Source of the DNA: an uncultured Oscillospiraceae bacterium
GTDB taxonomy: Bacteria > Bacillota > Clostridia > Oscillospirales > Acutalibacteraceae
Reading direction: 5' to 3'
Assembly: GCA_949297075.1 (NCBI GenBank)
Contig: CASFRX010000046.1
Location: 1-64,000 of the forward strand
Length of the DNA stretch: 64,000 nucleotides
Positions 1 to 64,000 of this stretch are shown piece by piece. The position numbers and the translations under genes are program-made. Under the pieces are notes generated by a model that saw only the letters and a program-made list of their open reading frames with translations, was not told the DNA's origin and made no database searches. Position 1 is the stretch's first letter. Every line of letters begins with the position of its first letter.

Positions 1-25
1 AGAAGCTGGCGGCGTAGGCGGCGCC

Positions 26-80
26 GTTTTTGAACGCCTTTTTCGTTCCGCTACGCTCCACTCAAAAGGCGTTCAAAAAC
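26..80. repeat. Perfect 17-bp inverted repeat (large hairpin)
   Basis: Bases 26-42 and 64-80 are exact reverse complements, with a 21-nt spacer. The stem is AT-rich at both ends with a GAACGCC core. It could be a terminator of a gene left of the window or a dispersed palindrome; its partner gene is not visible. Confidence 0.6.
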
Positions 81-170
81 ATTGTACTATATTTTGACTT
101 ATTTTTTGCCCAAAATGGGTCACATCTATTTACAACGCAGAGAGCTATGAAAAAATTTTTTAAAAAACTA

Positions 171-199
171 TTGACAAATATATTTTGAGATGATATTAT
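171..199 (+). promoter_or_regulatory. Sigma-A promoter of the 5S rRNA pair
   Basis: TTGACA (171-176), a 17-nt spacer and TATTAT (194-199) match the consensus closely. The predicted start lies about 28 nt before the first 5S gene. The region between this promoter and base 80 is AT-rich and has no gene that I can see. Confidence 0.75.
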
Positions 200-232
200 G
201 TATTAGCGTTCTGCGAGAGGACTTGCAGATTA

Positions 233-348
<116 letters not shown>

Positions 349-354
349 ACAGCA

Positions 355-470
<116 letters not shown>

Positions 471-483
471 ACTAACAAAGGTA

Positions 484-510
484 GCCACCCAATAGGGTGG
501 TTATTTTTTT
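484..510 (+). terminator. Intrinsic terminator of the 5S unit
   Basis: Stem CCACCC/GGGTGG with an AATA loop, followed by TTATTTTTTT. Confidence 0.8.
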
Positions 511-534
511 GCCTAAAAACAGAATAAATGGTTA

Positions 535-575
535 AAGGCTGAAACCAAGTTGTAATCGGTTTCAGCCTTCTTTGT
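535..575. terminator. Hairpin between 5S unit and fhs
   Basis: 12-bp perfect stem (535-546 / 558-569) with an 11-nt loop. It lies 25 nt beyond the fhs stop codon on the minus strand, so it probably ends fhs transcription. The U-tracts are weak on both sides (CTTTGTT on plus). Confidence 0.55.
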
Positions 576-599
576 TATATATTACATATTGACTAAATA

Positions 600-2267
600 T
601 CAGAATAAGCCTGTGATTACGCCGCTTTCGTCAATGTCAATTCGTTCTGCCGCAGGAACTTTAGGCAGACCGGGCATGGTCATAATATCGCCTGTCAAAA
701 CAACGATGAAGCCTGCGCCGGCGGAGATTTTTACATTTTTGATAGTTACCGTAAATCCGTCCGGTGCGCCAAGCTTTGTTGCGTCATCAGAGAAGCTGTA
801 CTGAGTTTTTGCCATGCAGATTGGCAGGTTTGAAAAGCCCATTGCGTTGAGTGCGGCAATCTGCTTCTTTGCGGCAGGCAGAATACTTATGCCGTCGCCG
901 CCGTAAACTTTTTTGACAATGGCTTCAATTTTCTTTTCGATTGTGCCCTCAAGCTCATATGCAAAGCTGAAATCGTTGGGCTGTTCGCAGAGAGAGATAA
1001 CCTCTTTCGCAAGCTCTTTGCCGCCTTTGCCGCCATCTGCCCAAACGGTAGAGAGAACAACATTTACGCCGAGCTCTTTGCATTTTGTAATAACAAGGTC
1101 GATTTCCGCATCGGTATCCGTGGGGAAACGGTTGACTGCAACAACGGCGGGAAGCTTATACACATTCTTGATATTGGAAACATGGCGCAGGAGATTGGGA
1201 ATACCCTTTTCAAGTGCGTCAAGGTTTTCGGCATTAAGTTCGGTCTTGGGAACACCGCCGTGCATTTTAAGCGCACGGATAGTTGCAACGATAACAACTG
1301 CGCTGGGAGTTAAGCCTGCACAGCGGCACTTGATATCAAGGAATTTCTCTGCGCCGAGGTCTGCACCGAAGCCTGCTTCGGTTACAGCGTAATCTCCAAG
1401 TCTCATTGCAAGCTTGGTTGCTGTAACAGAGTTGCAGCCGTGAGCAATATTTGCAAAGGGACCGCCGTGAACAAGGGCAGGAGTGCCCTCAAGAGTCTGT
1501 ACAAGGTTAGGCTTAATAGCGTCCTTGAGCAGAGCCGCCATTGCGCCTGCGGCTTTAAGCTGACCTGCTGTTACGGGCTGCTCATCATAGGTGTAGCCTA
1601 CAATTATTTTTGAAAGACGCTCTTTAAGGTCTGCGAGTGAGGTTGCAAGACAGAGCACAGCCATGATTTCGGAAGCAACGGTAATATCGTAGCCGTCTTC
1701 ACGGGGCACGCCGTTTATTCTGCCTCCTAAGCCGTCGGTTACAAAACGGAGCTGTCTGTCGTTCATATCAACGCAGCGCTTCCATGTAATACGCCTGGGG
1801 TCAATATTCAGGCTGTTGCCCTGATATATGTGGTTATCAAGCATAGCGGCAAGGAGATTGTTGGCCGCACCGATTGCATGGAAATCACCTGTGAAATGCA
1901 GATTAATATCCTCCATGGGAACAACCTGAGCATAGCCGCCGCCTGCTGCGCCGCCCTTAATGCCGAAAACGGGGCCGAGGGAGGGTTCACGCAAGGCAAC
2001 CATAACATTTTTGCCCAAACGCTTCATGCCGTCGGCAAGGCCGATGGTTGTTGTGGTTTTGCCCTCGCCTGCGGGGGTGGGGGTAATGGCGGTAACAAGA
2101 ATAAGCTTGCCTTTCTTGTCAACGCTTTCGGGGATTTTTGTGAAATCAATCTTAGCCTTGTATTTGCCGTAGGGCTCAAGGTAATCCTGAGAAATGCCTG
2201 CGGCATCGGCAATAGCCGTAATTGGCTGCATTTCTGCGGATTGAGCAATTTCAATATCTGTTTTCAT
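600..2267 (-). CDS. fhs: Formate--tetrahydrofolate ligase
   Basis: Makes 10-formyl-tetrahydrofolate from formate, THF and ATP in the cytosol, feeding purine synthesis, initiator Met-tRNA formylation and, in acetogens, the methyl branch of the Wood-Ljungdahl pathway. The 555-aa product has the normal family length and an ATP-binding loop TPAGEGKT at residues 64-71. I chose ATG at 2267 over the GTG at 2276 because AGGA lies 10 nt before the ATG but almost touches the GTG. The gene stands alone, opposite to the ribosomal operon. No folD or other one-carbon gene is beside it, so acetogenesis cannot be claimed from this window. Confidence 0.95.
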
Positions 2268-2461
2268 CGGTATCACATCCTGATTATATAAATTTGTATG
2301 ATTGGCTCAATTATACCACGGTATGAGCGGAAAAATTTTCTAAATTAGAACAATATCTTTATTGTAGTTAGCAAATTTGTCAAAAGAAAGTCCGAAAAGC
2401 CGTCGGTTTATATATAATATAATAAATTTGAAAAAATTTGAGATAATCTTAAAAAAAAAGC

Positions 2462-2490
2462 TTGCAATCCCTTGCCTCTTGTGATATCAT
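2462..2490 (+). promoter_or_regulatory. Candidate promoter of the S10-spc-alpha operon
   Basis: TTGCAA (2462-2467), a 17-nt spacer and TATCAT (2485-2490). It is the best promoter in the fhs-rpsJ gap and would give a leader of about 275 nt. The -10 box is only a moderate match. Confidence 0.5.
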
Positions 2491-2497
2491 ATCAGAG

Positions 2498-2774
2498 CAT
2501 GCTATTGTCATAGTGTGCAGATATGTGATGAAACGGAAGGTGGCTGCTCTTTGAAGCAGGGAATTTCCGTGGAGCATGTCCGATCATCGAACCGGGCGAC
2601 TAGTAATAGTTCTCACTCCGTATTGCGTCTTCTCACGGACGAACAAGGGGTGAAATTGCGCTTAGGCCACCGGAAAGTAGTCATATACTTTTCCGGATTT
2701 TGAATGGCTCGGTTGGAAACACCCGGGCGCGTGTGCTTAAAGCGCAGCCCGCCAAATTTTTAGGAGGCGTACAA
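2498..2774 (+). promoter_or_regulatory. Structured 5' leader of the S10 operon
   Basis: The untranslated stretch before rpsJ has several nested helices: ACGGAA (2533-2538) with TTCCGT (2565-2570) enclosing CTGCT/AGCAG; GTCCG (2578-2582) with CGGAC (2636-2640); and a hairpin at 2670-2696 followed by ATTTTG. Open reading frames crossing it look spurious. It probably controls ribosomal protein expression. I cannot assign it to a named leader family. The stretch 2268-2461 before it is AT-rich and holds no gene that I can see. Confidence 0.45.
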
Positions 2775-3086
2775 ATGGCAGTCAAAAACAAAATCAGAAT
2801 CAGACTTAAGAGCTACGATCACAACCTCGTAGACAAAGCAGCAGAAAAAATCGTTGAAACCGCAAGACGCACAAACGCTCAGGTTTCCGGTCCCGTTCCG
2901 CTGCCGACCGAAAAAGAGGTCGTAACAATTCTCCGCGCTGTTCACAAGTATAAGGATTCCCGTGAGCAGTTTGAGCAGAGAACACACAAGAGACTTATCG
3001 ACATTATCAGACCTTCAAACAAAACTGTTGAGGCTCTGACAGCACTTGAGCTTCCCGCCGGTGTTGAAATCGAGATTAAGCTCTAA
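2775..3086 (+). CDS. rpsJ: Ribosomal protein S10 (uS10)
   Basis: Part of the 30S head; in other bacteria it also works with NusB in antitermination. The 103-aa product matches the family along its whole length ([11 protein letters not shown] near the N-terminus, [12 protein letters not shown] in the second half). ATG 2775 follows TAGGAGGCG by 7 nt, so the longer frame opening at 2700 is leader sequence. First gene of the super-operon, separated from rplC by 103 nt. Confidence 0.97.
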
Positions 3087-3189
3087 TCCAAATTCACCTG
3101 TTCTCTATATTATATACATTATAGTATAGTTTGCTTCACAGGTCATGTTGGCTGAACGCCAACCAATAACCGAAAGGAGAAAAACAACA

Positions 3190-3825
3190 ATGCAAAAAGG
3201 TATCATCGGCAAGAAGATCGGCATGACACAGATCTTCGATGCAAACGGCAAAGTAGTTCCCGTTACTGTTGTTGAGGCAGGTCCCTGTCCTGTAACACAG
3301 AAGAAGACAATGGAAAACGATGGCTACGAATCCGTTCAGCTCGGCTTCCAGGATGTTAAGGTCGAGCGCCTTACAAAGCCCCTCAAGGGTCACTTTGCAA
3401 AGGCAGACGTCGCTCCCAAAAAGGTTCTCAAGGAGTTCAGACTTTCTGATATCTCCGGCGTGAATGTTGGCGACGTTATCAAGGCTGATATCTTTGCAGT
3501 CGGCGACATGGTTGATGTCACCGGCACAAGCAAGGGTAAAGGCACAGCAGGCGCAATCAAGAGATGGAACTTCTCTCGCCTGAAGGAAACCCACGGTACA
3601 GGTCCTGTTGCCAGACACGCAGGTTCACTTGGTGCTTGTAGCGATCCTTCCCGTGTTTACAAGGGAAAGAAGCTCGCAGGTCACCTCGGTCACGAGAAGG
3701 TAACAGTTCAGAATCTCAGCATTGTCAAGATCGACGCAGAGAACAACCTCATCGCTATTAAGGGCGCCATCCCCGGCCCCAAGGGCAGCTACGTCGTAAT
3801 CAAAGACACTTGCAAGAAAGCGTAA
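3190..3825 (+). CDS. rplC: Ribosomal protein L3 (uL3)
   Basis: Early-assembling 50S protein that reaches the peptidyl-transferase centre. It has 211 aa, with the family motifs [13 protein letters not shown] at the N-terminus and [12 protein letters not shown] in the second half. GAAAGGAG precedes ATG 3190; the frame open from 3145 has no ribosome binding site. A small GTTGGC/GCCAAC hairpin lies at the end of the rpsJ-rplC gap and has no U-tract. Confidence 0.96.
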
Positions 3826-3841
3826 GAAGGGAGTGTACTAA

Positions 3842-4465
3842 ATGTCTACAGTATCAGTTTTTGATATAAGCGGAAAGAAAGTTTCCGATATCGAGCTTGC
3901 AGACAGCATCTTCGCTATTGACCCCAATATGTATGCTATGCATCTCGTAGTAGTCAACTATTTGGCTAACCAGCGTCAGGGTACACAGTCAACCCGTACA
4001 CGCTCAGAAGTAAGCGGCGGCGGCAAGAAGCCCTGGAGACAGAAAGGCACAGGCCGCGCACGCCAAGGCTCCACAAGAGCTCCCCAGTGGTACCACGGCG
4101 GTATCGCTCACGGTCCCAAGCCCCGTACCTACGGCGGCGAAATCAACAAGAAAGTCAGAAGACTTGCTATGAAGTCTGCATTTTCAACTAAGGTTGCAGG
4201 TAACGAGCTCGTAGTTCTCGATTCCTTCAAGCTTGACGCTATCAAGACAAAGGAAGTTGCAAAGATTCTCGCTGCTCTCAACACCGGCAAAAAGACTCTT
4301 ATCGTTCTCCCTGAGAAAGATGATGTAGTTTACAGAAGTGCACGCAACATTGCAGGTGTTAAGGTTTCTCTTGTAAACACTTTGAATGTATATGACATCC
4401 TTAACTGCGACACTCTTCTTGTCCTCAAGGATGCTGTTGCAAAAATCGAGGAGGTTTACGCATGA
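3842..4465 (+). CDS. rplD: Ribosomal protein L4 (uL4)
   Basis: Lines the 50S exit tunnel. In E. coli it represses its own operon; whether that holds here is unknown. The 207-aa product has the conserved basic loop ([18 protein letters not shown], about residues 60-77) that enters the tunnel wall. The gene overlaps rplW by 4 nt (ATGA), which suggests translational coupling. Confidence 0.96.
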
Positions 4466-4761
4466 GCAAGTTAGCACAGGATATCATCATCCGTCCTCTC
4501 ATCACAGAGGAGAGCATGGCAGGCACAGCAGATATGAAGTACACCTTCGTAGTTGCTAAGGACGCCAACAAGATTGAAATCGCTCAGGCAGTAGAAAAGC
4601 TTTTTGACGGCGCAAAGGTTGCAAAGGTTAACACAGTTAACTGCAGCGGCAAGCTTCGCCGCTACGGCCGTTACGAGGGTATGACAGCTTCCTGGAAGAA
4701 GGCAATCGTAACCCTTACAGAGGATTCCAAGACCATCGAGTTCTTCGACGGCATGATGTAA
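4462..4761 (+). CDS. rplW: Ribosomal protein L23 (uL23)
   Basis: Sits at the tunnel exit, where SRP and trigger factor dock. The 99-aa product has the family opening [12 protein letters not shown] and the C-terminal half [18 protein letters not shown]. It starts inside the rplD stop region. A 107-nt gap follows before rplB, containing a short hairpin around GGTATGGAG/CATACTCC. Confidence 0.95.
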
Positions 4762-4868
4762 TTATTATTTGTTACTTAGGTTAACAAATATTTAAAACAA
4801 CTATTATCCGGCGGTAAGGTATGGAGCAAGACATACTCCGCGAAGCCGCTTTAAGGAGAGTGAAACTT

Positions 4869-5702
4869 ATGTCTATTAAGGTCTATAGCCCGACAACAAA
4901 CGCAAGACGCAACATGTCGGTTACAGATTATTCAGGACTTTCAAAGGTAGCTCCTCATAAGAGCCTCCTCGTTCCCATGAACAAAAAGTCCGGCCGTAAC
5001 AGCTACGGCAGAATCACCGTTCGCCATCGCGGCGGCGGCAATCGCACAAAATACCGCATTATCGATTTCAAGAGAGATAAGCAGGGTATTAACGCAACAG
5101 TTCAGAGCATTGAATACGATCCCAACCGCTCAGCTCACATCGCACTTCTCAAATACGATGACGGCGAGTTCAGATACATCCTCGCTCCCGAGGGCCTGAA
5201 GGTTGGCGCAACAGTTTGCTCCGGCCCGGATGCAGATATCATCGCAGGTAATGCTCTTCCCCTTACCAACATCCCTGTTGGTACTTTCATCCACAATGTT
5301 GAGCTTTATCCCGGCCGCGGCGGTCAGCTGGCAAGAGCAGCCGGTAACTCCGCACAGCTTATGGCTAAAGAGGGCGTCTACGGTCTTCTCCGTCTTCCCT
5401 CAGGCGAGCTGAGAAATGTTCCCGTAACCTGCATGGCTACAATCGGTGTAGTCGGCAACGGTACACATGAAAATGTTAAAATCGGTAAAGCCGGCCGTAA
5501 ACGCCACATGGGCTGGCGTCCCACAGTTCGCGGTTCTGTTATGAACCCCTGCGATCACCCCCACGGTGGTGGTGAAGGTAAGTCTCCGATCGGTCGTCCC
5601 GGTCCTGTGACTCCTTGGGGCAAGCCCGCTCTCGGTCTCAAGACCAGAGCTCACAAGAAGCCTTCCGACAAGCTTATCGTAAAGCGTCGTAACGGCAAGT
5701 AA
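4869..5702 (+). CDS. rplB: Ribosomal protein L2 (uL2)
   Basis: Required for subunit joining and peptidyl-transferase activity. It has 277 aa, the usual length, with the RNA-binding first half and the HPHGGGEG loop (about residue 230) that carries the conserved histidine. The start is ATG 4869 after AAGGAG; the upstream in-frame ATG at 4821 would add 16 residues not found in the family. Confidence 0.97.
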
Positions 5703-5726
5703 GTTGATGAAAGGAGCTAACTAATA

Positions 5727-6002
5727 ATGGGTAGAAGTGTTAAAAAAGGACCTTTCGTGCAACCCAAGCTGCTCGAGAGAGTTGTGGAAATGAACAAAAA
5801 AGGCGAAAAGGCTGTTCTTAAGACTTGGAGCCGCAGTTCAACAATATTCCCCGACTTTGTCGGTCACACCTTCGCTGTTCATGACGGACGCAAGCATGTT
5901 CCGGTATATGTAACGGAGGACATGGTAGGTCATAAACTTGGCGAATTCGCCCCGACGAGAACTTTCAAAGGTCACGCCGGTTCTAAAACATCAAACAGAT
6001 AA
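5727..6002 (+). CDS. rpsS: Ribosomal protein S19 (uS19)
   Basis: 30S head protein next to S13, facing the A-site tRNA. The 91-aa product covers the family completely ([10 protein letters not shown] at the start, [16 protein letters not shown] near the end). AAAGGAG precedes ATG by 10 nt. It lies 24 nt after rplB in the conserved order rplB-rpsS-rplV. Confidence 0.96.
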
Positions 6003-6022
6003 GGTCGAAAGGAGTGTAACAA

Positions 6023-6358
6023 ATGCAAGCAACAGCTAAAGCGACCTTCGTGCGCATAGCACCCCGCAAGGTCCAAATCGTGCTTGACTTGATTCGCAAT
6101 CAACCCGTTGATAAAGCGATCGCAATTCTCAAATACACGCCCAAGGCCGCGTGTGAACCTGTTGGCAAGCTGCTCAAATCAGCAATTGCTAACGCTGAGA
6201 ATAACAATGACATGGATGTTTCCAAGCTCTATGTTGCAGCCTGCAATGTAGGCCCCGGCCCCATCCTCAAGAGAATCAGACCCAGAGCTCAGGGCCGTGC
6301 GAACAGAATCAACAAGAGAACTTCGCACATCACCATCACTCTGGCAGAGAAAGAATAA
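6023..6358 (+). CDS. rplV: Ribosomal protein L22 (uL22)
   Basis: Forms part of the exit-tunnel constriction with L4, a site linked to macrolide resistance in other species. The 111-aa product includes the extended hairpin ([20 protein letters not shown], about residues 76-95). It is 20 nt after rpsS. No unusual insertion is present in the hairpin. Confidence 0.96.
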
Positions 6359-6377
6359 GAAAGGAGGAGGTTAAATA

Positions 6378-7049
6378 ATGGGACAGAAAATTAATCCTAC
6401 CGGTCTTAGAATCGGTGTTATTAAAGACTGGGAATCTCGCTGGTATGCAGATGATAACAGCTTCGGCGATATCCTCGTTGAAGATTACAATCTTCGTGAA
6501 TACCTCCTCAAGACGCTTGCTCCCGCAGGTGTTCCGAAGGTAGAGATTGAGCGTGACGCTAAGCGTGTTCGCATCAACATTCACTGTGCAAAGCCCGGTA
6601 TGGTAATCGGCCGCGGCGGTTCCGAAATTGAGAAGCTCAAGAAAATCTGCGAGAAGAAAATCTCCGGTGATAAGGAAGTTTTCATCAACATCGTAGAAAT
6701 CAAGCAGCCTGACCTCAACGCTCAGCTCGTTGCAGAGAACATTGCTGCTCAGCTTGAGAAGCGTGTTTCTTTCCGCCGTGCTCTTAAGCAGTCTATCTCC
6801 CGCACCATGAAGCTTGGCGCAAAGGGTATCAAGACTCAGGTTTCCGGCCGTATCGGCGGCGCAGAAATCGCTCGTACAGAGCAGTACCACGAAGGCACAA
6901 TTCCGCTTCAGACAATCCGTGCAGATATTGACTACGGTTTCACGGAGGCACACACAACCTACGGCCTTATCGGCGTAAAGGTTTGGATTTACAAGGGCGA
7001 GGTTCTTCACGATGCTCGTAAGCCTCGCAGGGAAGGAGGAGCAAAATAA
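6378..7049 (+). CDS. rpsC: Ribosomal protein S3 (uS3)
   Basis: 30S head protein at the mRNA entry channel. The 223-aa product has an N-terminal KH domain with the GMVIGRGG motif near residue 75, and the S3 C-terminal domain. AAGGAGGAGG gives a very strong ribosome binding site. Its TAA overlaps the rplP ATG by one base (TAATG). Confidence 0.96.
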
Positions 7050-7474
7050 TGCTGTTACCTAAGCGTGTTAAATACCGCCGTCAGCAGAGAGGCCGCCTTA
7101 AGGGCGCTGCTCATCGCGGTAACAAAGTTACCTACGGCCAGTTTGGCCTTGTTGCCCTCGAACCCGCATGGATCACTTCCAACCAGATCGAGGCAGCTCG
7201 TATCGCTATGACTCGTTACACAAAGCGTGGCGGTCAGGTTTGGATCAAGATTTTTCCCGACAAGCCGATTACAGAGAAGCCTGCTGAAACTCGAATGGGT
7301 TCAGGTAAAGGTTCTCCTGAATATTGGGTAGCCGTTGTTAAGCCCGGCAGAGTTATGTTTGAGGTTGCCGGTGTTGACGAGGCTGTCGCTCGCGAGGCTA
7401 TGCGCCTTGCAGCAAACAAACTGCCTATCAAGTGCAAGTTTGTAACTAAGGAAGAAACGGATGGTGAGCAATAA
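7049..7474 (+). CDS. rplP: Ribosomal protein L16 (uL16)
   Basis: 50S protein near the A-site and the peptidyl-transferase centre. The 141-aa product starts [15 protein letters not shown] and carries the [14 protein letters not shown] motif near residue 85. It is coupled to rpsC upstream and rpmC downstream by TAATG overlaps. Confidence 0.97.
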
Positions 7475-7677
7475 TGAAAGCCAGTGAAATCAGAAAGCTT
7501 TCCGCTAAAGAGCTGGATGCTAAGCTGCTTGAGCTGAAGGACGAGCTGTTCAAACTGCGCTTCCAGCAAGCCGTTAACCAGCTCGACAATCCGATGCGCA
7601 TCAGTGCTGTTAAGAAAGATATTGCAAGAATTAAAACCGTTCAGCGTGATATCGAACTTCACGGCACAGACGCTTAA
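7474..7677 (+). CDS. rpmC: Ribosomal protein L29 (uL29)
   Basis: Small two-helix protein next to L23 at the tunnel exit. It has 67 aa with the [14 protein letters not shown] family motif in the first helix. It starts on the last base of the rplP stop codon. Confidence 0.95.
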
Positions 7678-7694
7678 AGAGGAGGTCAAGTTCA

Positions 7695-7952
7695 ATGAGC
7701 GAAAGAAACCTTAGAAAAACAAGAGTCGGTATCGTAACCAGCGACAAGATGGATAAGACAGTAGTCGTTTCCGTTAAGGACAGAGTTCCGCATCCGCTCT
7801 ACAAGAAAATTATTAACAATACAATCAAGCTTAAGGCACACGACGAAAAGAACGAGTGTGGTATAGGCGACCGTGTTCTCGTTATGGAAACCCGCCCCAT
7901 GTCCAAGGACAAGAGATGGCGTGTAGTTGAGATCATCGAGAAGGCTAAATAA
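7695..7952 (+). CDS. rpsQ: Ribosomal protein S17 (uS17)
   Basis: OB-fold protein of the 30S body. The 85-aa product has the typical sequence [16 protein letters not shown] near the start and a complete barrel. AGAGGAGG precedes the ATG. The gene sits in the conserved order rpmC-rpsQ-rplN. Confidence 0.95.
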
Positions 7953-7982
7953 TTTTGACGCAAGTGTAAGGAGGCAAACACT

Positions 7983-8351
7983 GTGATACAGCAACAGACT
8001 TACCTGAAAGTTGCCGACAACACAGGCGCAAAGGAAATTATGTGCATTCGTGTTCTCGGTGGTACCAGGAAAAGATACGCTCATGTAGGCGATGTCATCG
8101 TTGCTTCTGTTAAGAAGGCAACACCCGGCGGAGTTGTCAAGAAGGGTGATGTTGTTAAGGCTGTAGTAGTTCGTACAGCGTTCAGCATCCGCCGTGATGA
8201 CGGCACATACATTCGTTTCGACGAAAACGCTGCAGTTATCATCAAGGAAGACAAGAATCCGAGGGGCACCCGTATTTTTGGGCCGGTAGCAAGAGAGCTT
8301 CGTGAGAAGGATTATCTCAAGATTCTCTCTCTCGCTCCCGAAGTGCTTTGA
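7983..8351 (+). CDS. rplN: Ribosomal protein L14 (uL14)
   Basis: Interface protein of the 50S subunit and docking site of the silencing factor RsfS. The 122-aa product is full length ([17 protein letters not shown] at the start, [10 protein letters not shown] near the end). The start is GTG, 8 nt after AAGGAGG. Confidence 0.96.
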
Positions 8352-8366
8352 TGGAGGTACTTTGAT

Positions 8367-8690
8367 ATGAATAAGGTTCATGTAAAGAAGGGCGACGAAG
8401 TAGTCGTCATCAACGGTAAATACCGCGGCGCACGCGGCAAGGTTATGGAAGTTTCTCCCGCAGAAAACAAGGTTATTGTTGAGGGTGTTAACATCGTAAC
8501 CAAGCATGTAAAGCCCCGCAAGATGGGTGAGGCAGGCGGCCTTGTTAAGGCTGAAAGCGCACTCTATGCTGATAAGGTTCAGCTCATCTGCCCCAAGTGC
8601 GGCAGAGCAACAAGAACCGGCAGCAAAATCAATGCTAAAGGTCAGAAAGTTCGCACCTGCAAAAAGGCAGATTGCGGAGCAGAATTTTAA
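8367..8690 (+). CDS. rplX: Ribosomal protein L24 (uL24) with CxxC tail
   Basis: Initiates 50S assembly. The 107-aa product has an N-terminal KOW motif (VKKGDEVVVINGKYRGARGKV). Four cysteines at 75, 78, 98 and 103 (CPKC...CKKADC) form a ribbon-like tail that probably binds zinc, a variant found in part of the family. Confidence 0.96.
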   Translation: MNKVHVKKGDEVVVINGKYRGARGKVMEVSPAENKVIVEGVNIVTKHVKPRKMGEAGGLVKAESALYADKVQLICPKCGRATRTGSKINAKGQKVRTCKKADCGAEF

Positions 8691-8699
8691 GGGAGGTAC

Positions 8700-9248
8700 A
8701 TGACTGAAATGGCACAGCTCAAGACACAGTATACTAACGAGATCGCGCCTGCTCTTATGAAGAAGTTCGGTTATAAGAGCGTCATGCAGGTCCCGAAGCT
8801 CGATAAGGTTATTATCAATGTAGGCGCAGGCGAAGCAAGAGATAACGCAAAGGTTATCGACGCTATCGCTTCCGACCTGGCTCAGATCACCGGTCAGAAG
8901 CCCATCGTTTGTAAGGCTAAGAAGTCCGTTGCAAACTTCAAGCTTCGTGAGGGTATGCCCATCGGTGTTAAGGTTACACTTCGCGGCGAGAGAATGTATG
9001 AGTTTGTAGAGAGACTCTTCAACCTTGCTCTCCCCCGTGTTCGTGACTTCAGAGGTATCAATGCTAACTCTTTCGACGGCAGAGGCAACTACTCCATGGG
9101 TCTCAAGGAGCAGCTTGTTTTTCCCGAAATCGATTACGATAAGATCGACAAGGTTAGAGGCATGGATATCTGCTTCGTAACAACAGCTAACACAGACGAA
9201 GAAGCTCGCGAGCTGCTCACTCTTATGGGCGCTCCGTTTGCAAAGTAA
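8700..9248 (+). CDS. rplE: Ribosomal protein L5 (uL5)
   Basis: Contacts 5S rRNA and the P-site tRNA. The product is 182 aa from the ATG at 8700. A second in-frame ATG at 8709 would give 179 aa, the length of Bacillus L5. GGGAGG is 3 nt from the first ATG and 12 nt from the second, so neither spacing is ideal and the start is unsettled. The family segment [18 protein letters not shown] is intact. Confidence 0.95.
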
Positions 9249-9260
9249 GGAGGGATTTCC

Positions 9261-9446
9261 GTGGCTAAAACATCAATGAAGGTTAAGCAGGCAAGACCCG
9301 CTAAGTATTCATCAAGACAGTATAACAGATGCAAAATCTGCGGAAGACCGCACGCCTATCTTCGTAAATACGGAGTATGCCGCATCTGCTTCAGGGAGCT
9401 GGCTCACGACGGCCAGATTCCCGGCGTAAAGAAAGCAAGCTGGTAA
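9261..9446 (+). CDS. rpsZ: Ribosomal protein S14, zinc type (uS14)
   Basis: Late-assembling 30S head protein. The short 61-aa form binds zinc through C24, C27, C40 and C43 (CKIC / CRIC). The start is GTG after AAGGAGG. Some Firmicutes carry an additional cysteine-free paralogue used in zinc limitation; none is visible in this window. Confidence 0.96.
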
Positions 9447-9472
9447 AGAGCAATTGCAAAGGAGGTAACGGT

Positions 9473-9871
9473 ATGCAAATCACTGATTCCATCGCTGATA
9501 TGCTTACGAGAATCCGTAACGCTAATTCCGCTAAGCATGATACAGTGAAAGTTCCCGCATCCAACATGAAGAAGGCAATTGCTCAGATTCTTGTTGATGA
9601 GGGTTATATCAAAAACTACAAGGTTGAGGATGACGGCAAGCAGGGTATGATCGAAATCACCCTTAAGTACGGCCCCAACAAGTCCCAGGTTATTACCGGT
9701 CTGCGCAGAGTATCTAAGCCCGGTCTGCGTATGTACACAAACTGTGAGGATATGCCCAAGGTTATGAAAGGCCTCGGTATCGCTATTCTCTCAACATCAA
9801 AGGGTATTATGACTGATAAGGATGCACGCAAAGCCAATGTTGGCGGCGAAATCCTTGCATTCATTTGGTAA
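9473..9871 (+). CDS. rpsH: Ribosomal protein S8 (uS8)
   Basis: Central 30S assembly protein. In E. coli it represses the spc operon. The 132-aa product runs from [17 protein letters not shown] to the conserved C-terminus [16 protein letters not shown] lies 7 nt before ATG 9473. The frame is open from 9377, but that part overlaps rpsZ and is not coding. Confidence 0.96.
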
Positions 9872-9885
9872 GGAGGTGCTGCACA

Positions 9886-10428
9886 ATGTCAAGAATAGGC
9901 AGATTGCCCATCGCGGTTCCCGCAGGTGTTGACGTTACAATCGACGGCAGCACTGTTACAGTAAAGGGTCCCAAGGGTACTCTTACAAGAACTGTTCACG
10001 CTAACATGAAGGTTGAGAAGGATGGCGATTCAATCCTTGTTTCCCGTCCCGACGATTCCAAGCTGAACAAATCACTTCACGGTCTTACAAGAACACTTAT
10101 TGCTAACATGGTTACAGGTGTTAACGAGAGCTACAAGAAGGAGCTTGAGGTTAACGGCGTTGGTTACCGTGTACAGATGCAGGGCAGCAATCTTGTTATG
10201 AACATCGGTTACTCACATCAGGTTATCATGGCTTCTCCCGAAGGCATCACTGTTGAGTGTCCCGCACCTAACAAGATTATCATCTCCGGCGCTGATAAGC
10301 AGAAGGTTGGCCAGTTTGCTGCTGAAGTTCGCGAAAAGCGTCCCCCCGAGCCTTACAAGGGCAAGGGCATCAAGTACGCCGAAGAACACATCCGCCGCAA
10401 GGAAGGCAAAACCGGCAAGGGTAAATAA
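9886..10428 (+). CDS. rplF: Ribosomal protein L6 (uL6)
   Basis: Two-domain protein near the factor-binding site of the 50S. It has 180 aa, with [14 protein letters not shown] at the N-terminus and the C-terminal signature [16 protein letters not shown] 9886 follows AAGGAGG by 9 nt and is preferred to the upstream GTG at 9865, which overlaps rpsH. Confidence 0.96.
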
Positions 10429-10449
10429 GATTGAAGGAGTTGAAACGAA

Positions 10450-10809
10450 ATGGTTAAAAGGCCTGAAACAAGAAAGGCAAGAGACGCACGTCACGCAAGA
10501 GTGCGTAAAAAGATCTCCGGCACACCGGAGTGTCCCCGCCTCAGCGTATTCCGCTCCCTTCAGCATATATATGCTCAGCTCATCGATGATGTTAACGGCG
10601 TAACAATCGCTGCAGCTTCATCTGTTGAGAAGGATTTCGCAGAGTACGGCGGAAACAAAACCGCTGCCCGCAAGGTTGGCGAATTAGTCGCAAAGCGCGC
10701 TGTTGAAAAAGGCATTGAAAATGTTGTTTTTGACAGAGGCGGTTATATCTACCACGGCCGTGTGCAAGAGCTGGCCGAAGGCGCCCGTGAGGGCGGCCTG
10801 AAGTTCTGA
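10450..10809 (+). CDS. rplR: Ribosomal protein L18 (uL18)
   Basis: Binds 5S rRNA with L5 in the central protuberance. It has 119 aa with a basic N-terminus ([15 protein letters not shown]) and the typical ending [21 protein letters not shown], divided here only by the variable loop. It lies between rplF and rpsE as expected. Confidence 0.95.
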
Positions 10810-10826
10810 GTAAGGAGGGTAAAACT

Positions 10827-11327
10827 TTGGCTAAAATCGACGCATCGGCATTAGAACTCACAGAGCGCGTAGTTACCATTAACCGCGTTTCTAAAACAGT
10901 TAAGGGCGGCCGTATCTTTAAGTTTGCTGCTCTCGTAGTTGTCGGCGACGGCAACGGTCTCGTAGGCTTCGGCCTCGGCAAATCCGGCGAAGTTCCGGAT
11001 GCAATCCGCAAGGGCATTGAGGATGCTAAGAAGAACCTGTTCAGAGTTGCTCTGAAGGGCACAACAATTCCTCATGAGGTTATCGGCAAGTTCGGCGCAG
11101 GCGTAGTTCTGCTCAAGCCGGCAGCACCCGGTACCGGCGTTATCGCCGGCGGCCCTGTTCGTGCAGTTGTTGAAACAGTTGGTATCAAGGACATCCGTTC
11201 CAAGGCACTTCGTTCCAACAATCCCTGCAATGTAGTTAGAGCTACTATCGACGGTTTGAAGCAGCTTCGCAATGTTGAAGAGGTTGCAGCAATCCGCGGT
11301 AAGTCAGCTGAAGAAATTCTTGGTTAA
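10827..11327 (+). CDS. rpsE: Ribosomal protein S5 (uS5)
   Basis: 30S protein involved in mRNA unwinding and decoding accuracy. The 166-aa product has the N-terminal double-stranded RNA-binding domain ([16 protein letters not shown]) and the C-terminal domain with [15 protein letters not shown]. The start is TTG at 10827, 9 nt after AAGGAGG. No better start exists, so this is a real TTG start in a highly expressed gene. Confidence 0.95.
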
Positions 11328-11341
11328 GGAGGGTGGAACAA

Positions 11342-11521
11342 ATGGCAGATATTAAGGTCAAGCTCGTAAAAAGTCTGATCGGTTCCAACAAGAGCCAGAT
11401 TGCCACCGCTCACGCACTCGGTCTCAAAAAGATCGGCGATGAAAAGGTTCAGCCCGATAATGCAGCTACTCAGGGCAAGGTAAAGAAGATTGTTCACCTT
11501 GTTCAGGTTAGCGAAGCGTAA
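11342..11521 (+). CDS. rpmD: Ribosomal protein L30 (uL30)
   Basis: Small 50S protein of 59 aa, present only in some bacteria. It matches the family through KVKLVKSLIGSNKSQIATA and the final strand VKKIVHLVQV. ATG 11342 is 8 nt after AAGGAGGG. The in-frame GTG at 11333 lies inside that site and is rejected. Confidence 0.94.
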   Translation: MADIKVKLVKSLIGSNKSQIATAHALGLKKIGDEKVQPDNAATQGKVKKIVHLVQVSEA

Positions 11522-11540
11522 GCAAGGAGGTGCTTGAGAA

Positions 11541-11984
11541 ATGAAATTACACGAACTTTCACCGGCACCCGGTTCCACTTCGGAGCGTAAGCGTATCGGT
11601 AGAGGTCCTGCTTCCGGTCAGGGTAAGACCGCAGGTAAGGGTCACAAAGGTCAGAAGGCTCGTGCCGGCCGCGGCATGAGAGCCGGTTTTGAAGGCGGCC
11701 AGATGCCCCTTCAGAGACGAATCCCCAAAAGAGGCTTCGTAAATATTTTCGCAAAAGAAATTGCTATTGTTAATCTTTCCGCTATTGACGAGAAGTTTGA
11801 GGACGGCGCAGTTGTTGATGTTGAAGCACTCATCAACGCAGGTCTTGTTAAAAAGGCTCTCGACGGCGTTAAGGTTCTTGGCAACGGCGAAATCAGCAAG
11901 AAGCTCACCGTAAAGGTTAACGCTTTTTCTGAATCCGCAAAGGCTAAAATTGAAGCTGCAGGCGGAAAGGCAGAGGTGATCTGA
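11541..11984 (+). CDS. rplO: Ribosomal protein L15 (uL15)
   Basis: Late-assembling 50S protein. The 147-aa product has the glycine/arginine-rich extension ([19 protein letters not shown]) that penetrates 23S rRNA, and a globular C-terminal half. A single base separates its stop codon from the secY start, suggesting coupled translation. Confidence 0.96.
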
Positions 11985-11985
11985 G

Positions 11986-13323
11986 GTGCTGCAAACAATA
12001 ATCAACGCGTGGAAGATTGCTGACCTGCGTAAAAAGATACTGTTCACAGCTCTCATCATCTTGATATTCAGAATCGGTGCAGCAATCCCTGTTCCCTTCA
12101 CAAACATTGCAGAGGGCGGCATTCTTCAGGGTGCAGCCGAAGGTACTTTTATGAGCTACCTTACCATGATGACAGGTGACGCTTTTGCCTACGGTACGAT
12201 TTTCGCAATGTCAATCACACCGTACATCAACGCATCAATCATCATGCAGCTGTTAGCTGTTGCAATTCCTCCCCTTGAGAGACTCTCCAAGGAAGGCGAG
12301 GAAGGCCGCAAGAAGATTGCTACCATCACTCGTTTTGTTACAGTTGGCCTCGGCCTCATGCAGTCCACTGCATACTATTTCTATTTGAGAAATCAGAACT
12401 ACCTTATGCTCGATGATTCAGGTGCTAAATTCACCGGCTTCTTTGCTGTTTTACAGGCTTTGGTAATAATCCTTTGCCTTACAGCAGGTACCGCATTCAT
12501 CATGTGGCTCGGTGAGCAGATTAACACTAAGGGTATCGGCAACGGTATTTCGATTATCCTTTTCGCAGGTATCGTATCCCGTATTCCTGCAATGGTTACA
12601 AGTGTTGCTTCCTACATGGAGGCAGGCGGTCCCTACTATGTACTGTCTCCCTTCGTAGGCGTCATGGCTCTTCTTATGATTGCGTTCATCGTATGGATGG
12701 ATAATGCTGAAAGACGCATTCCCGTTCAGTACGCAAAGCGCGTAGTCGGCAGAAAAATGTACGGCGGTCAGAGCACACACATCCCGATGAAAGTCAATAT
12801 GTCCGGCGTTATGCCCGTCATCTTCGCTTCATCAATTCTCTCCCTTCCCCCCACCATACAGATGTTTGTTGATGTTAAAGAGGGAAGCGGCTGGGAGAAA
12901 TTTTTCAGTATCTTCCAGTCAACACACCCTGTTTATATTGTTCTCTATTTCGTAATGATTATCTTCTTTGCATATTTCTATGCACAGATTCAGTACAATC
13001 CCATCGAAATGGCAAACAATATCCGCAAGAACAGCGGTGCTATTCCGGGTATCCGTCCCGGCAAGCCCACATCCGATTATATTGCTAAGATTCTGTCAAG
13101 ACTGACTCTTATGGGCGCACTCCTTTTGAGCGTTGTTGCACTCTTCCCGACTCTGTTCAGCCAGGTTGCAACATTCTTCCTCAAGATGGCAGGTTATACT
13201 CAGGGTCTTAATATTTCACTCGGCGGTACATCCATTATCATTATGGTTGGTGTTGCTCTTGAAACAGTTAAGCAGCTTGAGAGCCAGATGATGATGCGTC
13301 ATTACAAGGGCTTCCTTGATTAA
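11986..13323 (+). CDS. secY: Protein translocase subunit SecY
   Basis: Channel subunit of the SecYEG translocon in the cytoplasmic membrane. The 445-aa product has about ten hydrophobic segments, the plug/TM2 region TPYINASIIMQLL near residue 75, and cytoplasmic loops rich in charged residues. GTG 11986 is used, with AGAGGTGA placed inside the end of rplO. secE and secG are not in the window. Its place between rplO and adk is conserved. Confidence 0.97.
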   Translation: MLQTIINAWKIADLRKKILFTALIILIFRIGAAIPVPFTNIAEGGILQGAAEGTFMSYLTMMTGDAFAYGTIFAMSITPYINASIIMQLLAVAIPPLERLSKEGEEGRKKIATITRFVTVGLGLMQSTAYYFYLRNQNYLMLDDSGAKFTGFFAVLQALVIILCLTAGTAFIMWLGEQINTKGIGNGISIILFAGIVSRIPAMVTSVASYMEAGGPYYVLSPFVGVMALLMIAFIVWMDNAERRIPVQYAKRVVGRKMYGGQSTHIPMKVNMSGVMPVIFASSILSLPPTIQMFVDVKEGSGWEKFFSIFQSTHPVYIVLYFVMIIFFAYFYAQIQYNPIEMANNIRKNSGAIPGIRPGKPTSDYIAKILSRLTLMGALLLSVVALFPTLFSQVATFFLKMAGYTQGLNISLGGTSIIIMVGVALETVKQLESQMMMRHYKGFLD

Positions 13324-13349
13324 GGCTGAGGCCGGAAGGGACTAATGTT

Positions 13350-13982
13350 ATGAAACTTATTCTTCTCGGCGCACCCGGCGCAGGCAAAGGCACACAGGCT
13401 GAGGTAATCAGCTCAAAGCTTTCTATTCCTGCGATTTCAACCGGCAATATTATTCGTGAAGCCCTTGCCAACGGCACAGAAATGGGCATTAAGGCAAAAT
13501 CGTTTATTGATGCTGGACAGCTTGTTCCTGATGATGTCGTTATCGGCATCATCAAGGAGCGTCTTGCAAAGGATGACTGTGCAAACGGTTTCATCCTTGA
13601 CGGCTTCCCGAGAACTATACCCCAGGCTGAGGCACTTGATACAATGGGCGTTACCATTGACCGAGTAATCAGCATCGAGGTACCTGATGAGAACATCGTT
13701 CGCAGAATGTCCGGCAGACGCGTCTGCAAAGCCTGCGGTTATTCTTATCACCTCGAATACAAGAAACCGGCTGTTGACGGCGTTTGCAACGCATGCGGCG
13801 GCGAGCTGGTTCAACGCAAAGACGATCATCCTGATACGGTTCTTGACAGACTTCATGTTTACCATGAGCAAACTGAACCGCTTAAGGGTTACTATGAGAA
13901 GAAGGGCATACTTCGCATAGTTGTAGGTCAAGAGGAAGTTGCTGATACAACAGCACTCACCCTCAAGGCTTTGGAGGATTAA
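13350..13982 (+). CDS. adk: Adenylate kinase, zinc-LID type
   Basis: Interconverts ATP + AMP and 2 ADP. The 210-aa long form has a P-loop GAPGAGKGT at residues 7-15, the AMP-binding segment ending in DGFPRT, and a LID carrying C126, C129, C146 and C149, the structural zinc site seen in Gram-positive enzymes. It lies 26 nt after secY and 2 nt before map. Confidence 0.97.
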   Translation: MKLILLGAPGAGKGTQAEVISSKLSIPAISTGNIIREALANGTEMGIKAKSFIDAGQLVPDDVVIGIIKERLAKDDCANGFILDGFPRTIPQAEALDTMGVTIDRVISIEVPDENIVRRMSGRRVCKACGYSYHLEYKKPAVDGVCNACGGELVQRKDDHPDTVLDRLHVYHEQTEPLKGYYEKKGILRIVVGQEEVADTTALTLKALED

Positions 13983-13984
13983 GC

Positions 13985-14734
13985 ATGATAGTGCTGAAAA
14001 CCAATCGAGAGCTGGCTCTCATGCGTGAGGCTTGCCGGATTTCGGCTGGAGCATTAAGAGTGGCAGGCGAGGCGGTTCAGCCCGGTGTTAGTACCGAGGA
14101 AATCGACCGCATTGCTTATGAGTATATCATCAAGCAGGGTGCTAAGCCCAACTTTTTGAATTACAACGGCTTTCCTGCCACAGCATGCATTTCCATAAAT
14201 GACGAGGTCATTCACGGCATTCCCAGCAAGAAGCGTGTTATCAAGGAAGGCGACATAGTCAGCATAGACCTTGGTGCATCGCTGAACGGCTACAACGGCG
14301 ATAACGCCGCCACTTTCGCAGCGGGCAAAATCAGCCCTGAAGCGGAGCGGCTGATCAACACCACCAGGGAGAGCCTTTATAAAGGCATCGAGGCGGCTGT
14401 TGCAGGCGGCAGAATCGGCGACATTTCAAGCGCAGTTCAGCGCTATTGCGAGGAGAGAGGCTATTCCGTAGTCCGAGACTTTGTAGGCCACGGAATCGGC
14501 TCAAAGCTGCATGAAGACCCAAGCGTACCCAATTACGGCACACCCGGCAGAGGTGTGCGCCTGTTACCGGGCATGACTTTGGCCATAGAGCCCATGATAA
14601 ATATGGGTGGCTTTGAGGTCAGACAGCTTTCAGACGGCTGGACGATAAAAACAAAAGACGCAGGTCTGTCTGCACATTTTGAGCACACCGTTGCAATAAC
14701 AACGGATGGCCCTAAAATTCTCACAGTTGAATGA
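13985..14734 (+). CDS. map: Methionine aminopeptidase, type I
   Basis: Removes N-terminal methionine from nascent proteins. The 249-aa product has the five metal ligands in the expected order: D95, D106, H169, E202 and E233, plus H77 for substrate binding. It has no N-terminal zinc-finger extension. The spacing to adk is 2 nt, so the two are probably co-translated. Confidence 0.96.
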   Translation: MIVLKTNRELALMREACRISAGALRVAGEAVQPGVSTEEIDRIAYEYIIKQGAKPNFLNYNGFPATACISINDEVIHGIPSKKRVIKEGDIVSIDLGASLNGYNGDNAATFAAGKISPEAERLINTTRESLYKGIEAAVAGGRIGDISSAVQRYCEERGYSVVRDFVGHGIGSKLHEDPSVPNYGTPGRGVRLLPGMTLAIEPMINMGGFEVRQLSDGWTIKTKDAGLSAHFEHTVAITTDGPKILTVE

Positions 14735-14746
14735 GGAGCAGGGGTC

Positions 14747-14995
14747 ATGGAGCTTAAAAAAGGAAGCGTTGTTCGCTCAAAGGCGGGCCGCGACAAAGGC
14801 AAGCTAATGGCTGTTATAGATGCTGTTGATAAAGCGGTGCTGCTTTGTGACGGTAAGGAGCGAAGGCTGGAAAAGCCTAAGCGCAAAAACCTTATCCACA
14901 TTGCGCCCACAAGCACAGTGCTGCAAGCCGAGAGCTTGACAACCAATCACAGTTTAAAAAGAGCGCTCAACAAAATAGAGAATGAGCGCAAATGA
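14747..14995 (+). CDS. KOW-domain RNA-binding protein (L14e-like)
   Basis: An 82-aa protein with an N-terminal KOW motif (KKGSVVRSKAGRDKGKLMAVI, split by one residue in the family pattern) and a basic middle (KPKRKNLIHIAP). It resembles the short L14e/KOW proteins found between map and infA in Clostridia. The role is unknown; its position and basic charge suggest RNA or ribosome binding. GAGGAG lies before the ATG, and it is 12 nt after map and 18 nt before infA. Confidence 0.8.
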   Translation: MELKKGSVVRSKAGRDKGKLMAVIDAVDKAVLLCDGKERRLEKPKRKNLIHIAPTSTVLQAESLTTNHSLKRALNKIENERK

Positions 14996-15013
14996 ACGAC
15001 GGGAGGTTAAGTT

Positions 15014-15232
15014 ATGTCAAAACAGGATATGATTGAAGTTGAAGGTACAGTAATCGAAGCGCTGCCTAATGCAACCTTTCAGGTTGAACTCCAAAACGGT
15101 CACAGGCTGTTAGCTCATATTTCCGGTAAGCTCAGGATGAACTACATCCGTATTCTTCCCGGCGACAAGGTTACAGTTGAAATGTCACCGTACGATTTAA
15201 CCAAGGGGCGCATTACTTGGCGCACAAAATAA
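15014..15232 (+). CDS. infA: Translation initiation factor IF-1
   Basis: Blocks the A site during initiation. The 72-aa product is a complete S1/OB-fold protein ([21 protein letters not shown] near the start is the family pattern, ending KGRITWR). GGGAGG precedes ATG by 8 nt. The infA-rpmJ-rpsM-rpsK-rpsD-rpoA-rplQ order is the classical alpha operon of Firmicutes. Confidence 0.97.
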
Positions 15233-15266
15233 GCACAAGCGTATTATCATCAAGGAGGTATTCCAA

Positions 15267-15380
15267 ATGAAAGTCAGACCTTCTGTAAAGAAAATTTGCG
15301 AGAAGTGCAAAGTCATTAAGCGCAAGGGTAAGATCATGGTTATCTGTGAAAACCCCAAGCACAAGCAGCGTCAGGGCTAA
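15267..15380 (+). CDS. rpmJ: Ribosomal protein L36 (bL36), zinc type
   Basis: Smallest 50S protein. I translated 37 aa beginning [19 protein letters not shown] and ending KHKQRQG. CEKC, a third cysteine (VICEN) and the histidine in PKHK form the zinc ribbon. AAGGAGG lies 9 nt before ATG 15267. It is easily missed because of its size. Confidence 0.96.
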
Positions 15381-15415
15381 TTGACGCAAACCATTAACGG
15401 AGGTGCAACTTAAAA

Positions 15416-15784
15416 ATGGCGCGTATATCAGGTGTTGACCTGCCCAGAGATAAGCGAGTAGAAATCGGTCTCACTTATATCTACGGCATCGGTCCCAAAA
15501 CCGCTAAGGACATTATCGCGGCAACAGGGATTAATCCCGACACAAGAGTTAAGGATCTCACAGAAGATGAGGTTTCTAAGCTCCGTGAGTATATCGACCA
15601 CAACGTTAAGGTCGAAGGTGATCTCAGAAGAGAAATCGCATTCGATATCAAGAGACTTGTTGAAATCGGCTCCTACCGTGGCCTTCGCCACCGCAAGGGT
15701 CTTCCTGTAAGAGGTCAGCGTTCAAAGACAAACGCTCGTACTCGCAAGGGTCCCAAGAAGACGATTGCTAACAAGAAGAAATAA
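15416..15784 (+). CDS. rpsM: Ribosomal protein S13 (uS13)
   Basis: 30S head protein that bridges to the 50S central protuberance. The 122-aa product has the helix-two-turns-helix region ([15 protein letters not shown]) and the basic tail [24 protein letters not shown] precedes the ATG. Confidence 0.96.
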
Positions 15785-15802
15785 GTGAAGGAGGAATAAA
15801 AA

Positions 15803-16207
15803 ATGGCTAAAGCTAATGTTAAAAAAGCCGGTGCAACCCGCAGACGCCGTGAGCGCAAGAATATTGAGCGCGGTGCTGCCCATATCCAGTCCACCTTCAA
15901 CAACACAATTGTCACTATTACAGACACACAGGGCAATGCGGTTTCATGGGCAAGTGCAGGCGAAATGGGCTTCAGAGGTTCAAGAAAGTCCACTCCTTTC
16001 GCAGCACAGACAGCAGCAGAAACAGCTGCTAAGGCAGCTATGGAGCATGGCATGAAGTATGTTGAAGTTTATGTTAAAGGCCCCGGTGCAGGCCGTGAAG
16101 CAGCTATCAGAGCTCTTCAGACTGCAGGTCTTGAAGTTAGCATGATCAAAGATGTTACTCCCATTCCCCACAACGGTTGCCGCCCGCCCAAGAGAAGGCG
16201 CGTATAA
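15803..16207 (+). CDS. rpsK: Ribosomal protein S11 (uS11)
   Basis: 30S platform protein. It has 134 aa, with the conserved [21 protein letters not shown] region (here read in two parts) and the C-terminus [25 protein letters not shown] precedes the ATG by 9 nt. Confidence 0.96.
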
Positions 16208-16234
16208 CCTTATTATTTAGGAGGTGTAATTACA

Positions 16235-16861
16235 ATGGCAAGATATACAGGTGCGGTCTGCAAGCGCTGCCGCCGTGAGGGCAAGAAGCTTTTCCTCAAG
16301 GGCTCAAGATGCTACACAGGCAAGTGCTCACTCGACCGTCGTTCCTATGCTCCCGGCCAGCACGGTCAGAGCCGCAAAAAGACTTCAGAATACGGTATGC
16401 AGCTTCGCGCAAAGCAGCAGGCTAAGCGTTACTATGGTATTCAGGAAGGTCAGTTCCACAAGTATTTCCTCATGGCTGAGCGCCGTCAGGGCGTTACAGG
16501 TGAAAACCTGCTTCGTATCTGCGAAAGCCGTCTTGATAACATTGTTTATCTTCTCGGTTGGGCTAACTCCCGTGCAGAGGCAAGACAGCTTGTAACACAC
16601 GGCCATTTCACAGTAAACGGCAAGAAGGTTGATATTCCGTCCTACCTTACAAAGGCCGGCGATGAGGTTGCTATTAAGGCAACAAGCAAGGATAGCAATA
16701 AGTTCAAGGCAGTTCTTGAAACCAATTCTGCTCGTCCTGTTCCCCAGTGGCTTGACCTCAATGCAGATGCAGCAACAGCTAAGGTTGTAGCTCTTCCCGA
16801 TCGCGAGCAAATCGCAGCACCGGTTGAAGAACACCTTATTGTTGAGTTCTACTCGAAATAA
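16235..16861 (+). CDS. rpsD: Ribosomal protein S4 (uS4), zinc form
   Basis: Primary 16S rRNA binder and 30S assembly initiator; in several bacteria it represses the alpha operon. The 208-aa product keeps four N-terminal cysteines (C9, C12, C26, C31), so it is the zinc-binding C+ form. An S4 domain starts near residue 95 ([20 protein letters not shown]). Confidence 0.96.
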
Positions 16862-16914
16862 TGTTATTGAGTTTCTGCTTTTTTTACTCAAATTAACTAG
16901 TAGGAGGGTTTTGA

Positions 16915-17865
16915 ATGATAGGTATCGAGAAGCCCAAAATCGAAACTGCCGAATTCAGCGCAAGCGGAGATTACGGAAGATTCGTTCTGGAGCCGTTGGA
17001 GCGTGGCTACGGTACTACACTCGGCAACAGCCTGAGAAGAGTACTTCTCTCTTCACTCCCCGGCTATGCTATCACATCCGTTAAGATCGACGGTGTGCAC
17101 CATGAGTTTTCAACAATCAAGGGCGTCAAGGAAGATGTTACTGAGATTGTTCTCAACCTTAAGAGCGTAATTCTCAAAATTCACGGCGACGGTCCCAAGA
17201 CATTATACATCGACGCTTCAGGCGCCGGCGTTGTCACAGCGGGCGATATCAGCACCGACAGCGAGGTTGAAATCATCAATCCCGAGCTGCCTATAGCAAC
17301 CCTTGATGCTGATGCTCATCTTAGCATGGAGCTTACCTGCGATAAGGGTCGCGGATATGTTTCTGCTGAGCGCAACAAGGCTATTATGCAGCCCATCATC
17401 GGTGTTATCGCAATTGACTCTATTTATACACCTGTTTTAAAGGTGAACTACACAGTCGAGAACACACGCGTTGGTCAGATTACTGACTACGACAAGTTAA
17501 CACTTGAAGTGTGGACAGACGGCACCATTAATGCTAAGGAAGCCGTTTCTCTTGGCGCCAAGATCCTCAACGAGCATCTCAGTCTCTTCGGTGATCTTTC
17601 CGATGAGGCTTTCGACACTGAGGTAATGGTTGTCAAAGACGACAACAACACAGAAAAGGTTCTGGAGATGACCATTGAGGAACTTGACCTGTCTGTGCGC
17701 TCCTTCAACTGCTTGAAGAGAGCCGGAATCAACAAGGTTGAAGACCTTATCAACAAGTCGGAAGAGGATATGATGAAGGTTCGCAACCTCGGCAAGAAAT
17801 CTCTTGACGAAGTTGTTGCAAAGCTCAGAAGCCTCGGCTTTGATCTTCGCAAGGAAGAGGAATAA
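16915..17865 (+). CDS. rpoA: RNA polymerase subunit alpha
   Basis: Dimerises to start core polymerase assembly and contacts UP elements and activators. The 316-aa product has the N-terminal assembly domain (residues 1 to about 230) and, after a short linker, the C-terminal DNA-binding domain ([16 protein letters not shown] to LGKKSLDEV). TAGGAGGG precedes ATG 16915. The 53-nt gap after rpsD has no clear terminator. Confidence 0.97.
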
Positions 17866-17914
17866 TTCAACCTAAACACATTTAGCTGTATTTATCGGCA
17901 AAGGAGTGATTTTA

Positions 17915-18298
17915 ATGCCCGGAACCAGAAAGCTTGGCAGAGCCAGCGATCATCGTATGGCTATGCTTCGTGCAATGGTGACATATCTTTTGGAGAATGG
18001 CAAAATTGAAACCACCGTTACAAGGGCAAAGGAAGTCCGTTCGCTTACAGAGAAAATGATTACTGTAGCTAAGGATAACAGCCTCAACGCTAAGCGTCAG
18101 GCTCTTGCTTTCGTCACTAAGGAAGATGTTGTTAAAAAGCTCTTCGACGAAATCGCCCCCAAATATAAGGATGTTAACGGCGGCTATTGCCGTATTACTA
18201 AGACAGGACCTCGCCGCGGCGATGCTGCTGAGATGTGCATCATCGAGCTCGTTGATGACAAAGCTCCTGTTGAAGAGAAGAAAGCAAAGAAGAAATAA
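17915..18298 (+). CDS. rplQ: Ribosomal protein L17 (bL17)
   Basis: 50S protein near the tunnel exit and last gene of the super-operon. The 127-aa product has the standard start [19 protein letters not shown] and ends in a lysine-rich tail. ATG 17915 follows AAAGGAG by 8 nt; an in-frame start 9 nt upstream overlaps that site. A terminator follows 40 nt later. Confidence 0.96.
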
Positions 18299-18338
18299 GC
18301 TTTCGATTTCTTAAAACTTAATCCTTAAGATTATTCAA

Positions 18339-18375
18339 AAAGCTTCGGCTCTCAGGAGTCGGAGCTTTCATTTTG
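18339..18375 (+). terminator. Terminator of the ribosomal super-operon
   Basis: 13-bp stem (18339-18351 / 18356-18368) with two G-U pairs and a TCAG loop, followed by CATTTTG. Confidence 0.75.
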
Positions 18376-18459
18376 CCGAAATTGATTTTGTTGGTTAGTT
18401 TCAATAAAAAAGCAGACAAGGGATAACTTTAAAATTATTAAGCTATTTAAAAAAATCTC

Positions 18460-18488
18460 TTGATAATTCATGCCAATTTATGTATAAT
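18460..18488 (+). promoter_or_regulatory. Strong sigma-A promoter of the GGGtGRT operon
   Basis: TTGATA (18460-18465), 17 nt, and perfect TATAAT (18483-18488), placed 40 nt before the first start codon. Confidence 0.8.
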
Positions 18489-18528
18489 ACAGAATGAGAA
18501 TCAACGGCTCAGAAAGGAGACTATAAAA

Positions 18529-19221
18529 ATGAACTATTCCCATGAAGTGGAAAAAATGTGTATCGTGGCCAAAGGCCCGCATCACGGTCCCGCACCCATC
18601 CCCGAAGAAGGCAAATGGGTAAAGGCATACGAAATTAAAGACATTTCCGGCTTTTCACACGGTGTTGGCTGGTGTGCACCCCAGCAGGGTACCTGCAAGC
18701 TCTCTCTTAACATCAAGGATGGTATTGTAGAGGAAGCTCTTGTTGAAACAATCGGCTGCTCCGGCATGACTCACTCCGCAGCTATGGCTGCTGAGATTCT
18801 TCCCGGCAAAACTCTGCTTGAGTGCCTTAATACAGACCTTGTCTGTGACGCTATCAATGTTGCAATGCGTGAAATTTTCCTTCAGCTTGTTTACGGCAGA
18901 ACTCAGTCCGCTTTCTCAGAGGACGGCCTTTCTGTTGGCGCAGGCCTTGAGGACCTTGGTAAGGGTCTTCGCTCACAGGTTGGTACAATGTTCTCAACCA
19001 AGGCTAAGGGTGTTCGTTACCTTGAAATGGCTGAGGGCTATGTTACCCGCATGGCTCTTGACGAGAACGATCAGGTTATCGGCTACGAGTTCGTAAAGCT
19101 TGGCAAGATGCTTGAGGATATCCGTCACGGCACTGCTCCCGCAGACGCTTACAAAAACAATATCGGCAGCTACGGCAGATTTGCAGACGCTGCTAAGTAT
19201 ATCGATCCGAGAGAAGAATAA
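18529..19221 (+). CDS. IscU/NifU-like iron-sulfur scaffold family protein
   Basis: A 230-aa protein with an IscU-like core: C49 and C56 (GWCAPQQGTCKLSL), C77 in IGCSGMTHSAAMAAE, and C99/C106. IGC followed by a small-residue helix is the pattern of IscU/NifU scaffold proteins, which build Fe-S clusters on conserved cysteines. No iscS or sufS is nearby, so a role in general cluster assembly is uncertain. ATG 18529 follows AAAGGAG; the longer frame from 18460 begins within the promoter. It forms an operon with the GGGtGRT gene 15 nt downstream, a pairing I recall from other Clostridia. Confidence 0.75.
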   Translation: MNYSHEVEKMCIVAKGPHHGPAPIPEEGKWVKAYEIKDISGFSHGVGWCAPQQGTCKLSLNIKDGIVEEALVETIGCSGMTHSAAMAAEILPGKTLLECLNTDLVCDAINVAMREIFLQLVYGRTQSAFSEDGLSVGAGLEDLGKGLRSQVGTMFSTKAKGVRYLEMAEGYVTRMALDENDQVIGYEFVKLGKMLEDIRHGTAPADAYKNNIGSYGRFADAAKYIDPREE

Positions 19222-19236
19222 GGAGGAGGTAGAACA

Positions 19237-20238
19237 ATGGCTGTTACATTTGAAGGTAAAGAAAGAAGAATAGAAAAAATTGAGGCTTGCCTTGCTAAGT
19301 ATGGCATCGAGAGCCTTGAAGCTGCCAGAGACCTCTGTCTTTCCAAGGGCATCAATGTTGAAGAAATCGTTAAGGGCACTCAGCCCATCGCTTTCGACAA
19401 TGCTGTTTGGGCATACACTCTCGGCGTAGCTATCGCCCTTTCTCAGGGCATCAAAAACGCAGCAGATGCATCCGCTGCTATCGGTATCGGCTTGCAGGCT
19501 TTCTGCATTCCCGGTTCAGTTGCTGAAAACCGCAAGGTTGGCCTTGGCCACGGTAACCTGGGCGCAATGCTCCTCAAGGACGAAACAAAGTGCTTCGCAT
19601 TCCTTGCAGGTCACGAGTCCTTCGCTGCTGCTGAAGGCGCAATCAAAATTGCTCTCACAGCTAACAAGGTTCGCACAGAGCCTCTCCGCGTTATCCTTAA
19701 CGGTCTCGGTAAGGACGCTGCTATGATCATCTCCAGAATCAACGGCTTCACATATGTTGAAACAGAGTATGATTTCTATAAGGACGAGCTTAAGGTTGTT
19801 AACACAACACCTTACTCCAACGGCGACCGTGCACTCGTTCGTTGCTTCGGCGCAAACGATGTTCTCGAAGGCGTTGCAATTATGAAGCACGAGGGCGTTG
19901 ATGTTTCCATCACGGGTAACTCAACTAACCCCACTCGCTTCCAGCACCTTGTTGCAGGTACCTACAAGAAGTGGGCGCTTGAGAACGGCAAGGAGTACTT
20001 CTCTGTTGCTTCCGGCGGCGGCACAGGCAGAACTCTCCATCCCGATAATGTTGCTGCAGGTCCTGCATCCTACGGCCTTACAGACTCTATGGGCAGAATG
20101 CACGGCGACGCTCAGTTCGCAGGTTCTTCTTCTGTTCCGGCTCATGTTGAAATGATGGGTCTTATCGGCATGGGTAACAACCCCATGGTCGGTGCTACAG
20201 TGGCTTGTGCAGTTGCAGTTGCAGAAAGCTACAAATAA
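19237..20238 (+). CDS. GGGtGRT protein
   Basis: A 333-aa protein of the family named after the motif GGGTGRT, here at residues 260-266 (ASGGGTGRT). Other conserved-looking features are glycine-rich GHGNLGAML near 105 and GMGNNPMVGATVACAVAVAES at the C-terminus. No signal peptide or membrane segment, so probably cytosolic. The biochemical role is unknown to me. AAGGAGGAGG gives a very strong ribosome binding site, and codons are biased like those of the ribosomal genes, so expression is probably high. The constant neighbour is the IscU-like protein upstream. Confidence 0.8.
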   Translation: MAVTFEGKERRIEKIEACLAKYGIESLEAARDLCLSKGINVEEIVKGTQPIAFDNAVWAYTLGVAIALSQGIKNAADASAAIGIGLQAFCIPGSVAENRKVGLGHGNLGAMLLKDETKCFAFLAGHESFAAAEGAIKIALTANKVRTEPLRVILNGLGKDAAMIISRINGFTYVETEYDFYKDELKVVNTTPYSNGDRALVRCFGANDVLEGVAIMKHEGVDVSITGNSTNPTRFQHLVAGTYKKWALENGKEYFSVASGGGTGRTLHPDNVAAGPASYGLTDSMGRMHGDAQFAGSSSVPAHVEMMGLIGMGNNPMVGATVACAVAVAESYK

Positions 20239-20315
20239 TTAAACAGACCGAATTTAAGCCCATTGGGCGGTGCTTTGCGCTGTCCAATGGCTTAGTTATA
20301 AAGGAGCTAAAGCAT

Positions 20316-21536
20316 ATGAAAAAAATATTCAAAAAGGCAACGGCAGTTTTGCTTGTCCTGACGATGGTAATTTCCTTGACATCAACAGTATTTGCCGCAG
20401 AGGATTTTTCAACTCCCTCGGATAAAAGGCTTCAGTTCAATTCAAACGGTAAATTCAGAATAATGCAGATTACCGACACGCAGGATGATATGTTCGCAAG
20501 ACCCGGTATGCTTCAGATGATTGAAACTGTGCTTAAAAAGTATAAGCCCGACCTTGTTGTATTTACAGGCGATAACACCGGCTCCCTCGATTACGAGTGG
20601 GAAGTAGCGCCCGCTCTCGATAAAATTCTTTCAATCGTAGATGATGCAGATATTCCGTTCACACTTGTCTTCGGCAACCATGATGCGGAACATGTATCCC
20701 GTGAATCTCATTTTAAAGCATGGCGCAGCTATGAAAACTGCCTTGTCTATGATTCTGACCCGGATATTTACGGCATGGGCAACCACAACCTTACTATCAA
20801 AGCATATGACAGCAGCAAGGTTGTATATAATCTTTGGTTCTTCGATTCCCATGTACAGGGCTTTAACGGCGGATACGATTATATTCATCAGGATCAGCTT
20901 GATTGGTACATAAACGCTTCAAACGAGCTTAAGGCACAAAACGGCGGCGAGCCCGTTCCCTCAATGGTATTCCAGCACATTATTCCCTATGAGATCAATG
21001 AATATGTTCTTACCTCCGATAAGGATATGGGCAGCGGCTTCTGGAATAACGGAGAATATAAGTACCTTGACCCGGCTTACACAGAAAAGGGTTCAATCCT
21101 CCAGGAGAGTCCCAGCCCCAGCAATTTCAACGGCGGTCAGGTTGCCGCTCATGAGGCACAGGGCGATGTTACAGCTATTTTTGTAGGTCATGACCATGTT
21201 AATGACTATATTGTACATTCAAAGCACAAGAACTACAACGGCGGCAGTATCGACTTTGTAAATACTCCCGGTGCGTCTTTCCAATCCTACGGCAACGATA
21301 ATGTTCGCGGCTTGAGAATTATTGATTTGGACGAAAAAGACCTTTGGAGCTACAAAACAGAAACATATACATTCTTCGACATTATGGGTAACACAGAAGA
21401 AATGCGTATGCTTTCTTATTTCTCAGACCAAATCGGCTGGTGGTATGCGGCAAAGGTTATTGAGCTTATCCCCGAAATCGGACCCGCACTTGCTCAGGGC
21501 TTCCTTAAGCTCGTTTACAGCCTTGCTACTAAATAA
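20316..21536 (+). CDS. Secreted calcineurin-like metallophosphoesterase
   Basis: A 406-aa protein with a Sec signal peptide (basic MKKIFKK, hydrophobic core, probable cleavage after VFA at residue 27). The phosphoesterase metal motifs occur in order: ITDTQ with D54, FTGDN with D86, FGNHD near 120-123, and VGHDH near 290. It resembles the purple-acid/DCR2-like branch, which hydrolyses phosphomonoesters or diesters outside the cell; the substrate is not evident. ATG 20316 follows AAGGAG. A hairpin without U-tract (about 20256-20295) separates it from the GGGtGRT gene. Confidence 0.85.
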   Translation: MKKIFKKATAVLLVLTMVISLTSTVFAAEDFSTPSDKRLQFNSNGKFRIMQITDTQDDMFARPGMLQMIETVLKKYKPDLVVFTGDNTGSLDYEWEVAPALDKILSIVDDADIPFTLVFGNHDAEHVSRESHFKAWRSYENCLVYDSDPDIYGMGNHNLTIKAYDSSKVVYNLWFFDSHVQGFNGGYDYIHQDQLDWYINASNELKAQNGGEPVPSMVFQHIIPYEINEYVLTSDKDMGSGFWNNGEYKYLDPAYTEKGSILQESPSPSNFNGGQVAAHEAQGDVTAIFVGHDHVNDYIVHSKHKNYNGGSIDFVNTPGASFQSYGNDNVRGLRIIDLDEKDLWSYKTETYTFFDIMGNTEEMRMLSYFSDQIGWWYAAKVIELIPEIGPALAQGFLKLVYSLATK

Positions 21537-21560
21537 GTAAAAGAATATTAAGAAAGAACG

Positions 21561-22250
21561 GTGATAAAAGTGTTAGAAGCTATTTATAACTTTGACCTTT
21601 CCGTTTTCAATGCAGTTTTTTCTCTCCATAATCCGGTTCTTAATAAAATTATGGAGATTATTACAACGCTCGGTGATGAGGGTATAATTTGGATAGCTCT
21701 TGCCCTCGTTCTCCTCCTTTTCAAGAAAACAAGGAAAATCGGAGCAAGTATCTGCGTAGCTCTCGTAGTTATGGGTCTTCTTAATAACGAGGTTTTGAAG
21801 CCGATTATTGCACGGGCTCGTCCGTTTTATGCTTTTGATCCCTCTGCAATTCCCTTAGACCACAAGTATTTTGACGAGGTTTTTGCAAAGGCAACGGAAA
21901 ATGTAGCGAAATTTCCCGAGCTTGCAGCTCGATGGGTATCCGAATACAAATTTCCCGAAATAGTAGAAAGACTTTCAAGCTGGTCTTTCCCCTCAGGCCA
22001 TACTTCAAGCGCTTTTGCCTGTGCAACTGCTGTTTTTGCCTACAATAAGAAGGCGGGTTCTCCCCTTATGATTTTTGCAGCTATTATGGGCTTCACAAGA
22101 ATTTATGTGGGCGTTCATTATTGCACAGATGTTCTTGTTGGTATGATTGTGGGCATAATCTATGGCATTATCGGCTATTATATTGCTGCATTTATCGTCA
22201 AGACCCTCAAAAAGAAAAATTTGAAACCGGCAAAGTTGTTTGCCGATTAA
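21561..22250 (+). CDS. PAP2-family membrane phosphatase
   Basis: A 229-aa integral membrane protein with the three PAP2 motifs: K80-(x6)-R87-P, PSGH at 144-147, and R180-(x5)-H186-(x3)-D190. Such enzymes dephosphorylate lipid phosphates such as undecaprenyl pyrophosphate or phosphatidic acid. About five hydrophobic segments are visible. The start is GTG 21561; a GTG three codons later is possible. It lies 24 nt after the phosphoesterase, so the two may share a transcript. Confidence 0.85.
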   Translation: MIKVLEAIYNFDLSVFNAVFSLHNPVLNKIMEIITTLGDEGIIWIALALVLLLFKKTRKIGASICVALVVMGLLNNEVLKPIIARARPFYAFDPSAIPLDHKYFDEVFAKATENVAKFPELAARWVSEYKFPEIVERLSSWSFPSGHTSSAFACATAVFAYNKKAGSPLMIFAAIMGFTRIYVGVHYCTDVLVGMIVGIIYGIIGYYIAAFIVKTLKKKNLKPAKLFAD

Positions 22251-22276
22251 TTTAACAACAGAAAGGAATTTTGGAT

Positions 22277-22855
22277 ATGAATAAACCTGTTCTTATGGAA
22301 ACATCCGCCCGTCATGTTCACATTTCCCGTGAACATCTCGATATCCTTTTCGGTGAGGGCTACGAGCTCACAAACAAAAAAGAGCTTTCTCAGCCCGGCC
22401 AGTACGCTTGCGAAGAGAGAGTTGCCGTTGTAGGCGCAAAGAGCAGCTTCCCTGCTGTTTCTATCCTCGGCCCTGTCCGTCCTGCTACACAGGTTGAGCT
22501 TTCTCTGACTGACGCCCGTGCAATCGGCGTTGTTGCTCCCGTTCGTGAAAGCGGCGATATTGCAGGCAGCGGTTCTTGCAAGCTCGTAGGTCCTAAAGGC
22601 GAAATCGAAATCAGCGAGGGCGTTATTGCTGCAAAAAGACACATCCATGCTACTCCCGAAGACGGTGAAAAATACGGCTTGAAGGATAAGGATATTGTTA
22701 AGGTTAAGGTTGAGTCAAACGGCAGAACTCTTATTTTTGATGATGTTGTTGTTCGTCTGAATCCTGCATTCCGCCTTGCTATGCACATCGATACCGATGA
22801 AGCAAACGCAGCAGGCTGCACTCCCGGCATCATGGGCGAAATTATCACAGACTGA
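22277..22855 (+). CDS. pduL: PduL-like phosphate acyltransferase
   Basis: Converts acyl-CoA and phosphate to acyl phosphate and CoA (acetyl or propanoyl). The 192-aa product has the duplicated beta-barrel with the histidines of the di-metal site: H13/H15 in RHVHIS, H122/H124 in KRHIHATPEDG, and H170 in AMHIDTDEANA. It lacks an N-terminal encapsulation peptide, and no shell genes are near, so it is probably a cytosolic phosphotransacetylase. ATG 22277 lies 9 nt after AAAGGA. Confidence 0.88.
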   Translation: MNKPVLMETSARHVHISREHLDILFGEGYELTNKKELSQPGQYACEERVAVVGAKSSFPAVSILGPVRPATQVELSLTDARAIGVVAPVRESGDIAGSGSCKLVGPKGEIEISEGVIAAKRHIHATPEDGEKYGLKDKDIVKVKVESNGRTLIFDDVVVRLNPAFRLAMHIDTDEANAAGCTPGIMGEIITD

Positions 22856-22881
22856 TTAACTGATTATTCGCAATCTTTCTC

Positions 22882-23185
22882 AAAGCAGATGCAGAAACGC
22901 CGACACCACATAAAGCAGTATTTGTTTCTCGATAAAAATTCCCTGTATTTTTGCCAAAAGCCTCGCAAGGCGTCAGCCTTGCTGCGTTTTGTGGCTTCAA
23001 TGCAAGAAATTTTACTATCTTTCGAAACTGCGAAGCACTTTAAAACGAAAATTTTGAGTACAAGAAAAGGCAAAACCGTCCGATAATGCTGACGCATATC
23101 GGGCGGTTTTAACGCATTATTGTGCCAAAACTTCACATTTTAAAGAAATACTGCCTTATGTGGTGTCGGCAAATGTGTCTGCTTT
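22882..23185. repeat. 304-bp inverted-repeat element (MITE- or REP-like)
   Basis: The outer arms are AAAGCAGA at both ends, then a 24-bp block (CCGACACCACATAA-A/G-GCAGTATTT) that matches 23 of 24 between 22900-22923 and the reverse complement of 23146-23169. Inside are two hairpins, one around CGCAAGGC/GCCTTGC and one AAAACCGTCCGATA/TATCGGGCGGTTTT (about 23070-23110). No credible gene is present. The right end runs into TTTTTT and could terminate pduL transcription. With 23186-23300 it fills the 445-nt gap before the ABC operon. Confidence 0.6.
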
Positions 23186-23237
23186 TTTGATTTATATATG
23201 AAAAACAAATTAGTTGAGAAATTTTTTCTAAAAAGAC

Positions 23238-23266
23238 TTTACTTTAGTATGCTAATATGTTAAAAT
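23238..23266 (+). promoter_or_regulatory. Promoter of the amino-acid ABC operon
   Basis: TTTACT (23238-23243), 17 nt, TAAAAT (23261-23266), 35 nt before the start codon. Confidence 0.6.
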
Positions 23267-23300
23267 GGCGACACAATGATACGAAAGGACAGTATTGATT

Positions 23301-24092
23301 ATGAAAAAACTTCTTGCAATTTTAATGGCAGTTGCCATGCTCTTCACATTTGCTGCCTGCGGCGGTAACGACGCTCCTCCTGCGGGCGATATGGCCTATG
23401 TTCAGGGAAAAGGCACCCTCGTTGTAGGTATCACGGATTTCGCTCCTATGGATTATAAGGCTGAGGGCAGCGACGAATGGATTGGCTTTGACGCTGATAT
23501 GGCTAAGGAATTTGCAAAATACCTCGGTGTTGAGGTTGAGTTTGTTGAAATCGTTTGGGATCAGAAAGTTATGGAGCTAAGCGGTAAGAATATCGACTGC
23601 GTATGGAACGGCATGACTCTTAACGACCAGGTTCTCGCTTCCATGAGTTGCTCCGATGCTTATTGCGTCAACTCTCAGGTTATCGTTGTTCCTGCTGACA
23701 AGGCTGAGCAGTACAATACAGTTGAGGCTTGCAAGGATCTCAAGTTTGCTGTTGAAGGCGGATCCGCAGGTAAGGATATGGCAGAAGCTAACGGTTTCAA
23801 CTACACAGAGGTTGACAAGCAGGCTACAGCTCTTATGGAAGTTGCAGCAGGCACCTCCGATGCAGCTATCATCGACTCTCTTATGGCAGGCGCTATGATA
23901 GGCGAGGGCACAGGCTTTGCTACTCTTACATACACAGCTGCTCTCAACAGCGAAGAATACGGCGTAGGCTTCCGTCAGGGTTCTGACCTTGCAGCAGAGT
24001 TCAATAAGTTTTTCAAAGAGCAGATTGCTAACGGCAAGGCAGCAGAAATTGCCAATACCTACGGTGTTCAGGAAGCTGTTATCCTTGAGTGA
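23301..24092 (+). CDS. Amino-acid ABC transporter, substrate-binding lipoprotein
   Basis: Family 3 periplasmic-type binding protein anchored to the outer face of the membrane. The 263-aa precursor has a lipobox FAAC with C20. The mature part has the typical pattern LVVGITDFAPMDY, GFDADMAKEFAKYLG and KFAVEGGSAG. It probably binds a polar amino acid; specificity cannot be read. It is followed by its permease and ATPase. Confidence 0.92.
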   Translation: MKKLLAILMAVAMLFTFAACGGNDAPPAGDMAYVQGKGTLVVGITDFAPMDYKAEGSDEWIGFDADMAKEFAKYLGVEVEFVEIVWDQKVMELSGKNIDCVWNGMTLNDQVLASMSCSDAYCVNSQVIVVPADKAEQYNTVEACKDLKFAVEGGSAGKDMAEANGFNYTEVDKQATALMEVAAGTSDAAIIDSLMAGAMIGEGTGFATLTYTAALNSEEYGVGFRQGSDLAAEFNKFFKEQIANGKAAEIANTYGVQEAVILE

Positions 24093-24124
24093 TTGCCGAT
24101 TCAGAGCTATTTATACTTAATTTC

Positions 24125-24184
24125 AGAGAAGAGGGTACTGGAAGTACTCTGAGAAGAGGGTACTGAAAGTGCTCTCTTCTTTTG
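24125..24184 (+). terminator. Tandem repeat ending in an attenuator-like hairpin
   Basis: An imperfect ~26-nt tandem repeat (AGAGAAGAGGGTACTG at 24125 and a second copy at 24151) folds into a 13-bp stem with G-U pairs (24152-24164 / 24168-24180), followed by TTTTGG. It probably lowers permease and ATPase transcript relative to the binding protein. Confidence 0.55.
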
Positions 24185-24238
24185 GCGCATTACAGAAGTT
24201 TTTTGCTAAACATAAAAACATTAAAAAGGGTGTTGATT

Positions 24239-24925
24239 TTGTCTTTTACCGAACAGTTTCCAATAGTTTTCCAAGCGCTCAATTCCGGCTTTTTAAAAAC
24301 CCTTTACCTTTTTTTAATCACTCTTGCCGGCGCTTTGCCTCTCGGCCTTGTTATTTCCTTTGGCTCTATGTCAAAGTTTAAGCCCGTAAGCGCATTCACA
24401 AAAACATTGGTCTGGATTATCAGAGGTACTCCCCTGATGCTTCAGGTTTTGGTTTTTTACTATTTCCCCGGTCTTGTGCTCCACAATAATATTTGGGGCA
24501 GCGGTGAAGAGGGCCGTTTCATTGCTGCGGCAGTTGCTTTTATTATTAACTATTCTTGTTACTTTTCTGAGATTTACCGAGGCGGCATACAGGGTGTGCC
24601 CTACGGCCAGCAGGAAGCAGGCCAGGTTCTCGGCCTTTCCAAATCTCAGATTTTCTTTAAAGTCACTCTAATGCAGATGATAAAGAGAATTATTCCCCCT
24701 ATGTCAAACGAGATTATTACTCTTGTCAAGGATACTTCTCTTGCCCGAATTATAGCCATGCAGGAAATCATATGGGCAGGCGAAGCCTTTATGAAAGGCT
24801 CTAACGGTATTGCAGGCGAAATATGGCCGCTGTTCTTCACAGGCGTATATTATTTGGCATTCAGCGGTATACTCACAATTCTGTTTGGCAGAGTTGAAAA
24901 GAAACTCAGCTATTTTAAGGTGTAA
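24239..24925 (+). CDS. Amino-acid ABC transporter, permease
   Basis: Polar amino-acid permease (HisM/GlnP type), 228 aa from TTG 24239. Several transmembrane segments and the EAA loop (QEAGQVLGLSKSQIFFKVTLMQ, about residues 130-150) that docks the ATPase are visible. I chose TTG 24239 because AAGGGTG lies 6 nt before it; the frame is open back to 24182, but that part belongs to the hairpin region and has no ribosome binding site. Confidence 0.9.
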   Translation: MSFTEQFPIVFQALNSGFLKTLYLFLITLAGALPLGLVISFGSMSKFKPVSAFTKTLVWIIRGTPLMLQVLVFYYFPGLVLHNNIWGSGEEGRFIAAAVAFIINYSCYFSEIYRGGIQGVPYGQQEAGQVLGLSKSQIFFKVTLMQMIKRIIPPMSNEIITLVKDTSLARIIAMQEIIWAGEAFMKGSNGIAGEIWPLFFTGVYYLAFSGILTILFGRVEKKLSYFKV

Positions 24926-24937
24926 GGAGGGGGAGAA

Positions 24938-25717
24938 ATGGCATTACTTGAAGTTACAAACTTAAAAAAGAGCTTCGGAAAAACCGAGGTCTTAAAGGAT
25001 ATCAGCTTCACCCTTGATAAAGGTCAGGTGCTTTCAATCATAGGCTCATCAGGCAGCGGCAAAACAACCTTGCTCCGCTGTATTAACTCTCTCGAAACTA
25101 TCACTTCCGGTAAAATAGTTGTTGACGGAAGCACTATTTTTGATTCTTCAACTGATGTTAAGCTGACTAAGGAGCAGAAGCGCACAAATCAGCTCAATGT
25201 TGGCTTGGTTTTTCAGTCCTTTAATCTCTTCCCTCAATACAATGTTCTGCAAAATGTAACCCTTGCCATGAAGCTTCAGGCTAAGGATAGACCTGATTAT
25301 AAGAAAAACAAAAAGCAGATTTTAGAGGAGATAGACTGCATAGCAAAGGATTTTATTGAAAAAGTCAACCTTTCCGATAAAATTGATTACTATCCCTGCC
25401 AGCTTTCAGGCGGCCAGCAGCAGCGTGTTGCAATCGCAAGAGCCCTTGCTCTCAACCCCAAAATTCTCTTTTTTGATGAGCCTACCTCAGCTCTTGACCC
25501 TGAGCTGACGGTTGAGGTTTTGAATGTTATTAAGGCTCTTAAAAATTCCGGCTGTACAATGGTTGTCGTAACTCACGAAATGGAATTTGCCAAGGGAGTT
25601 TCCGATAAGGTAATATTCATGGCAGACGGAGTTATTGTAGAAGAGGGCGCACCCGAAGAGGTCTTTGATAATCCGAAATCAGAGCGCACAAAAGCGTTTT
25701 TAAACCACAAAAAGTAA
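24938..25717 (+). CDS. Amino-acid ABC transporter, ATP-binding protein
   Basis: A 259-aa ATPase of the GlnQ type that powers import. Walker [10 protein letters not shown] is near residue 37, the Q-loop follows FQSFNLFP, the signature is LSGGQQQR, and Walker B is [21 protein letters not shown] lies 8 nt before ATG. It is the last gene of the three-gene importer and is followed by a strong terminator. Confidence 0.95.
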
Positions 25718-25737
25718 AAAAACAAAAAAAGAGTTTT

Positions 25738-25815
25738 ATGCACACTTGTCCTCGCGTATCGAGCGAAAACCGCTATGCAAAGGGGAAAGTGTGCATTTTT
25801 GATTTATTTTTTAAA
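25738..25815 (+). terminator. Terminator of the ABC operon
   Basis: 10-bp stem ATGCACACTT (25738-25747) / AAGTGTGCAT (25787-25796) with a long loop, then TTTTT and an AT-rich stretch. Confidence 0.75.
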
Positions 25816-25890
25816 TTTACGAAAAATCGAAAAAATGGCAAAAAAATCAAAAAATAAAGAAAAAAACTTTAAGAAACGGCAAAAAAACGC

Positions 25891-25919
25891 TTGACAAGCT
25901 CAAAAAAATGCGCTAAAAT
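25891..25919 (+). promoter_or_regulatory. Sigma-A promoter of rpoB-rpoC
   Basis: Perfect TTGACA (25891-25896), 17 nt, TAAAAT (25914-25919). The leader to the rpoB start is about 135 nt, AT-rich, and I see no gene in it. The gap 25718-26059 holds only the terminator, this promoter and that leader. Confidence 0.8.
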
Positions 25920-26059
25920 ACTAAACTACCATTAAAATGGAAATATATCGTCTTTGGTAAATTTGACAAATTTTAATTGTTAAATTTGCACAAAAGTCCA
26001 AGCAAAAATCGTTTAATTTTCTCAACTGATTTTTATATTAAGAATGGAGTGATTTGCCT

Positions 26060-29000
26060 ATGGCAAAAGCAGCCCAAATGGTCAAGCACGGCAAAATCGA
26101 AAGATTGAGCTACAGCAGGATCAACGAAGTCATGGAGATGCCCAACTTCATTGAGATTCAGAAGAACTCTTATGAGTGGTTCTTAAACAAGGGTCTCAAA
26201 GAGGTTTTCCGTGACATTGACACAATTACCGATTACACGGGCAACCTTGAGCTTTCTTTCATCGATTTCAAGATGGACGATAAGCCCAAGTACACCATCA
26301 AGGAGTGCAAAGAGCGTGATGCAACTTACGCAGCTCCCATGCGTGTAACAGCAAGACTCTACAACAAGGAAACAGGCGAAATCAAGGAAAACGAAGTTTT
26401 CATGGGCGATTTCCCCATCATGACAGAGAGCGGCACTTTCGTTATTAACGGTGCTGAGCGTGTCATTATTTCTCAGTTGGTTCGTTCTCCCGGCGTTTAT
26501 TTTGATATCGACCACGACAAGGTTGGTAAAGAGCTCTACAAGGCTCAGATTATCCCCAACCGAGGCGCATGGCTCGAGTTTGAAACCGACCAGAACGACC
26601 TTTACTATGTCAGGATCGACAAGAACAGAAAGATTTTCATTACTACTTTCATTCGTGCTCTTTTCTGCGGCACAGATTTAGGTCAGGGTACAAATCAGGA
26701 TATCATTGATATGTTCGGCGATGATATTCGACTTAATGCTACTCTTGAAAAGGACGAGAAGCAAAATGCAGATGAGGCGTTGCTTGAGGTTTACCGCAAG
26801 CTCCGTCCCGGCGAGCCTCCCACCCTCGAAACAGCTCAGTCACAGCTCGATGCACTTTTCTTTGATGCACATCGCTATGATATTTCCCGTGTAGGCCGCT
26901 ACAAGTACAACAAGAAGCTTGCTATTTCCGATAGAATTGCCGGCTACAGAGCAGCTGAAATGATAGTCAGCCCCGCAACAGGCGAAATTCTTGCAGACGA
27001 GGGCGAGCTCATTACCAAGGAAAAGGCTTACGAAATCGAGCAGGCAGGTGTTAAGAAAGCTTATATTGATCTTGAAGGCACTAAGCTCTGCGTTATCTCA
27101 AACGGTATGGTCGATATCGGCACATACTTCCCTCAGTTCACAAAGGAGCAGTTCGAAGAGGCTGCTATCAACGAAAAGGTTAGCTTCGCTCCTCTTATTG
27201 AGCTTGTCAATGCAGCAGCAGAGAATGGCTGGAGCGATGATGAAATCCTTGAACAGCTCCTTGCTCACTGCGATGACCTTATTCCCAAGCACATTATTCG
27301 AGATGATATCTTCGCTTCCATCAACTATCTCAACTGCCTTGCCAACGGTGTCGGAAGCAAGGATGATATAGATCACTTGGGCAACAGACGCATCCGCTGC
27401 GTAGGTGAATTACTCCAGAATCAGTTCAGAATCGGTATGACCCGAATGGAGAGAGTTGTTCGTGAGCGTATGACAATTCAGGCGCAGGACAGCGACAAGC
27501 TCACTCCTCAGTCCCTAATCAGCATCCGTCCTGTTGTTGCGGCAGTTAAAGAGTTCTTCGGCTCCTCTCCGCTTTCACAGTTCATGGATCAGACCAACCC
27601 TCTCGGCGAGCTTACTCATAAGCGCCGTCTTTCCGCTCTCGGTCCCGGCGGTCTTTCTCGTGACCGTGCAGGTTTCGAGGTTCGTGATGTTCACTACAGC
27701 CACTACGGCCGTATGTGCCCCATCGAAACTCCTGAAGGTCCGAACATCGGTTTGATATCTTATCTTGCTACATTTGCAAAGATTAATGAGTACGGATTTA
27801 TCGAGTCCCCCTACCGCAAGGTAGATAAAGAAACAGGCATTGTTTCCAACGAAGTTGTTTATATGACAGCCGATGTTGAAGATAATTATATTGTTGCTCA
27901 GGCTAACGAGCCGTTAGATGAAAACAACCGTTTCAAGAATCCCAGAGTTAATGCGCGTCACCGTGACGAGTTCCTTGATATCGAGAACGACAAGGTTGAC
28001 TACATGGATGTTTCTCCCAAGATGGTTGTTTCTGTTGCAACTGCAATGATTCCTTTCCTTGAAAATGATGACGCCAACCGTGCGCTCATGGGTTCAAACA
28101 TGCAGAAGCAGGCTGTTCCGCTTCTCAAGACAGACGCTCCCATTGTTGCAACCGGTATGGAATACAAGGCTGCTGTTGACTCAGGCGTTGCTCTTATCGC
28201 AAAAAATGCCGGTACAGTAACCTATGTCAGCGCAGACAGAATCGAAATCCTCACAGATGCAGGTGATGTTGACACATACGAGCTTATCAAGTTCCAGCGC
28301 TCCAACCAGGGCACTTGTGTAAACCAGCGTCCCATTGTTAAATCCGGTCAGCGCATAGCTGAAAAAGAGGTTATCGCAGACGGTCCTGCAACAGACCTCG
28401 GTGAAATCAGCCTTGGTAAGAATGCCCTTATCGGCTTCATGACCTGGGAGGGCTATAACTACGAGGATGCCGTTCTTGTAAACGAAAAGCTTGTCAGAAA
28501 CGATGTCTACACTTCAATTCATATTGAAAAATATGAGCTTGAAGCAAGAGATACAAAGCTCGGTCCGGAAGATATCACAAGAGATATCCCCAATGTGGGC
28601 GACGATGCTCTTAAAGACCTTGACGAAGACGGTATCATCCGTGTAGGTGCTGAGGTTCATTCAGGTGATATCCTTGTCGGTAAGGTTACGCCTAAGGGTG
28701 AAACAGAGCTTACAGCAGAAGAGAGACTTCTCCGTGCTATCTTCGGCGAAAAGGCAAGAGAGGTTCGTGATACCTCCCTGCGTGTTCCCCACGGCGAATA
28801 CGGTATAGTTGTTGATGTTGAAGTCTTTACCCGTGAAAACAGCGATGAGCTCAGCCCCGGTGTCAACAAGGTAGTCCGCTGCTATATTGCCCAGAAGCGT
28901 AAGCTTTCCGTCGGCGATAAGATGGCGGGTCGTCACGGCAATAAGGGTGTTGTTTCCAGAATTCTTCCTCAGGAAGATATGCCCTTCCTTCCCGACGGCA

Positions 29001-29899
29001 CACCCCTTGATATTGTTCTTAATCCCCTCGGCGTTCCCAGCCGTATGAATATCGGTCAGGTTCTCGAAGTTCACCTCGGCTTTGCCGCAAGGCATATGGG
29101 TGTTAAGGTTATGACTCCCGTATTTGACGGCGCAGACGAAAACGATATCGTTGAAGCTTTCAAGATGGCTAACAAGAAGCTTATGGACGATGCAAGAGCA
29201 AGAGCTGAAGCCGCAGGCGAAGAATTTGACGAAACAAAGGTATTCCAGCTGCGTGACGACTGTAAATCAATCCTTACAGACGGCAGAACAGGCAAGAAGT
29301 TTGATAACCCCGTAACGGTCGGTGTTATGTACTACCTCAAGCTTCTCCACCTTGTTGACGATAAAATTCATGCCCGTTCCACAGGTCCCTACTCTCTCAT
29401 CACTCAGCAGCCCTTGGGCGGTAAAGCTCAGTTCGGCGGCCAGAGATTCGGTGAAATGGAAGTTTGGGCACTTGAGGCTTACGGTGCAGCTTATACCCTT
29501 CAGGAGATTCTTACTGTTAAATCTGACGATGTTGTGGGTCGTGTAAATACCTACAAGGCGATTGTTAAGGGTCTCAATGTTCCCAAGCCCGGCGTACCCG
29601 AATCCTTCAAGGTTCTTATCAAAGAGCTTCAGGCTCTCGGCCTTGATGTTAAGGTGCTTGACGGCAACAAGAATGAAATTGACCTTCGCCAGACCTTTGA
29701 CGATGATGATGTCGGTCTTCATATTGTTGACAGCGAAGCATTCTCAACCGTAAATGATGCAGGCGATGCTCAGGGCTATTCACAGGAAGGCGAGAGCATA
29801 TTTGAAGATATAGCTTCTGATGCCGATGATGAATGGGGCGATGAAGAGCTCGATTATCCCGGCGATGAAGCAGCTGAATTTGACAGCTACGAAGATTAA
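26060..29899 (+). CDS. rpoB: RNA polymerase subunit beta
   Basis: Catalytic core subunit, 1279 aa from ATG 26060 (GGAGTGA upstream; the TTG two codons earlier is less likely). The rifampicin-pocket region [14 protein letters not shown]...[14 protein letters not shown], about residues 501-531, keeps the residues of sensitive enzymes. [13 protein letters not shown] near 952 is the conserved catalytic-side motif. The C-terminus is a long acidic tail. The gene is not behind rplJ-rplL as in many bacteria: an amino-acid importer precedes it. Confidence 0.98.
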
Positions 29900-29943
29900 T
29901 TCTTCAAAATTCTTCAAAAATAATGTAGAAAGAGGTCGTTTTA

Positions 29944-33597
<3,654 letters not shown>

Positions 33598-33624
33598 TTT
33601 GATTTTTTGCGTTTAATATTTTTT

Positions 33625-33687
33625 CGCTCCCCATAGAAGCAGTAACTCGAAAGGAATTTCGGGACTGCACTATGGGGAGCGTTTTTT
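33625..33687 (+). terminator. Terminator of rpoBC
   Basis: Long stem with CGCTCCCCATAG (33625-33636) pairing with CTATGGGGAGCG (33670-33681), inner CAGT/ACTG pairing, and TTTTTT at 33682-33687. Confidence 0.85.
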
Positions 33688-33713
33688 GCTGAAAAGTTAT
33701 ATTTTGTCTGGTT

Positions 33714-34286
33714 TTACAACAATATGGGCTGTATTTGTTTGCCGTCAAGTGCAGAAAGGATTGTCGGTACGGTATAGGAAAAATCTGCAACTATCGAGCG
33801 TGGCTTTTTGTCGCTGTCGTCCTGCTTCATGGGCACAAAATAGATGTTTTTATAGTTCAAAAGATGACCTATGTTCTTGGCTGAATTTCCCAAAGCATCA
33901 TTTGTAGAAACGGCGATTACTACGGGCTTGGCATTGCGCAGATGGGATTTTGCCGCCATGGTGACGCTTGTATCCGTAATGCCGGCGGCAAGCTTTGCGA
34001 GAGTATTGCCGGTGCAGGGCTCAATCAGCAAAACATCAAACATCTTTTTAGGACCTATTGGTTCTGCGTCGGTTATGGTGTGTATGATTTTTTTGCCGCA
34101 CAGGGATTCAATGAGGTCGTTGTATTCATGGGGCTGACCGAAGCGTGTTGCCGTGCTGTAAGCATTTTGCGACATTATGGGCGTCACTTCCGCCCCCTCG
34201 GCTATCAGCTCTACCATCTGTGCTACTGCACTTTTAAAGGTGCAAAATGAGCCGCAGAGGGCAAAGCCTATTTTTATACCGTTCAT
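33714..34286 (-). CDS. dpaB: Dipicolinate synthase subunit B
   Basis: Flavoprotein-like subunit of dipicolinate synthase, which makes the spore-core chelator DPA in the mother cell. The 190-aa product has the flavoprotein pattern IGFALCGSFCTFKSAVAQM at the N-terminus and EPCTGNTLAKLAAGITDT in the middle. The gene overlaps the end of dpaA by 4 nt (34283-34286). Also called spoVFB. Its presence indicates a spore-forming lineage. Confidence 0.93.
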   Translation of the reverse strand: MNGIKIGFALCGSFCTFKSAVAQMVELIAEGAEVTPIMSQNAYSTATRFGQPHEYNDLIESLCGKKIIHTITDAEPIGPKKMFDVLLIEPCTGNTLAKLAAGITDTSVTMAAKSHLRNAKPVVIAVSTNDALGNSAKNIGHLLNYKNIYFVPMKQDDSDKKPRSIVADFSYTVPTILSALDGKQIQPILL

Positions 34287-35122
34287 TTAAGTTCGCCTCC
34301 AGGGTTGACTATGTTGAGAATTGTTCGTGCGATTGCTTCTCCTGCACTCTTGGGTGAGTACATTCCGGGTAATGACGGACATCGGATTACCCTGATTCCC
34401 TCTGCCTCCGCCGCTGTGAAATCCACCCCGAAAGGCGCAGAGGCAATTTCAATAATAAGGCAGCTTTTTGGTAGGCTTTTGATGAATTTTTCGGTTACAA
34501 CAGGGGCAGGTACGGTGTTTACAACTAAATCAAAGGCTATGTTTTGACTTGAGATGCTGTCAAGCGGTATAGCTTTACAGTTATCTGCTTCGGCTGCGGC
34601 TCTGTCCCTTTCGCTTCGGGCAAAAGCCCATACCTGAGCCCCTAAGGCAACAAGTCTCCTTGCAAGGGCTGAACTTGCCTTGCCATAGCCGAAAACTGCC
34701 ACTTTGCTGCCGTGTAAATCAATGCTCATTGAGCCGATTGCCTCGTGAATTACACCCTCGGCAGTTGAGATTGAATTTAGTATTGCAAGAGCTTCGTTTT
34801 TATAATAGTCGTAAAGCTTTATATCTTTACAGCTGAGTTCTACCTCTAAATCCTTGCTCGGCATGCCTGCAAAGACTGTTTTGCTCTCGTCAAGGGCTCT
34901 AATCACTTTTTTCAGCGTCAGAGGAGCTATGCTCATTGGTGAATTTATGCGTATTCCGTCACGGCTGACGGGGAGAGGTAATACAATGTAATCGGCGGCT
35001 TCAACCATTCTTTCAAATTCAGGGCAATCCTCTGCGGTGGTTACGCTGCAGCCCTGCCGCATTAAATATTGAGCGGCGTATTGCTGTCGCTGGTCGCCGC
35101 CTATAAACAAAAACTTTTTCAT
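34283..35122 (-). CDS. dpaA: Dipicolinate synthase subunit A
   Basis: NAD(P)-dependent partner of DpaB (SpoVFA). The 279-aa product has a start region FLFIGGDQRQQYAAQYL and a Rossmann motif VAVFGYGKASSALARRL near residues 140-156. TGGAGAAAT precedes ATG 35122. A sigma-K-like element lies about 55 nt upstream, fitting the mother-cell expression of spoVF known from Bacillus. Expected substrate: the dihydrodipicolinate-pathway intermediate from lysine synthesis. Confidence 0.93.
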   Translation of the reverse strand: MKKFLFIGGDQRQQYAAQYLMRQGCSVTTAEDCPEFERMVEAADYIVLPLPVSRDGIRINSPMSIAPLTLKKVIRALDESKTVFAGMPSKDLEVELSCKDIKLYDYYKNEALAILNSISTAEGVIHEAIGSMSIDLHGSKVAVFGYGKASSALARRLVALGAQVWAFARSERDRAAAEADNCKAIPLDSISSQNIAFDLVVNTVPAPVVTEKFIKSLPKSCLIIEIASAPFGVDFTAAEAEGIRVIRCPSLPGMYSPKSAGEAIARTILNIVNPGGELK

Positions 35123-35162
35123 TTTAATTTCTCCATTTGTCGAAAAAATAGGTTAAAATAAT

Positions 35163-35191
35163 TTGCTCTATAACATAATATGTGTTATAAT
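35163..35191 (+). promoter_or_regulatory. Sigma-A promoter of murC
   Basis: TTGCTC (35163-35168), 17 nt, perfect TATAAT (35186-35191), 40 nt before the murC start. Confidence 0.7.
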
Positions 35192-35201
35192 AGCTTTCTG
35201 T
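35175..35201 (-). promoter_or_regulatory. Sigma-K-like promoter element of dpaAB
   Basis: On the minus strand, AC (35201-35200), a 17-nt spacer and CATATTAT (35182-35175) fit the Bacillus sigma-K pattern AC-N16/17-CATANNNT. It overlaps the murC promoter on the opposite strand. AT-rich DNA makes chance matches possible. Confidence 0.45.
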
Positions 35202-35230
35202 GAAATAATTGAGCTCGGAGGTAAGTGGTT

Positions 35231-36607
35231 TTGAAAACTATAGATGAGCTTTTAAAGGAAATTAAGCGTGTGCATTTCATAGGCATAGGCGGCAGCGGTA
35301 TGTGCCCCCTTGCGGAAATACTGCACGCAGAGGGCTATGAGGTCAGCGGCAGCGATGTTAACGAAAGCGAGCCTCTCAGCCGCATAAGAAAGCTCGGCAT
35401 ACCCGTAAGTATGCCGCAGAAAGCAGAAAACATAATCGGCGCCGAAATGATAGTTTATACGGCGGCGCTTTTGCCCGATAACCCCGAACTTGTTGCCGCA
35501 AAGGCATCGGGCATACCCACATTTGAGCGTTCAAAGCTTTTCGGCGCAATAACAAGAATTTATGACAACGCTGTTTGTATCAGCGGAACTCACGGCAAAA
35601 CGACAGTAACTTCCATGCTCACTCAAATTATGATTGAAGCAGGCGCAGACCCAAGCGCAGTAATCGGAGGCAGACTGCCCCTTATTCAGTCAAACGGCAG
35701 GGTAGGCAAGACGGAAAACCTTGTCTGCGAAGCTTGTGAGTTTGTGGATACTTTCCTCGATTTGTCTCCCGATGTTGCGGTTATTCTCAACATTGACGAA
35801 GACCATATGGATTATTTCAAGACTATGGATAATCTCATTGCTTCCTTTCACAAATTCTGCAGCCTGACAACCCGTACCCTGGTTGTCAATAAATCTGACC
35901 CTGAGGTTTTAAAGGCTATAGAGGGCATAGACGACAAGAGAATTGTAACCTTCGGCAAAACACCTGATTGCGATTTCTATCCCGAAAACATAGTGTATAA
36001 CAAGGGTTATGCTCGCTTTGATATTTGCTCCGGCGGCAATTCTCTCGGCACTGTACAGCTTGGTATTCCGGGGGAACACAATGTTTTAAATACGCTTGCT
36101 GCGGTTGCCGCTGCATGGGTCAGCGGAATAGAGGTAAAGAATTGTATTGCGCCCATTGAGCATTTCGGCGGCGCAGGAAGACGCTTTGAGAAGCTCGGCG
36201 TTTACAACGGCATTACCGTGGTTGACGATTACGCTCATCATCCGGCTGAGCTTAGAGTAACTCTCAACGCCGCAAAGGATATGGGATATAACAAGGTGTG
36301 GGCAGTTTTCCAGCCCTTTACCTATACTCGCACAGCTATGCTTATGGACGATTTTGCCGAAGTTCTTCAAATTGCGGACAGAGTTGTTATGACGGAAATT
36401 ATGGGCTCACGGGAGGTCAATACTCTCGGTGTTTACACAAGTCAGCTTGCGGAAAAAATCCCGGGCAGTGTGTGGTTCAACACCTTTGACGAGGTTGCGG
36501 AATATATTGTCAATAACGCTGAAAGCGGCGATTTGGTTTTGACCTTAGGTTGCGGAGATATTTACAAAGCCGCTAAAATTATGAAAGACCTTTGGGATAA
36601 GAAGTGA
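35231..36607 (+). CDS. murC: UDP-N-acetylmuramate--L-alanine ligase
   Basis: Adds L-Ala to UDP-MurNAc in peptidoglycan synthesis. The product is 458 aa from TTG 35231. The N-terminal Rossmann motif HFIGIGGSGM, the ATP loop GTHGKTTV near residue 115, the HMDYF segment and VVDDYAHHP are all present. GGAGGT lies 8 nt before the TTG, but only 2 nt before the GTG at 35225, so TTG is preferred. Confidence 0.95.
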   Translation: MKTIDELLKEIKRVHFIGIGGSGMCPLAEILHAEGYEVSGSDVNESEPLSRIRKLGIPVSMPQKAENIIGAEMIVYTAALLPDNPELVAAKASGIPTFERSKLFGAITRIYDNAVCISGTHGKTTVTSMLTQIMIEAGADPSAVIGGRLPLIQSNGRVGKTENLVCEACEFVDTFLDLSPDVAVILNIDEDHMDYFKTMDNLIASFHKFCSLTTRTLVVNKSDPEVLKAIEGIDDKRIVTFGKTPDCDFYPENIVYNKGYARFDICSGGNSLGTVQLGIPGEHNVLNTLAAVAAAWVSGIEVKNCIAPIEHFGGAGRRFEKLGVYNGITVVDDYAHHPAELRVTLNAAKDMGYNKVWAVFQPFTYTRTAMLMDDFAEVLQIADRVVMTEIMGSREVNTLGVYTSQLAEKIPGSVWFNTFDEVAEYIVNNAESGDLVLTLGCGDIYKAAKIMKDLWDKK

Positions 36608-36628
36608 AAAAATTAAGGAGAAATTAAA

Positions 36629-38233
36629 TTGATTCAGGCTATTAATGTAACCTTACAGTACGGCGGCAGAACCCTTTTTCAGGGCGCTGACCTTACTTTC
36701 AGCCGCGGCAACTGCTACGGCATAATCGGCGCCAACGGCGCCGGCAAATCAACCTTTTTGAAAATTCTCTCCGGCGAAATTGAGCCCAACAAGGGCGAGG
36801 TTGTTATAACTCCCGGTGAGCGTATGTCAATTTTGAAGCAGGATCACTTTGCTTTTGACGATTGCGATGTTATCCGCACTGTTCTGCTCGGCAATCCGAA
36901 GCTCTGCGAAATAATTGACGAAAAAGAGGCTCTCTATTCAAAAGAGGATTTTACAGAGGAAGACGGTATGCGCATAAGCGAGCTTGAGGAAGCTTTTGCG
37001 GAAATGGACGGCTGGAGTGCAGAAAGTGATGCGGAAATTCTCCTCAACGGTCTCGGCGTAACAAATGAATATCACTACGAGCAGATGAAAAATCTGCCTA
37101 ACGATATAAAGGTTAAGGTTCTTCTTGCTCAGGCTCTTTTCGGTCAACCCGATATTCTTCTCATGGACGAGCCTACCAACCACCTTGATGTTGAGGCTAT
37201 TCATTGGCTGGAAGAATTTCTTATTGATCTGCACAGCACGGTTATAGTTGTTTCCCATGACCGCCATTTCCTCAACAAGGTTTGTACCCACACGGTTGAT
37301 ATAGATTACGGCAAGATTACCATGAGCGTAGGTAACTACGATTTCTGGTATGAATATACTCAGATGGCTCAGCGCCAGCTCAGAGAGCAGAATAAAAAGG
37401 CTGAAGCGAAGATTAAAGAGCTTCAGGATTTCATTGCCCGTTTCAGTGCAAATGCCTCCAAATCCAAGCAGGCAACAAGCCGCAAAAAGCTCCTTGATAA
37501 TATCAATGTTGCGGAAATTCCGGTCTCCTCACGCCGTTTTCCGTTCATATCCTTTAAGCCTGATAGAGAAATCGGCAACGAGGTGCTGACCGTTACTAAT
37601 ATAAGCAAGACAATCGACGGCAAAAAGGTGTTGGATAATGTGTCTTTCACAGTTCTTCCCCACGAAAAGGTTGCTCTTATCGGCACAGATACCCTTGCAA
37701 AAACAACCTTGCTCAAGATTCTTGCTGAGGAAATCGAGCCCGATGAGGGTACAATCAAGTGGGGAGTTACAACCTCTCGTTCATATTTCCCCAGCGATAA
37801 CAGCGCTTACTTTGATGGGGTAGAGGACAGCCTTTGCGATTGGATTCGCAGCTATTCCGACCTTGTTTTTGAAACCGATGTCAGAGGTTGGCTTGGCCGT
37901 ATGATGTTCTCCGGGGAAGAGGCTATGAAAAAGGCAAAGGTGCTTTCCGGCGGCGAGAGAGTTCGCTGTATGCTCTGTAAAATGATGCTCAGCGGCGCCA
38001 ATGTGCTCCTGCTTGACGAACCCACCAACCATCTTGACCTTGAGTCTATCGCTTCTCTGAACGAAGGTCTTATGAAGTTTACCGAAAGCGTAATTTTCAC
38101 TTCACACGACCATCAATTTATCCAGACTATTGCAGACAGGCTTATTGATGTCACTCCCGGCAGCTTCTACGATAAGAAAATCACCTATGATGAATATCTT
38201 GAGGAGCGTGCGGCACAGGCTCAAAACGGATAG
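36629..38233 (+). CDS. ABC-F family ATPase (duplicated NBD)
   Basis: Soluble 534-aa protein with two ATPase domains and no membrane segments; ABC-F proteins act on the ribosome. NBD1 has Walker A GANGAGKS (34-41) and LLMDEPTNHLD (177-187), but its signature position reads LPNDIKVK instead of LSGGQ. NBD2 has a normal LSGGER and LLLDEPTNHLD, but its Walker A is GTDTLAKT, with Ala for the last Gly. A charged coiled linker spans about 240-290. It is 22 nt after murC. Resistance versus housekeeping function cannot be decided. Confidence 0.9.
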   Translation: MIQAINVTLQYGGRTLFQGADLTFSRGNCYGIIGANGAGKSTFLKILSGEIEPNKGEVVITPGERMSILKQDHFAFDDCDVIRTVLLGNPKLCEIIDEKEALYSKEDFTEEDGMRISELEEAFAEMDGWSAESDAEILLNGLGVTNEYHYEQMKNLPNDIKVKVLLAQALFGQPDILLMDEPTNHLDVEAIHWLEEFLIDLHSTVIVVSHDRHFLNKVCTHTVDIDYGKITMSVGNYDFWYEYTQMAQRQLREQNKKAEAKIKELQDFIARFSANASKSKQATSRKKLLDNINVAEIPVSSRRFPFISFKPDREIGNEVLTVTNISKTIDGKKVLDNVSFTVLPHEKVALIGTDTLAKTTLLKILAEEIEPDEGTIKWGVTTSRSYFPSDNSAYFDGVEDSLCDWIRSYSDLVFETDVRGWLGRMMFSGEEAMKKAKVLSGGERVRCMLCKMMLSGANVLLLDEPTNHLDLESIASLNEGLMKFTESVIFTSHDHQFIQTIADRLIDVTPGSFYDKKITYDEYLEERAAQAQNG

Positions 38234-38256
38234 ACTTAAATATTTTTTAAAATCAC

Positions 38257-38285
38257 TTGAAAATGTTTAAAAGATATAATATAAT
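38257..38285 (+). promoter_or_regulatory. Sigma-A promoter of the SRP RNA
   Basis: TTGAAA (38257-38262), 17 nt, perfect TATAAT (38280-38285). Predicted start is near 38292. Confidence 0.75.
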
Positions 38286-38291
38286 ATAGAC

Positions 38292-38446
38292 TATCCATGA
38301 CAGCTTTGTTTTGGTCATGTGGTGTGTGGGTTCTGTGCGACGGTGCACTGCGAACCATGTCAGGCGGGGAACCGAGCAGCATTAAGCAGATCGTACTGTG
38401 CGCCACAGTCCGCCTGCACACTGCATGACCAAGGCAAAGCTGTTTT
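38292..38446 (+). ncRNA. ffs: Signal recognition particle RNA (small, 4.5S-like)
   Basis: Scaffold of SRP that binds Ffh. The conserved domain IV is at about 38354-38393 (CCATGTCAGGCGGGGAAC, then GAGCAGCATTAAGCAGA). It is flanked by long arms that pair end to end: CAGCTTTG...GGTCATG...GTGTG with CACAC...CATGACC...CAAAGCTG. Total about 150 nt, so it lacks a full Alu domain. The outer stem is followed by TTTTT and doubles as terminator. The position just before dnaX is common in Firmicutes. Confidence 0.88.
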
Positions 38447-38475
38447 TCATCTGAAGAAACCGAGGTGAGCTTATT

Positions 38476-40083
38476 ATGTCTATGTACCGTGCCCTTTACC
38501 GCACATGGCGACCCAAAACATTCAGCGATGTTGTGGGTCAGCAGCATATTACCAACACTCTGCAAAACGAGCTTAAGGCGAATAAGCTTGCTCATGCCTA
38601 TTTGTTCACAGGCTCACGGGGCACAGGCAAGACAAGCTGCGCCAAAATCCTGGCTAAGGCTGTCAACTGCGAAAATTTGCAGGACGGCAACCCCTGTAAC
38701 GAATGTGAGGTATGCAAAGGCATAGATTCGGGCGCAATACTCGATGTTGTGGAAATTGATGCCGCAAGTAACAACGGCGTTGACAATATCCGTGATTTGC
38801 GCGATGAAGCCAACTACACTCCCGTGCGTGCAAAATACAGGGTGTATATAATCGACGAAGTTCATATGCTTTCCGTCGGTGCGTTCAATGCTCTGCTCAA
38901 AACTCTTGAAGAGCCGCCTGAACATGTTAAGTTTATCCTTGCCACTACAGAGGTTCACAAGCTCCCTGCAACAATTCTTTCCCGTTGCCAGCGCTTTGAT
39001 TTCAAGCGCATTGAGCCGCAGGATATTGCATATCAGCTCAATAAGGTTGCGGCGGGCGAAGGCTTTACCATTGAGGATGAAGCCGCTTCGCTCATTGCCA
39101 AGGTTGCAGACGGCGGTATGCGTGATGCCCTTTCTCTCCTTGACCAGTGTCAGGGTCAGAGCAGTAATGTCACGGCTCAGCTTGTCAGCAGCGTTGCAGG
39201 CTTAACGGGGCATGACCATCTCTTTGCTCTTGCAGACTGTATCAAGAATAAGGACTGTGCAGGAGCGCTGAGCATTATAAACGATTTGCATAATTCCTCC
39301 TGTGATATGGAGCGGCTGTGTACGCAGCTCATAGACCACTACCGCAACTTAATGATTATCCGTTCGGTTAAGGATTGTGCCGGGCTTATAGTCTGTACAG
39401 CGGCTGAGCTCAAACAGCTTGAAGCTCAGGCAATGAGCTACACTTTAGAGCAGATTATGTATGTTCTCTCCGTGCTTGAAGCCACAAGTGGAAGCCTTCG
39501 CAGAGGATTAAACCGCAGAGTTGAAACGGAGATGGCTTTTGTCCGCCTTTGTACGGAGAATTTGGATTCATCGGTTGACGCCCTTTTGAAGCGTGTTGCC
39601 GAGCTTGAAAAAGCCGTTAGAACAGGTGCGGTAGCTTCCGTACAGCCGAGCCAAACGGCTCAGCCCGAACAGCCTCATGCAGAAAAGCCTAAACCCAAAG
39701 AATTGCCTGAGGGTGAGCTCAACTGCTGGCAGGATATTGTGCAGGAGCTCAAAACAATAAATATGCCCCTCTCCGGTTTGCTCATAGATTCAACGGCGGC
39801 AGTCAGCGGAAAGTTTATCGTTATCTATTCCGGCAATTCATCTATCGGTGCATTGCTAAAGCTCAATAATAATTTGGCCGACCTTAAAAAGGCGGTGTTC
39901 AATGTTACAGGTGCGGTTTATAAAATCGGCGTCAAAAAGCCTGAAACGGCTGAGCCGACGCCTGACCCGTATGCCGATGCTTTGCCTCCGCCCCCTCCTG
40001 AGCCGGCTCAAGAGGAGAGCGACCCCCTAAATGAGCTTTTGGGCAGAGCTAAGCAAAGCGGAATAGAAATCAAAATCAACTAA
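38476..40083 (+). CDS. dnaX: DNA polymerase III subunit gamma/tau
   Basis: Clamp-loader ATPase of the replisome. The 535-aa product has Walker A GSRGTGKT (46-53), a zinc module with C65, C74, C77 and C80, Walker B IIDEVHML near 123-130, and the SRC sensor motif LSRCQRFDF. A proline/glutamate-rich linker begins near 390, followed by a short tau-like C-terminal domain. The start ATG 38476 follows GAGGTGAG. Confidence 0.95.
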   Translation: MSMYRALYRTWRPKTFSDVVGQQHITNTLQNELKANKLAHAYLFTGSRGTGKTSCAKILAKAVNCENLQDGNPCNECEVCKGIDSGAILDVVEIDAASNNGVDNIRDLRDEANYTPVRAKYRVYIIDEVHMLSVGAFNALLKTLEEPPEHVKFILATTEVHKLPATILSRCQRFDFKRIEPQDIAYQLNKVAAGEGFTIEDEAASLIAKVADGGMRDALSLLDQCQGQSSNVTAQLVSSVAGLTGHDHLFALADCIKNKDCAGALSIINDLHNSSCDMERLCTQLIDHYRNLMIIRSVKDCAGLIVCTAAELKQLEAQAMSYTLEQIMYVLSVLEATSGSLRRGLNRRVETEMAFVRLCTENLDSSVDALLKRVAELEKAVRTGAVASVQPSQTAQPEQPHAEKPKPKELPEGELNCWQDIVQELKTINMPLSGLLIDSTAAVSGKFIVIYSGNSSIGALLKLNNNLADLKKAVFNVTGAVYKIGVKKPETAEPTPDPYADALPPPPPEPAQEESDPLNELLGRAKQSGIEIKIN

Positions 40084-40126
40084 GTTACTAAAAAACAAAA
40101 TATAAATTTGAAAGGAAATATTTAAA

Positions 40127-40465
40127 ATGAAAGCAAGAATTCCCGGTTCACAGGCCGGCGGTCAGGCAGCAATGCTCAAAAAACTTCAGGAAATGCAGGA
40201 AGAAATGCAGAGAACTCAGGAAGAAGTAGAGTCAACTGATTATGTTGCGTCCGCAGGCGGCGGTGCAGTTGAAGCAACTGTCACAGGAGCAAAGGTCGTT
40301 AAAGATATTAAAATCAACCCCGAGGTTGTTGACCCCGAAGATGTTGAGATGCTGCAGGATATGATTATTGCCGCTGTTAACGAGGCTCTTCGCAAGGCAG
40401 AGGACGCCATGAATCAGGGCATGGAAAGGGTAAAGGGCGGTCTCAGTATCCCCGGTCTGTTTTAA
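40127..40465 (+). CDS. ybaB: YbaB/EbfC nucleoid-associated protein
   Basis: Small DNA-binding protein of 112 aa that forms dimers on the nucleoid. It has the helical LKKLQEMQEEMQRTQEEV segment, the ASAGGGAVEATVTG strand region and a C-terminal MERVKGGLSIPGLF. The arrangement dnaX-ybaB-recR is widely conserved. AAAGGAA precedes the ATG. Confidence 0.94.
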   Translation: MKARIPGSQAGGQAAMLKKLQEMQEEMQRTQEEVESTDYVASAGGGAVEATVTGAKVVKDIKINPEVVDPEDVEMLQDMIIAAVNEALRKAEDAMNQGMERVKGGLSIPGLF

Positions 40466-40468
40466 TTC

Positions 40469-41068
40469 ATGGCTTATGAGGTTGCAACGCTGGCAAAGCT
40501 CATCGAACAGTTTGAGCGTATGCCCAGCATAGGTCACAAAACGGCACAGCGCCTTGCCTTTTATGTGCTTGATATGAGCGATGAGCAGGCAAAGGACTTT
40601 GCAAAAGCGATTTTAGACGCTCACGAAAAAATTCACCGTTGCGCAGTTTGCTGCAATTTGTCGGAGGATGAGCTTTGCCCTATTTGTGCAAAAGAGGGCA
40701 GGGATAAGTCCGTTGTCTGCGTTGTTGAGGATCCGAGAGATGTTATCGCAATCGAGCGCACTCATGAGTTCAACGGCACATATCATGTGCTAAACGGTGT
40801 TATTTCGCCCCTCAACGGCATTGGCCCTGAGGAACTGAGCATTAAAGAGCTCATTGCCCGTATGGGCAGCGGAGAGATTAAAGAGGTTATTATGGCGACT
40901 AATCCCACGGTTGAGGGCGAGGCTACGGCAATGTATGTTTCCCGTTTGCTCAAACCAATGGGGGTTACAACAAGCCGCCTTGCTTACGGTGTGCCTGTGG
41001 GAGCGGATCTTGAATATGCCGATGAGGTAACTCTCCTACGCGCGCTGGAGGGCAGACAGGAAATATAA
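40469..41068 (+). CDS. recR: Recombination protein RecR
   Basis: Works with RecF/RecO to load RecA at gaps. The 199-aa product has a helix-hairpin-helix (MPSIGHKTAQRLAF), a four-cysteine zinc finger (CAVCCNLSEDELCPIC near 54-69) and a Toprim domain beginning VCVVEDPRD. It starts 3 nt after ybaB, so translation is probably coupled. Confidence 0.96.
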   Translation: MAYEVATLAKLIEQFERMPSIGHKTAQRLAFYVLDMSDEQAKDFAKAILDAHEKIHRCAVCCNLSEDELCPICAKEGRDKSVVCVVEDPRDVIAIERTHEFNGTYHVLNGVISPLNGIGPEELSIKELIARMGSGEIKEVIMATNPTVEGEATAMYVSRLLKPMGVTTSRLAYGVPVGADLEYADEVTLLRALEGRQEI

Positions 41069-41084
41069 TTCAGCATAAAAAATA

Positions 41085-41126
41085 AAGCAGAAGTTTGGTT
41101 TTTTCCCAAGCTTCTGCTTCTTTTTT
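41085..41126. terminator. Bidirectional terminator between recR and purC
   Basis: 14-bp stem (41085-41098 / 41106-41119) with a T6 loop, followed by CTTTTTT on plus and by TATTTTTTATG on minus. It serves both converging units. Confidence 0.85.
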
Positions 41127-41139
41127 GTTGACAAGAAAA

Positions 41140-41823
41140 TTATCTTTCGTTGATGTATTTTGTAAGCTCAACGGGGTCAACGATTACGCCGTCCTTATAA
41201 ACTCTCATGTTGCCGGAAGCAATTTCGTCAATAAGAATAACTTCACCGTTGTTGTATCCGAACTCAAACTTAATATCCCAAAGGTCAAGGCCGATTGACT
41301 TGAGGTCGTCAGCAACAATCTTTGTGATTTTGAGTGTCTGCTCCTTCATGCTCTCAAACATAGCGGGAGTCATGATGCCGAGTGCTGCAAGACCTTCGCC
41401 TGTAACAAGGGGATCGCCCTTTTCGTCGTTTTTGAAGGTGCACTCAACATAGCCGCCCTCAAGAACTGTGCCGTCCTCAATGTATTCGCCGTATCTGCGG
41501 ATGAAGCTGCCTGTTGCAACAAGGCGGCAGATAACTTCAAGACCGTGGCCGAATACTGTTGCAGGAAGAACTTCCATTGTAGCGTCGTCAATATTTGCGC
41601 TTACATAGTGAGTTTTAATGCCTGCTTTTTTGAGAAGCTCGAAATAGTGGATGGAAGACTTGAGGTTAGCCTTGCCGATGCCCTCGATTGTGAGACCGAC
41701 TGAGTTTTCGCCGGGATCAAAAACACCGTCTTTGCCTGTGCAGTCGTCCTTGAATTTGAGCATTACATTGCCGTTATCAAGTTTGTAAACATTCTTGGTT
41801 TTGCCTTCGTAGATTTTTTCCAT
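41140..41823 (-). CDS. purC: SAICAR synthetase (phosphoribosylaminoimidazole-succinocarboxamide synthase)
   Basis: Purine step joining aspartate to CAIR with ATP. The 227-aa product is of the short bacterial form, with [15 protein letters not shown] at the N-terminus, [11 protein letters not shown] and the [17 protein letters not shown] motif near 185. TAGGAGTG precedes ATG 41823. It stands apart from other pur genes here. Confidence 0.95.
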
Positions 41824-41945
41824 TCTTGAACACTCCTATACAAAATTAACACATTTAATTTATCATATTTTTTAAAAGATGTATATAGTTTTTGAGAAAA
41901 AATGTTTTGAAAGTATAGAAATTTGCGCCTTATTCCTTGTGAATT

Positions 41946-43337
41946 TTAGCTAAGTTTCTTTTCTTTTGACCAAACCATGCCTAAACAGCTCAAAATAATA
42001 AGGACGATAAGGAAGCCTAAGGTGTGTTTCTTGTGGGAGAAAACTGTTGCAACCATCATAAAGCAGCAGCTGCAAATTGCAAAAAATGGAGCGGCAAAGC
42101 GCTTGAAAAAGCCTAAATCTTTGAGCTTGAACATCATCATAAAGAAGATGGGAATATAAAGCAAGTAGCTTGTGACTATAGGCAGCTCCGTTGGGTCAAA
42201 GGCGAATATACCCCAGCCCTTGCTTACATCCGAAAGCTGTGAGCAGTAGAAGAAAAGTAACCACCCTATGCAAAGAAGCAAACCTAAAGCGGCTGAATTG
42301 GAGGGCATATTTGTTGCGCTGTCAACCTGCATAAAGGTTTTGGGATTAGGACCCTTCTTGCGGCTTGCAAGGGAATAAATGCCGCGGCAGCAGGCGAGCA
42401 TACATCCGTTGAGAGTGCCGAAGCAGGAAATAATAACGAATACAAAAATACCTGTTCCGCCAATGCTGCCGAAAACAGCGGCGAAAGCGTTCTTGGCGCC
42501 TGTCTGGCCGCTTGCCATCATTTCAGCGTTGAGAATACTGCCTGCAAGACCCACATAGTAAAGAATGTATATTACAATAATTATAAGAGAGCCGAAAACC
42601 AGCGCACGGGGCAGATTCCTTTTTGCGTCTTTAAGCTCTGCGTTAATTGTTGTTGCAACAATCCAGCCGTCATAGGCAAAGGCAGTGGCACAAACTGCCA
42701 TGAACAGCGCTTCACCTGTGTTAACCTGTTCAACAATGGTGGTAAAGTTTTCAACCGTGTAGCCCTTTGTCAAGCCGTAAACCGTGCCGAAAATTGCCAT
42801 AAGAACAAGGGGTATGAGCTTGATTATGGTTGCGGAAACCTGAACTTTGCCTGCGATGATAGGGGAGAGGAGATTTATTGCAAAGCTGAGAATAAGGTAA
42901 AGGCCTGCAAGAGTCATGCAAAGGCCGCCTGTTATATCCGCCGCATCGTGGAAGATAAGCACAAGGGTATATCTTGCCGAGAGCCATGCCAAAGCCATTG
43001 TCAGGCACGGATAATACATTACGGTCATGAACCAGCCGATGAAGTAAGCGTATTTTTTGCCGACCATGGCTTCTGCGTAGTCAACAAGACCGTTGACCTT
43101 TTCAATTCTCGTTGCAAGAATCGAAAAGGCGTAGGCGCAGGCTATCATTATAATGCCGCCTATAAGCCAGGAGAGTATGCCGATTTTTAGGTTGCCGCCT
43201 GTAGCTGTGAGTATTTTTTCTGCCTTGAAGAAAACACCGCTGCCTATTACAATGCCTGTAACCATGGAGATAGCGGTCATCAGACCGTATTTCTTTTTAA
43301 GCGTAGTTGCCACTGAATCACTCCGTTGATTGTTCAT
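41946..43337 (-). CDS. APC-family amino-acid permease
   Basis: Membrane transporter of 463 aa with about 12 hydrophobic segments. The N-terminal glycine-rich helix GIVIGSGVFF is the substrate-binding signature of the APC superfamily; CATAFAYDGWIVATTINAELKDAKRNLPRAL resembles the LAT/SteT serine-threonine exchanger branch (shown here only to place the fold). Substrate unknown. Single gene, with no partner beside it other than purC downstream. Confidence 0.85.
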   Translation of the reverse strand: MNNQRSDSVATTLKKKYGLMTAISMVTGIVIGSGVFFKAEKILTATGGNLKIGILSWLIGGIIMIACAYAFSILATRIEKVNGLVDYAEAMVGKKYAYFIGWFMTVMYYPCLTMALAWLSARYTLVLIFHDAADITGGLCMTLAGLYLILSFAINLLSPIIAGKVQVSATIIKLIPLVLMAIFGTVYGLTKGYTVENFTTIVEQVNTGEALFMAVCATAFAYDGWIVATTINAELKDAKRNLPRALVFGSLIIIVIYILYYVGLAGSILNAEMMASGQTGAKNAFAAVFGSIGGTGIFVFVIISCFGTLNGCMLACCRGIYSLASRKKGPNPKTFMQVDSATNMPSNSAALGLLLCIGWLLFFYCSQLSDVSKGWGIFAFDPTELPIVTSYLLYIPIFFMMMFKLKDLGFFKRFAAPFFAICSCCFMMVATVFSHKKHTLGFLIVLIILSCLGMVWSKEKKLS

Positions 43338-43481
43338 TATAATGGTTATTTTAATATATTATAGTCGATTTTGCAACAAAAACTTTAAGCTTTTAAGTTA
43401 CATTCTTATAAAATGTTGAAGAAGAAAATCTCATGTTAATATTATGCACAAAGGCAGTCGCATTTTGTCCGTTAAAACTGC

Positions 43482-43509
43482 TTGACAAGTATTATAAATA
43501 TGTTAAAAT
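43482..43509 (+). promoter_or_regulatory. Sigma-A promoter of smpB
   Basis: TTGACA (43482-43487), 16 nt, TAAAAT (43504-43509). Confidence 0.7.
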
Positions 43510-43548
43510 AGTTTAGCATGAGCCGATTATGAAAGGAAGTGACAGGCT

Positions 43549-44010
43549 TTGGAAACACAAAACGGCAGAACTGTTGCCCAAAATAAAAAAGCCTACCACG
43601 ATTATTTTGTAATCGAAGAGGCAGAGGCCGGGCTTGAGCTTTTCGGCACGGAGGTTAAGTCAATCCGTCAGGGCAGGGTGAATCTCAAGGATTCATGGTG
43701 CTCTTTCAAGAACGGCGAAATTTTTGTCAACGGAATGCACATAAGTCCCTACGAGCAGGGCAATATATTCAACAGAGACCCTCTTCGAGTTAAAAAACTG
43801 CTCATGCACAAGCGTGAAATTAACCGCCTTTACGGCCTTACAAAGCAACAGGGCTATTCGGTTATACCGCTTTCCGTCTATTTTGTAAAAGGCAGAGCAA
43901 AATTAAAAATCGGTTTATGTAAAGGTAAAAAACTTTACGATAAGCGGGAGGTTGCCGCCAAGAAGGATGCGGCAAGAAACATTGAAAGAGCCTTTGCAGG
44001 GCGGGAATAA
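43549..44010 (+). CDS. smpB: SsrA-binding protein SmpB
   Basis: Binds tmRNA and delivers it to stalled ribosomes. The 153-aa product has the family regions YFVIEEAEAGLELFGTEVKSIRQG and KLYDKREVAAKKDAARNIERAF (C-terminal tail that reads the empty mRNA channel). It starts with TTG 43549, with AAAGGAAG upstream. tmRNA follows 62 nt later, so both parts of trans-translation lie together. Confidence 0.95.
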   Translation: METQNGRTVAQNKKAYHDYFVIEEAEAGLELFGTEVKSIRQGRVNLKDSWCSFKNGEIFVNGMHISPYEQGNIFNRDPLRVKKLLMHKREINRLYGLTKQQGYSVIPLSVYFVKGRAKLKIGLCKGKKLYDKREVAAKKDAARNIERAFAGRE

Positions 44011-44072
44011 ACGGCTGTTTCTGTCAAATTTTTCATTGGTGTAAATGTAAAATACTTTACATTACTATATAT

Positions 44073-44424
44073 GGGGATGAAAGGATTTCGACGGGGATTC
44101 AGAGTCATGATAAGCGAGTAGCGGTGCGGAACCGCTATAAAAGCCGCAGTTTATTAAAAATAAACGACAACGAATTAACTCTTAAAGCTGCTTAACTTAA
44201 GCAGCCGTCGTTACCGGGAGCACCGCGGCCCGGATAACGGCGTCGATTAGCGGTGAACGTGCGTGTTAGATTAGCCTTGTATAACACCACGCACTAAAGG
44301 CTACCGTAGGGCGAAGCCTGCCGATTGGCGTCGCCTGAGGGGAATCCCAAATAATCGGATACACTCGTAGAAAGTTGTGGTAATGGGTTTTCGGACGCGG
44401 TTTCGACTACCGCCATCTCCACCA
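44073..44424 (+). ncRNA. ssrA: Transfer-messenger RNA
   Basis: Rescues stalled ribosomes. The ends form a tRNA-like acceptor: GGGGATG (44073-44079) pairs with CATCTCC (44414-44420), followed by A and encoded CCA. The T-arm TTCGACTACCG is near the 3' end. The likely tag frame (44163-44195) encodes NDNELTLKAA then TAA, with the stop inside the GCTGCTTAA/TTAAGCAGC hairpin as in other tmRNAs. The resume codon cannot be fixed; the codon before is ATA. Length 352 nt. Confidence 0.93.
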
Positions 44425-44499
44425 AACGGTACTCAGACGAACACCTACTTCTTTAGTGGCGGCTTTGCTGTGAAGGTGATGCTCTGATACGAAACAGAC

Positions 44500-44540
44500 A
44501 CCCGCCATCTTAGATTGATTTCTAAGGTGGCGGGTTTACA
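44500..44540 (+). terminator. Terminator downstream of tmRNA
   Basis: 14-bp stem CCCGCCATCTTAGA (44501-44514) / TCTAAGGTGGCGGG (44521-44534) with a 6-nt loop, followed only by TTTACA. Confidence 0.55.
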
Positions 44541-44559
44541 TATAGGCAAGTTGTTTGTA

Positions 44560-44588
44560 TATGCACAGGGAACCGTCCCCTTTGCATA
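44560..44588. repeat. REP-like palindrome, left copy
   Basis: GCACAGGGAACCGTCCC (44563-44579) within a larger imperfect palindrome TATGCA...TGCATA. The same 17-nt core occurs in the same orientation at 45621-45637, on the other side of the kinase gene. Confidence 0.7.
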
Positions 44589-44658
44589 CAGTTGAAACAC
44601 TCCGAAATGAGAATATATAAAGTGAAACGATAATGTATTAAAACAAGGAGCAAATTTG

Positions 44659-45600
44659 ATGAAATTTATAGATAACAGTGACAAACATTTGATGTCAATC
44701 TTACCCGGTGTTATTTCAGAAAAGCTTAACAAAGAAGCTGTTAAAATCAAATTTATCGGTGGCGGAAGCTACGGCAGAGTTTATAAAGCAACTCTTTCCG
44801 ATGGTGAAAGCATTGCAGTCAAGGGTTATAAACTTCAGGGTATGCACACTGAAGAAGCCTATCAACTTGATTTTTTATCGAAAAATACAAGTATTAAAAT
44901 GCCGGAAGTCCTTTTTGCATATGAAGATGATGATACTGCAATTTTAGCCATGAGCTTTGTTGAGGGGCAAAATGTATTAAATCCCATCTATTTATTAAAA
45001 AGCAAAAAACAAAAACAACGATTTGCTGATGAGGTTATTGCAGGTATGCTCCAATGGCATTGCGTTACAAATGACAAGTTTGGCTCTTTATCAAATCCGA
45101 CCTATGATAGCTGGTATGATTATTATAAAACAGAAAAACAGGAGCCTTGGCTTAAAGCATTCAACAAATTAAGTGATAACGGAAAATTCAGCAGAAAGAA
45201 AATGCAGCTTCTTTATGATGCAACGGAGCTTTTTAACTCTTTGCCTCAGGAAAACACTACTCCCGTACTTATTCATGCCGACCTTAATATTATGAATATA
45301 ATGGCTGACACAAAGACATTTATGCTTACTGCTTTTATAGACCCTTGCGGCAGCATATGGGCAGACAGAGAATACGACCTGTTTCAGCTTCGCAATATGT
45401 GGGGCGATGCCTACGGTCTTTATGAAACCTATAAAAGAAAGTATCCGCTTTCTGAATTTGCTGATTTTAGGGTTGCCTATTACGGTGCAATGCATGAAGT
45501 ATCAATGAGACTCAAAGGCGGCCATACCATACCTCTTTTGGAAGACCTGAATTTTGCACGATTGAAAAAAGAGATGAAAAAAATAAAAGAAAAAATTTAA
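44659..45600 (+). CDS. Phosphotransferase (APH/fructosamine-kinase-like fold)
   Basis: A 313-aa cytosolic protein with a kinase-like fold: the nucleotide loop GGGSYGRVYKA near 35, a lysine in AVKGY, the catalytic loop IHADLNIMN with H206, D208 and N213, and a metal-binding DP in FIDPCGSIW. This pattern fits the aminoglycoside/choline/fructosamine kinase superfamily. Substrate unknown; resistance should not be inferred. AAGGAG lies 8 nt before ATG 44659. Short palindromes flank the gene, and its codon use is more AT-rich than its neighbours, so it may have been acquired. Confidence 0.75.
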   Translation: MKFIDNSDKHLMSILPGVISEKLNKEAVKIKFIGGGSYGRVYKATLSDGESIAVKGYKLQGMHTEEAYQLDFLSKNTSIKMPEVLFAYEDDDTAILAMSFVEGQNVLNPIYLLKSKKQKQRFADEVIAGMLQWHCVTNDKFGSLSNPTYDSWYDYYKTEKQEPWLKAFNKLSDNGKFSRKKMQLLYDATELFNSLPQENTTPVLIHADLNIMNIMADTKTFMLTAFIDPCGSIWADREYDLFQLRNMWGDAYGLYETYKRKYPLSEFADFRVAYYGAMHEVSMRLKGGHTIPLLEDLNFARLKKEMKKIKEKI

Positions 45601-45620
45601 TTCTATCTGCTTTTTTATAC

Positions 45621-45643
45621 GCACAGGGAACCGTCCCTTGTGC
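45621..45643. repeat. REP-like palindrome, right copy
   Basis: GCACAGGGAACCGTCCCTTGTGC is a nearly perfect palindrome sharing its first 17 nt with the copy at 44563. Confidence 0.7.
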
Positions 45644-45671
45644 ACACTGCTTGCCGAAAAATGATTTCCCG

Positions 45672-45712
45672 AAAAGCTAAAGCCTCCGGATAGTCCGGAG
45701 GCTTTAGCTTTT
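45672..45712. terminator. Bidirectional terminator, 19-bp stem
   Basis: A perfect 19-bp stem with a TAG loop (45672-45690 / 45694-45712), ending in TTTT on both strands. It ends the sulP locus on minus and the kinase on plus. Confidence 0.85.
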
Positions 45713-45722
45713 GGCGTTTATG

Positions 45723-47373
45723 CTATTTTGCTGCTGCCGTTGTGAGCTGAGATGCTCTTTCAAGGGCGGCGTCAATATGCTCGCATATGTTTTCTTCGCC
45801 GATTTCGTTTAACAAGCCTGATTTTTTGAGTGCTTCCATTGGCTGTTCGTTGACATGGGAAAGCACAAGGGTTGAGCCTTTTTTTCGGCAGACCTTAATG
45901 AGCTGTTCAATGCTGTGTATGCCTGTTGCATCAATGGCCGGCACGCTTCTCATTCTCAGAACGATAACATTTTTATTTGCTCTCTTTATAACATCGGCAA
46001 TTTTTGTTGAAGCACCGAAGAATATGGGGCCTGTAATCTCGTAAACCATAGTGCCTTCGGGGATTACTTTCAGGGATATATTGTCGATATCCGTGCTTTC
46101 GTCAATTTCTTTCCAGCCGTAAGCATCGGTAACATCGCTCATGCGTTTCATAAACATTACGGTTGCAAGAATTATGCCGACTATGATTGCAACAACAAGG
46201 TCAAACGCAACTGTCAGCACAAAGGTTACGATAAGCACAAGGGCATCGCTCTTGGGAGCGCGCTTGATAATTGAAGTAAATTCTCTCCATTCGCTCATGT
46301 TGTAGGCAACAACGAAAAGGATAGCAGCAATGGTGGGCATGGGAATGAGCGAAGCAAAGGGCATGAGCACAACGAGAACAAGCAAAAGAACAACTGCGTG
46401 AACCATGCCTGCTACGGGAGTACGGCCGCTGTTTTTGATGTTGGCGGCTGTTCTTGCGATTGCGCCTGTTGCGGGAATACCGCCGAAGAGAGCGGAAGCA
46501 ATGTTACCGGCGCCTTGAGCGACAAGCTCCATATTGGAGTTGTGGCGGCTGCCTGTCATTCCGTCTGCTACAACACAGCTCAGCAGGCTCTCTACCGCTG
46601 CAAGAACTGCGATTGTGAATGCGTCGGGAAGTATTGATTTAACTGCATCAACGGAAAATTCGGGCATGACAAATTTCGGCAAATCCGATGAAATAGTGTA
46701 GAGGTCGCCGATGGTGTTTACATCCATGTTGAGCAGCTTAACAAGAGCGGCGCTGATTATGATTGCAAAAATTGAGGGGGGGAATACGCTTAATAAATTT
46801 CGGGAAGATAATGAGGATAGCCAGAGAAACGGCGCCGATAACAAACGCCTGCCAGTTGAAGGTGGCAATACAGCTTACAACCTCTTTGAGCTTATCTATT
46901 GTTTCAATGGGGGAGTTTTTAAATGTAAGTCCCATGAAATCCTTGAGCTGACCGATTACAAGGGTAATTGCAATACCCGTTGTGAAGCCTGTTGTGATTG
47001 TATAGGGAATGAACTTAATAAGGCTGCCGAGCTTGAATAAGCCCATTACAACGAGGAGAATACCTGCGATTATTGTAGCGAGAGCAAGTCCGCCGATTCC
47101 GTTTTTGGCAATTATGCCTGCAACGATTGTTGCAAAGGCGGCTGTAGGGCCTGCAATTTGCACGCGGCTTCCGCCTAAGAATGATATTACGAAGCCTGCG
47201 ATAATTGCGGTGTATAAGCCCTGATCAGGTGTAACTCCCGAAGCGAGAGCAAGCGCAATGGAAAGGGGGAGCGCAATTATGGCAACGATGAGACCGGCGG
47301 TTAAATCCTTGACAAATTGCTCTTTGGTGTAGCTTTTCATGCATGAAAAAAGCTTTGGCTTAAATTCTTTCAT
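45723..47373 (-). pseudogene. SulP-family anion transporter, frameshifted
   Basis: Together the two frames give a complete SulP transporter (about 549 aa): membrane domain, then a C-terminal STAS domain (about the last 110 residues). The first frame runs from ATG 47373 (AAAGGGG upstream) through KEFKPKLF to ...KFIKRIPP and then goes out of frame; the second continues as SIFAIIISAALV to the stop at 45723. The break is at a run of seven C (minus strand; G at 46776-46782). Six would restore IPPSIFAII exactly. It may be a sequencing error, a phase-variable tract or a recent mutation. Expected cargo: sulfate, bicarbonate or another anion. Confidence 0.85.
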
Positions 47374-47542
47374 TTTTTTACCCCTTTTATACCTCAAATC
47401 CGTGTTTCGCTGTACAATTATAGACTTGTCGGAGTTCAGTTTCAAGGCGAAAAACTAAATTCCGGAGATTTCTATGTTTTGTAACAATATAACAAAATGA
47501 AAGTAGGATTTTTGTAAACTTTCCCCATGGGTTTATTAATGC

Positions 47543-47571
47543 TTTACGGAAACTTAGTTTTGTGGTAAAAT
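47543..47571 (+). promoter_or_regulatory. Promoter of the DUF4434 gene
   Basis: TTTACG (47543-47548), 17 nt, TAAAAT (47566-47571), 38 nt before the start codon. Confidence 0.6.
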
Positions 47572-47608
47572 TAAAAAATATAGGTACATAGACGAGGAGG
47601 CATAATAA

Positions 47609-48961
47609 ATGTTCGCATTACTTAAAAATTTCTTTGTTTCCCTTCTGGCGCTTATTACCGCCGCCGCTCCTTTCGGCAAACCCGAATTGCCTGAGCGCAA
47701 ATGTGCGCCCGAATTTACGGGCACTTTTGTTCAGTCCTGGATGAGCAGCGGCTGGGATGATGAACGCTGGGCAGAAGAGGTTGAAGCCATGCAGGCTGAC
47801 GGTGTGGAATACCTCGTTTTGCAGGATTTGGCAAATATGGATGCCGACGGCAACTGGACGATTTATTATAACAGCACTGTATCTGCTTTTGAAAATGCGG
47901 CTTTTGGCGGCGATGTTTTAAATGCGGCTCTCAAAGCCTGTGAGGGAAGCGGAATAAAGGTTTTTGCAGGGCTCACGATGTTTGACTCTTTCTGGCTTTT
48001 GGGTAACTTCACAGGGGATTACGAAAAGGTCTGCAGAATTACTGCCGATATGGTGGGGGATATTGCGTCGGGCTATTCCTCCCCGGCTCTTTACGGCTGG
48101 TATTTCACCCTCGAAATCAATAATCAGATTAACTGCGGTTCCATTATGCCGAAAATGACAGAGGGCTTAAACCTTGTTCTTGCCAAGGCAAGCGAGGTCG
48201 CTCCCGGTATGCCCCTTATGATAAGCCCATACACAGCGGGTTATCTCTCCTTAGGTGATGCCTCCACCTATGCGCAGTGGCTGACATTTTTCGAGCTGAC
48301 AAAATTCAGAGACGGTGATATTGTCGCTCCACAGGATGCTCTGGGAGCTGATTGGATTGAAGAAGACGACCTTGTCAAAATTTGGGAAACCTATTCAAAT
48401 GCGGCAAAAAGAGCAAAGGCTGATATTAAGCTTTGGGCCAACTGCGAAAACTTCGATATTGCAATAGGTCCGGGTGCCCTTGCAGGCACGGCTTTAAGGC
48501 CTCAAACAGAAAATATAGAATCCGTTACCGCCTGCTTGGATAGGTTTGTCAGGCAAATGGATATTGCTTCACGCTACTGCGAGAATATAATCACCTTTTC
48601 TTATTCCCATTATTTCAGTCCTAACTTAGTTAAGCCTTTCTATATGGAAACCTATCACAATTATGTTGAAAACGGCTATGTTTTGGAAAAAGAAAAGCCT
48701 GTTTTGCCCGATGCGTTTACAAAAACCGCAGGGGAAAACGGCGTTGAGCTGAATTGGCAGGCGGCTGAGGATAATTTCGGCGTTGCCTATTACCGCATTT
48801 GCAAAAACGGCGAGTTTTTACATAGAGTCGAGATGTATAAGTGGGATTATCCCATGAGCTTTACCGATGAAAACGGCATGGTTTCCGATGAATATACCCT
48901 CGTGGCAGTGGATGCCGCAGGCAATATGAGCGATACGGTAATATGCGTTGAATCGATTTAA
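47609..48961 (+). CDS. Secreted DUF4434-like TIM-barrel protein with C-terminal Fn3-like domain
   Basis: A 450-aa protein with an N-terminal hydrophobic signal (ALLKNFFVSLLALITAAAP). GTFVQSWMSSGWDDERWAEEVEAM and VEYLVLQDLAN fit the DUF4434 glycosidase-like barrel; the segment LYGWYFTLEINN near residue 170 places a glutamate on a strand end, as in retaining hydrolases. The last 90 residues (LNWQAAEDNFGVAYYRICKNG...) look like a fibronectin type III module. Substrate unknown. It is a single-gene unit. AGGAGG precedes ATG 47609. Confidence 0.7.
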   Translation: MFALLKNFFVSLLALITAAAPFGKPELPERKCAPEFTGTFVQSWMSSGWDDERWAEEVEAMQADGVEYLVLQDLANMDADGNWTIYYNSTVSAFENAAFGGDVLNAALKACEGSGIKVFAGLTMFDSFWLLGNFTGDYEKVCRITADMVGDIASGYSSPALYGWYFTLEINNQINCGSIMPKMTEGLNLVLAKASEVAPGMPLMISPYTAGYLSLGDASTYAQWLTFFELTKFRDGDIVAPQDALGADWIEEDDLVKIWETYSNAAKRAKADIKLWANCENFDIAIGPGALAGTALRPQTENIESVTACLDRFVRQMDIASRYCENIITFSYSHYFSPNLVKPFYMETYHNYVENGYVLEKEKPVLPDAFTKTAGENGVELNWQAAEDNFGVAYYRICKNGEFLHRVEMYKWDYPMSFTDENGMVSDEYTLVAVDAAGNMSDTVICVESI

Positions 48962-48994
48962 AGTTACATTTAAATAAACTATAGTACAAAAAAC

Positions 48995-49022
48995 TTGACA
49001 TTTGCTCATTTTTTAATATAAT
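48995..49022 (+). promoter_or_regulatory. Strong sigma-A promoter of the GH3-family gene
   Basis: Perfect TTGACA (48995-49000), 16 nt, perfect TATAAT (49017-49022). Confidence 0.8.
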
Positions 49023-49067
49023 TTGAAGTGATTGTTAATAAAATATTAATATGGGAAGTGAAGGCTA

Positions 49068-50801
49068 ATGGCATCTTTTTCAGATATCGGTGTGCTTCTC
49101 GGCGATGTTTCCCTTGCTGAGATCAGACACTACACAAAAGACCCTATGAAGGCTCAGAACATGACTCTGAGAAAAATTCTTCGCAGAAACAAGAACTGCG
49201 AGCTCGGTAAGAAATATCACTTCAAAGACATAAAGACTATTGAAGATTATCAGAAGATGGTTCCCCTTTCAAGCTATGAGGATTATGCGCCCTATGTTGA
49301 GCGCATGATACATAACAAAGAAAAGAACCTTATGTTCACAGGCTGGAATGTGCGTTACTGCTCCTCTTCGGGCAGTGTAGGCAAGCCGAAGATTTTGCCA
49401 AAGGGCGTTAAAGACCTTTGGAATATGCAGTGTATAGGCTTCTCCTGCACTGTTGCAACCGCTTATCATCATCTTAAAAAGCACGGCGTCAGGATGCCCC
49501 CTCAGATGGGTCCCATTGTTCTCATTCTCACAGGTCATCGCCTTGAGGACGGCAAAATGTGCAACGGCGCAGGTCAGGTGCCTCTGACCTATCTCAAGCC
49601 CATCACTCCTTTCTTCTGCACATCGCCAACCTCTTTGCTCTATCCTGAGCATGAGGATCTCATTGATACATCTTATCTTCAGCTTCGTTTTGCGCTGGAG
49701 AACAGAAAGGTCAGCTACATCGGCGCCCTTGTTATCACCTTGGGCACAACTATGTTTGATTACCTTGAGGAAAATTGGGAAATGCTCTGCGACGATATCG
49801 AAAAGGGCATAATCAACCCCAATATCAAAATTACACCGGACCTCAAAAAAGAATACTCCAAGAAACTCAAGCCCAACCCCAAGCGTGCGGCTGAGCTGAG
49901 AAAAGAATTTGAAAAGGGCTTTGAAACTCCTATCGGTCCGAGAATTTGGCCGAGACTCACCTGGGCATACGGCATGATAGGCTCTAACCTCAAGGTTTAT
50001 GTGGAAAAGTTCCGCCGTTCCGTTGGCAATATTCCGCTTCACAATATGGGCTTTGCCGCCGCAGAGGGCTTCTTCTCAATGGCAACAGAGCTGGATGTTG
50101 ATGACGGCGTTCTTCTCCCTCAGTGCCTGTTCTTCGAGTTCCTGCCCGTTGATGACGACGCTGAGGACGGCAATGAAGAGGTAACGCCTCTCCTTATTGA
50201 CCAGCTTGAAATCGGCAAAAAATACGAGATTATTGTTTCTAACTTCTCCGGCCTTTACAGATACCGTATGGAGGATGTTGTCAAAGTCACAAGAATGTTC
50301 AACAACACTCCTCAGATTGAGTTCCTTTACAGACGCAATCTCGGTATGAACATTGCCAACGAAAAGACTACCACAGAGATGGTTGATATGGCGGCTAAGC
50401 AAACAGCCGAAGAAATGGGCAACGAATTTGTCGGTCACAGCCTGTATGCCGATTATTCAACCAATCCTCCCCGCTACTGTATGCTTGCAGAGCCTGTTAA
50501 GCCTGTCAGCGAGGAAGACAGACAGAAATATATTGATATCCTTGATGAAAAATTTAAGGCATTTAACGAAAAATATTTCAAATATCGCCGTTGGGGCATG
50601 ATTAACAGACCTGAGGTTCTCTTCCTTAAGCCCAAGACCTATTGGGATTACCGGGAAATGCTTCGCGGACAGGGCAAGGTTCTCAACCAGATTAAGCCCG
50701 TAACCATTATCAACAGCGAGGAAAGATGCGAATTTTTCTTCTCCCATGTTGCTACTCAAACCGAGCTGCCCTATAAGTGCAAAGAAACAAATAAGCAATA
50801 A
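49068..50801 (+). CDS. GH3 auxin-responsive-promoter family protein (acyl-adenylate-forming)
   Basis: A 577-aa protein of the GH3 family, known from plants as acyl-amido synthetases that join amino acids to jasmonate or auxin after adenylation. The ATP motif CSSSGSVGKPK is near residue 105, and GLYRYRMEDVVKV near 400 is the second nucleotide motif. The bacterial substrate is unknown. No signal peptide. It is a single gene with a near-consensus promoter and its own terminator, so a self-contained function is likely. Confidence 0.85.
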   Translation: MASFSDIGVLLGDVSLAEIRHYTKDPMKAQNMTLRKILRRNKNCELGKKYHFKDIKTIEDYQKMVPLSSYEDYAPYVERMIHNKEKNLMFTGWNVRYCSSSGSVGKPKILPKGVKDLWNMQCIGFSCTVATAYHHLKKHGVRMPPQMGPIVLILTGHRLEDGKMCNGAGQVPLTYLKPITPFFCTSPTSLLYPEHEDLIDTSYLQLRFALENRKVSYIGALVITLGTTMFDYLEENWEMLCDDIEKGIINPNIKITPDLKKEYSKKLKPNPKRAAELRKEFEKGFETPIGPRIWPRLTWAYGMIGSNLKVYVEKFRRSVGNIPLHNMGFAAAEGFFSMATELDVDDGVLLPQCLFFEFLPVDDDAEDGNEEVTPLLIDQLEIGKKYEIIVSNFSGLYRYRMEDVVKVTRMFNNTPQIEFLYRRNLGMNIANEKTTTEMVDMAAKQTAEEMGNEFVGHSLYADYSTNPPRYCMLAEPVKPVSEEDRQKYIDILDEKFKAFNEKYFKYRRWGMINRPEVLFLKPKTYWDYREMLRGQGKVLNQIKPVTIINSEERCEFFFSHVATQTELPYKCKETNKQ

Positions 50802-50807
50802 CGAGAT

Positions 50808-50850
50808 AAGCGCAGCGGGTTTGTTTACGGCTCGTTGCGCTGCTTTTTGC
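50808..50850 (+). terminator. Terminator of the GH3-family gene
   Basis: AGCGCAGCG (50809-50817) pairs with CGTTGCGCT (50833-50841), followed by GCTTTTTG. Confidence 0.7.
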
Positions 50851-50859
50851 GCTTTTCCC

Positions 50860-50888
50860 TTTACACTAATTGCAATTTATGTTAAAAT
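50860..50888 (+). promoter_or_regulatory. Promoter of azlCD
   Basis: TTTACA (50860-50865), 17 nt, TAAAAT (50883-50888). Confidence 0.65.
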
Positions 50889-50922
50889 AACAATCGATTG
50901 GTGAAAAGAGGAATATTTGAAA

Positions 50923-51642
50923 ATGAAGAAAAAAACTGTCAGAGCGGCGTTTATAAAGTCTTTGCCGGTTTGTGCAGGTTATGTTGTGCTGGGCATCGGC
51001 TTCGGCGTGCCGCTGGCTAAGGTTGGCTACGGCCTGCTGTGGGCTTTTGCAATGAGCCTGACCATGTATGCAGGCTCCATGCAATATGTTGCGGTCAATC
51101 TGCTTGCAGGCGGTGCTTCCCTTATAACAACGGCAATAACAACCTTGCTTGTGCAGGCGAGACACCTTTTTTACGGCATATCTATGATTGATAAATATAA
51201 AGACGCAGGATGGAAAAAGCTTTATCTTGCTTTTTCTCTGACCGATGAAACTTATTCCCTGCTGTGCGACGGTAAATATCCCGAATATGCGGATAAGCAT
51301 CTTTACTGCTTCCTCGTTTCGCTTTTTAACCAATGCTATTGGATTTTCGGCTGTGTAATCGGCAATATAATCGGCACAAATGTGCCCTTTAATTCAAAAG
51401 GCATAGAGTTTGCCATGACTGCTCTTTTCGTAACGGTTTTTGTGGAGCAGTGGAAGAGCGCTAAACAGCATTTGCCTGCAATCATAGGCGTTGCTTCAAC
51501 GGCGGTTTGTTTGGTAATATTCGGCAAGGAGAATTTTTTAATTCCTTCAATGGCTGTGGTAACCGTTCTTCTCTTTGCGGTTCGCAAAAAGCTTGAGAGC
51601 AGCGAGCCTCCTGCTCAAACGGAGGTGGACGAGAATGAGTAG
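50923..51642 (+). CDS. azlC: Branched-chain amino-acid exporter, large subunit
   Basis: AzlC/YgaZ family, 239 aa from ATG 50923 (a TTG two codons upstream is also possible, since GAGGA lies between the two ideal spacings). About seven hydrophobic segments; the [16 protein letters not shown] motif near 55-70 is typical. It exports branched-chain amino acids or analogues together with AzlD. The 3' end overlaps azlD by 8 nt. Confidence 0.9.
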
Positions 51643-51970
51643 AGAACAGATAATTCATTCCGTGCTTATTGTAGCTGTGTCCGCCGTTATAACAGCATTG
51701 CTCAGAGGCCTGCCGTTCGTTATTTTCAGCGCAAACAAAACCCCGAAGTTTGTTTTGTTCCTGGGCAAATATCTGCCCTTTGCGGTTATAGGTATGCTGG
51801 TGGTTTATTGCCTTAAGGATGCTTCGTTTACCGCAATGCCCTTTGCCTTGCCTGAGCTTATTGCTATTGCGGCTGTTGCGCTGATACATTTGTGGAAACG
51901 CAACACCTTGCTAAGCGTAGCCGGAGGCACTGTGTTTTATATGTTGTTGGTACAGTTTGTATTCAAATAA
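51635..51970 (+). CDS. azlD: Branched-chain amino-acid exporter, small subunit
   Basis: A 111-aa membrane protein with four hydrophobic segments and the AzlD pattern [10 protein letters not shown] near residue 22 and [21 protein letters not shown] precedes ATG 51635, which lies inside the end of azlC. Together they form the exporter; no azlB-type Lrp regulator is present here. Confidence 0.9.
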
Positions 51971-51991
51971 TAACAAAAAGGAGAAATCAAA

Positions 51992-52942
51992 ATGTTAGCA
52001 AAACTTTTCACACTTTTATTGGCTGTTTTCTATGCAGTCAATCCCTATGTAGCCCCCGGCACATCTGACCCCATTAAGCCCCTCGAAGATGATGTAAAAC
52101 TAACAGCAGTTGCTTGGGCAGACCCCCAGATTTCAAACTACCTTGTTGAGCGTCACCCTGTTTTCAGAGCAGCAGCAGAGGATTTAACAAATTCAACTGT
52201 TGATATTGATGCTCTCATCTTGGCGGGCGATATTACCGAAAACGGTCTTCAGTGCGAGTTCGATGAGAGTTACAATTTAATTTCCAAAGCACCTGTTAAG
52301 AACTTTATAACCGCTACCGGTAACCACGATATCCGCCTTAGACTCTATTCTCAGAGCCTTGCCCGTTTTGCCGATTTCACAAATAAGCTTAATGCTAATG
52401 CAGGCAGTGAGCTTAAAATTGATAAGATGAGTTATTCCTATGCAGTTAACGGCTATACTTTCATCGTGCTCGGCTCAGACAGAACTGAGTTTGAGGAAGC
52501 TTATATAAGCCCGGAACAGCTTGCATGGCTCGATAGCTCCCTTGATGCTTGCAAGGATAGCGGCAACCCTGTTTTCGTAGTTTTGCATCAGACTCTTAAA
52601 GATACCCACGGTCTTCCGGATACATGGGGCAGCCCCATTCCCGGCGGCTCAGTAGGTGCGCAGTCAGATGATATTTATAACATTCTCAATAAGCATAGCA
52701 ATGTTATCCTGATTACAGGTCATATGCACACAGGCATGGGTCAGTATACATATGAAAAGGTAGGTAACTTCCATTCAGTAAACCTTCCTTCAACAACAAT
52801 CAAGAATAAGGACGGCGAATATAACGGCCCCGGTATTGGTTACATGATGGAAGTTTATGAGGGAAAGGTCGTTTTCAGGGGCAGAGATTTTGCTAAGGGC
52901 GAATATGTACCTGAGCAGGATTTCACAATCGAAATAGGCTGA
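51992..52942 (+). CDS. Secreted calcineurin-like phosphoesterase
   Basis: A 316-aa protein with a short N-terminal hydrophobic segment (AKLFTLLLAVFYAV), suggesting export or membrane anchoring. The metal motifs are WADPQ with D44, LAGDI with D79, GNHD near 107-110 and TGHMH near 243. It differs clearly from the phosphoesterase at 20316. AAAGGAG lies 9 nt before the ATG and 21 nt after azlD, so cotranscription is possible. Substrate unknown. Confidence 0.85.
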   Translation: MLAKLFTLLLAVFYAVNPYVAPGTSDPIKPLEDDVKLTAVAWADPQISNYLVERHPVFRAAAEDLTNSTVDIDALILAGDITENGLQCEFDESYNLISKAPVKNFITATGNHDIRLRLYSQSLARFADFTNKLNANAGSELKIDKMSYSYAVNGYTFIVLGSDRTEFEEAYISPEQLAWLDSSLDACKDSGNPVFVVLHQTLKDTHGLPDTWGSPIPGGSVGAQSDDIYNILNKHSNVILITGHMHTGMGQYTYEKVGNFHSVNLPSTTIKNKDGEYNGPGIGYMMEVYEGKVVFRGRDFAKGEYVPEQDFTIEIG

Positions 52943-52967
52943 ATTAATACGAAATTCTAAAAATTAT

Positions 52968-53001
52968 GGGCTGTGACTTTTGTGTCACAGCCCTGTTTTA
53001 G
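52968..53001. terminator. Bidirectional terminator, 10-bp stem
   Basis: GGGCTGTGAC (52968-52977) / GTCACAGCCC (52984-52993), then TGTTTTAGTTT on plus and ATAATTTTT on minus. It separates converging genes. Confidence 0.8.
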
Positions 53002-53021
53002 TTTACATTGTTAATTTAAAT

Positions 53022-54377
53022 TTAGTTCTTAAGACTTTGCACCGGTGCCGGGATTCTGCCGCCGCGGCTGATAAATTTGGCAGGGGAAATCATGCTTATA
53101 TCCATAACGGGGCCGCCACCGAGAAGACCGCCGAAATCAAGCTCATCACCTACGGCTTTGCCTATTGCGGGAATTACACGAACAGCGGTAGTTTTGCTGT
53201 TTATCATGCCGATTGCGGCTTCGTCTGCAATAATTGCGGAGATAACCTCTGCGGGTGTGTCGCCCGGAATATTAATCATATCAAGGCCAACGGAGCAAAC
53301 AGCAGTCATAGCCTCAAGACGCTCGATGTTGAGCGCACCGCTTCTTGCCGCATCTATCATGCCTGCGTCTTCGGTTACGGGGATGAATGCGCCGGAAAGG
53401 CCGCCCACATGGGAGGAAGCCATAATGCCGCCTTTCTTAACTGCATCATTGAGCAGGGCAAGCGCCGCAGTTGTGCCGTGGCAGCCGCACTGAGCAAGAC
53501 CCATTTCTTCGAGAATGTGGGCAACGGAATCGCCGACTGCCGGAGTCGGGGCAAGGGAGAGGTCAACAATGCCGAAAGGCACATTGAGCCTGCGTGAAGC
53601 CTCACGGGCAACAAGCTGACCTACACGGGTAATTTTGAATGCAGTTTTCTTAACAACATCGGCAACATCTGTCAAGTTGCCGTCGGGAATTTTCTTGAGA
53701 GCGTTGCTTACAACACCGGGGCCTGAAACGCCGACATTGATTACGCAGTCCGGTTCACCTGCGCCGTGAAATGCGCCTGCCATAAAGGGATTATCTTCGG
53801 GAGCGTTGCAGAAAACAACTAACTTTGCAGGGCCGATACAGCCCTTGTCTGCGGTAGCCTTTGCGGCTTCAACAACAATCTGACCCATGAAGGAAACGGC
53901 GTCCATGTTGATGCCTGCCTTTGTGGAGCCTATGTTTACGCTGGAGCAAATATGCTCGGTGGTGGCAAGAGCTTCGGGAATGCTACGGATAAGAGCTTCA
54001 TCTCCTGCGGCAAAGCCTTTTTGCACAAGGGCTGAATAGCCGCCTATGAAGTTAACGCCAACAGTTTGAGCGGCTTTTTCAAGAGCTTTCGCATATTCAA
54101 CGGGGTTGCCGCCTGAGCAAGCGGAAATCATAGCGATGGGGGTAACGGAAATTCGCTTGTTGATAATGGGAATGCCGTATTCCTTTTCGATTTGCTCACC
54201 TGTGCTGACAAGGTTTTCCGATTTACGGGTTATTTTATCGTAAATCTTTTCGCAGCTGCGTTTAATATCGCTGTCGCAGCAGTCGAGCAGGGATATGCCC
54301 ATGGTAATTGTGCGTATGTCGAGGTGCTCCTCCTCAATCATAGCAATAGTTTCGAGAATGTCGCCTGTGTTCATCAT
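53022..54377 (-). CDS. PFL family protein (UPF0210/DUF711)
   Basis: A 451-aa cytosolic protein of the UPF0210 family, whose fold resembles pyruvate formate-lyase. Recognisable stretches are [28 protein letters not shown] and [14 protein letters not shown]. The reaction has not been established to my knowledge. It is almost always next to the small ACT protein found just upstream (54396), and both are on the minus strand 18 nt apart. Either of two adjacent ATGs may be the start. Confidence 0.88.
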
Positions 54378-54395
54378 AAGTCAAAAACCGCCTTC

Positions 54396-54665
54396 TCAAA
54401 TTCTGTGCATGGAATTGAAAATATCCTCATGCATAACGTGTATTTTAAGGCTGTTGCTTTCGCCGTATTCTTTTAGCTTATCCGAAAAATCCGTAAAGGG
54501 TATTCCCATTTTCTCGGTGTCTACAAGCATAATCATGCAGAACATATCCTGCAAAATAGTCTGCGAAACATCAACAACATTTACATCGTTGTCTGCGCAA
54601 AAGTTGGAAACCTTTGCAAGTATGCCGACAGTGTCCTTGCCGACTACGGTTATAACAGCTCTCAT
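54396..54665 (-). CDS. ACT-domain protein (UPF0237)
   Basis: An 89-aa protein consisting of one ACT domain (RAVITVVGKDTVGILAKVS, then VDVSQTILQ), a ligand-binding regulatory module usually specific for amino acids. It probably senses a small molecule for its partner at 53022. CGGAGG precedes ATG 54665. Confidence 0.88.
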   Translation of the reverse strand: MRAVITVVGKDTVGILAKVSNFCADNDVNVVDVSQTILQDMFCMIMLVDTEKMGIPFTDFSDKLKEYGESNSLKIHVMHEDIFNSMHRI

Positions 54666-54710
54666 AGTATTAACCTCCGTTCAGTTAGCTGATTTTTATT
54701 AACTAAACCT

Positions 54711-54739
54711 ATTTTAGCACAACAAAAAGTATAAAACAA
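54711..54739 (-). promoter_or_regulatory. Promoter of the ACT-PFL operon
   Basis: On minus: TTGTTT (54739-54734), 17 nt, TAAAAT (54716-54711). Confidence 0.5.
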
Positions 54740-54763
54740 TAGCGTTATTATTACAAAATACCA

Positions 54764-54792
54764 TTGAAATTTTGGCACTATATGTATATAAT
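54764..54792 (+). promoter_or_regulatory. Promoter of tRNA-Arg
   Basis: TTGAAA (54764-54769), 17 nt, TATAAT (54787-54792). Confidence 0.65.
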
Positions 54793-54819
54793 ATATGTTA
54801 TCGGTTAAAAACTTAATAT

Positions 54820-54896
54820 CCGCCCGTAGCGAAGTTGGATATCGCAGCAGATTCCGATTCTGAAGGTCGGGGGTTCAAATCCCTCCGGGCGGGCCA
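54820..54896 (+). tRNA. tRNA-Arg (anticodon CCG)
   Basis: 77 nt with acceptor arm CCGCCCG (54820-54826) / CGGGCGG (54886-54892), discriminator G and encoded CCA. The anticodon loop TTCCGAT gives CCG, reading CGG. T-arm GGGGGTTCAAATCCC is canonical. A single-gene transcription unit with its own promoter and terminator. Confidence 0.93.
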
Positions 54897-54938
54897 AAAA
54901 AGCCAAAGGCACGGACAAGGTGTCTTTGGCTTTTTTAG
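54897..54938 (+). terminator. Terminator of tRNA-Arg
   Basis: AAAAAGCCAAAG...CTTTGGCTTTTTT, about 16 bp with one bulge, ending in a T6 tract. Confidence 0.85.
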
Positions 54939-55009
54939 GAGGGATTTGAAACCTAAGAGGGTGAGCAGATGTCCTATGAGAATTAAGCAATCTTTTCTAA
55001 GCAAATTCC

Positions 55010-55038
55010 TTGACTTGATTTAAGGATAAATGTATTAT
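55010..55038 (+). promoter_or_regulatory. Promoter of the GH43 gene
   Basis: TTGACT (55010-55015), 17 nt, TATTAT (55033-55038). Confidence 0.65.
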
Positions 55039-55089
55039 TACATTATATAAATACAGATAAACTTGATAACTGCAATGTGAGGAATTACT

Positions 55090-56001
55090 ATGAATTTTCA
55101 TATTTCAAATCCGTTGAGCAAGGGCTGGTATGCAGACCCTGAGGCGAGGTTTTACGAGGGCAAATACATAATTTATGTCACCCATTCTCTTCCTTATTGC
55201 GAGCAGCTTAACCACAGCTGTTTTGTGTCGGAGGATTTGACGAATTGGGAGCTGAAAGAAAACATTATTGATACTTCTGCTTTCCCGTGGATTAAAGGCG
55301 CTGTGTGGGCTCCGACGATTATTGAGAAAAACAGCAAGTATTATTATATTTTTGCAACTAACGATGTTCCGAATTTATCCGAAAAAGGCGGCTTGGAAAT
55401 CGCCGTTTCGGATAGTCCTACAGGCCCCTTTAAAGGCTATCTCGGCAGGCCTCTTATCAATGAAAACATAAACGGCGCTCAGCCTATTGACGCCCATTTG
55501 TTCAAGGATGATGACGGCACAGTTTATCTGCTCTACGGTGGTTGGAAGCACTGCAATATTGCCGTTATGAACGAGGATATGACGGGCTTCGTGCCCTTTG
55601 AAAACGGCGAGATTTTCAAGGAGATTACACCGCCTGATTATGTTGAAGGCCCCTGTATGTTCAAAAGAGGGGATAAGTATTATTTTTTCTGGTCGGCAGG
55701 AGGCTGGACTGAGGGAACATACCATGTTAACTATACGACCGCCGATAAACCTTGGGGTCCGTTTAAGCAGGCAAATGAGATTCTTGCCACAGGGGATAGC
55801 ACAATAGCAAACGGTCCGGGTCACAACGGATATTTTTATCTGCCCGATGAGGATCAATACCTGATGGTTTACCACAGACATAAAAACGGCGAAACCGACG
55901 GCAACGCACGCTATCTCTGCATCGACAGAATGGATTTAGACAGCGACGGAACAATCCTGCCCGTAAAAATGACCGATGAATGGGATTTCAAAGCTGAATA
56001 G
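55090..56001 (+). CDS. Glycoside hydrolase family 43 enzyme
   Basis: A 303-aa cytosolic five-bladed beta-propeller enzyme, probably beta-xylosidase or alpha-arabinofuranosidase. The GH43 triad is visible: base D16 in YADPEARF, pKa-setting D134 in QPIDAHLF, and acid E186 in VEGPCMFK. No signal peptide, so it acts on imported oligosaccharides. The nearby GPH symporter (57129) could supply them. CDS start ATG 55090 follows GTGAGGA. Confidence 0.88.
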   Translation: MNFHISNPLSKGWYADPEARFYEGKYIIYVTHSLPYCEQLNHSCFVSEDLTNWELKENIIDTSAFPWIKGAVWAPTIIEKNSKYYYIFATNDVPNLSEKGGLEIAVSDSPTGPFKGYLGRPLINENINGAQPIDAHLFKDDDGTVYLLYGGWKHCNIAVMNEDMTGFVPFENGEIFKEITPPDYVEGPCMFKRGDKYYFFWSAGGWTEGTYHVNYTTADKPWGPFKQANEILATGDSTIANGPGHNGYFYLPDEDQYLMVYHRHKNGETDGNARYLCIDRMDLDSDGTILPVKMTDEWDFKAE

Positions 56002-56012
56002 TGAGCTGAATA

Positions 56013-56052
56013 GAAAAATGCCCGCTCTCGTTTTTCTTGAGAGTGGGCATAA
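56013..56052. terminator. Bidirectional terminator
   Basis: 12-bp stem ATGCCCGCTCTC (56018-56029) / GAGAGTGGGCAT (56039-56050) with one G-U pair. The minus strand ends in TTTTTC, so it mainly ends the lipoprotein gene. Confidence 0.75.
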
Positions 56053-56069
56053 GCTTTATAAAGTTTGCA

Positions 56070-56930
56070 TTAAAATCCGCCGCCGGTTGTGATTATGTAA
56101 TCAACCGAGCCGTAGGCACTGCTAATTGTTGCCGAAAGCGGAATTCTTACCGCCGCAACATACAGGTTTTTAAGTTTAACATCAACCTTGTATGTCCATG
56201 TGCCTTTTTCGATAATTCCGTCTTTGTTGATTTTTACCTTGAGTTTGGGATTTGAATAGTGGAGCTTCAATTCAGCGTTGTCAAAATCAATATTGAACTG
56301 AGGCAGCTCTGCGGCAACGGTTGAAATATCGCCGACAACGGTGATAGCGTGGCCTACCGTGCCTGAATATGCGTCGCCGTGAGCGCCGTCTGTTTGCTCT
56401 TTTAATGTCATTTCAACAACTGTGTAGCTGCCGCTCTTGTAAGCTTTGACGCTCTTTGTATCTGAAAGCTCAAGGTTTTCGTAGCCGCCTGTAATGCCTT
56501 CAAATTCGGTTGAATTTTTCTTTAGTGCTGATTTCATAATGGGTGTTGCCATTTCAACAAGCTTGCCGATAAAGCCTGAGCCGTCGTTGACAACCATTTC
56601 CGTCATGGTCATTTCCTGCTTAGATGTAACCTTTGTCTTGGATTTAATTGCCGCCTGCTTGTAAAATTCAATGATTTCTTCACCTGTCCATTCAGCAGGG
56701 TTAGCAGAAAAAGCTTTTGTTTCGTTTTCCGATGTTGTTTCGTCGGTTGAAGTTTCCTGTGTGAAATCGGCGTTTGTTAAATCCGGCTGAGCTGTTGTGC
56801 TGTCAACGGTCGCATCGCTTTGGCTTTCAACAGCATTTGTGGTGGGCTCCTGCTCTCCTTCGCTGCTTTTGCATGATGCGAATGTGAAAAGCATAATAAG
56901 AGCGGTTAATAATGCTAAAATCTTTTTCAT
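56070..56930 (-). CDS. Hypothetical lipoprotein
   Basis: A 286-aa precursor with a lipobox FASC (C20) after MKKILALLTALIMLFT, so it is surface-anchored. A Ser/Thr/Glu-rich linker spans about residues 21-75, followed by a domain with PAEWTGEEIIEFYKQAAIKSK and ending in beta-strand-like sequence. I do not recognise a family. AGGAGGAAA precedes ATG 56930; the frame open to 56987 lacks a ribosome binding site. Confidence 0.8.
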   Translation of the reverse strand: MKKILALLTALIMLFTFASCKSSEGEQEPTTNAVESQSDATVDSTTAQPDLTNADFTQETSTDETTSENETKAFSANPAEWTGEEIIEFYKQAAIKSKTKVTSKQEMTMTEMVVNDGSGFIGKLVEMATPIMKSALKKNSTEFEGITGGYENLELSDTKSVKAYKSGSYTVVEMTLKEQTDGAHGDAYSGTVGHAITVVGDISTVAAELPQFNIDFDNAELKLHYSNPKLKVKINKDGIIEKGTWTYKVDVKLKNLYVAAVRIPLSATISSAYGSVDYIITTGGGF

Positions 56931-57054
56931 TTCCGTTTCCTCCTTTGGTTCCTTGTAAACTTTACGACAAAAAATCGCTTTTGTCAATCGTTAGCAACGC
57001 TTTTGTGACGAAATTGTAAACAATTTTACCATGAAAAGTAATCCGTGCAAGCCA

Positions 57055-57083
57055 TTTACAAAAGATATCTTTTCTGTTATACT
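57055..57083 (+). promoter_or_regulatory. Promoter of the GPH symporter
   Basis: TTTACA (57055-57060), 17 nt, TATACT (57078-57083). Confidence 0.65.
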
Positions 57084-57128
57084 TGAATTTAAAGAAACTC
57101 AAAATTCACATAAGAAAGGTTTTGCGAC

Positions 57129-58673
57129 ATGAACAGTAACTTTTTGCACAAGCTGTTCGGAACAACTCCGGGCAAGGGCGTCCAGCCTAAGGAAGCCGTT
57201 GCTTACAGCATAGCAGGCTTTGGTCAAAACTTTATATGCACTATTATCGGCTCATACCTCACAATTTTCCTCACCGATGCTCTTTTATTCGGTGCCGATG
57301 GCGTAAAAATCGGCTCCATCTCCGGCGCAATCGCCGTGGCGTATCTTATGCTCGGAACCCGAATTTTTGACGCGCTTAACGATCCCATCATGGGAAGTAT
57401 AGTTGACAGAACCCGTACAAAGTGGGGCAAATGCCGCCCTTATCTCAAGTGGATGGCTTTTCCCATTGCTTTTATGACTATTGCTTGCTTCCTGCCTGTT
57501 TACAGCGCAAAAGCGATTTCTACATTTGTTGTTATTTCCGTTATTTATGTTATTTGGAGCGTTGTGTACACCGTAGCAGATGTTCCGTATTGGGGTCTGT
57601 CTACCTGCATGACTAACGATACTGTTGTTCGCGGTAATATTCTCACGGTTACAAGGCTTGTATGCACTCTCGGCGCAGGTATTGTCACAGTTTTCGTTCC
57701 CATTATCACAAATGCAGTTACAGCTAAGTTCAAGTACACGGCTGGCGATATTGCTCAGATTATGGCAGATAAGGGCGTTGATGCGGAAACTGCGAAAAAC
57801 TTTGTAGGCACTGTTATTGCAGGCCGGGAGATTGCAAACGCAGATACTCTTAAATGGACATATTTCATCTGCGCTGTTGTGCTTGTTGTTTTAGCTGTTC
57901 CCATGTTCTTCTACGGTTTCAAGAATACTAAGGAACGCTTCACCGCAACTGATAATCCTTCCTCACTCGGTCACAATCTCAAGCTACTCTTCAAGAATAA
58001 ACAGCTTCTCCTAATTGTTCTTTCCGGTGTTCTCGGCGGTGCAAGAATGGTTTATACCTATACAGGCGGTCTTTATTTTGCAAAGTATGTTCTTCAGAAC
58101 GAGGGGCTTTACAGCCTTATTACTCTCCTTGTTGTTCCCGGAGGTCTTGTTGCTTCCGTTCTTGTTCCTTGGATGTCTAAGAAGTTTACTAAAAAATGGA
58201 CTTATGTTGCGGTTCACCTCTTCGGCGGCATAGTTATGGCTATTATGTATTTTGTCGGCTACGATGCTCCGTGGAAGCTCGCTGTTGCAGCCGTCGGTCT
58301 TGTCCTCCTCGGTATTCCTCAGGGTGTTAATAATATCATCACCTACGCTATGATAGGCGATACCGTTGACTACCTTGAGTGGAAAACAGGGGAGAGAGGA
58401 GAGGGCATCTGTTTCGCTATGCAGACTCTTATAAACAAAATCGGTATGGCTATTGGCGCATTCATCGGCGTTATTTCTTTCTCCGTAGCAGGTATCAATT
58501 CCGAAACAGGCTTTATCTCCGCAGAGGGTGCAAATACTCTTTGGAATATGTTGGTTCTCTCCGGTGTAATCAGTATGTTCGCCTGCGCAGTTCCTATGTT
58601 CTTCTATAAAATCACCGAGAAGAAGCAGGCTGAAATGGTTGCCGAAATAGAGACAAGAAAAATGAATAAGTAA
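57129..58673 (+). CDS. GPH-family sugar:cation symporter (MelB-like)
   Basis: A 514-aa membrane protein with about 12 hydrophobic segments. DALNDPIMGSIVDRTRTKWGKCRPY (residues about 80-105; read as the N-terminal cation/sugar signature) is the hallmark of the glycoside-pentoside-hexuronide family, with MIGDTVDYLEWKTGERGEG in the second half. Transported sugar unknown; xylosides or arabinosides would fit the GH43 neighbour. Own promoter and terminator. Confidence 0.88.
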   Translation: MNSNFLHKLFGTTPGKGVQPKEAVAYSIAGFGQNFICTIIGSYLTIFLTDALLFGADGVKIGSISGAIAVAYLMLGTRIFDALNDPIMGSIVDRTRTKWGKCRPYLKWMAFPIAFMTIACFLPVYSAKAISTFVVISVIYVIWSVVYTVADVPYWGLSTCMTNDTVVRGNILTVTRLVCTLGAGIVTVFVPIITNAVTAKFKYTAGDIAQIMADKGVDAETAKNFVGTVIAGREIANADTLKWTYFICAVVLVVLAVPMFFYGFKNTKERFTATDNPSSLGHNLKLLFKNKQLLLIVLSGVLGGARMVYTYTGGLYFAKYVLQNEGLYSLITLLVVPGGLVASVLVPWMSKKFTKKWTYVAVHLFGGIVMAIMYFVGYDAPWKLAVAAVGLVLLGIPQGVNNIITYAMIGDTVDYLEWKTGERGEGICFAMQTLINKIGMAIGAFIGVISFSVAGINSETGFISAEGANTLWNMLVLSGVISMFACAVPMFFYKITEKKQAEMVAEIETRKMNK

Positions 58674-58678
58674 TCAAT

Positions 58679-58716
58679 AGGCTGACCTCTGTTTTGAACG
58701 GGGTCAGCTTTGTTTT
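58679..58716 (+). terminator. Terminator of the GPH symporter
   Basis: GCTGACCTC (58681-58689) / GGGGTCAGC (58700-58708) with one G-U pair, then TTTGTTTT. Confidence 0.75.
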
Positions 58717-58851
58717 AGCTGTTTTATCGGCTTGGCACAAATATGATAAATATGTGGGTGAAAACACTTGCTTTGAGCTTTTTCGGCTATATTTAATGAA
58801 TATAACCAAAATATATTTGCGGCGGATAATGGAATTTATAGTAAAAATGTA

Positions 58852-58881
58852 TGGACAATTATTCTAACACTGTGATATAAT
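58852..58881 (+). promoter_or_regulatory. Promoter of ppdK
   Basis: TGGACA (58852-58857), 18 nt, TATAAT (58876-58881), giving an 80-90 nt leader with a GTTGG/CCAAC hairpin. Confidence 0.6.
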
Positions 58882-58969
58882 GTGCGGTGGTACACTGCGT
58901 TGGTGACTGAATTTGCCAACGGGTAACTAATTAACTTTGCTATTTTTAAAATTTGGAGGTATATTAGAC

Positions 58970-61597
58970 ATGGCTTACAAGTATGTTTACCTTTTCTCCG
59001 AAGGCGACGCAACAATGCGTGAGACTCTCGGCGGTAAGGGCGCAAACCTTGCAGAGATGACCAAAATCGGTCTTCCTGTTCCTCAGGGCTTCACAATCTC
59101 TACAGAGGCTTGCACAAAATACTACGATGACGGCAGAAAAATCAACGATGAAATCCAGGCTCAGATTATGGAGTACATCGTAAAGATGGAAGGCATCACA
59201 GGCAAGAAGTTCGGCGATAAGGAAAACCCCCTTCTCGTTTCCGTTCGTTCAGGTGCTCGTGCTTCCATGCCCGGTATGATGGACACTATCCTCAACCTCG
59301 GCCTTAACGAAGAGGTTGTTGAGGCAATCGCAGAGAAGTCCGGCAACCCCCGTTGGGCTTGGGACTGCTACAGAAGATTTATCCAGATGTATTCCGATGT
59401 TGTTATGGAAGTCGGTAAGAAATACTTTGAAGAACTCATCGACAAGATGAAGGCTGAAAAGGGCGTTACTCAGGATGTTGAGCTTAGCGCTGAAGACCTT
59501 AAGGAGCTCGCACGTCAGTTCAAGGCTGAGTACAAGAACAAGATCGGCGTAGATTTCCCCGCAGACCCCAAAGAGCAGCTCATGGGTGCTGTTGAGGCTG
59601 TTTTCCGTTCATGGGATAACCCCCGTGCAAATGTTTACCGCCGCGACAACGATATTCCCTACTCATGGGGTACAGCAGTTAATGTACAGATGATGGCATT
59701 CGGTAACATGGGCGACAACTGCGGTACAGGTGTTGCTTTCACTCGTGACCCCGCTACAGGCGAAAAGGGTCTCATGGGTGAGTTCCTTGTTAACGCACAG
59801 GGCGAAGATGTTGTTGCCGGTGTTCGTACTCCCATGCCCATCGCACAGATGGCAGAGAAGTTCCCCGAGGCATTCGCAGAGTTCAATAAGGTTTGCGCAA
59901 TCCTTGAGGACCACTACAGAGATATGCAGGATATGGAGTTCACCATCGAAGAAGGCAAGCTCTATATGCTTCAGACAAGAAACGGCAAGAGAACTGCAAA
60001 GGCTGCTCTCAAGATCGCTTGTGACCTTGTTGATGAGGGCATGATCGACGAGAAGAAGGCTGTTGCAATGATTGATGCAAGATACCTCGATACTCTTCTT
60101 CATCCTCAGTTTGATGCAAAGGCTCTTAAGGCTGCCACACCCGCAGGCAAGGGTCTCGGCGCATCTCCCGGCGCTGCTTGCGGTAAGGTTGTTTTCACAG
60201 CTGAAGACGCTGTTGCATGGAACGAGAAGGGCGAAAAGGTTGTTCTTGTTCGTCTTGAAACATCTCCCGAAGATATCACAGGTATGAAGGCTTCTCAGGG
60301 TATCCTCACAGTTCGCGGCGGTATGACCTCTCACGCAGCTGTTGTTGCTCGTGGTATGGGTACTTGCTGTGTATCCGGTTGCGGCGATATCGTTATGGAC
60401 GAAGAGAACAAGAAGTTCACACTTGCAGGCAAGACCTACAATGAGGGCGACTTCATCTCCATCGATGGTTCTACTGGTAACATCTATGACGGCATCATCC
60501 CCACTGTTGATGCTGAAATCGCAGGCGAGTTCGGCCGCATCATGGCATGGGCTGATAAGTACAGAACTCTTAAGGTTCGTACAAACGCTGATACACCCGC
60601 AGATGCTAAAAAAGCCCGTGAGCTCGGCGCAGAAGGTATCGGTCTTTGCCGTACAGAGCATATGTTCTTCGAAGCAGACAGAATTGCTGCTTTCCGTGAG
60701 ATGATTTGTGCTGATACAGTTGCCGAAAGAGAAGCAGCTCTTGATAAGATTCTTCCCTATCAGCAGGGCGACTTCGAGGCTCTCTACGAGGCTCTTGAAG
60801 GCAACCCCGTAACAATCCGTTTCCTTGATCCGCCTCTCCATGAGTTCGTTCCCACTGAGGAAGCTGACATTGCAGCTCTCGCAGCAGCACAGGGCAAGTC
60901 CGTTGAGGATATCAAGGCTATCATTTCCGGTCTCCACGAGTTCAACCCCATGATGGGTCACCGTGGCTGCCGTCTTGCAGTAACATATCCTGAAATCGCA
61001 GCAATGCAGACAAAGGCTGTTATCCGTGCAGCTATCAATGTTAAGAAGGCTCATGCAGATTGGAACCTTGTTCCCGAAATCATGATTCCCCTTGTTGGCG
61101 ATGTTAAGGAGCTTAAGTATGTTAAGGATGTTGTTGTTAAGACAGCTGACGCCGAAATCGCAGCGGCAGGCGTAGAGCTTGCTTACGAAGTAGGTACAAT
61201 GATTGAGATTCCCAGAGCTTGCCTCACAGCTGATGAGATTGCTAAGGAAGCTGCTTTCTTCTGCTTCGGTACAAACGACCTTACTCAGATGACATTCGGC
61301 TTCAGCCGTGATGACGCAGGTAAGTTCCTTGATGCTTACTATGATACAAAGATTTACGAGTCCGATCCCTTCGCAAAGCTTGACCAGACAGGCGTTGGCT
61401 CTCTCATGGAAATGGCAGTTGCCAAGGGCAAGGCAAGCGGCAAAAACCTCCACTACGGTATCTGCGGCGAGCATGGCGGCGATCCCAGCTCTGTTGAGTT
61501 CTGCCATAAGATTGGCCTCGACTATGTATCTTGCTCTCCCTTCCGTGTTCCGATCGCTCGCCTCGCAGCAGCACAGGCAGCTATCAAAAGTAGGTAG
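58970..61597 (+). CDS. ppdK: Pyruvate, phosphate dikinase
   Basis: Interconverts PEP, AMP and PPi with pyruvate, ATP and Pi; common in anaerobes as a PPi-saving glycolytic enzyme. The 875-aa product has the ATP-grasp N-terminal half, the phospho-histidine motif GGMTSHAAVVARGMG near residues 450-464, and a C-terminal PEP-binding barrel ending FRVPIARLAAAQAAI. TGGAGGT precedes ATG 58970. The family ending is complete, but the last residues (KSR) and everything downstream change abruptly, suggesting an insertion next to the stop codon. Confidence 0.97.
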   Translation: MAYKYVYLFSEGDATMRETLGGKGANLAEMTKIGLPVPQGFTISTEACTKYYDDGRKINDEIQAQIMEYIVKMEGITGKKFGDKENPLLVSVRSGARASMPGMMDTILNLGLNEEVVEAIAEKSGNPRWAWDCYRRFIQMYSDVVMEVGKKYFEELIDKMKAEKGVTQDVELSAEDLKELARQFKAEYKNKIGVDFPADPKEQLMGAVEAVFRSWDNPRANVYRRDNDIPYSWGTAVNVQMMAFGNMGDNCGTGVAFTRDPATGEKGLMGEFLVNAQGEDVVAGVRTPMPIAQMAEKFPEAFAEFNKVCAILEDHYRDMQDMEFTIEEGKLYMLQTRNGKRTAKAALKIACDLVDEGMIDEKKAVAMIDARYLDTLLHPQFDAKALKAATPAGKGLGASPGAACGKVVFTAEDAVAWNEKGEKVVLVRLETSPEDITGMKASQGILTVRGGMTSHAAVVARGMGTCCVSGCGDIVMDEENKKFTLAGKTYNEGDFISIDGSTGNIYDGIIPTVDAEIAGEFGRIMAWADKYRTLKVRTNADTPADAKKARELGAEGIGLCRTEHMFFEADRIAAFREMICADTVAEREAALDKILPYQQGDFEALYEALEGNPVTIRFLDPPLHEFVPTEEADIAALAAAQGKSVEDIKAIISGLHEFNPMMGHRGCRLAVTYPEIAAMQTKAVIRAAINVKKAHADWNLVPEIMIPLVGDVKELKYVKDVVVKTADAEIAAAGVELAYEVGTMIEIPRACLTADEIAKEAAFFCFGTNDLTQMTFGFSRDDAGKFLDAYYDTKIYESDPFAKLDQTGVGSLMEMAVAKGKASGKNLHYGICGEHGGDPSSVEFCHKIGLDYVSCSPFRVPIARLAAAQAAIKSR

Positions 61598-61727
61598 GAG
61601 TTCTCTTTCCTTTGAATTACCGCTTGGTTTCAAGGAAGCAGAAGCCTATCGAAAGGCTAACGGACAGTATTTAAGGAAAAATCAATGGAGAGATACCACC
61701 GTAAGGGTGCTTATCGACCTTGATTGA
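61592..61727 (+). pseudogene. 3' remnant of an unrecognised gene
   Basis: In a frame offset from ppdK, the DNA after its stop reads like real protein (FELPLGFKEAEAYRKANGQ, then RDTTVRVLIDLD) to the TGA at 61727. No start codon or ribosome binding site precedes it within new sequence. It is probably the C-terminal end of a gene cut off when foreign DNA joined ppdK. I do not recognise the family. Confidence 0.4.
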
Positions 61728-61739
61728 AAACCGAACTAT

Positions 61740-61780
61740 AATAAGCGTATCATTAGAAATAGTGATACGCTTATTTTTTT
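61740..61780 (+). terminator. Terminator after the gene remnant
   Basis: 13-bp perfect stem AATAAGCGTATCA (61740-61752) / TGATACGCTTATT (61763-61775), then TTTTT. Confidence 0.85.
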
Positions 61781-61794
61781 ATCTCTTTGCAAAG

Positions 61795-61823
61795 TTGTTC
61801 TTCCCTCTGCTCTTTTATATAAT
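61795..61823 (+). promoter_or_regulatory. Promoter of the small accessory gene
   Basis: TTGTTC (61795-61800), 17 nt, TATAAT (61818-61823). Confidence 0.6.
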
Positions 61824-61847
61824 AAGATTAGCAAGGAGGTCGAGCGT

Positions 61848-62027
61848 ATGAAAGACAAAACCACTCATCTGTATGTAGACAGTCACGAAAGGACGCTGAT
61901 ATTACATAGCCTTGTGGAGCTGAAAAACGCTCTTATACGGCAAGGCAGATATACGGACTGCATTGACGAACTCATTTTCAAAGTAGCCAATGCACCCGTT
62001 AAGAAAATGAAAATCGAATATGTCTAA
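61848..62027 (+). CDS. Small mobile-element protein, unknown function
   Basis: I translated 59 aa, beginning MKDKTTHLYVDSHERTLIL and ending KKMKIEYV. AAGGAGG lies 7 nt before ATG 61848, and a promoter and terminator frame it, so it is a credible gene. Short proteins of this type occur before parA in Tn1549-like conjugative elements, as far as I recall. It has no DNA-binding motif I can name. Confidence 0.65.
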   Translation: MKDKTTHLYVDSHERTLILHSLVELKNALIRQGRYTDCIDELIFKVANAPVKKMKIEYV

Positions 62028-62042
62028 GACAATTCAAGAGTG

Positions 62043-62081
62043 AGCCGCTTATTCTTTTCCATAAGAGTAAGCGGCTTTTTT
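62043..62081 (+). terminator. Terminator between accessory gene and parA
   Basis: 12-bp stem AGCCGCTTATTC (62043-62054) / GAGTAAGCGGCT (62065-62076), then TTTTT. Confidence 0.8.
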
Positions 62082-62102
62082 GCGTTCTCTGTACGATTTA
62101 CA

Positions 62103-62125
62103 TAGCCGCCTTGACAAAGCGGCTA
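62103..62125 (+). promoter_or_regulatory. Leader hairpin before parA
   Basis: TAGCCGC (62103-62109) / GCGGCTA (62119-62125), 9-nt loop. It shares the AGCCGC/GCGGCT core with the terminator 22 nt upstream, so the two could pair alternatively. No clear promoter lies between them. Confidence 0.45.
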
Positions 62126-62151
62126 AATCTATGCGAAAGGAGGACGCAACT

Positions 62152-62979
62152 ATGTCAAATTGCAAAGTGATTGCTCTGACCAACCAGAAAGGCGGTGTTG
62201 GCAAGACCACAACGGCGGTCAATCTGGGTGTGGGTCTGGCGAAGCAAGGAAAAAGAGTGCTGTTGATTGACGCCGATGCACAGGCAAATCTCACAATGGC
62301 TCTGGGTTACAGCCGACCAGACGATTTACCCATTACGCTCTCCACAATCATGCAGAACATCATAGACGATAAATCTTTTGATGTTTCGCAAGGGATTTTA
62401 TCCCACAGCGAGGGCGTTGACCTGCTCCCGTCAAACATTGAGTTATCGGGCTTTGAAGTAAGGCTAATCAATGCGATGAGCCGTGAGCGTGTTCTGAAAA
62501 CCTATGTGAATGAGGTTAAGAAAAACTACGATTATGTGCTTATCGACTGTATGCCGAGCTTAGGTATGATAACCATTAACGCATTGGCGGCGGCTGACAG
62601 CGTGGTTATCCCAACACAGCCCCACTATCTTTCTGCAAAAGGTTTAGAGCTGTTGCTTCGCTCCGTGTCAATGGTCAAGCGGCAAATCAATCCCAAACTC
62701 AGAATTGACGGTATCTTAATGACAATGGTTATGCCCCGCACCAACATTTCAAAAGAAATCACGGCGACGGTCAAGAGTGCCTACGGTCAGAAAATCAAGG
62801 TGTATGACACCGAGATACCTCATTCTATCCGTGCGGTGGAAGCAACCGCAGAGGGTAAAAGCATTTTCGCCTACGACAAAGGCGGCAAGGTTGCCGCAGC
62901 GTATGAACAGTTCTCAAAGGAGGTGGCAGAGCTTGGCGAGAAACAGAGAAACCAAAATCGAGCTGACCGCTTACGATGA
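62152..62979 (+). CDS. parA: ParA-family ATPase of a mobile element
   Basis: A 275-aa Soj/ParA ATPase that segregates or stabilises DNA. The deviant Walker A KGGVGKTT is at residues 13-20, followed by LLIDADAQANLT and LIDCMPSLGMITINAL. It has no N-terminal HTH. GAAAGGAGG lies 8 nt before ATG 62152. It resembles the ParA of Tn1549-type integrative elements rather than chromosomal Soj, which would be near the replication origin with gidB. Confidence 0.9.
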   Translation: MSNCKVIALTNQKGGVGKTTTAVNLGVGLAKQGKRVLLIDADAQANLTMALGYSRPDDLPITLSTIMQNIIDDKSFDVSQGILSHSEGVDLLPSNIELSGFEVRLINAMSRERVLKTYVNEVKKNYDYVLIDCMPSLGMITINALAAADSVVIPTQPHYLSAKGLELLLRSVSMVKRQINPKLRIDGILMTMVMPRTNISKEITATVKSAYGQKIKVYDTEIPHSIRAVEATAEGKSIFAYDKGGKVAAAYEQFSKEVAELGEKQRNQNRADRLR

Positions 62980-63868
62980 CCTGTTCCAGACGGACGAAAG
63001 CCGTGCGGAAGCAGCTTTAAGCAAGATACGGGATATTCCTCTGTCGGAGATTGACGAGTTTCCAGACCATCCGTTCAAGGTTTTAATGGACGAGGATATG
63101 GAGCAGCTTGTCGAGAGCGTGAAGCGAAACGGCGTAATGACCCCTGCTACCGTGCGCTTGAAAGAGGACGGGCGGTATGAGCTTATCAGCGGTCACAGAC
63201 GAAAAAAGGCTTGTGAGCTTGCGGGGCTTGAAACCCTCAAATGCGAGGTCAAAGACCTTACCCGTGATGAAGCCATTATCATTATGGTAGAAAGCAATCT
63301 GCAAAGGTCTGTTATTCTGCCGAGCGAAAAAGCCTTTGCCTATAAAATGCGGCTTGAAGCGATGAACAGACAGGGACAGCGTTCAGATTTAACTTCCTGC
63401 CCAATGGGCAATAAGTTGACGAGTGCTTCGGAAGTGGCGAAAGATGTTGGAGATAGTGAAAGACAGATTTTCCGTTTTATCCGCTTGACCGAGCTTGTAC
63501 CCGAAATTCTCCAGATGGTAGATGAAAAGCAAATCGCTTTCCGTCCTGCGGTGGAGATTTCCTATCTTGCCGAGGAACAGCAATACACCTTGCTCGAAGC
63601 GATGAGCTATAACGACGCTACTCCCTCGTTGGCGCAGGCTATCAAAATGAAAAAGTTTAACCAAGACGGAAAACTGACGGACGAGGTTATCCAATCCATT
63701 ATGGAGGAAGAAAAGCCAAACCAAAAGGAAAAGCCCGCTTTCCGTGATGAACGGATAACCAAGCTCATTCCGAAAACCGTTCCCAAAGGACAGGAAACGG
63801 ATTTTGTTGTCAAGGCGTTGGAGTTTTACAACCGACACCTGCAACGGAACAAAGCGCACGAAAGATAG
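62933..63868 (+). CDS. parB: ParB-family protein of a mobile element
   Basis: A 311-aa ParB/Spo0J-like protein: N-terminal ParB/Srx domain with GHRRKKACE near residue 90, then a helix-turn-helix region (SASEVAKDVGDSERQIFRFIR). The start is TTG 62933, 8 nt after AAGGAGGT inside the end of parA; the overlap is 47 nt. The longer open frame from 62777 is parA in another frame. It would load on a centromere-like site not identified here. Downstream to 64000 I see no further gene. Confidence 0.88.
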   Translation: MARNRETKIELTAYDDLFQTDESRAEAALSKIRDIPLSEIDEFPDHPFKVLMDEDMEQLVESVKRNGVMTPATVRLKEDGRYELISGHRRKKACELAGLETLKCEVKDLTRDEAIIIMVESNLQRSVILPSEKAFAYKMRLEAMNRQGQRSDLTSCPMGNKLTSASEVAKDVGDSERQIFRFIRLTELVPEILQMVDEKQIAFRPAVEISYLAEEQQYTLLEAMSYNDATPSLAQAIKMKKFNQDGKLTDEVIQSIMEEEKPNQKEKPAFRDERITKLIPKTVPKGQETDFVVKALEFYNRHLQRNKAHER

Positions 63869-64000
63869 CCGCACACCGAGGGCAAGGTCTGCCTGTTTGC
63901 GTGGATAGCCGCATTTTGCGCTTCCCCCTCTCCACACCTCACCCCCTAACTACTGCCAAGACTATCCGAGAAAAGAATATCTGCAATATCTCGCAAATCG

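Follow-up and report, generated by a model that had tools for sequence, protein, structure and literature searches.

The 64,000-nucleotide stretch of clostridial DNA analysed here (the window) carries a gene for a GH3-family acyl acid–amino acid ligase. Our preferred reading, at a probability of roughly 0.47, is that this enzyme makes an N-acyl amino acid, probably a fatty one, and that an exported partner enzyme with a Cys nucleophile acylates or remodels the product. The window GH3 is well preserved and belongs to an enzyme family already known; its linked partner is invisible from the window alone. Taken together, the partner gene, the exchange of its nucleophile and the matched presence and absence of the two genes turn a case of 'function unknown' into a testable two-enzyme system.

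Membership of the GH3 class, already claimed in the original prediction, is secure. Three Pfam domains of the 577-aa protein score above their cut-off of 23.6 bits each (GH3, 238.8 bits; GH3_M, 91.1 bits; GH3_C, 66.8 bits), and the closest solved structures are plant GH3s, with JAR1 at the top (E = 4.6e-50, 173.9 bits). An AlphaFold2 model built from 41 aligned sequences (pLDDT 86.1) superimposes on JAR1 (4epl) with a Z of 41.4 and an rmsd of 3.1 over 528 residues at 24% identity. No further GH3 was found in the window's genome, leaving the 577-aa protein as its sole GH3. The ATP-contact residues on which the original prediction had been made to depend are present: S100-S101-G102, E333, D403 and K543 are invariant in 41/41 aligned sequences, within motifs that are slightly changed (Table 1). 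For K543 we assume a role in adenylation.

Bacterial GH3s are widespread. Matches occurred in 27 of 391 genomes across the class, 25 of them over the cut-off, and in 41 of the 300 genomes of the family sample, three of these scoring no more than 44.9 bits. Of 327 confirmed GH3 matches, the best 80 were all titled Clostridia or groups within them, and many of these 80 loci came from the gut of goat, sheep, deer, buffalo, cattle or horse, in agreement with the gut or rumen anaerobe that had been proposed as host. We assigned matches of 820 bits or more to type A, the type of the window's GH3 (23 genomes in the 300-genome sample). Type B is exemplified by L017, ~46% identical to the window GH3, and type C by L015 and L019, ~31% identical. 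A GH3 tree of 80 named copies, 37 with the partner downstream and none from plants, gave a long-branch warning among the class-wide GH3s and was used to place the window protein and the type-A clade.

The gene itself is intact, and its promoter and terminator were recovered as predicted (Table 1). ORF reading gave an ATG start, 577 aa and zero internal stops, flanked by a fully matching promoter and by a hairpin with a T run. Judged by its consensus match, the promoter is probably strong. Exact sigma-70-type sites with a spacer of 16–17 number 51 in the whole 1.99-Mb genome, against 1 for a reversed control pattern. Counts of such sites within the 8-kb scanned region scarcely exceed chance (promoter-like, 14 found and 12.7 expected; terminator-like, 14 found and 9.4 expected); what sets the GH3 promoter and terminator apart is the perfect score and where they lie. 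A near-consensus promoter lies within 200 bp upstream of 37 of the 79 GH3 copies of named relatives, with 1.7 expected from single-base shuffles; an own promoter is thus common in the GH3 group. The distance from the end of the −10 element to the start is 24–62 bp in 31 of these 37 copies; in the window it is 45 bp. The near-consensus pattern is not reached by any of the six nearest relatives displayed, five of them keeping TATAAT with a −35 element that is weaker by eye; the ribosome-binding stretch of all six, AGGAAGTGA or AGGATGTGA, lies at about the same place as in the window.

Table 1 Features of the GH3 gene in the window
Feature	Position	Strand	Details
Promoter	48995..49022	+	−35 TTGACA (48995-49000), 16-nt spacer, −10 TATAAT (49017-49022); 12/12 consensus positions
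Ribosome-binding stretch, purine-rich	49053..49064	+	GGGAAGTGAAGG; direct sequence reading
GH3-family acyl acid-amino acid ligase, type A, 577 aa	49068..50801	+	Pfam domains, JAR1 similarity, model
Motif I, SSGSVGKPK, residues 100-108, ATP-phosphate loop	49365..49391	+	Identical in 82/82 type-A sequences
Motif II, AAEG, residues 331-334	50058..50069	+	E333 kept
Motif III, GLYRYRMED, residues 395-403	50250..50276	+	G395 and D403 invariant in 41/41 aligned sequences
C-terminal lysine K543 in LNQIKPV	50694..50696	+	LNQIKPV or LNQVKPV in 82/82 type-A sequences
Intrinsic terminator	50809..50851	+	13-pair stem (50809-50841), then T-rich tail

The claim that no neighbour tells which acid is joined was found to stand within the window and to fall in the relatives, where an LCAT-like gene of the Cys type is often downstream. 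In the window, 7 bases and the terminator separate the GH3 gene from an AzlC gene, and the partner is not adjacent. The window's own neighbours were considered as an explanation and set aside as insufficient for a link: within 6 kb of the named GH3s, an AzlC homologue was present in 3 of 80 loci (L029, L030 and L031) and AzlD in 2 of 80, while a metallophosphoesterase homologue occurred in 7 of 80 and the upstream DUF4434 gene in 0 of 80.

Several other features were recorded. At L029 (4794-5829), an AzlC/AzlD-like pair lies directly upstream of the GH3; the window pair lies directly downstream. The DUF4434 protein gene (47609-48961, + strand) ends just before the GH3 promoter. On the − strand (45723-47445), overlapping frames of 235 and 381 aa resemble, by eye, the ends of one sulfate-permease-like transporter interrupted by a shift of frame and may represent a pseudogene or an assembly error. 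The window is ordinary chromosome, with rpoB and rpoC (26054-33597, + strand), a dnaX-like gene (38476-40083) and a tmRNA gene (44073-44424).

Partner adjacency was scored by homology for 84 GH3 copies in 80 loci, 79 of the copies having enough sequence. In 36 of these 79 the partner lies immediately downstream of the GH3 in the same orientation (38 when L044 and L047, with overlapping ORF starts, are counted); it is only upstream in 5 and on neither side in 36. The adjacent copies listed are all of the Cys type except one at L035, an upstream Ser copy in a locus whose downstream copy is Cys. Gene grouping over 81 loci, 8 of which had their GH3 displaced by an antisense ORF, placed the partner in 41, directly downstream in 32, and the next commonest group in 10 loci. 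Fourteen gene groups recur in at least 6 of the 81 loci; one representative of each was scanned, and four lacked a Pfam match. The groups other than the partner comprise phosphoesterases, a sigma factor, an ABC ATPase (6 loci), housekeeping genes, another alpha/beta-hydrolase and three unmatched groups. A recurrent 655-aa group (10 loci) runs antisense to the GH3 gene, overlapping it, and probably reflects an artefact of ORF choice. We saw no recurrent linked transporter beside type-A GH3s and, among the genes neighbouring GH3s, no recognisable plant-hormone, bile-acid or aromatic-acid genes.

Beside type-A GH3s, the partner is ~530 aa long, with an N-terminus that is hydrophobic by eye. Its nucleophile elbow reads xRCxG or similar, with Cys and not Ser, whereas unlinked paralogues mostly have Ser at this position. 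With one profile, Cys was found in 37/37 rows at 386 bits or more and in 0/26 rows at 369 bits or less (24 Ser, 1 Gly and 1 unaligned). With the other, the best Ser copy (359 bits) falls between two truncated Cys copies (356 and 365 bits), so that the clean gap in score between Cys and Ser holds for one profile only. In a tree of 102 family members, 71 Cys rows fall on one side of a single branch with support 100. To Pfam the partner is a weak LCAT or alpha/beta-hydrolase: six family members scanned against Pfam LCAT (cut-off 21) gave 22.1 (L030), 17.1, 14.7 and 11.1 bits and two without a match, the 11.1-bit match being the Ser-type paralogue L079. The partner model (pLDDT 91.0) is closest to lysosomal PLA2 (Z 20.0) and LCAT (Z 19.3); Foldseek returned E = 1.4e-4 at best, with TM below 0.5. 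A Cys nucleophile tends to favour acyl transfer over hydrolysis, as in the bile-acid-conjugating BAAT and in PhaC.

The hydrolase family as a whole is expanded in the window's genus, with 12 to 21 matches per genome, apparently exported, which is unusual.

Across 300 genomes of the family, 22 have both genes, one has a type-A GH3 only (G006), none has the Cys partner only and 277 have neither; from scores transcribed manually, this gives a Fisher value of 1.8e-32 that ignores relatedness. The partner search scored the best 4 candidates per genome among the matches listed, a procedure that weak Cys copies may escape, and the nucleophile was read directly, from the best copy, in each of the 22 positive genomes but in only a few negative ones. 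Contrasts within genera are a better control than the Fisher value. Five genera (g15, g16, g303, g333 and g377) each contain members with both genes and members with neither, which makes common descent by itself a poor account of the pattern. The window's genus, where the correlation is weakest, has five members in the 300-genome sample. Within that genus, a Cys copy is found in 7 of 10 genomes with a whole type-A GH3 and in none of G006, G007 (77% complete) and G010 (90% complete). With both samples pooled, 25 of 28 type-A GH3 genomes have a Cys copy, G002, which has a GH3 fragment, being left uncounted.

The idea that the window gene is functionally independent was not supported by this comparison. 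In the GH3 tree, the window protein groups with L025, L026, L027 and L032 (support 97), its four nearest relatives, all of which have the partner directly downstream, and the window genome keeps a Cys-type copy on another contig (G000:C13:33450-35087). Most simply, the adjacent partner is missing in the window species through loss; with the Cys copy kept on C13, the two-gene state persists in trans. The C13 copy belongs to an early branch with the copies of G493 and G009, and none of the own-genus members of this branch is shown beside a GH3. G493 is likewise split, with its GH3 on C81 and its Cys copy on C21. By eye, the genes adjoining the C13 copy resemble a polyamine ABC transporter.

Other GH3 types have neighbours of their own. 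In 8 of 9 type-C loci a GDSL-family protein is encoded next to the GH3 in the same orientation (seven downstream, upstream in L223, absent in L226). The figure is 8 of 12 with the low-scoring L230, L231 and L232 included, which have no GDSL protein beside the GH3 and seem to belong to other GH3 types. The GDSL protein of the linked loci (L015, L019, L223-L225 and L227-L229) is apparently exported. The pairing of type B is weak: in 5 of 10 loci the GH3 is followed immediately by a condensation-fold match, and that of L234 alone is over the cut-off. Among the exceptions, L238 resembles L239 without a Pfam match, and L233 and L240 have neither a condensation protein nor a decarboxylase. In L235 and L236 the second gene downstream encodes a PLP decarboxylase, perhaps as part of an N-acyl amine route; the decarboxylase of L236 scores 258 bits against a cut-off of 299 for the tyrosine decarboxylase MfnA, and a DUF819 membrane protein lies between. 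The GH3 genes of L176, L178 and L191, tandem copies in the first two, share a cluster with ABC exporters and ATP-grasp ligases, and L176 and L178 also have NRPS-like genes nearby; the cluster proteins were scanned in part and the rest named by resemblance.

We infer the reaction, its substrates, the order of its steps and its topology as follows. The GH3, cytoplasmic and ATP-dependent, would adenylate a carboxylic acid in its free form, a fatty acid being the likeliest candidate, and would transfer the acyl group from acyl-AMP to an amino acid's amine to form an N-acyl amino acid. Family, predicted fold and motifs agree with the synthesis of N-acyl amino acids as the probable type of reaction, as had been suggested, and make a strong case for adenylation followed by putative amide formation. 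For a fatty acid as the probable substrate, the predicted partner folds and the analogy with OlsH (see below) make a moderate case. The exported Cys partner would most likely carry out a second acyl transfer to the GH3 product, or remodel it, on the outer side of the membrane, the end product being an acylated amino-lipid; linkage and co-occurrence argue with moderate strength that it acts on this product. With a partner that looks exported and a cytoplasmic GH3, the product would need to pass through the membrane. In the window species, the Cys-type partner on the other contig would have to serve the GH3.

The alternative that survives best, which we nevertheless consider unlikely, is the capture or detoxification of fatty acids. 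Exported hydrolases would liberate fatty acids from lipids of the diet or of membranes, and the GH3 would conjugate the incoming acids to neutralize, store or export them, the pair being linked by a flow of substrate from outside to inside and not by a second acylation. The partner comes from a large hydrolase family, with 13 matches in the window genome and the expansion noted above across its genus, and could be a lipase instead; its nearest folds are phospholipases, LCAT and lipases, and OlsH takes free fatty acids with no need for CoA or ACP (PMC12493201). Against capture, the Cys branch alone, and not the Ser paralogues, tracks with type-A GH3, and another GH3 type pairs with condensation-fold proteins, not with lipases. 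The nucleophile weighs on the same side, Cys in place of Ser being unusual in a plain lipase.

We regard as improbable a conjugation in the manner of the plant auxin and jasmonate GH3s, in which the acid joined to an amino acid would be aromatic, a bile acid or short-chain, and not a lipid. The JAR1 match, at 173.9 bits, exceeds the 74.4 bits of the OlsH model, although these are different kinds of score, and plant GH3s use small acids (PMC12493201); but the partners have lipid-enzyme folds, and the 14 recurrent gene groups, four of them lacking a Pfam match, include no recognisable aromatic- or bile-acid gene. Least credible of all is an amide-bond step in a peptide or NRPS-type metabolite: GH3s elsewhere in the class do lie near ATP-grasp ligases, ABC exporters and NRPS-like genes (L176, L177 and L191), and type-B GH3s near AMP-ligase, condensation or decarboxylase genes, but the recurrent neighbours of type-A GH3s include no NRPS, ATP-grasp or exporter pair and one ABC ATPase, in 6 loci.

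Acylation or remodelling of a GH3 product by the Cys partner could be part of a more far-reaching scheme, which we put forward tentatively and with some doubt. Uncultured Clostridia of the herbivore gut would have a two-compartment amino-lipid pathway in which the N-acyl amino acid formed by a cytoplasmic GH3 is acylated at the cell surface by the exported, LCAT-fold partner; the line of the partner would have exchanged Ser for Cys once and become an acyltransferase; and GH3s would have been paired with several unrelated folds possibly capable of acyl transfer (LCAT-like, GDSL and condensation/PapA-like), as in planctomycetes with OlsI. If the two-enzyme system is real, it would give Clostridia of the livestock gut an additional class of membrane or secreted lipid and might account for part of the gut pool of N-acyl amino acids. 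The pairing of a GH3 with an LCAT-like Cys partner is not described among the literature matches listed.

Among known systems, the plant GH3s (JAR1/GH3.11, GH3.12 and GH3.5) match the predicted fold of the window protein over nearly its full length (Z ~41, 22–24% identity), and by analogy their acyl-adenylate chemistry would be expected of the window GH3 too. Unlike them, it has a bacterial host and no hormone link was seen among its neighbours; motif II is SSEG and motif III LGD in plants, against AAEG and MED here, with the Ser of motif II replaced by Ala. On the side of the partner, PLA2G15 and LCAT share its predicted fold (Z 17–20 over 266–283 residues, 10–14% identity), but their nucleophile is Ser, whereas the partner has Cys and falls mostly under the Pfam LCAT cut-off.

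OlsH (Sinac_1599 of Singulisphaera acidiphila), a lyso-ornithine lipid synthetase, is a bacterial GH3 like the window protein. Identity of the two was rejected: the window protein scores 74.4 bits against a curated cut-off of 620 (NCBIfam NF052613) and is thus a GH3 but not OlsH. OlsG was not seen among the recurrent neighbours of type-A GH3s. PF13444 (Acetyltransf_5), to which OlsB presumably belongs, had 0 matches in the window genome, with the controls E. coli and Bacteroides ihuae positive. In both OlsH and the window GH3 the three motifs can be recognised, the essential Ser included. Motif I reads SSGTSQGRPK in JAR1 and TSGTTQGATK in OlsH (PMC12493201); that of the window GH3 is one residue shorter, as it is in the other clostridial GH3s displayed. 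OlsH S115A is inactive and S293A active (PMC12493201), and by our reading of the motifs S101 would be the counterpart of the essential S115 and A332 that of the dispensable S293. Among the literature matches listed, no assayed bacterial GH3 besides OlsH was found. OlsH acts with OlsI, an alpha/beta-hydrolase O-acyltransferase, to produce ornithine lipid (PMC12493201), and this couple serves as a precedent for the proposed pair. A gene of the predicted alpha/beta-hydrolase fold, a candidate counterpart of OlsI, adjoins the GH3 in the relatives and is absent beside the window gene; in contrast to OlsI, the relatives' partner looks exported, is LCAT-like and has Cys. The OlsH–OlsI, type-B and type-C pairs suggest that GH3s repeatedly team up with enzymes able to move acyl groups.
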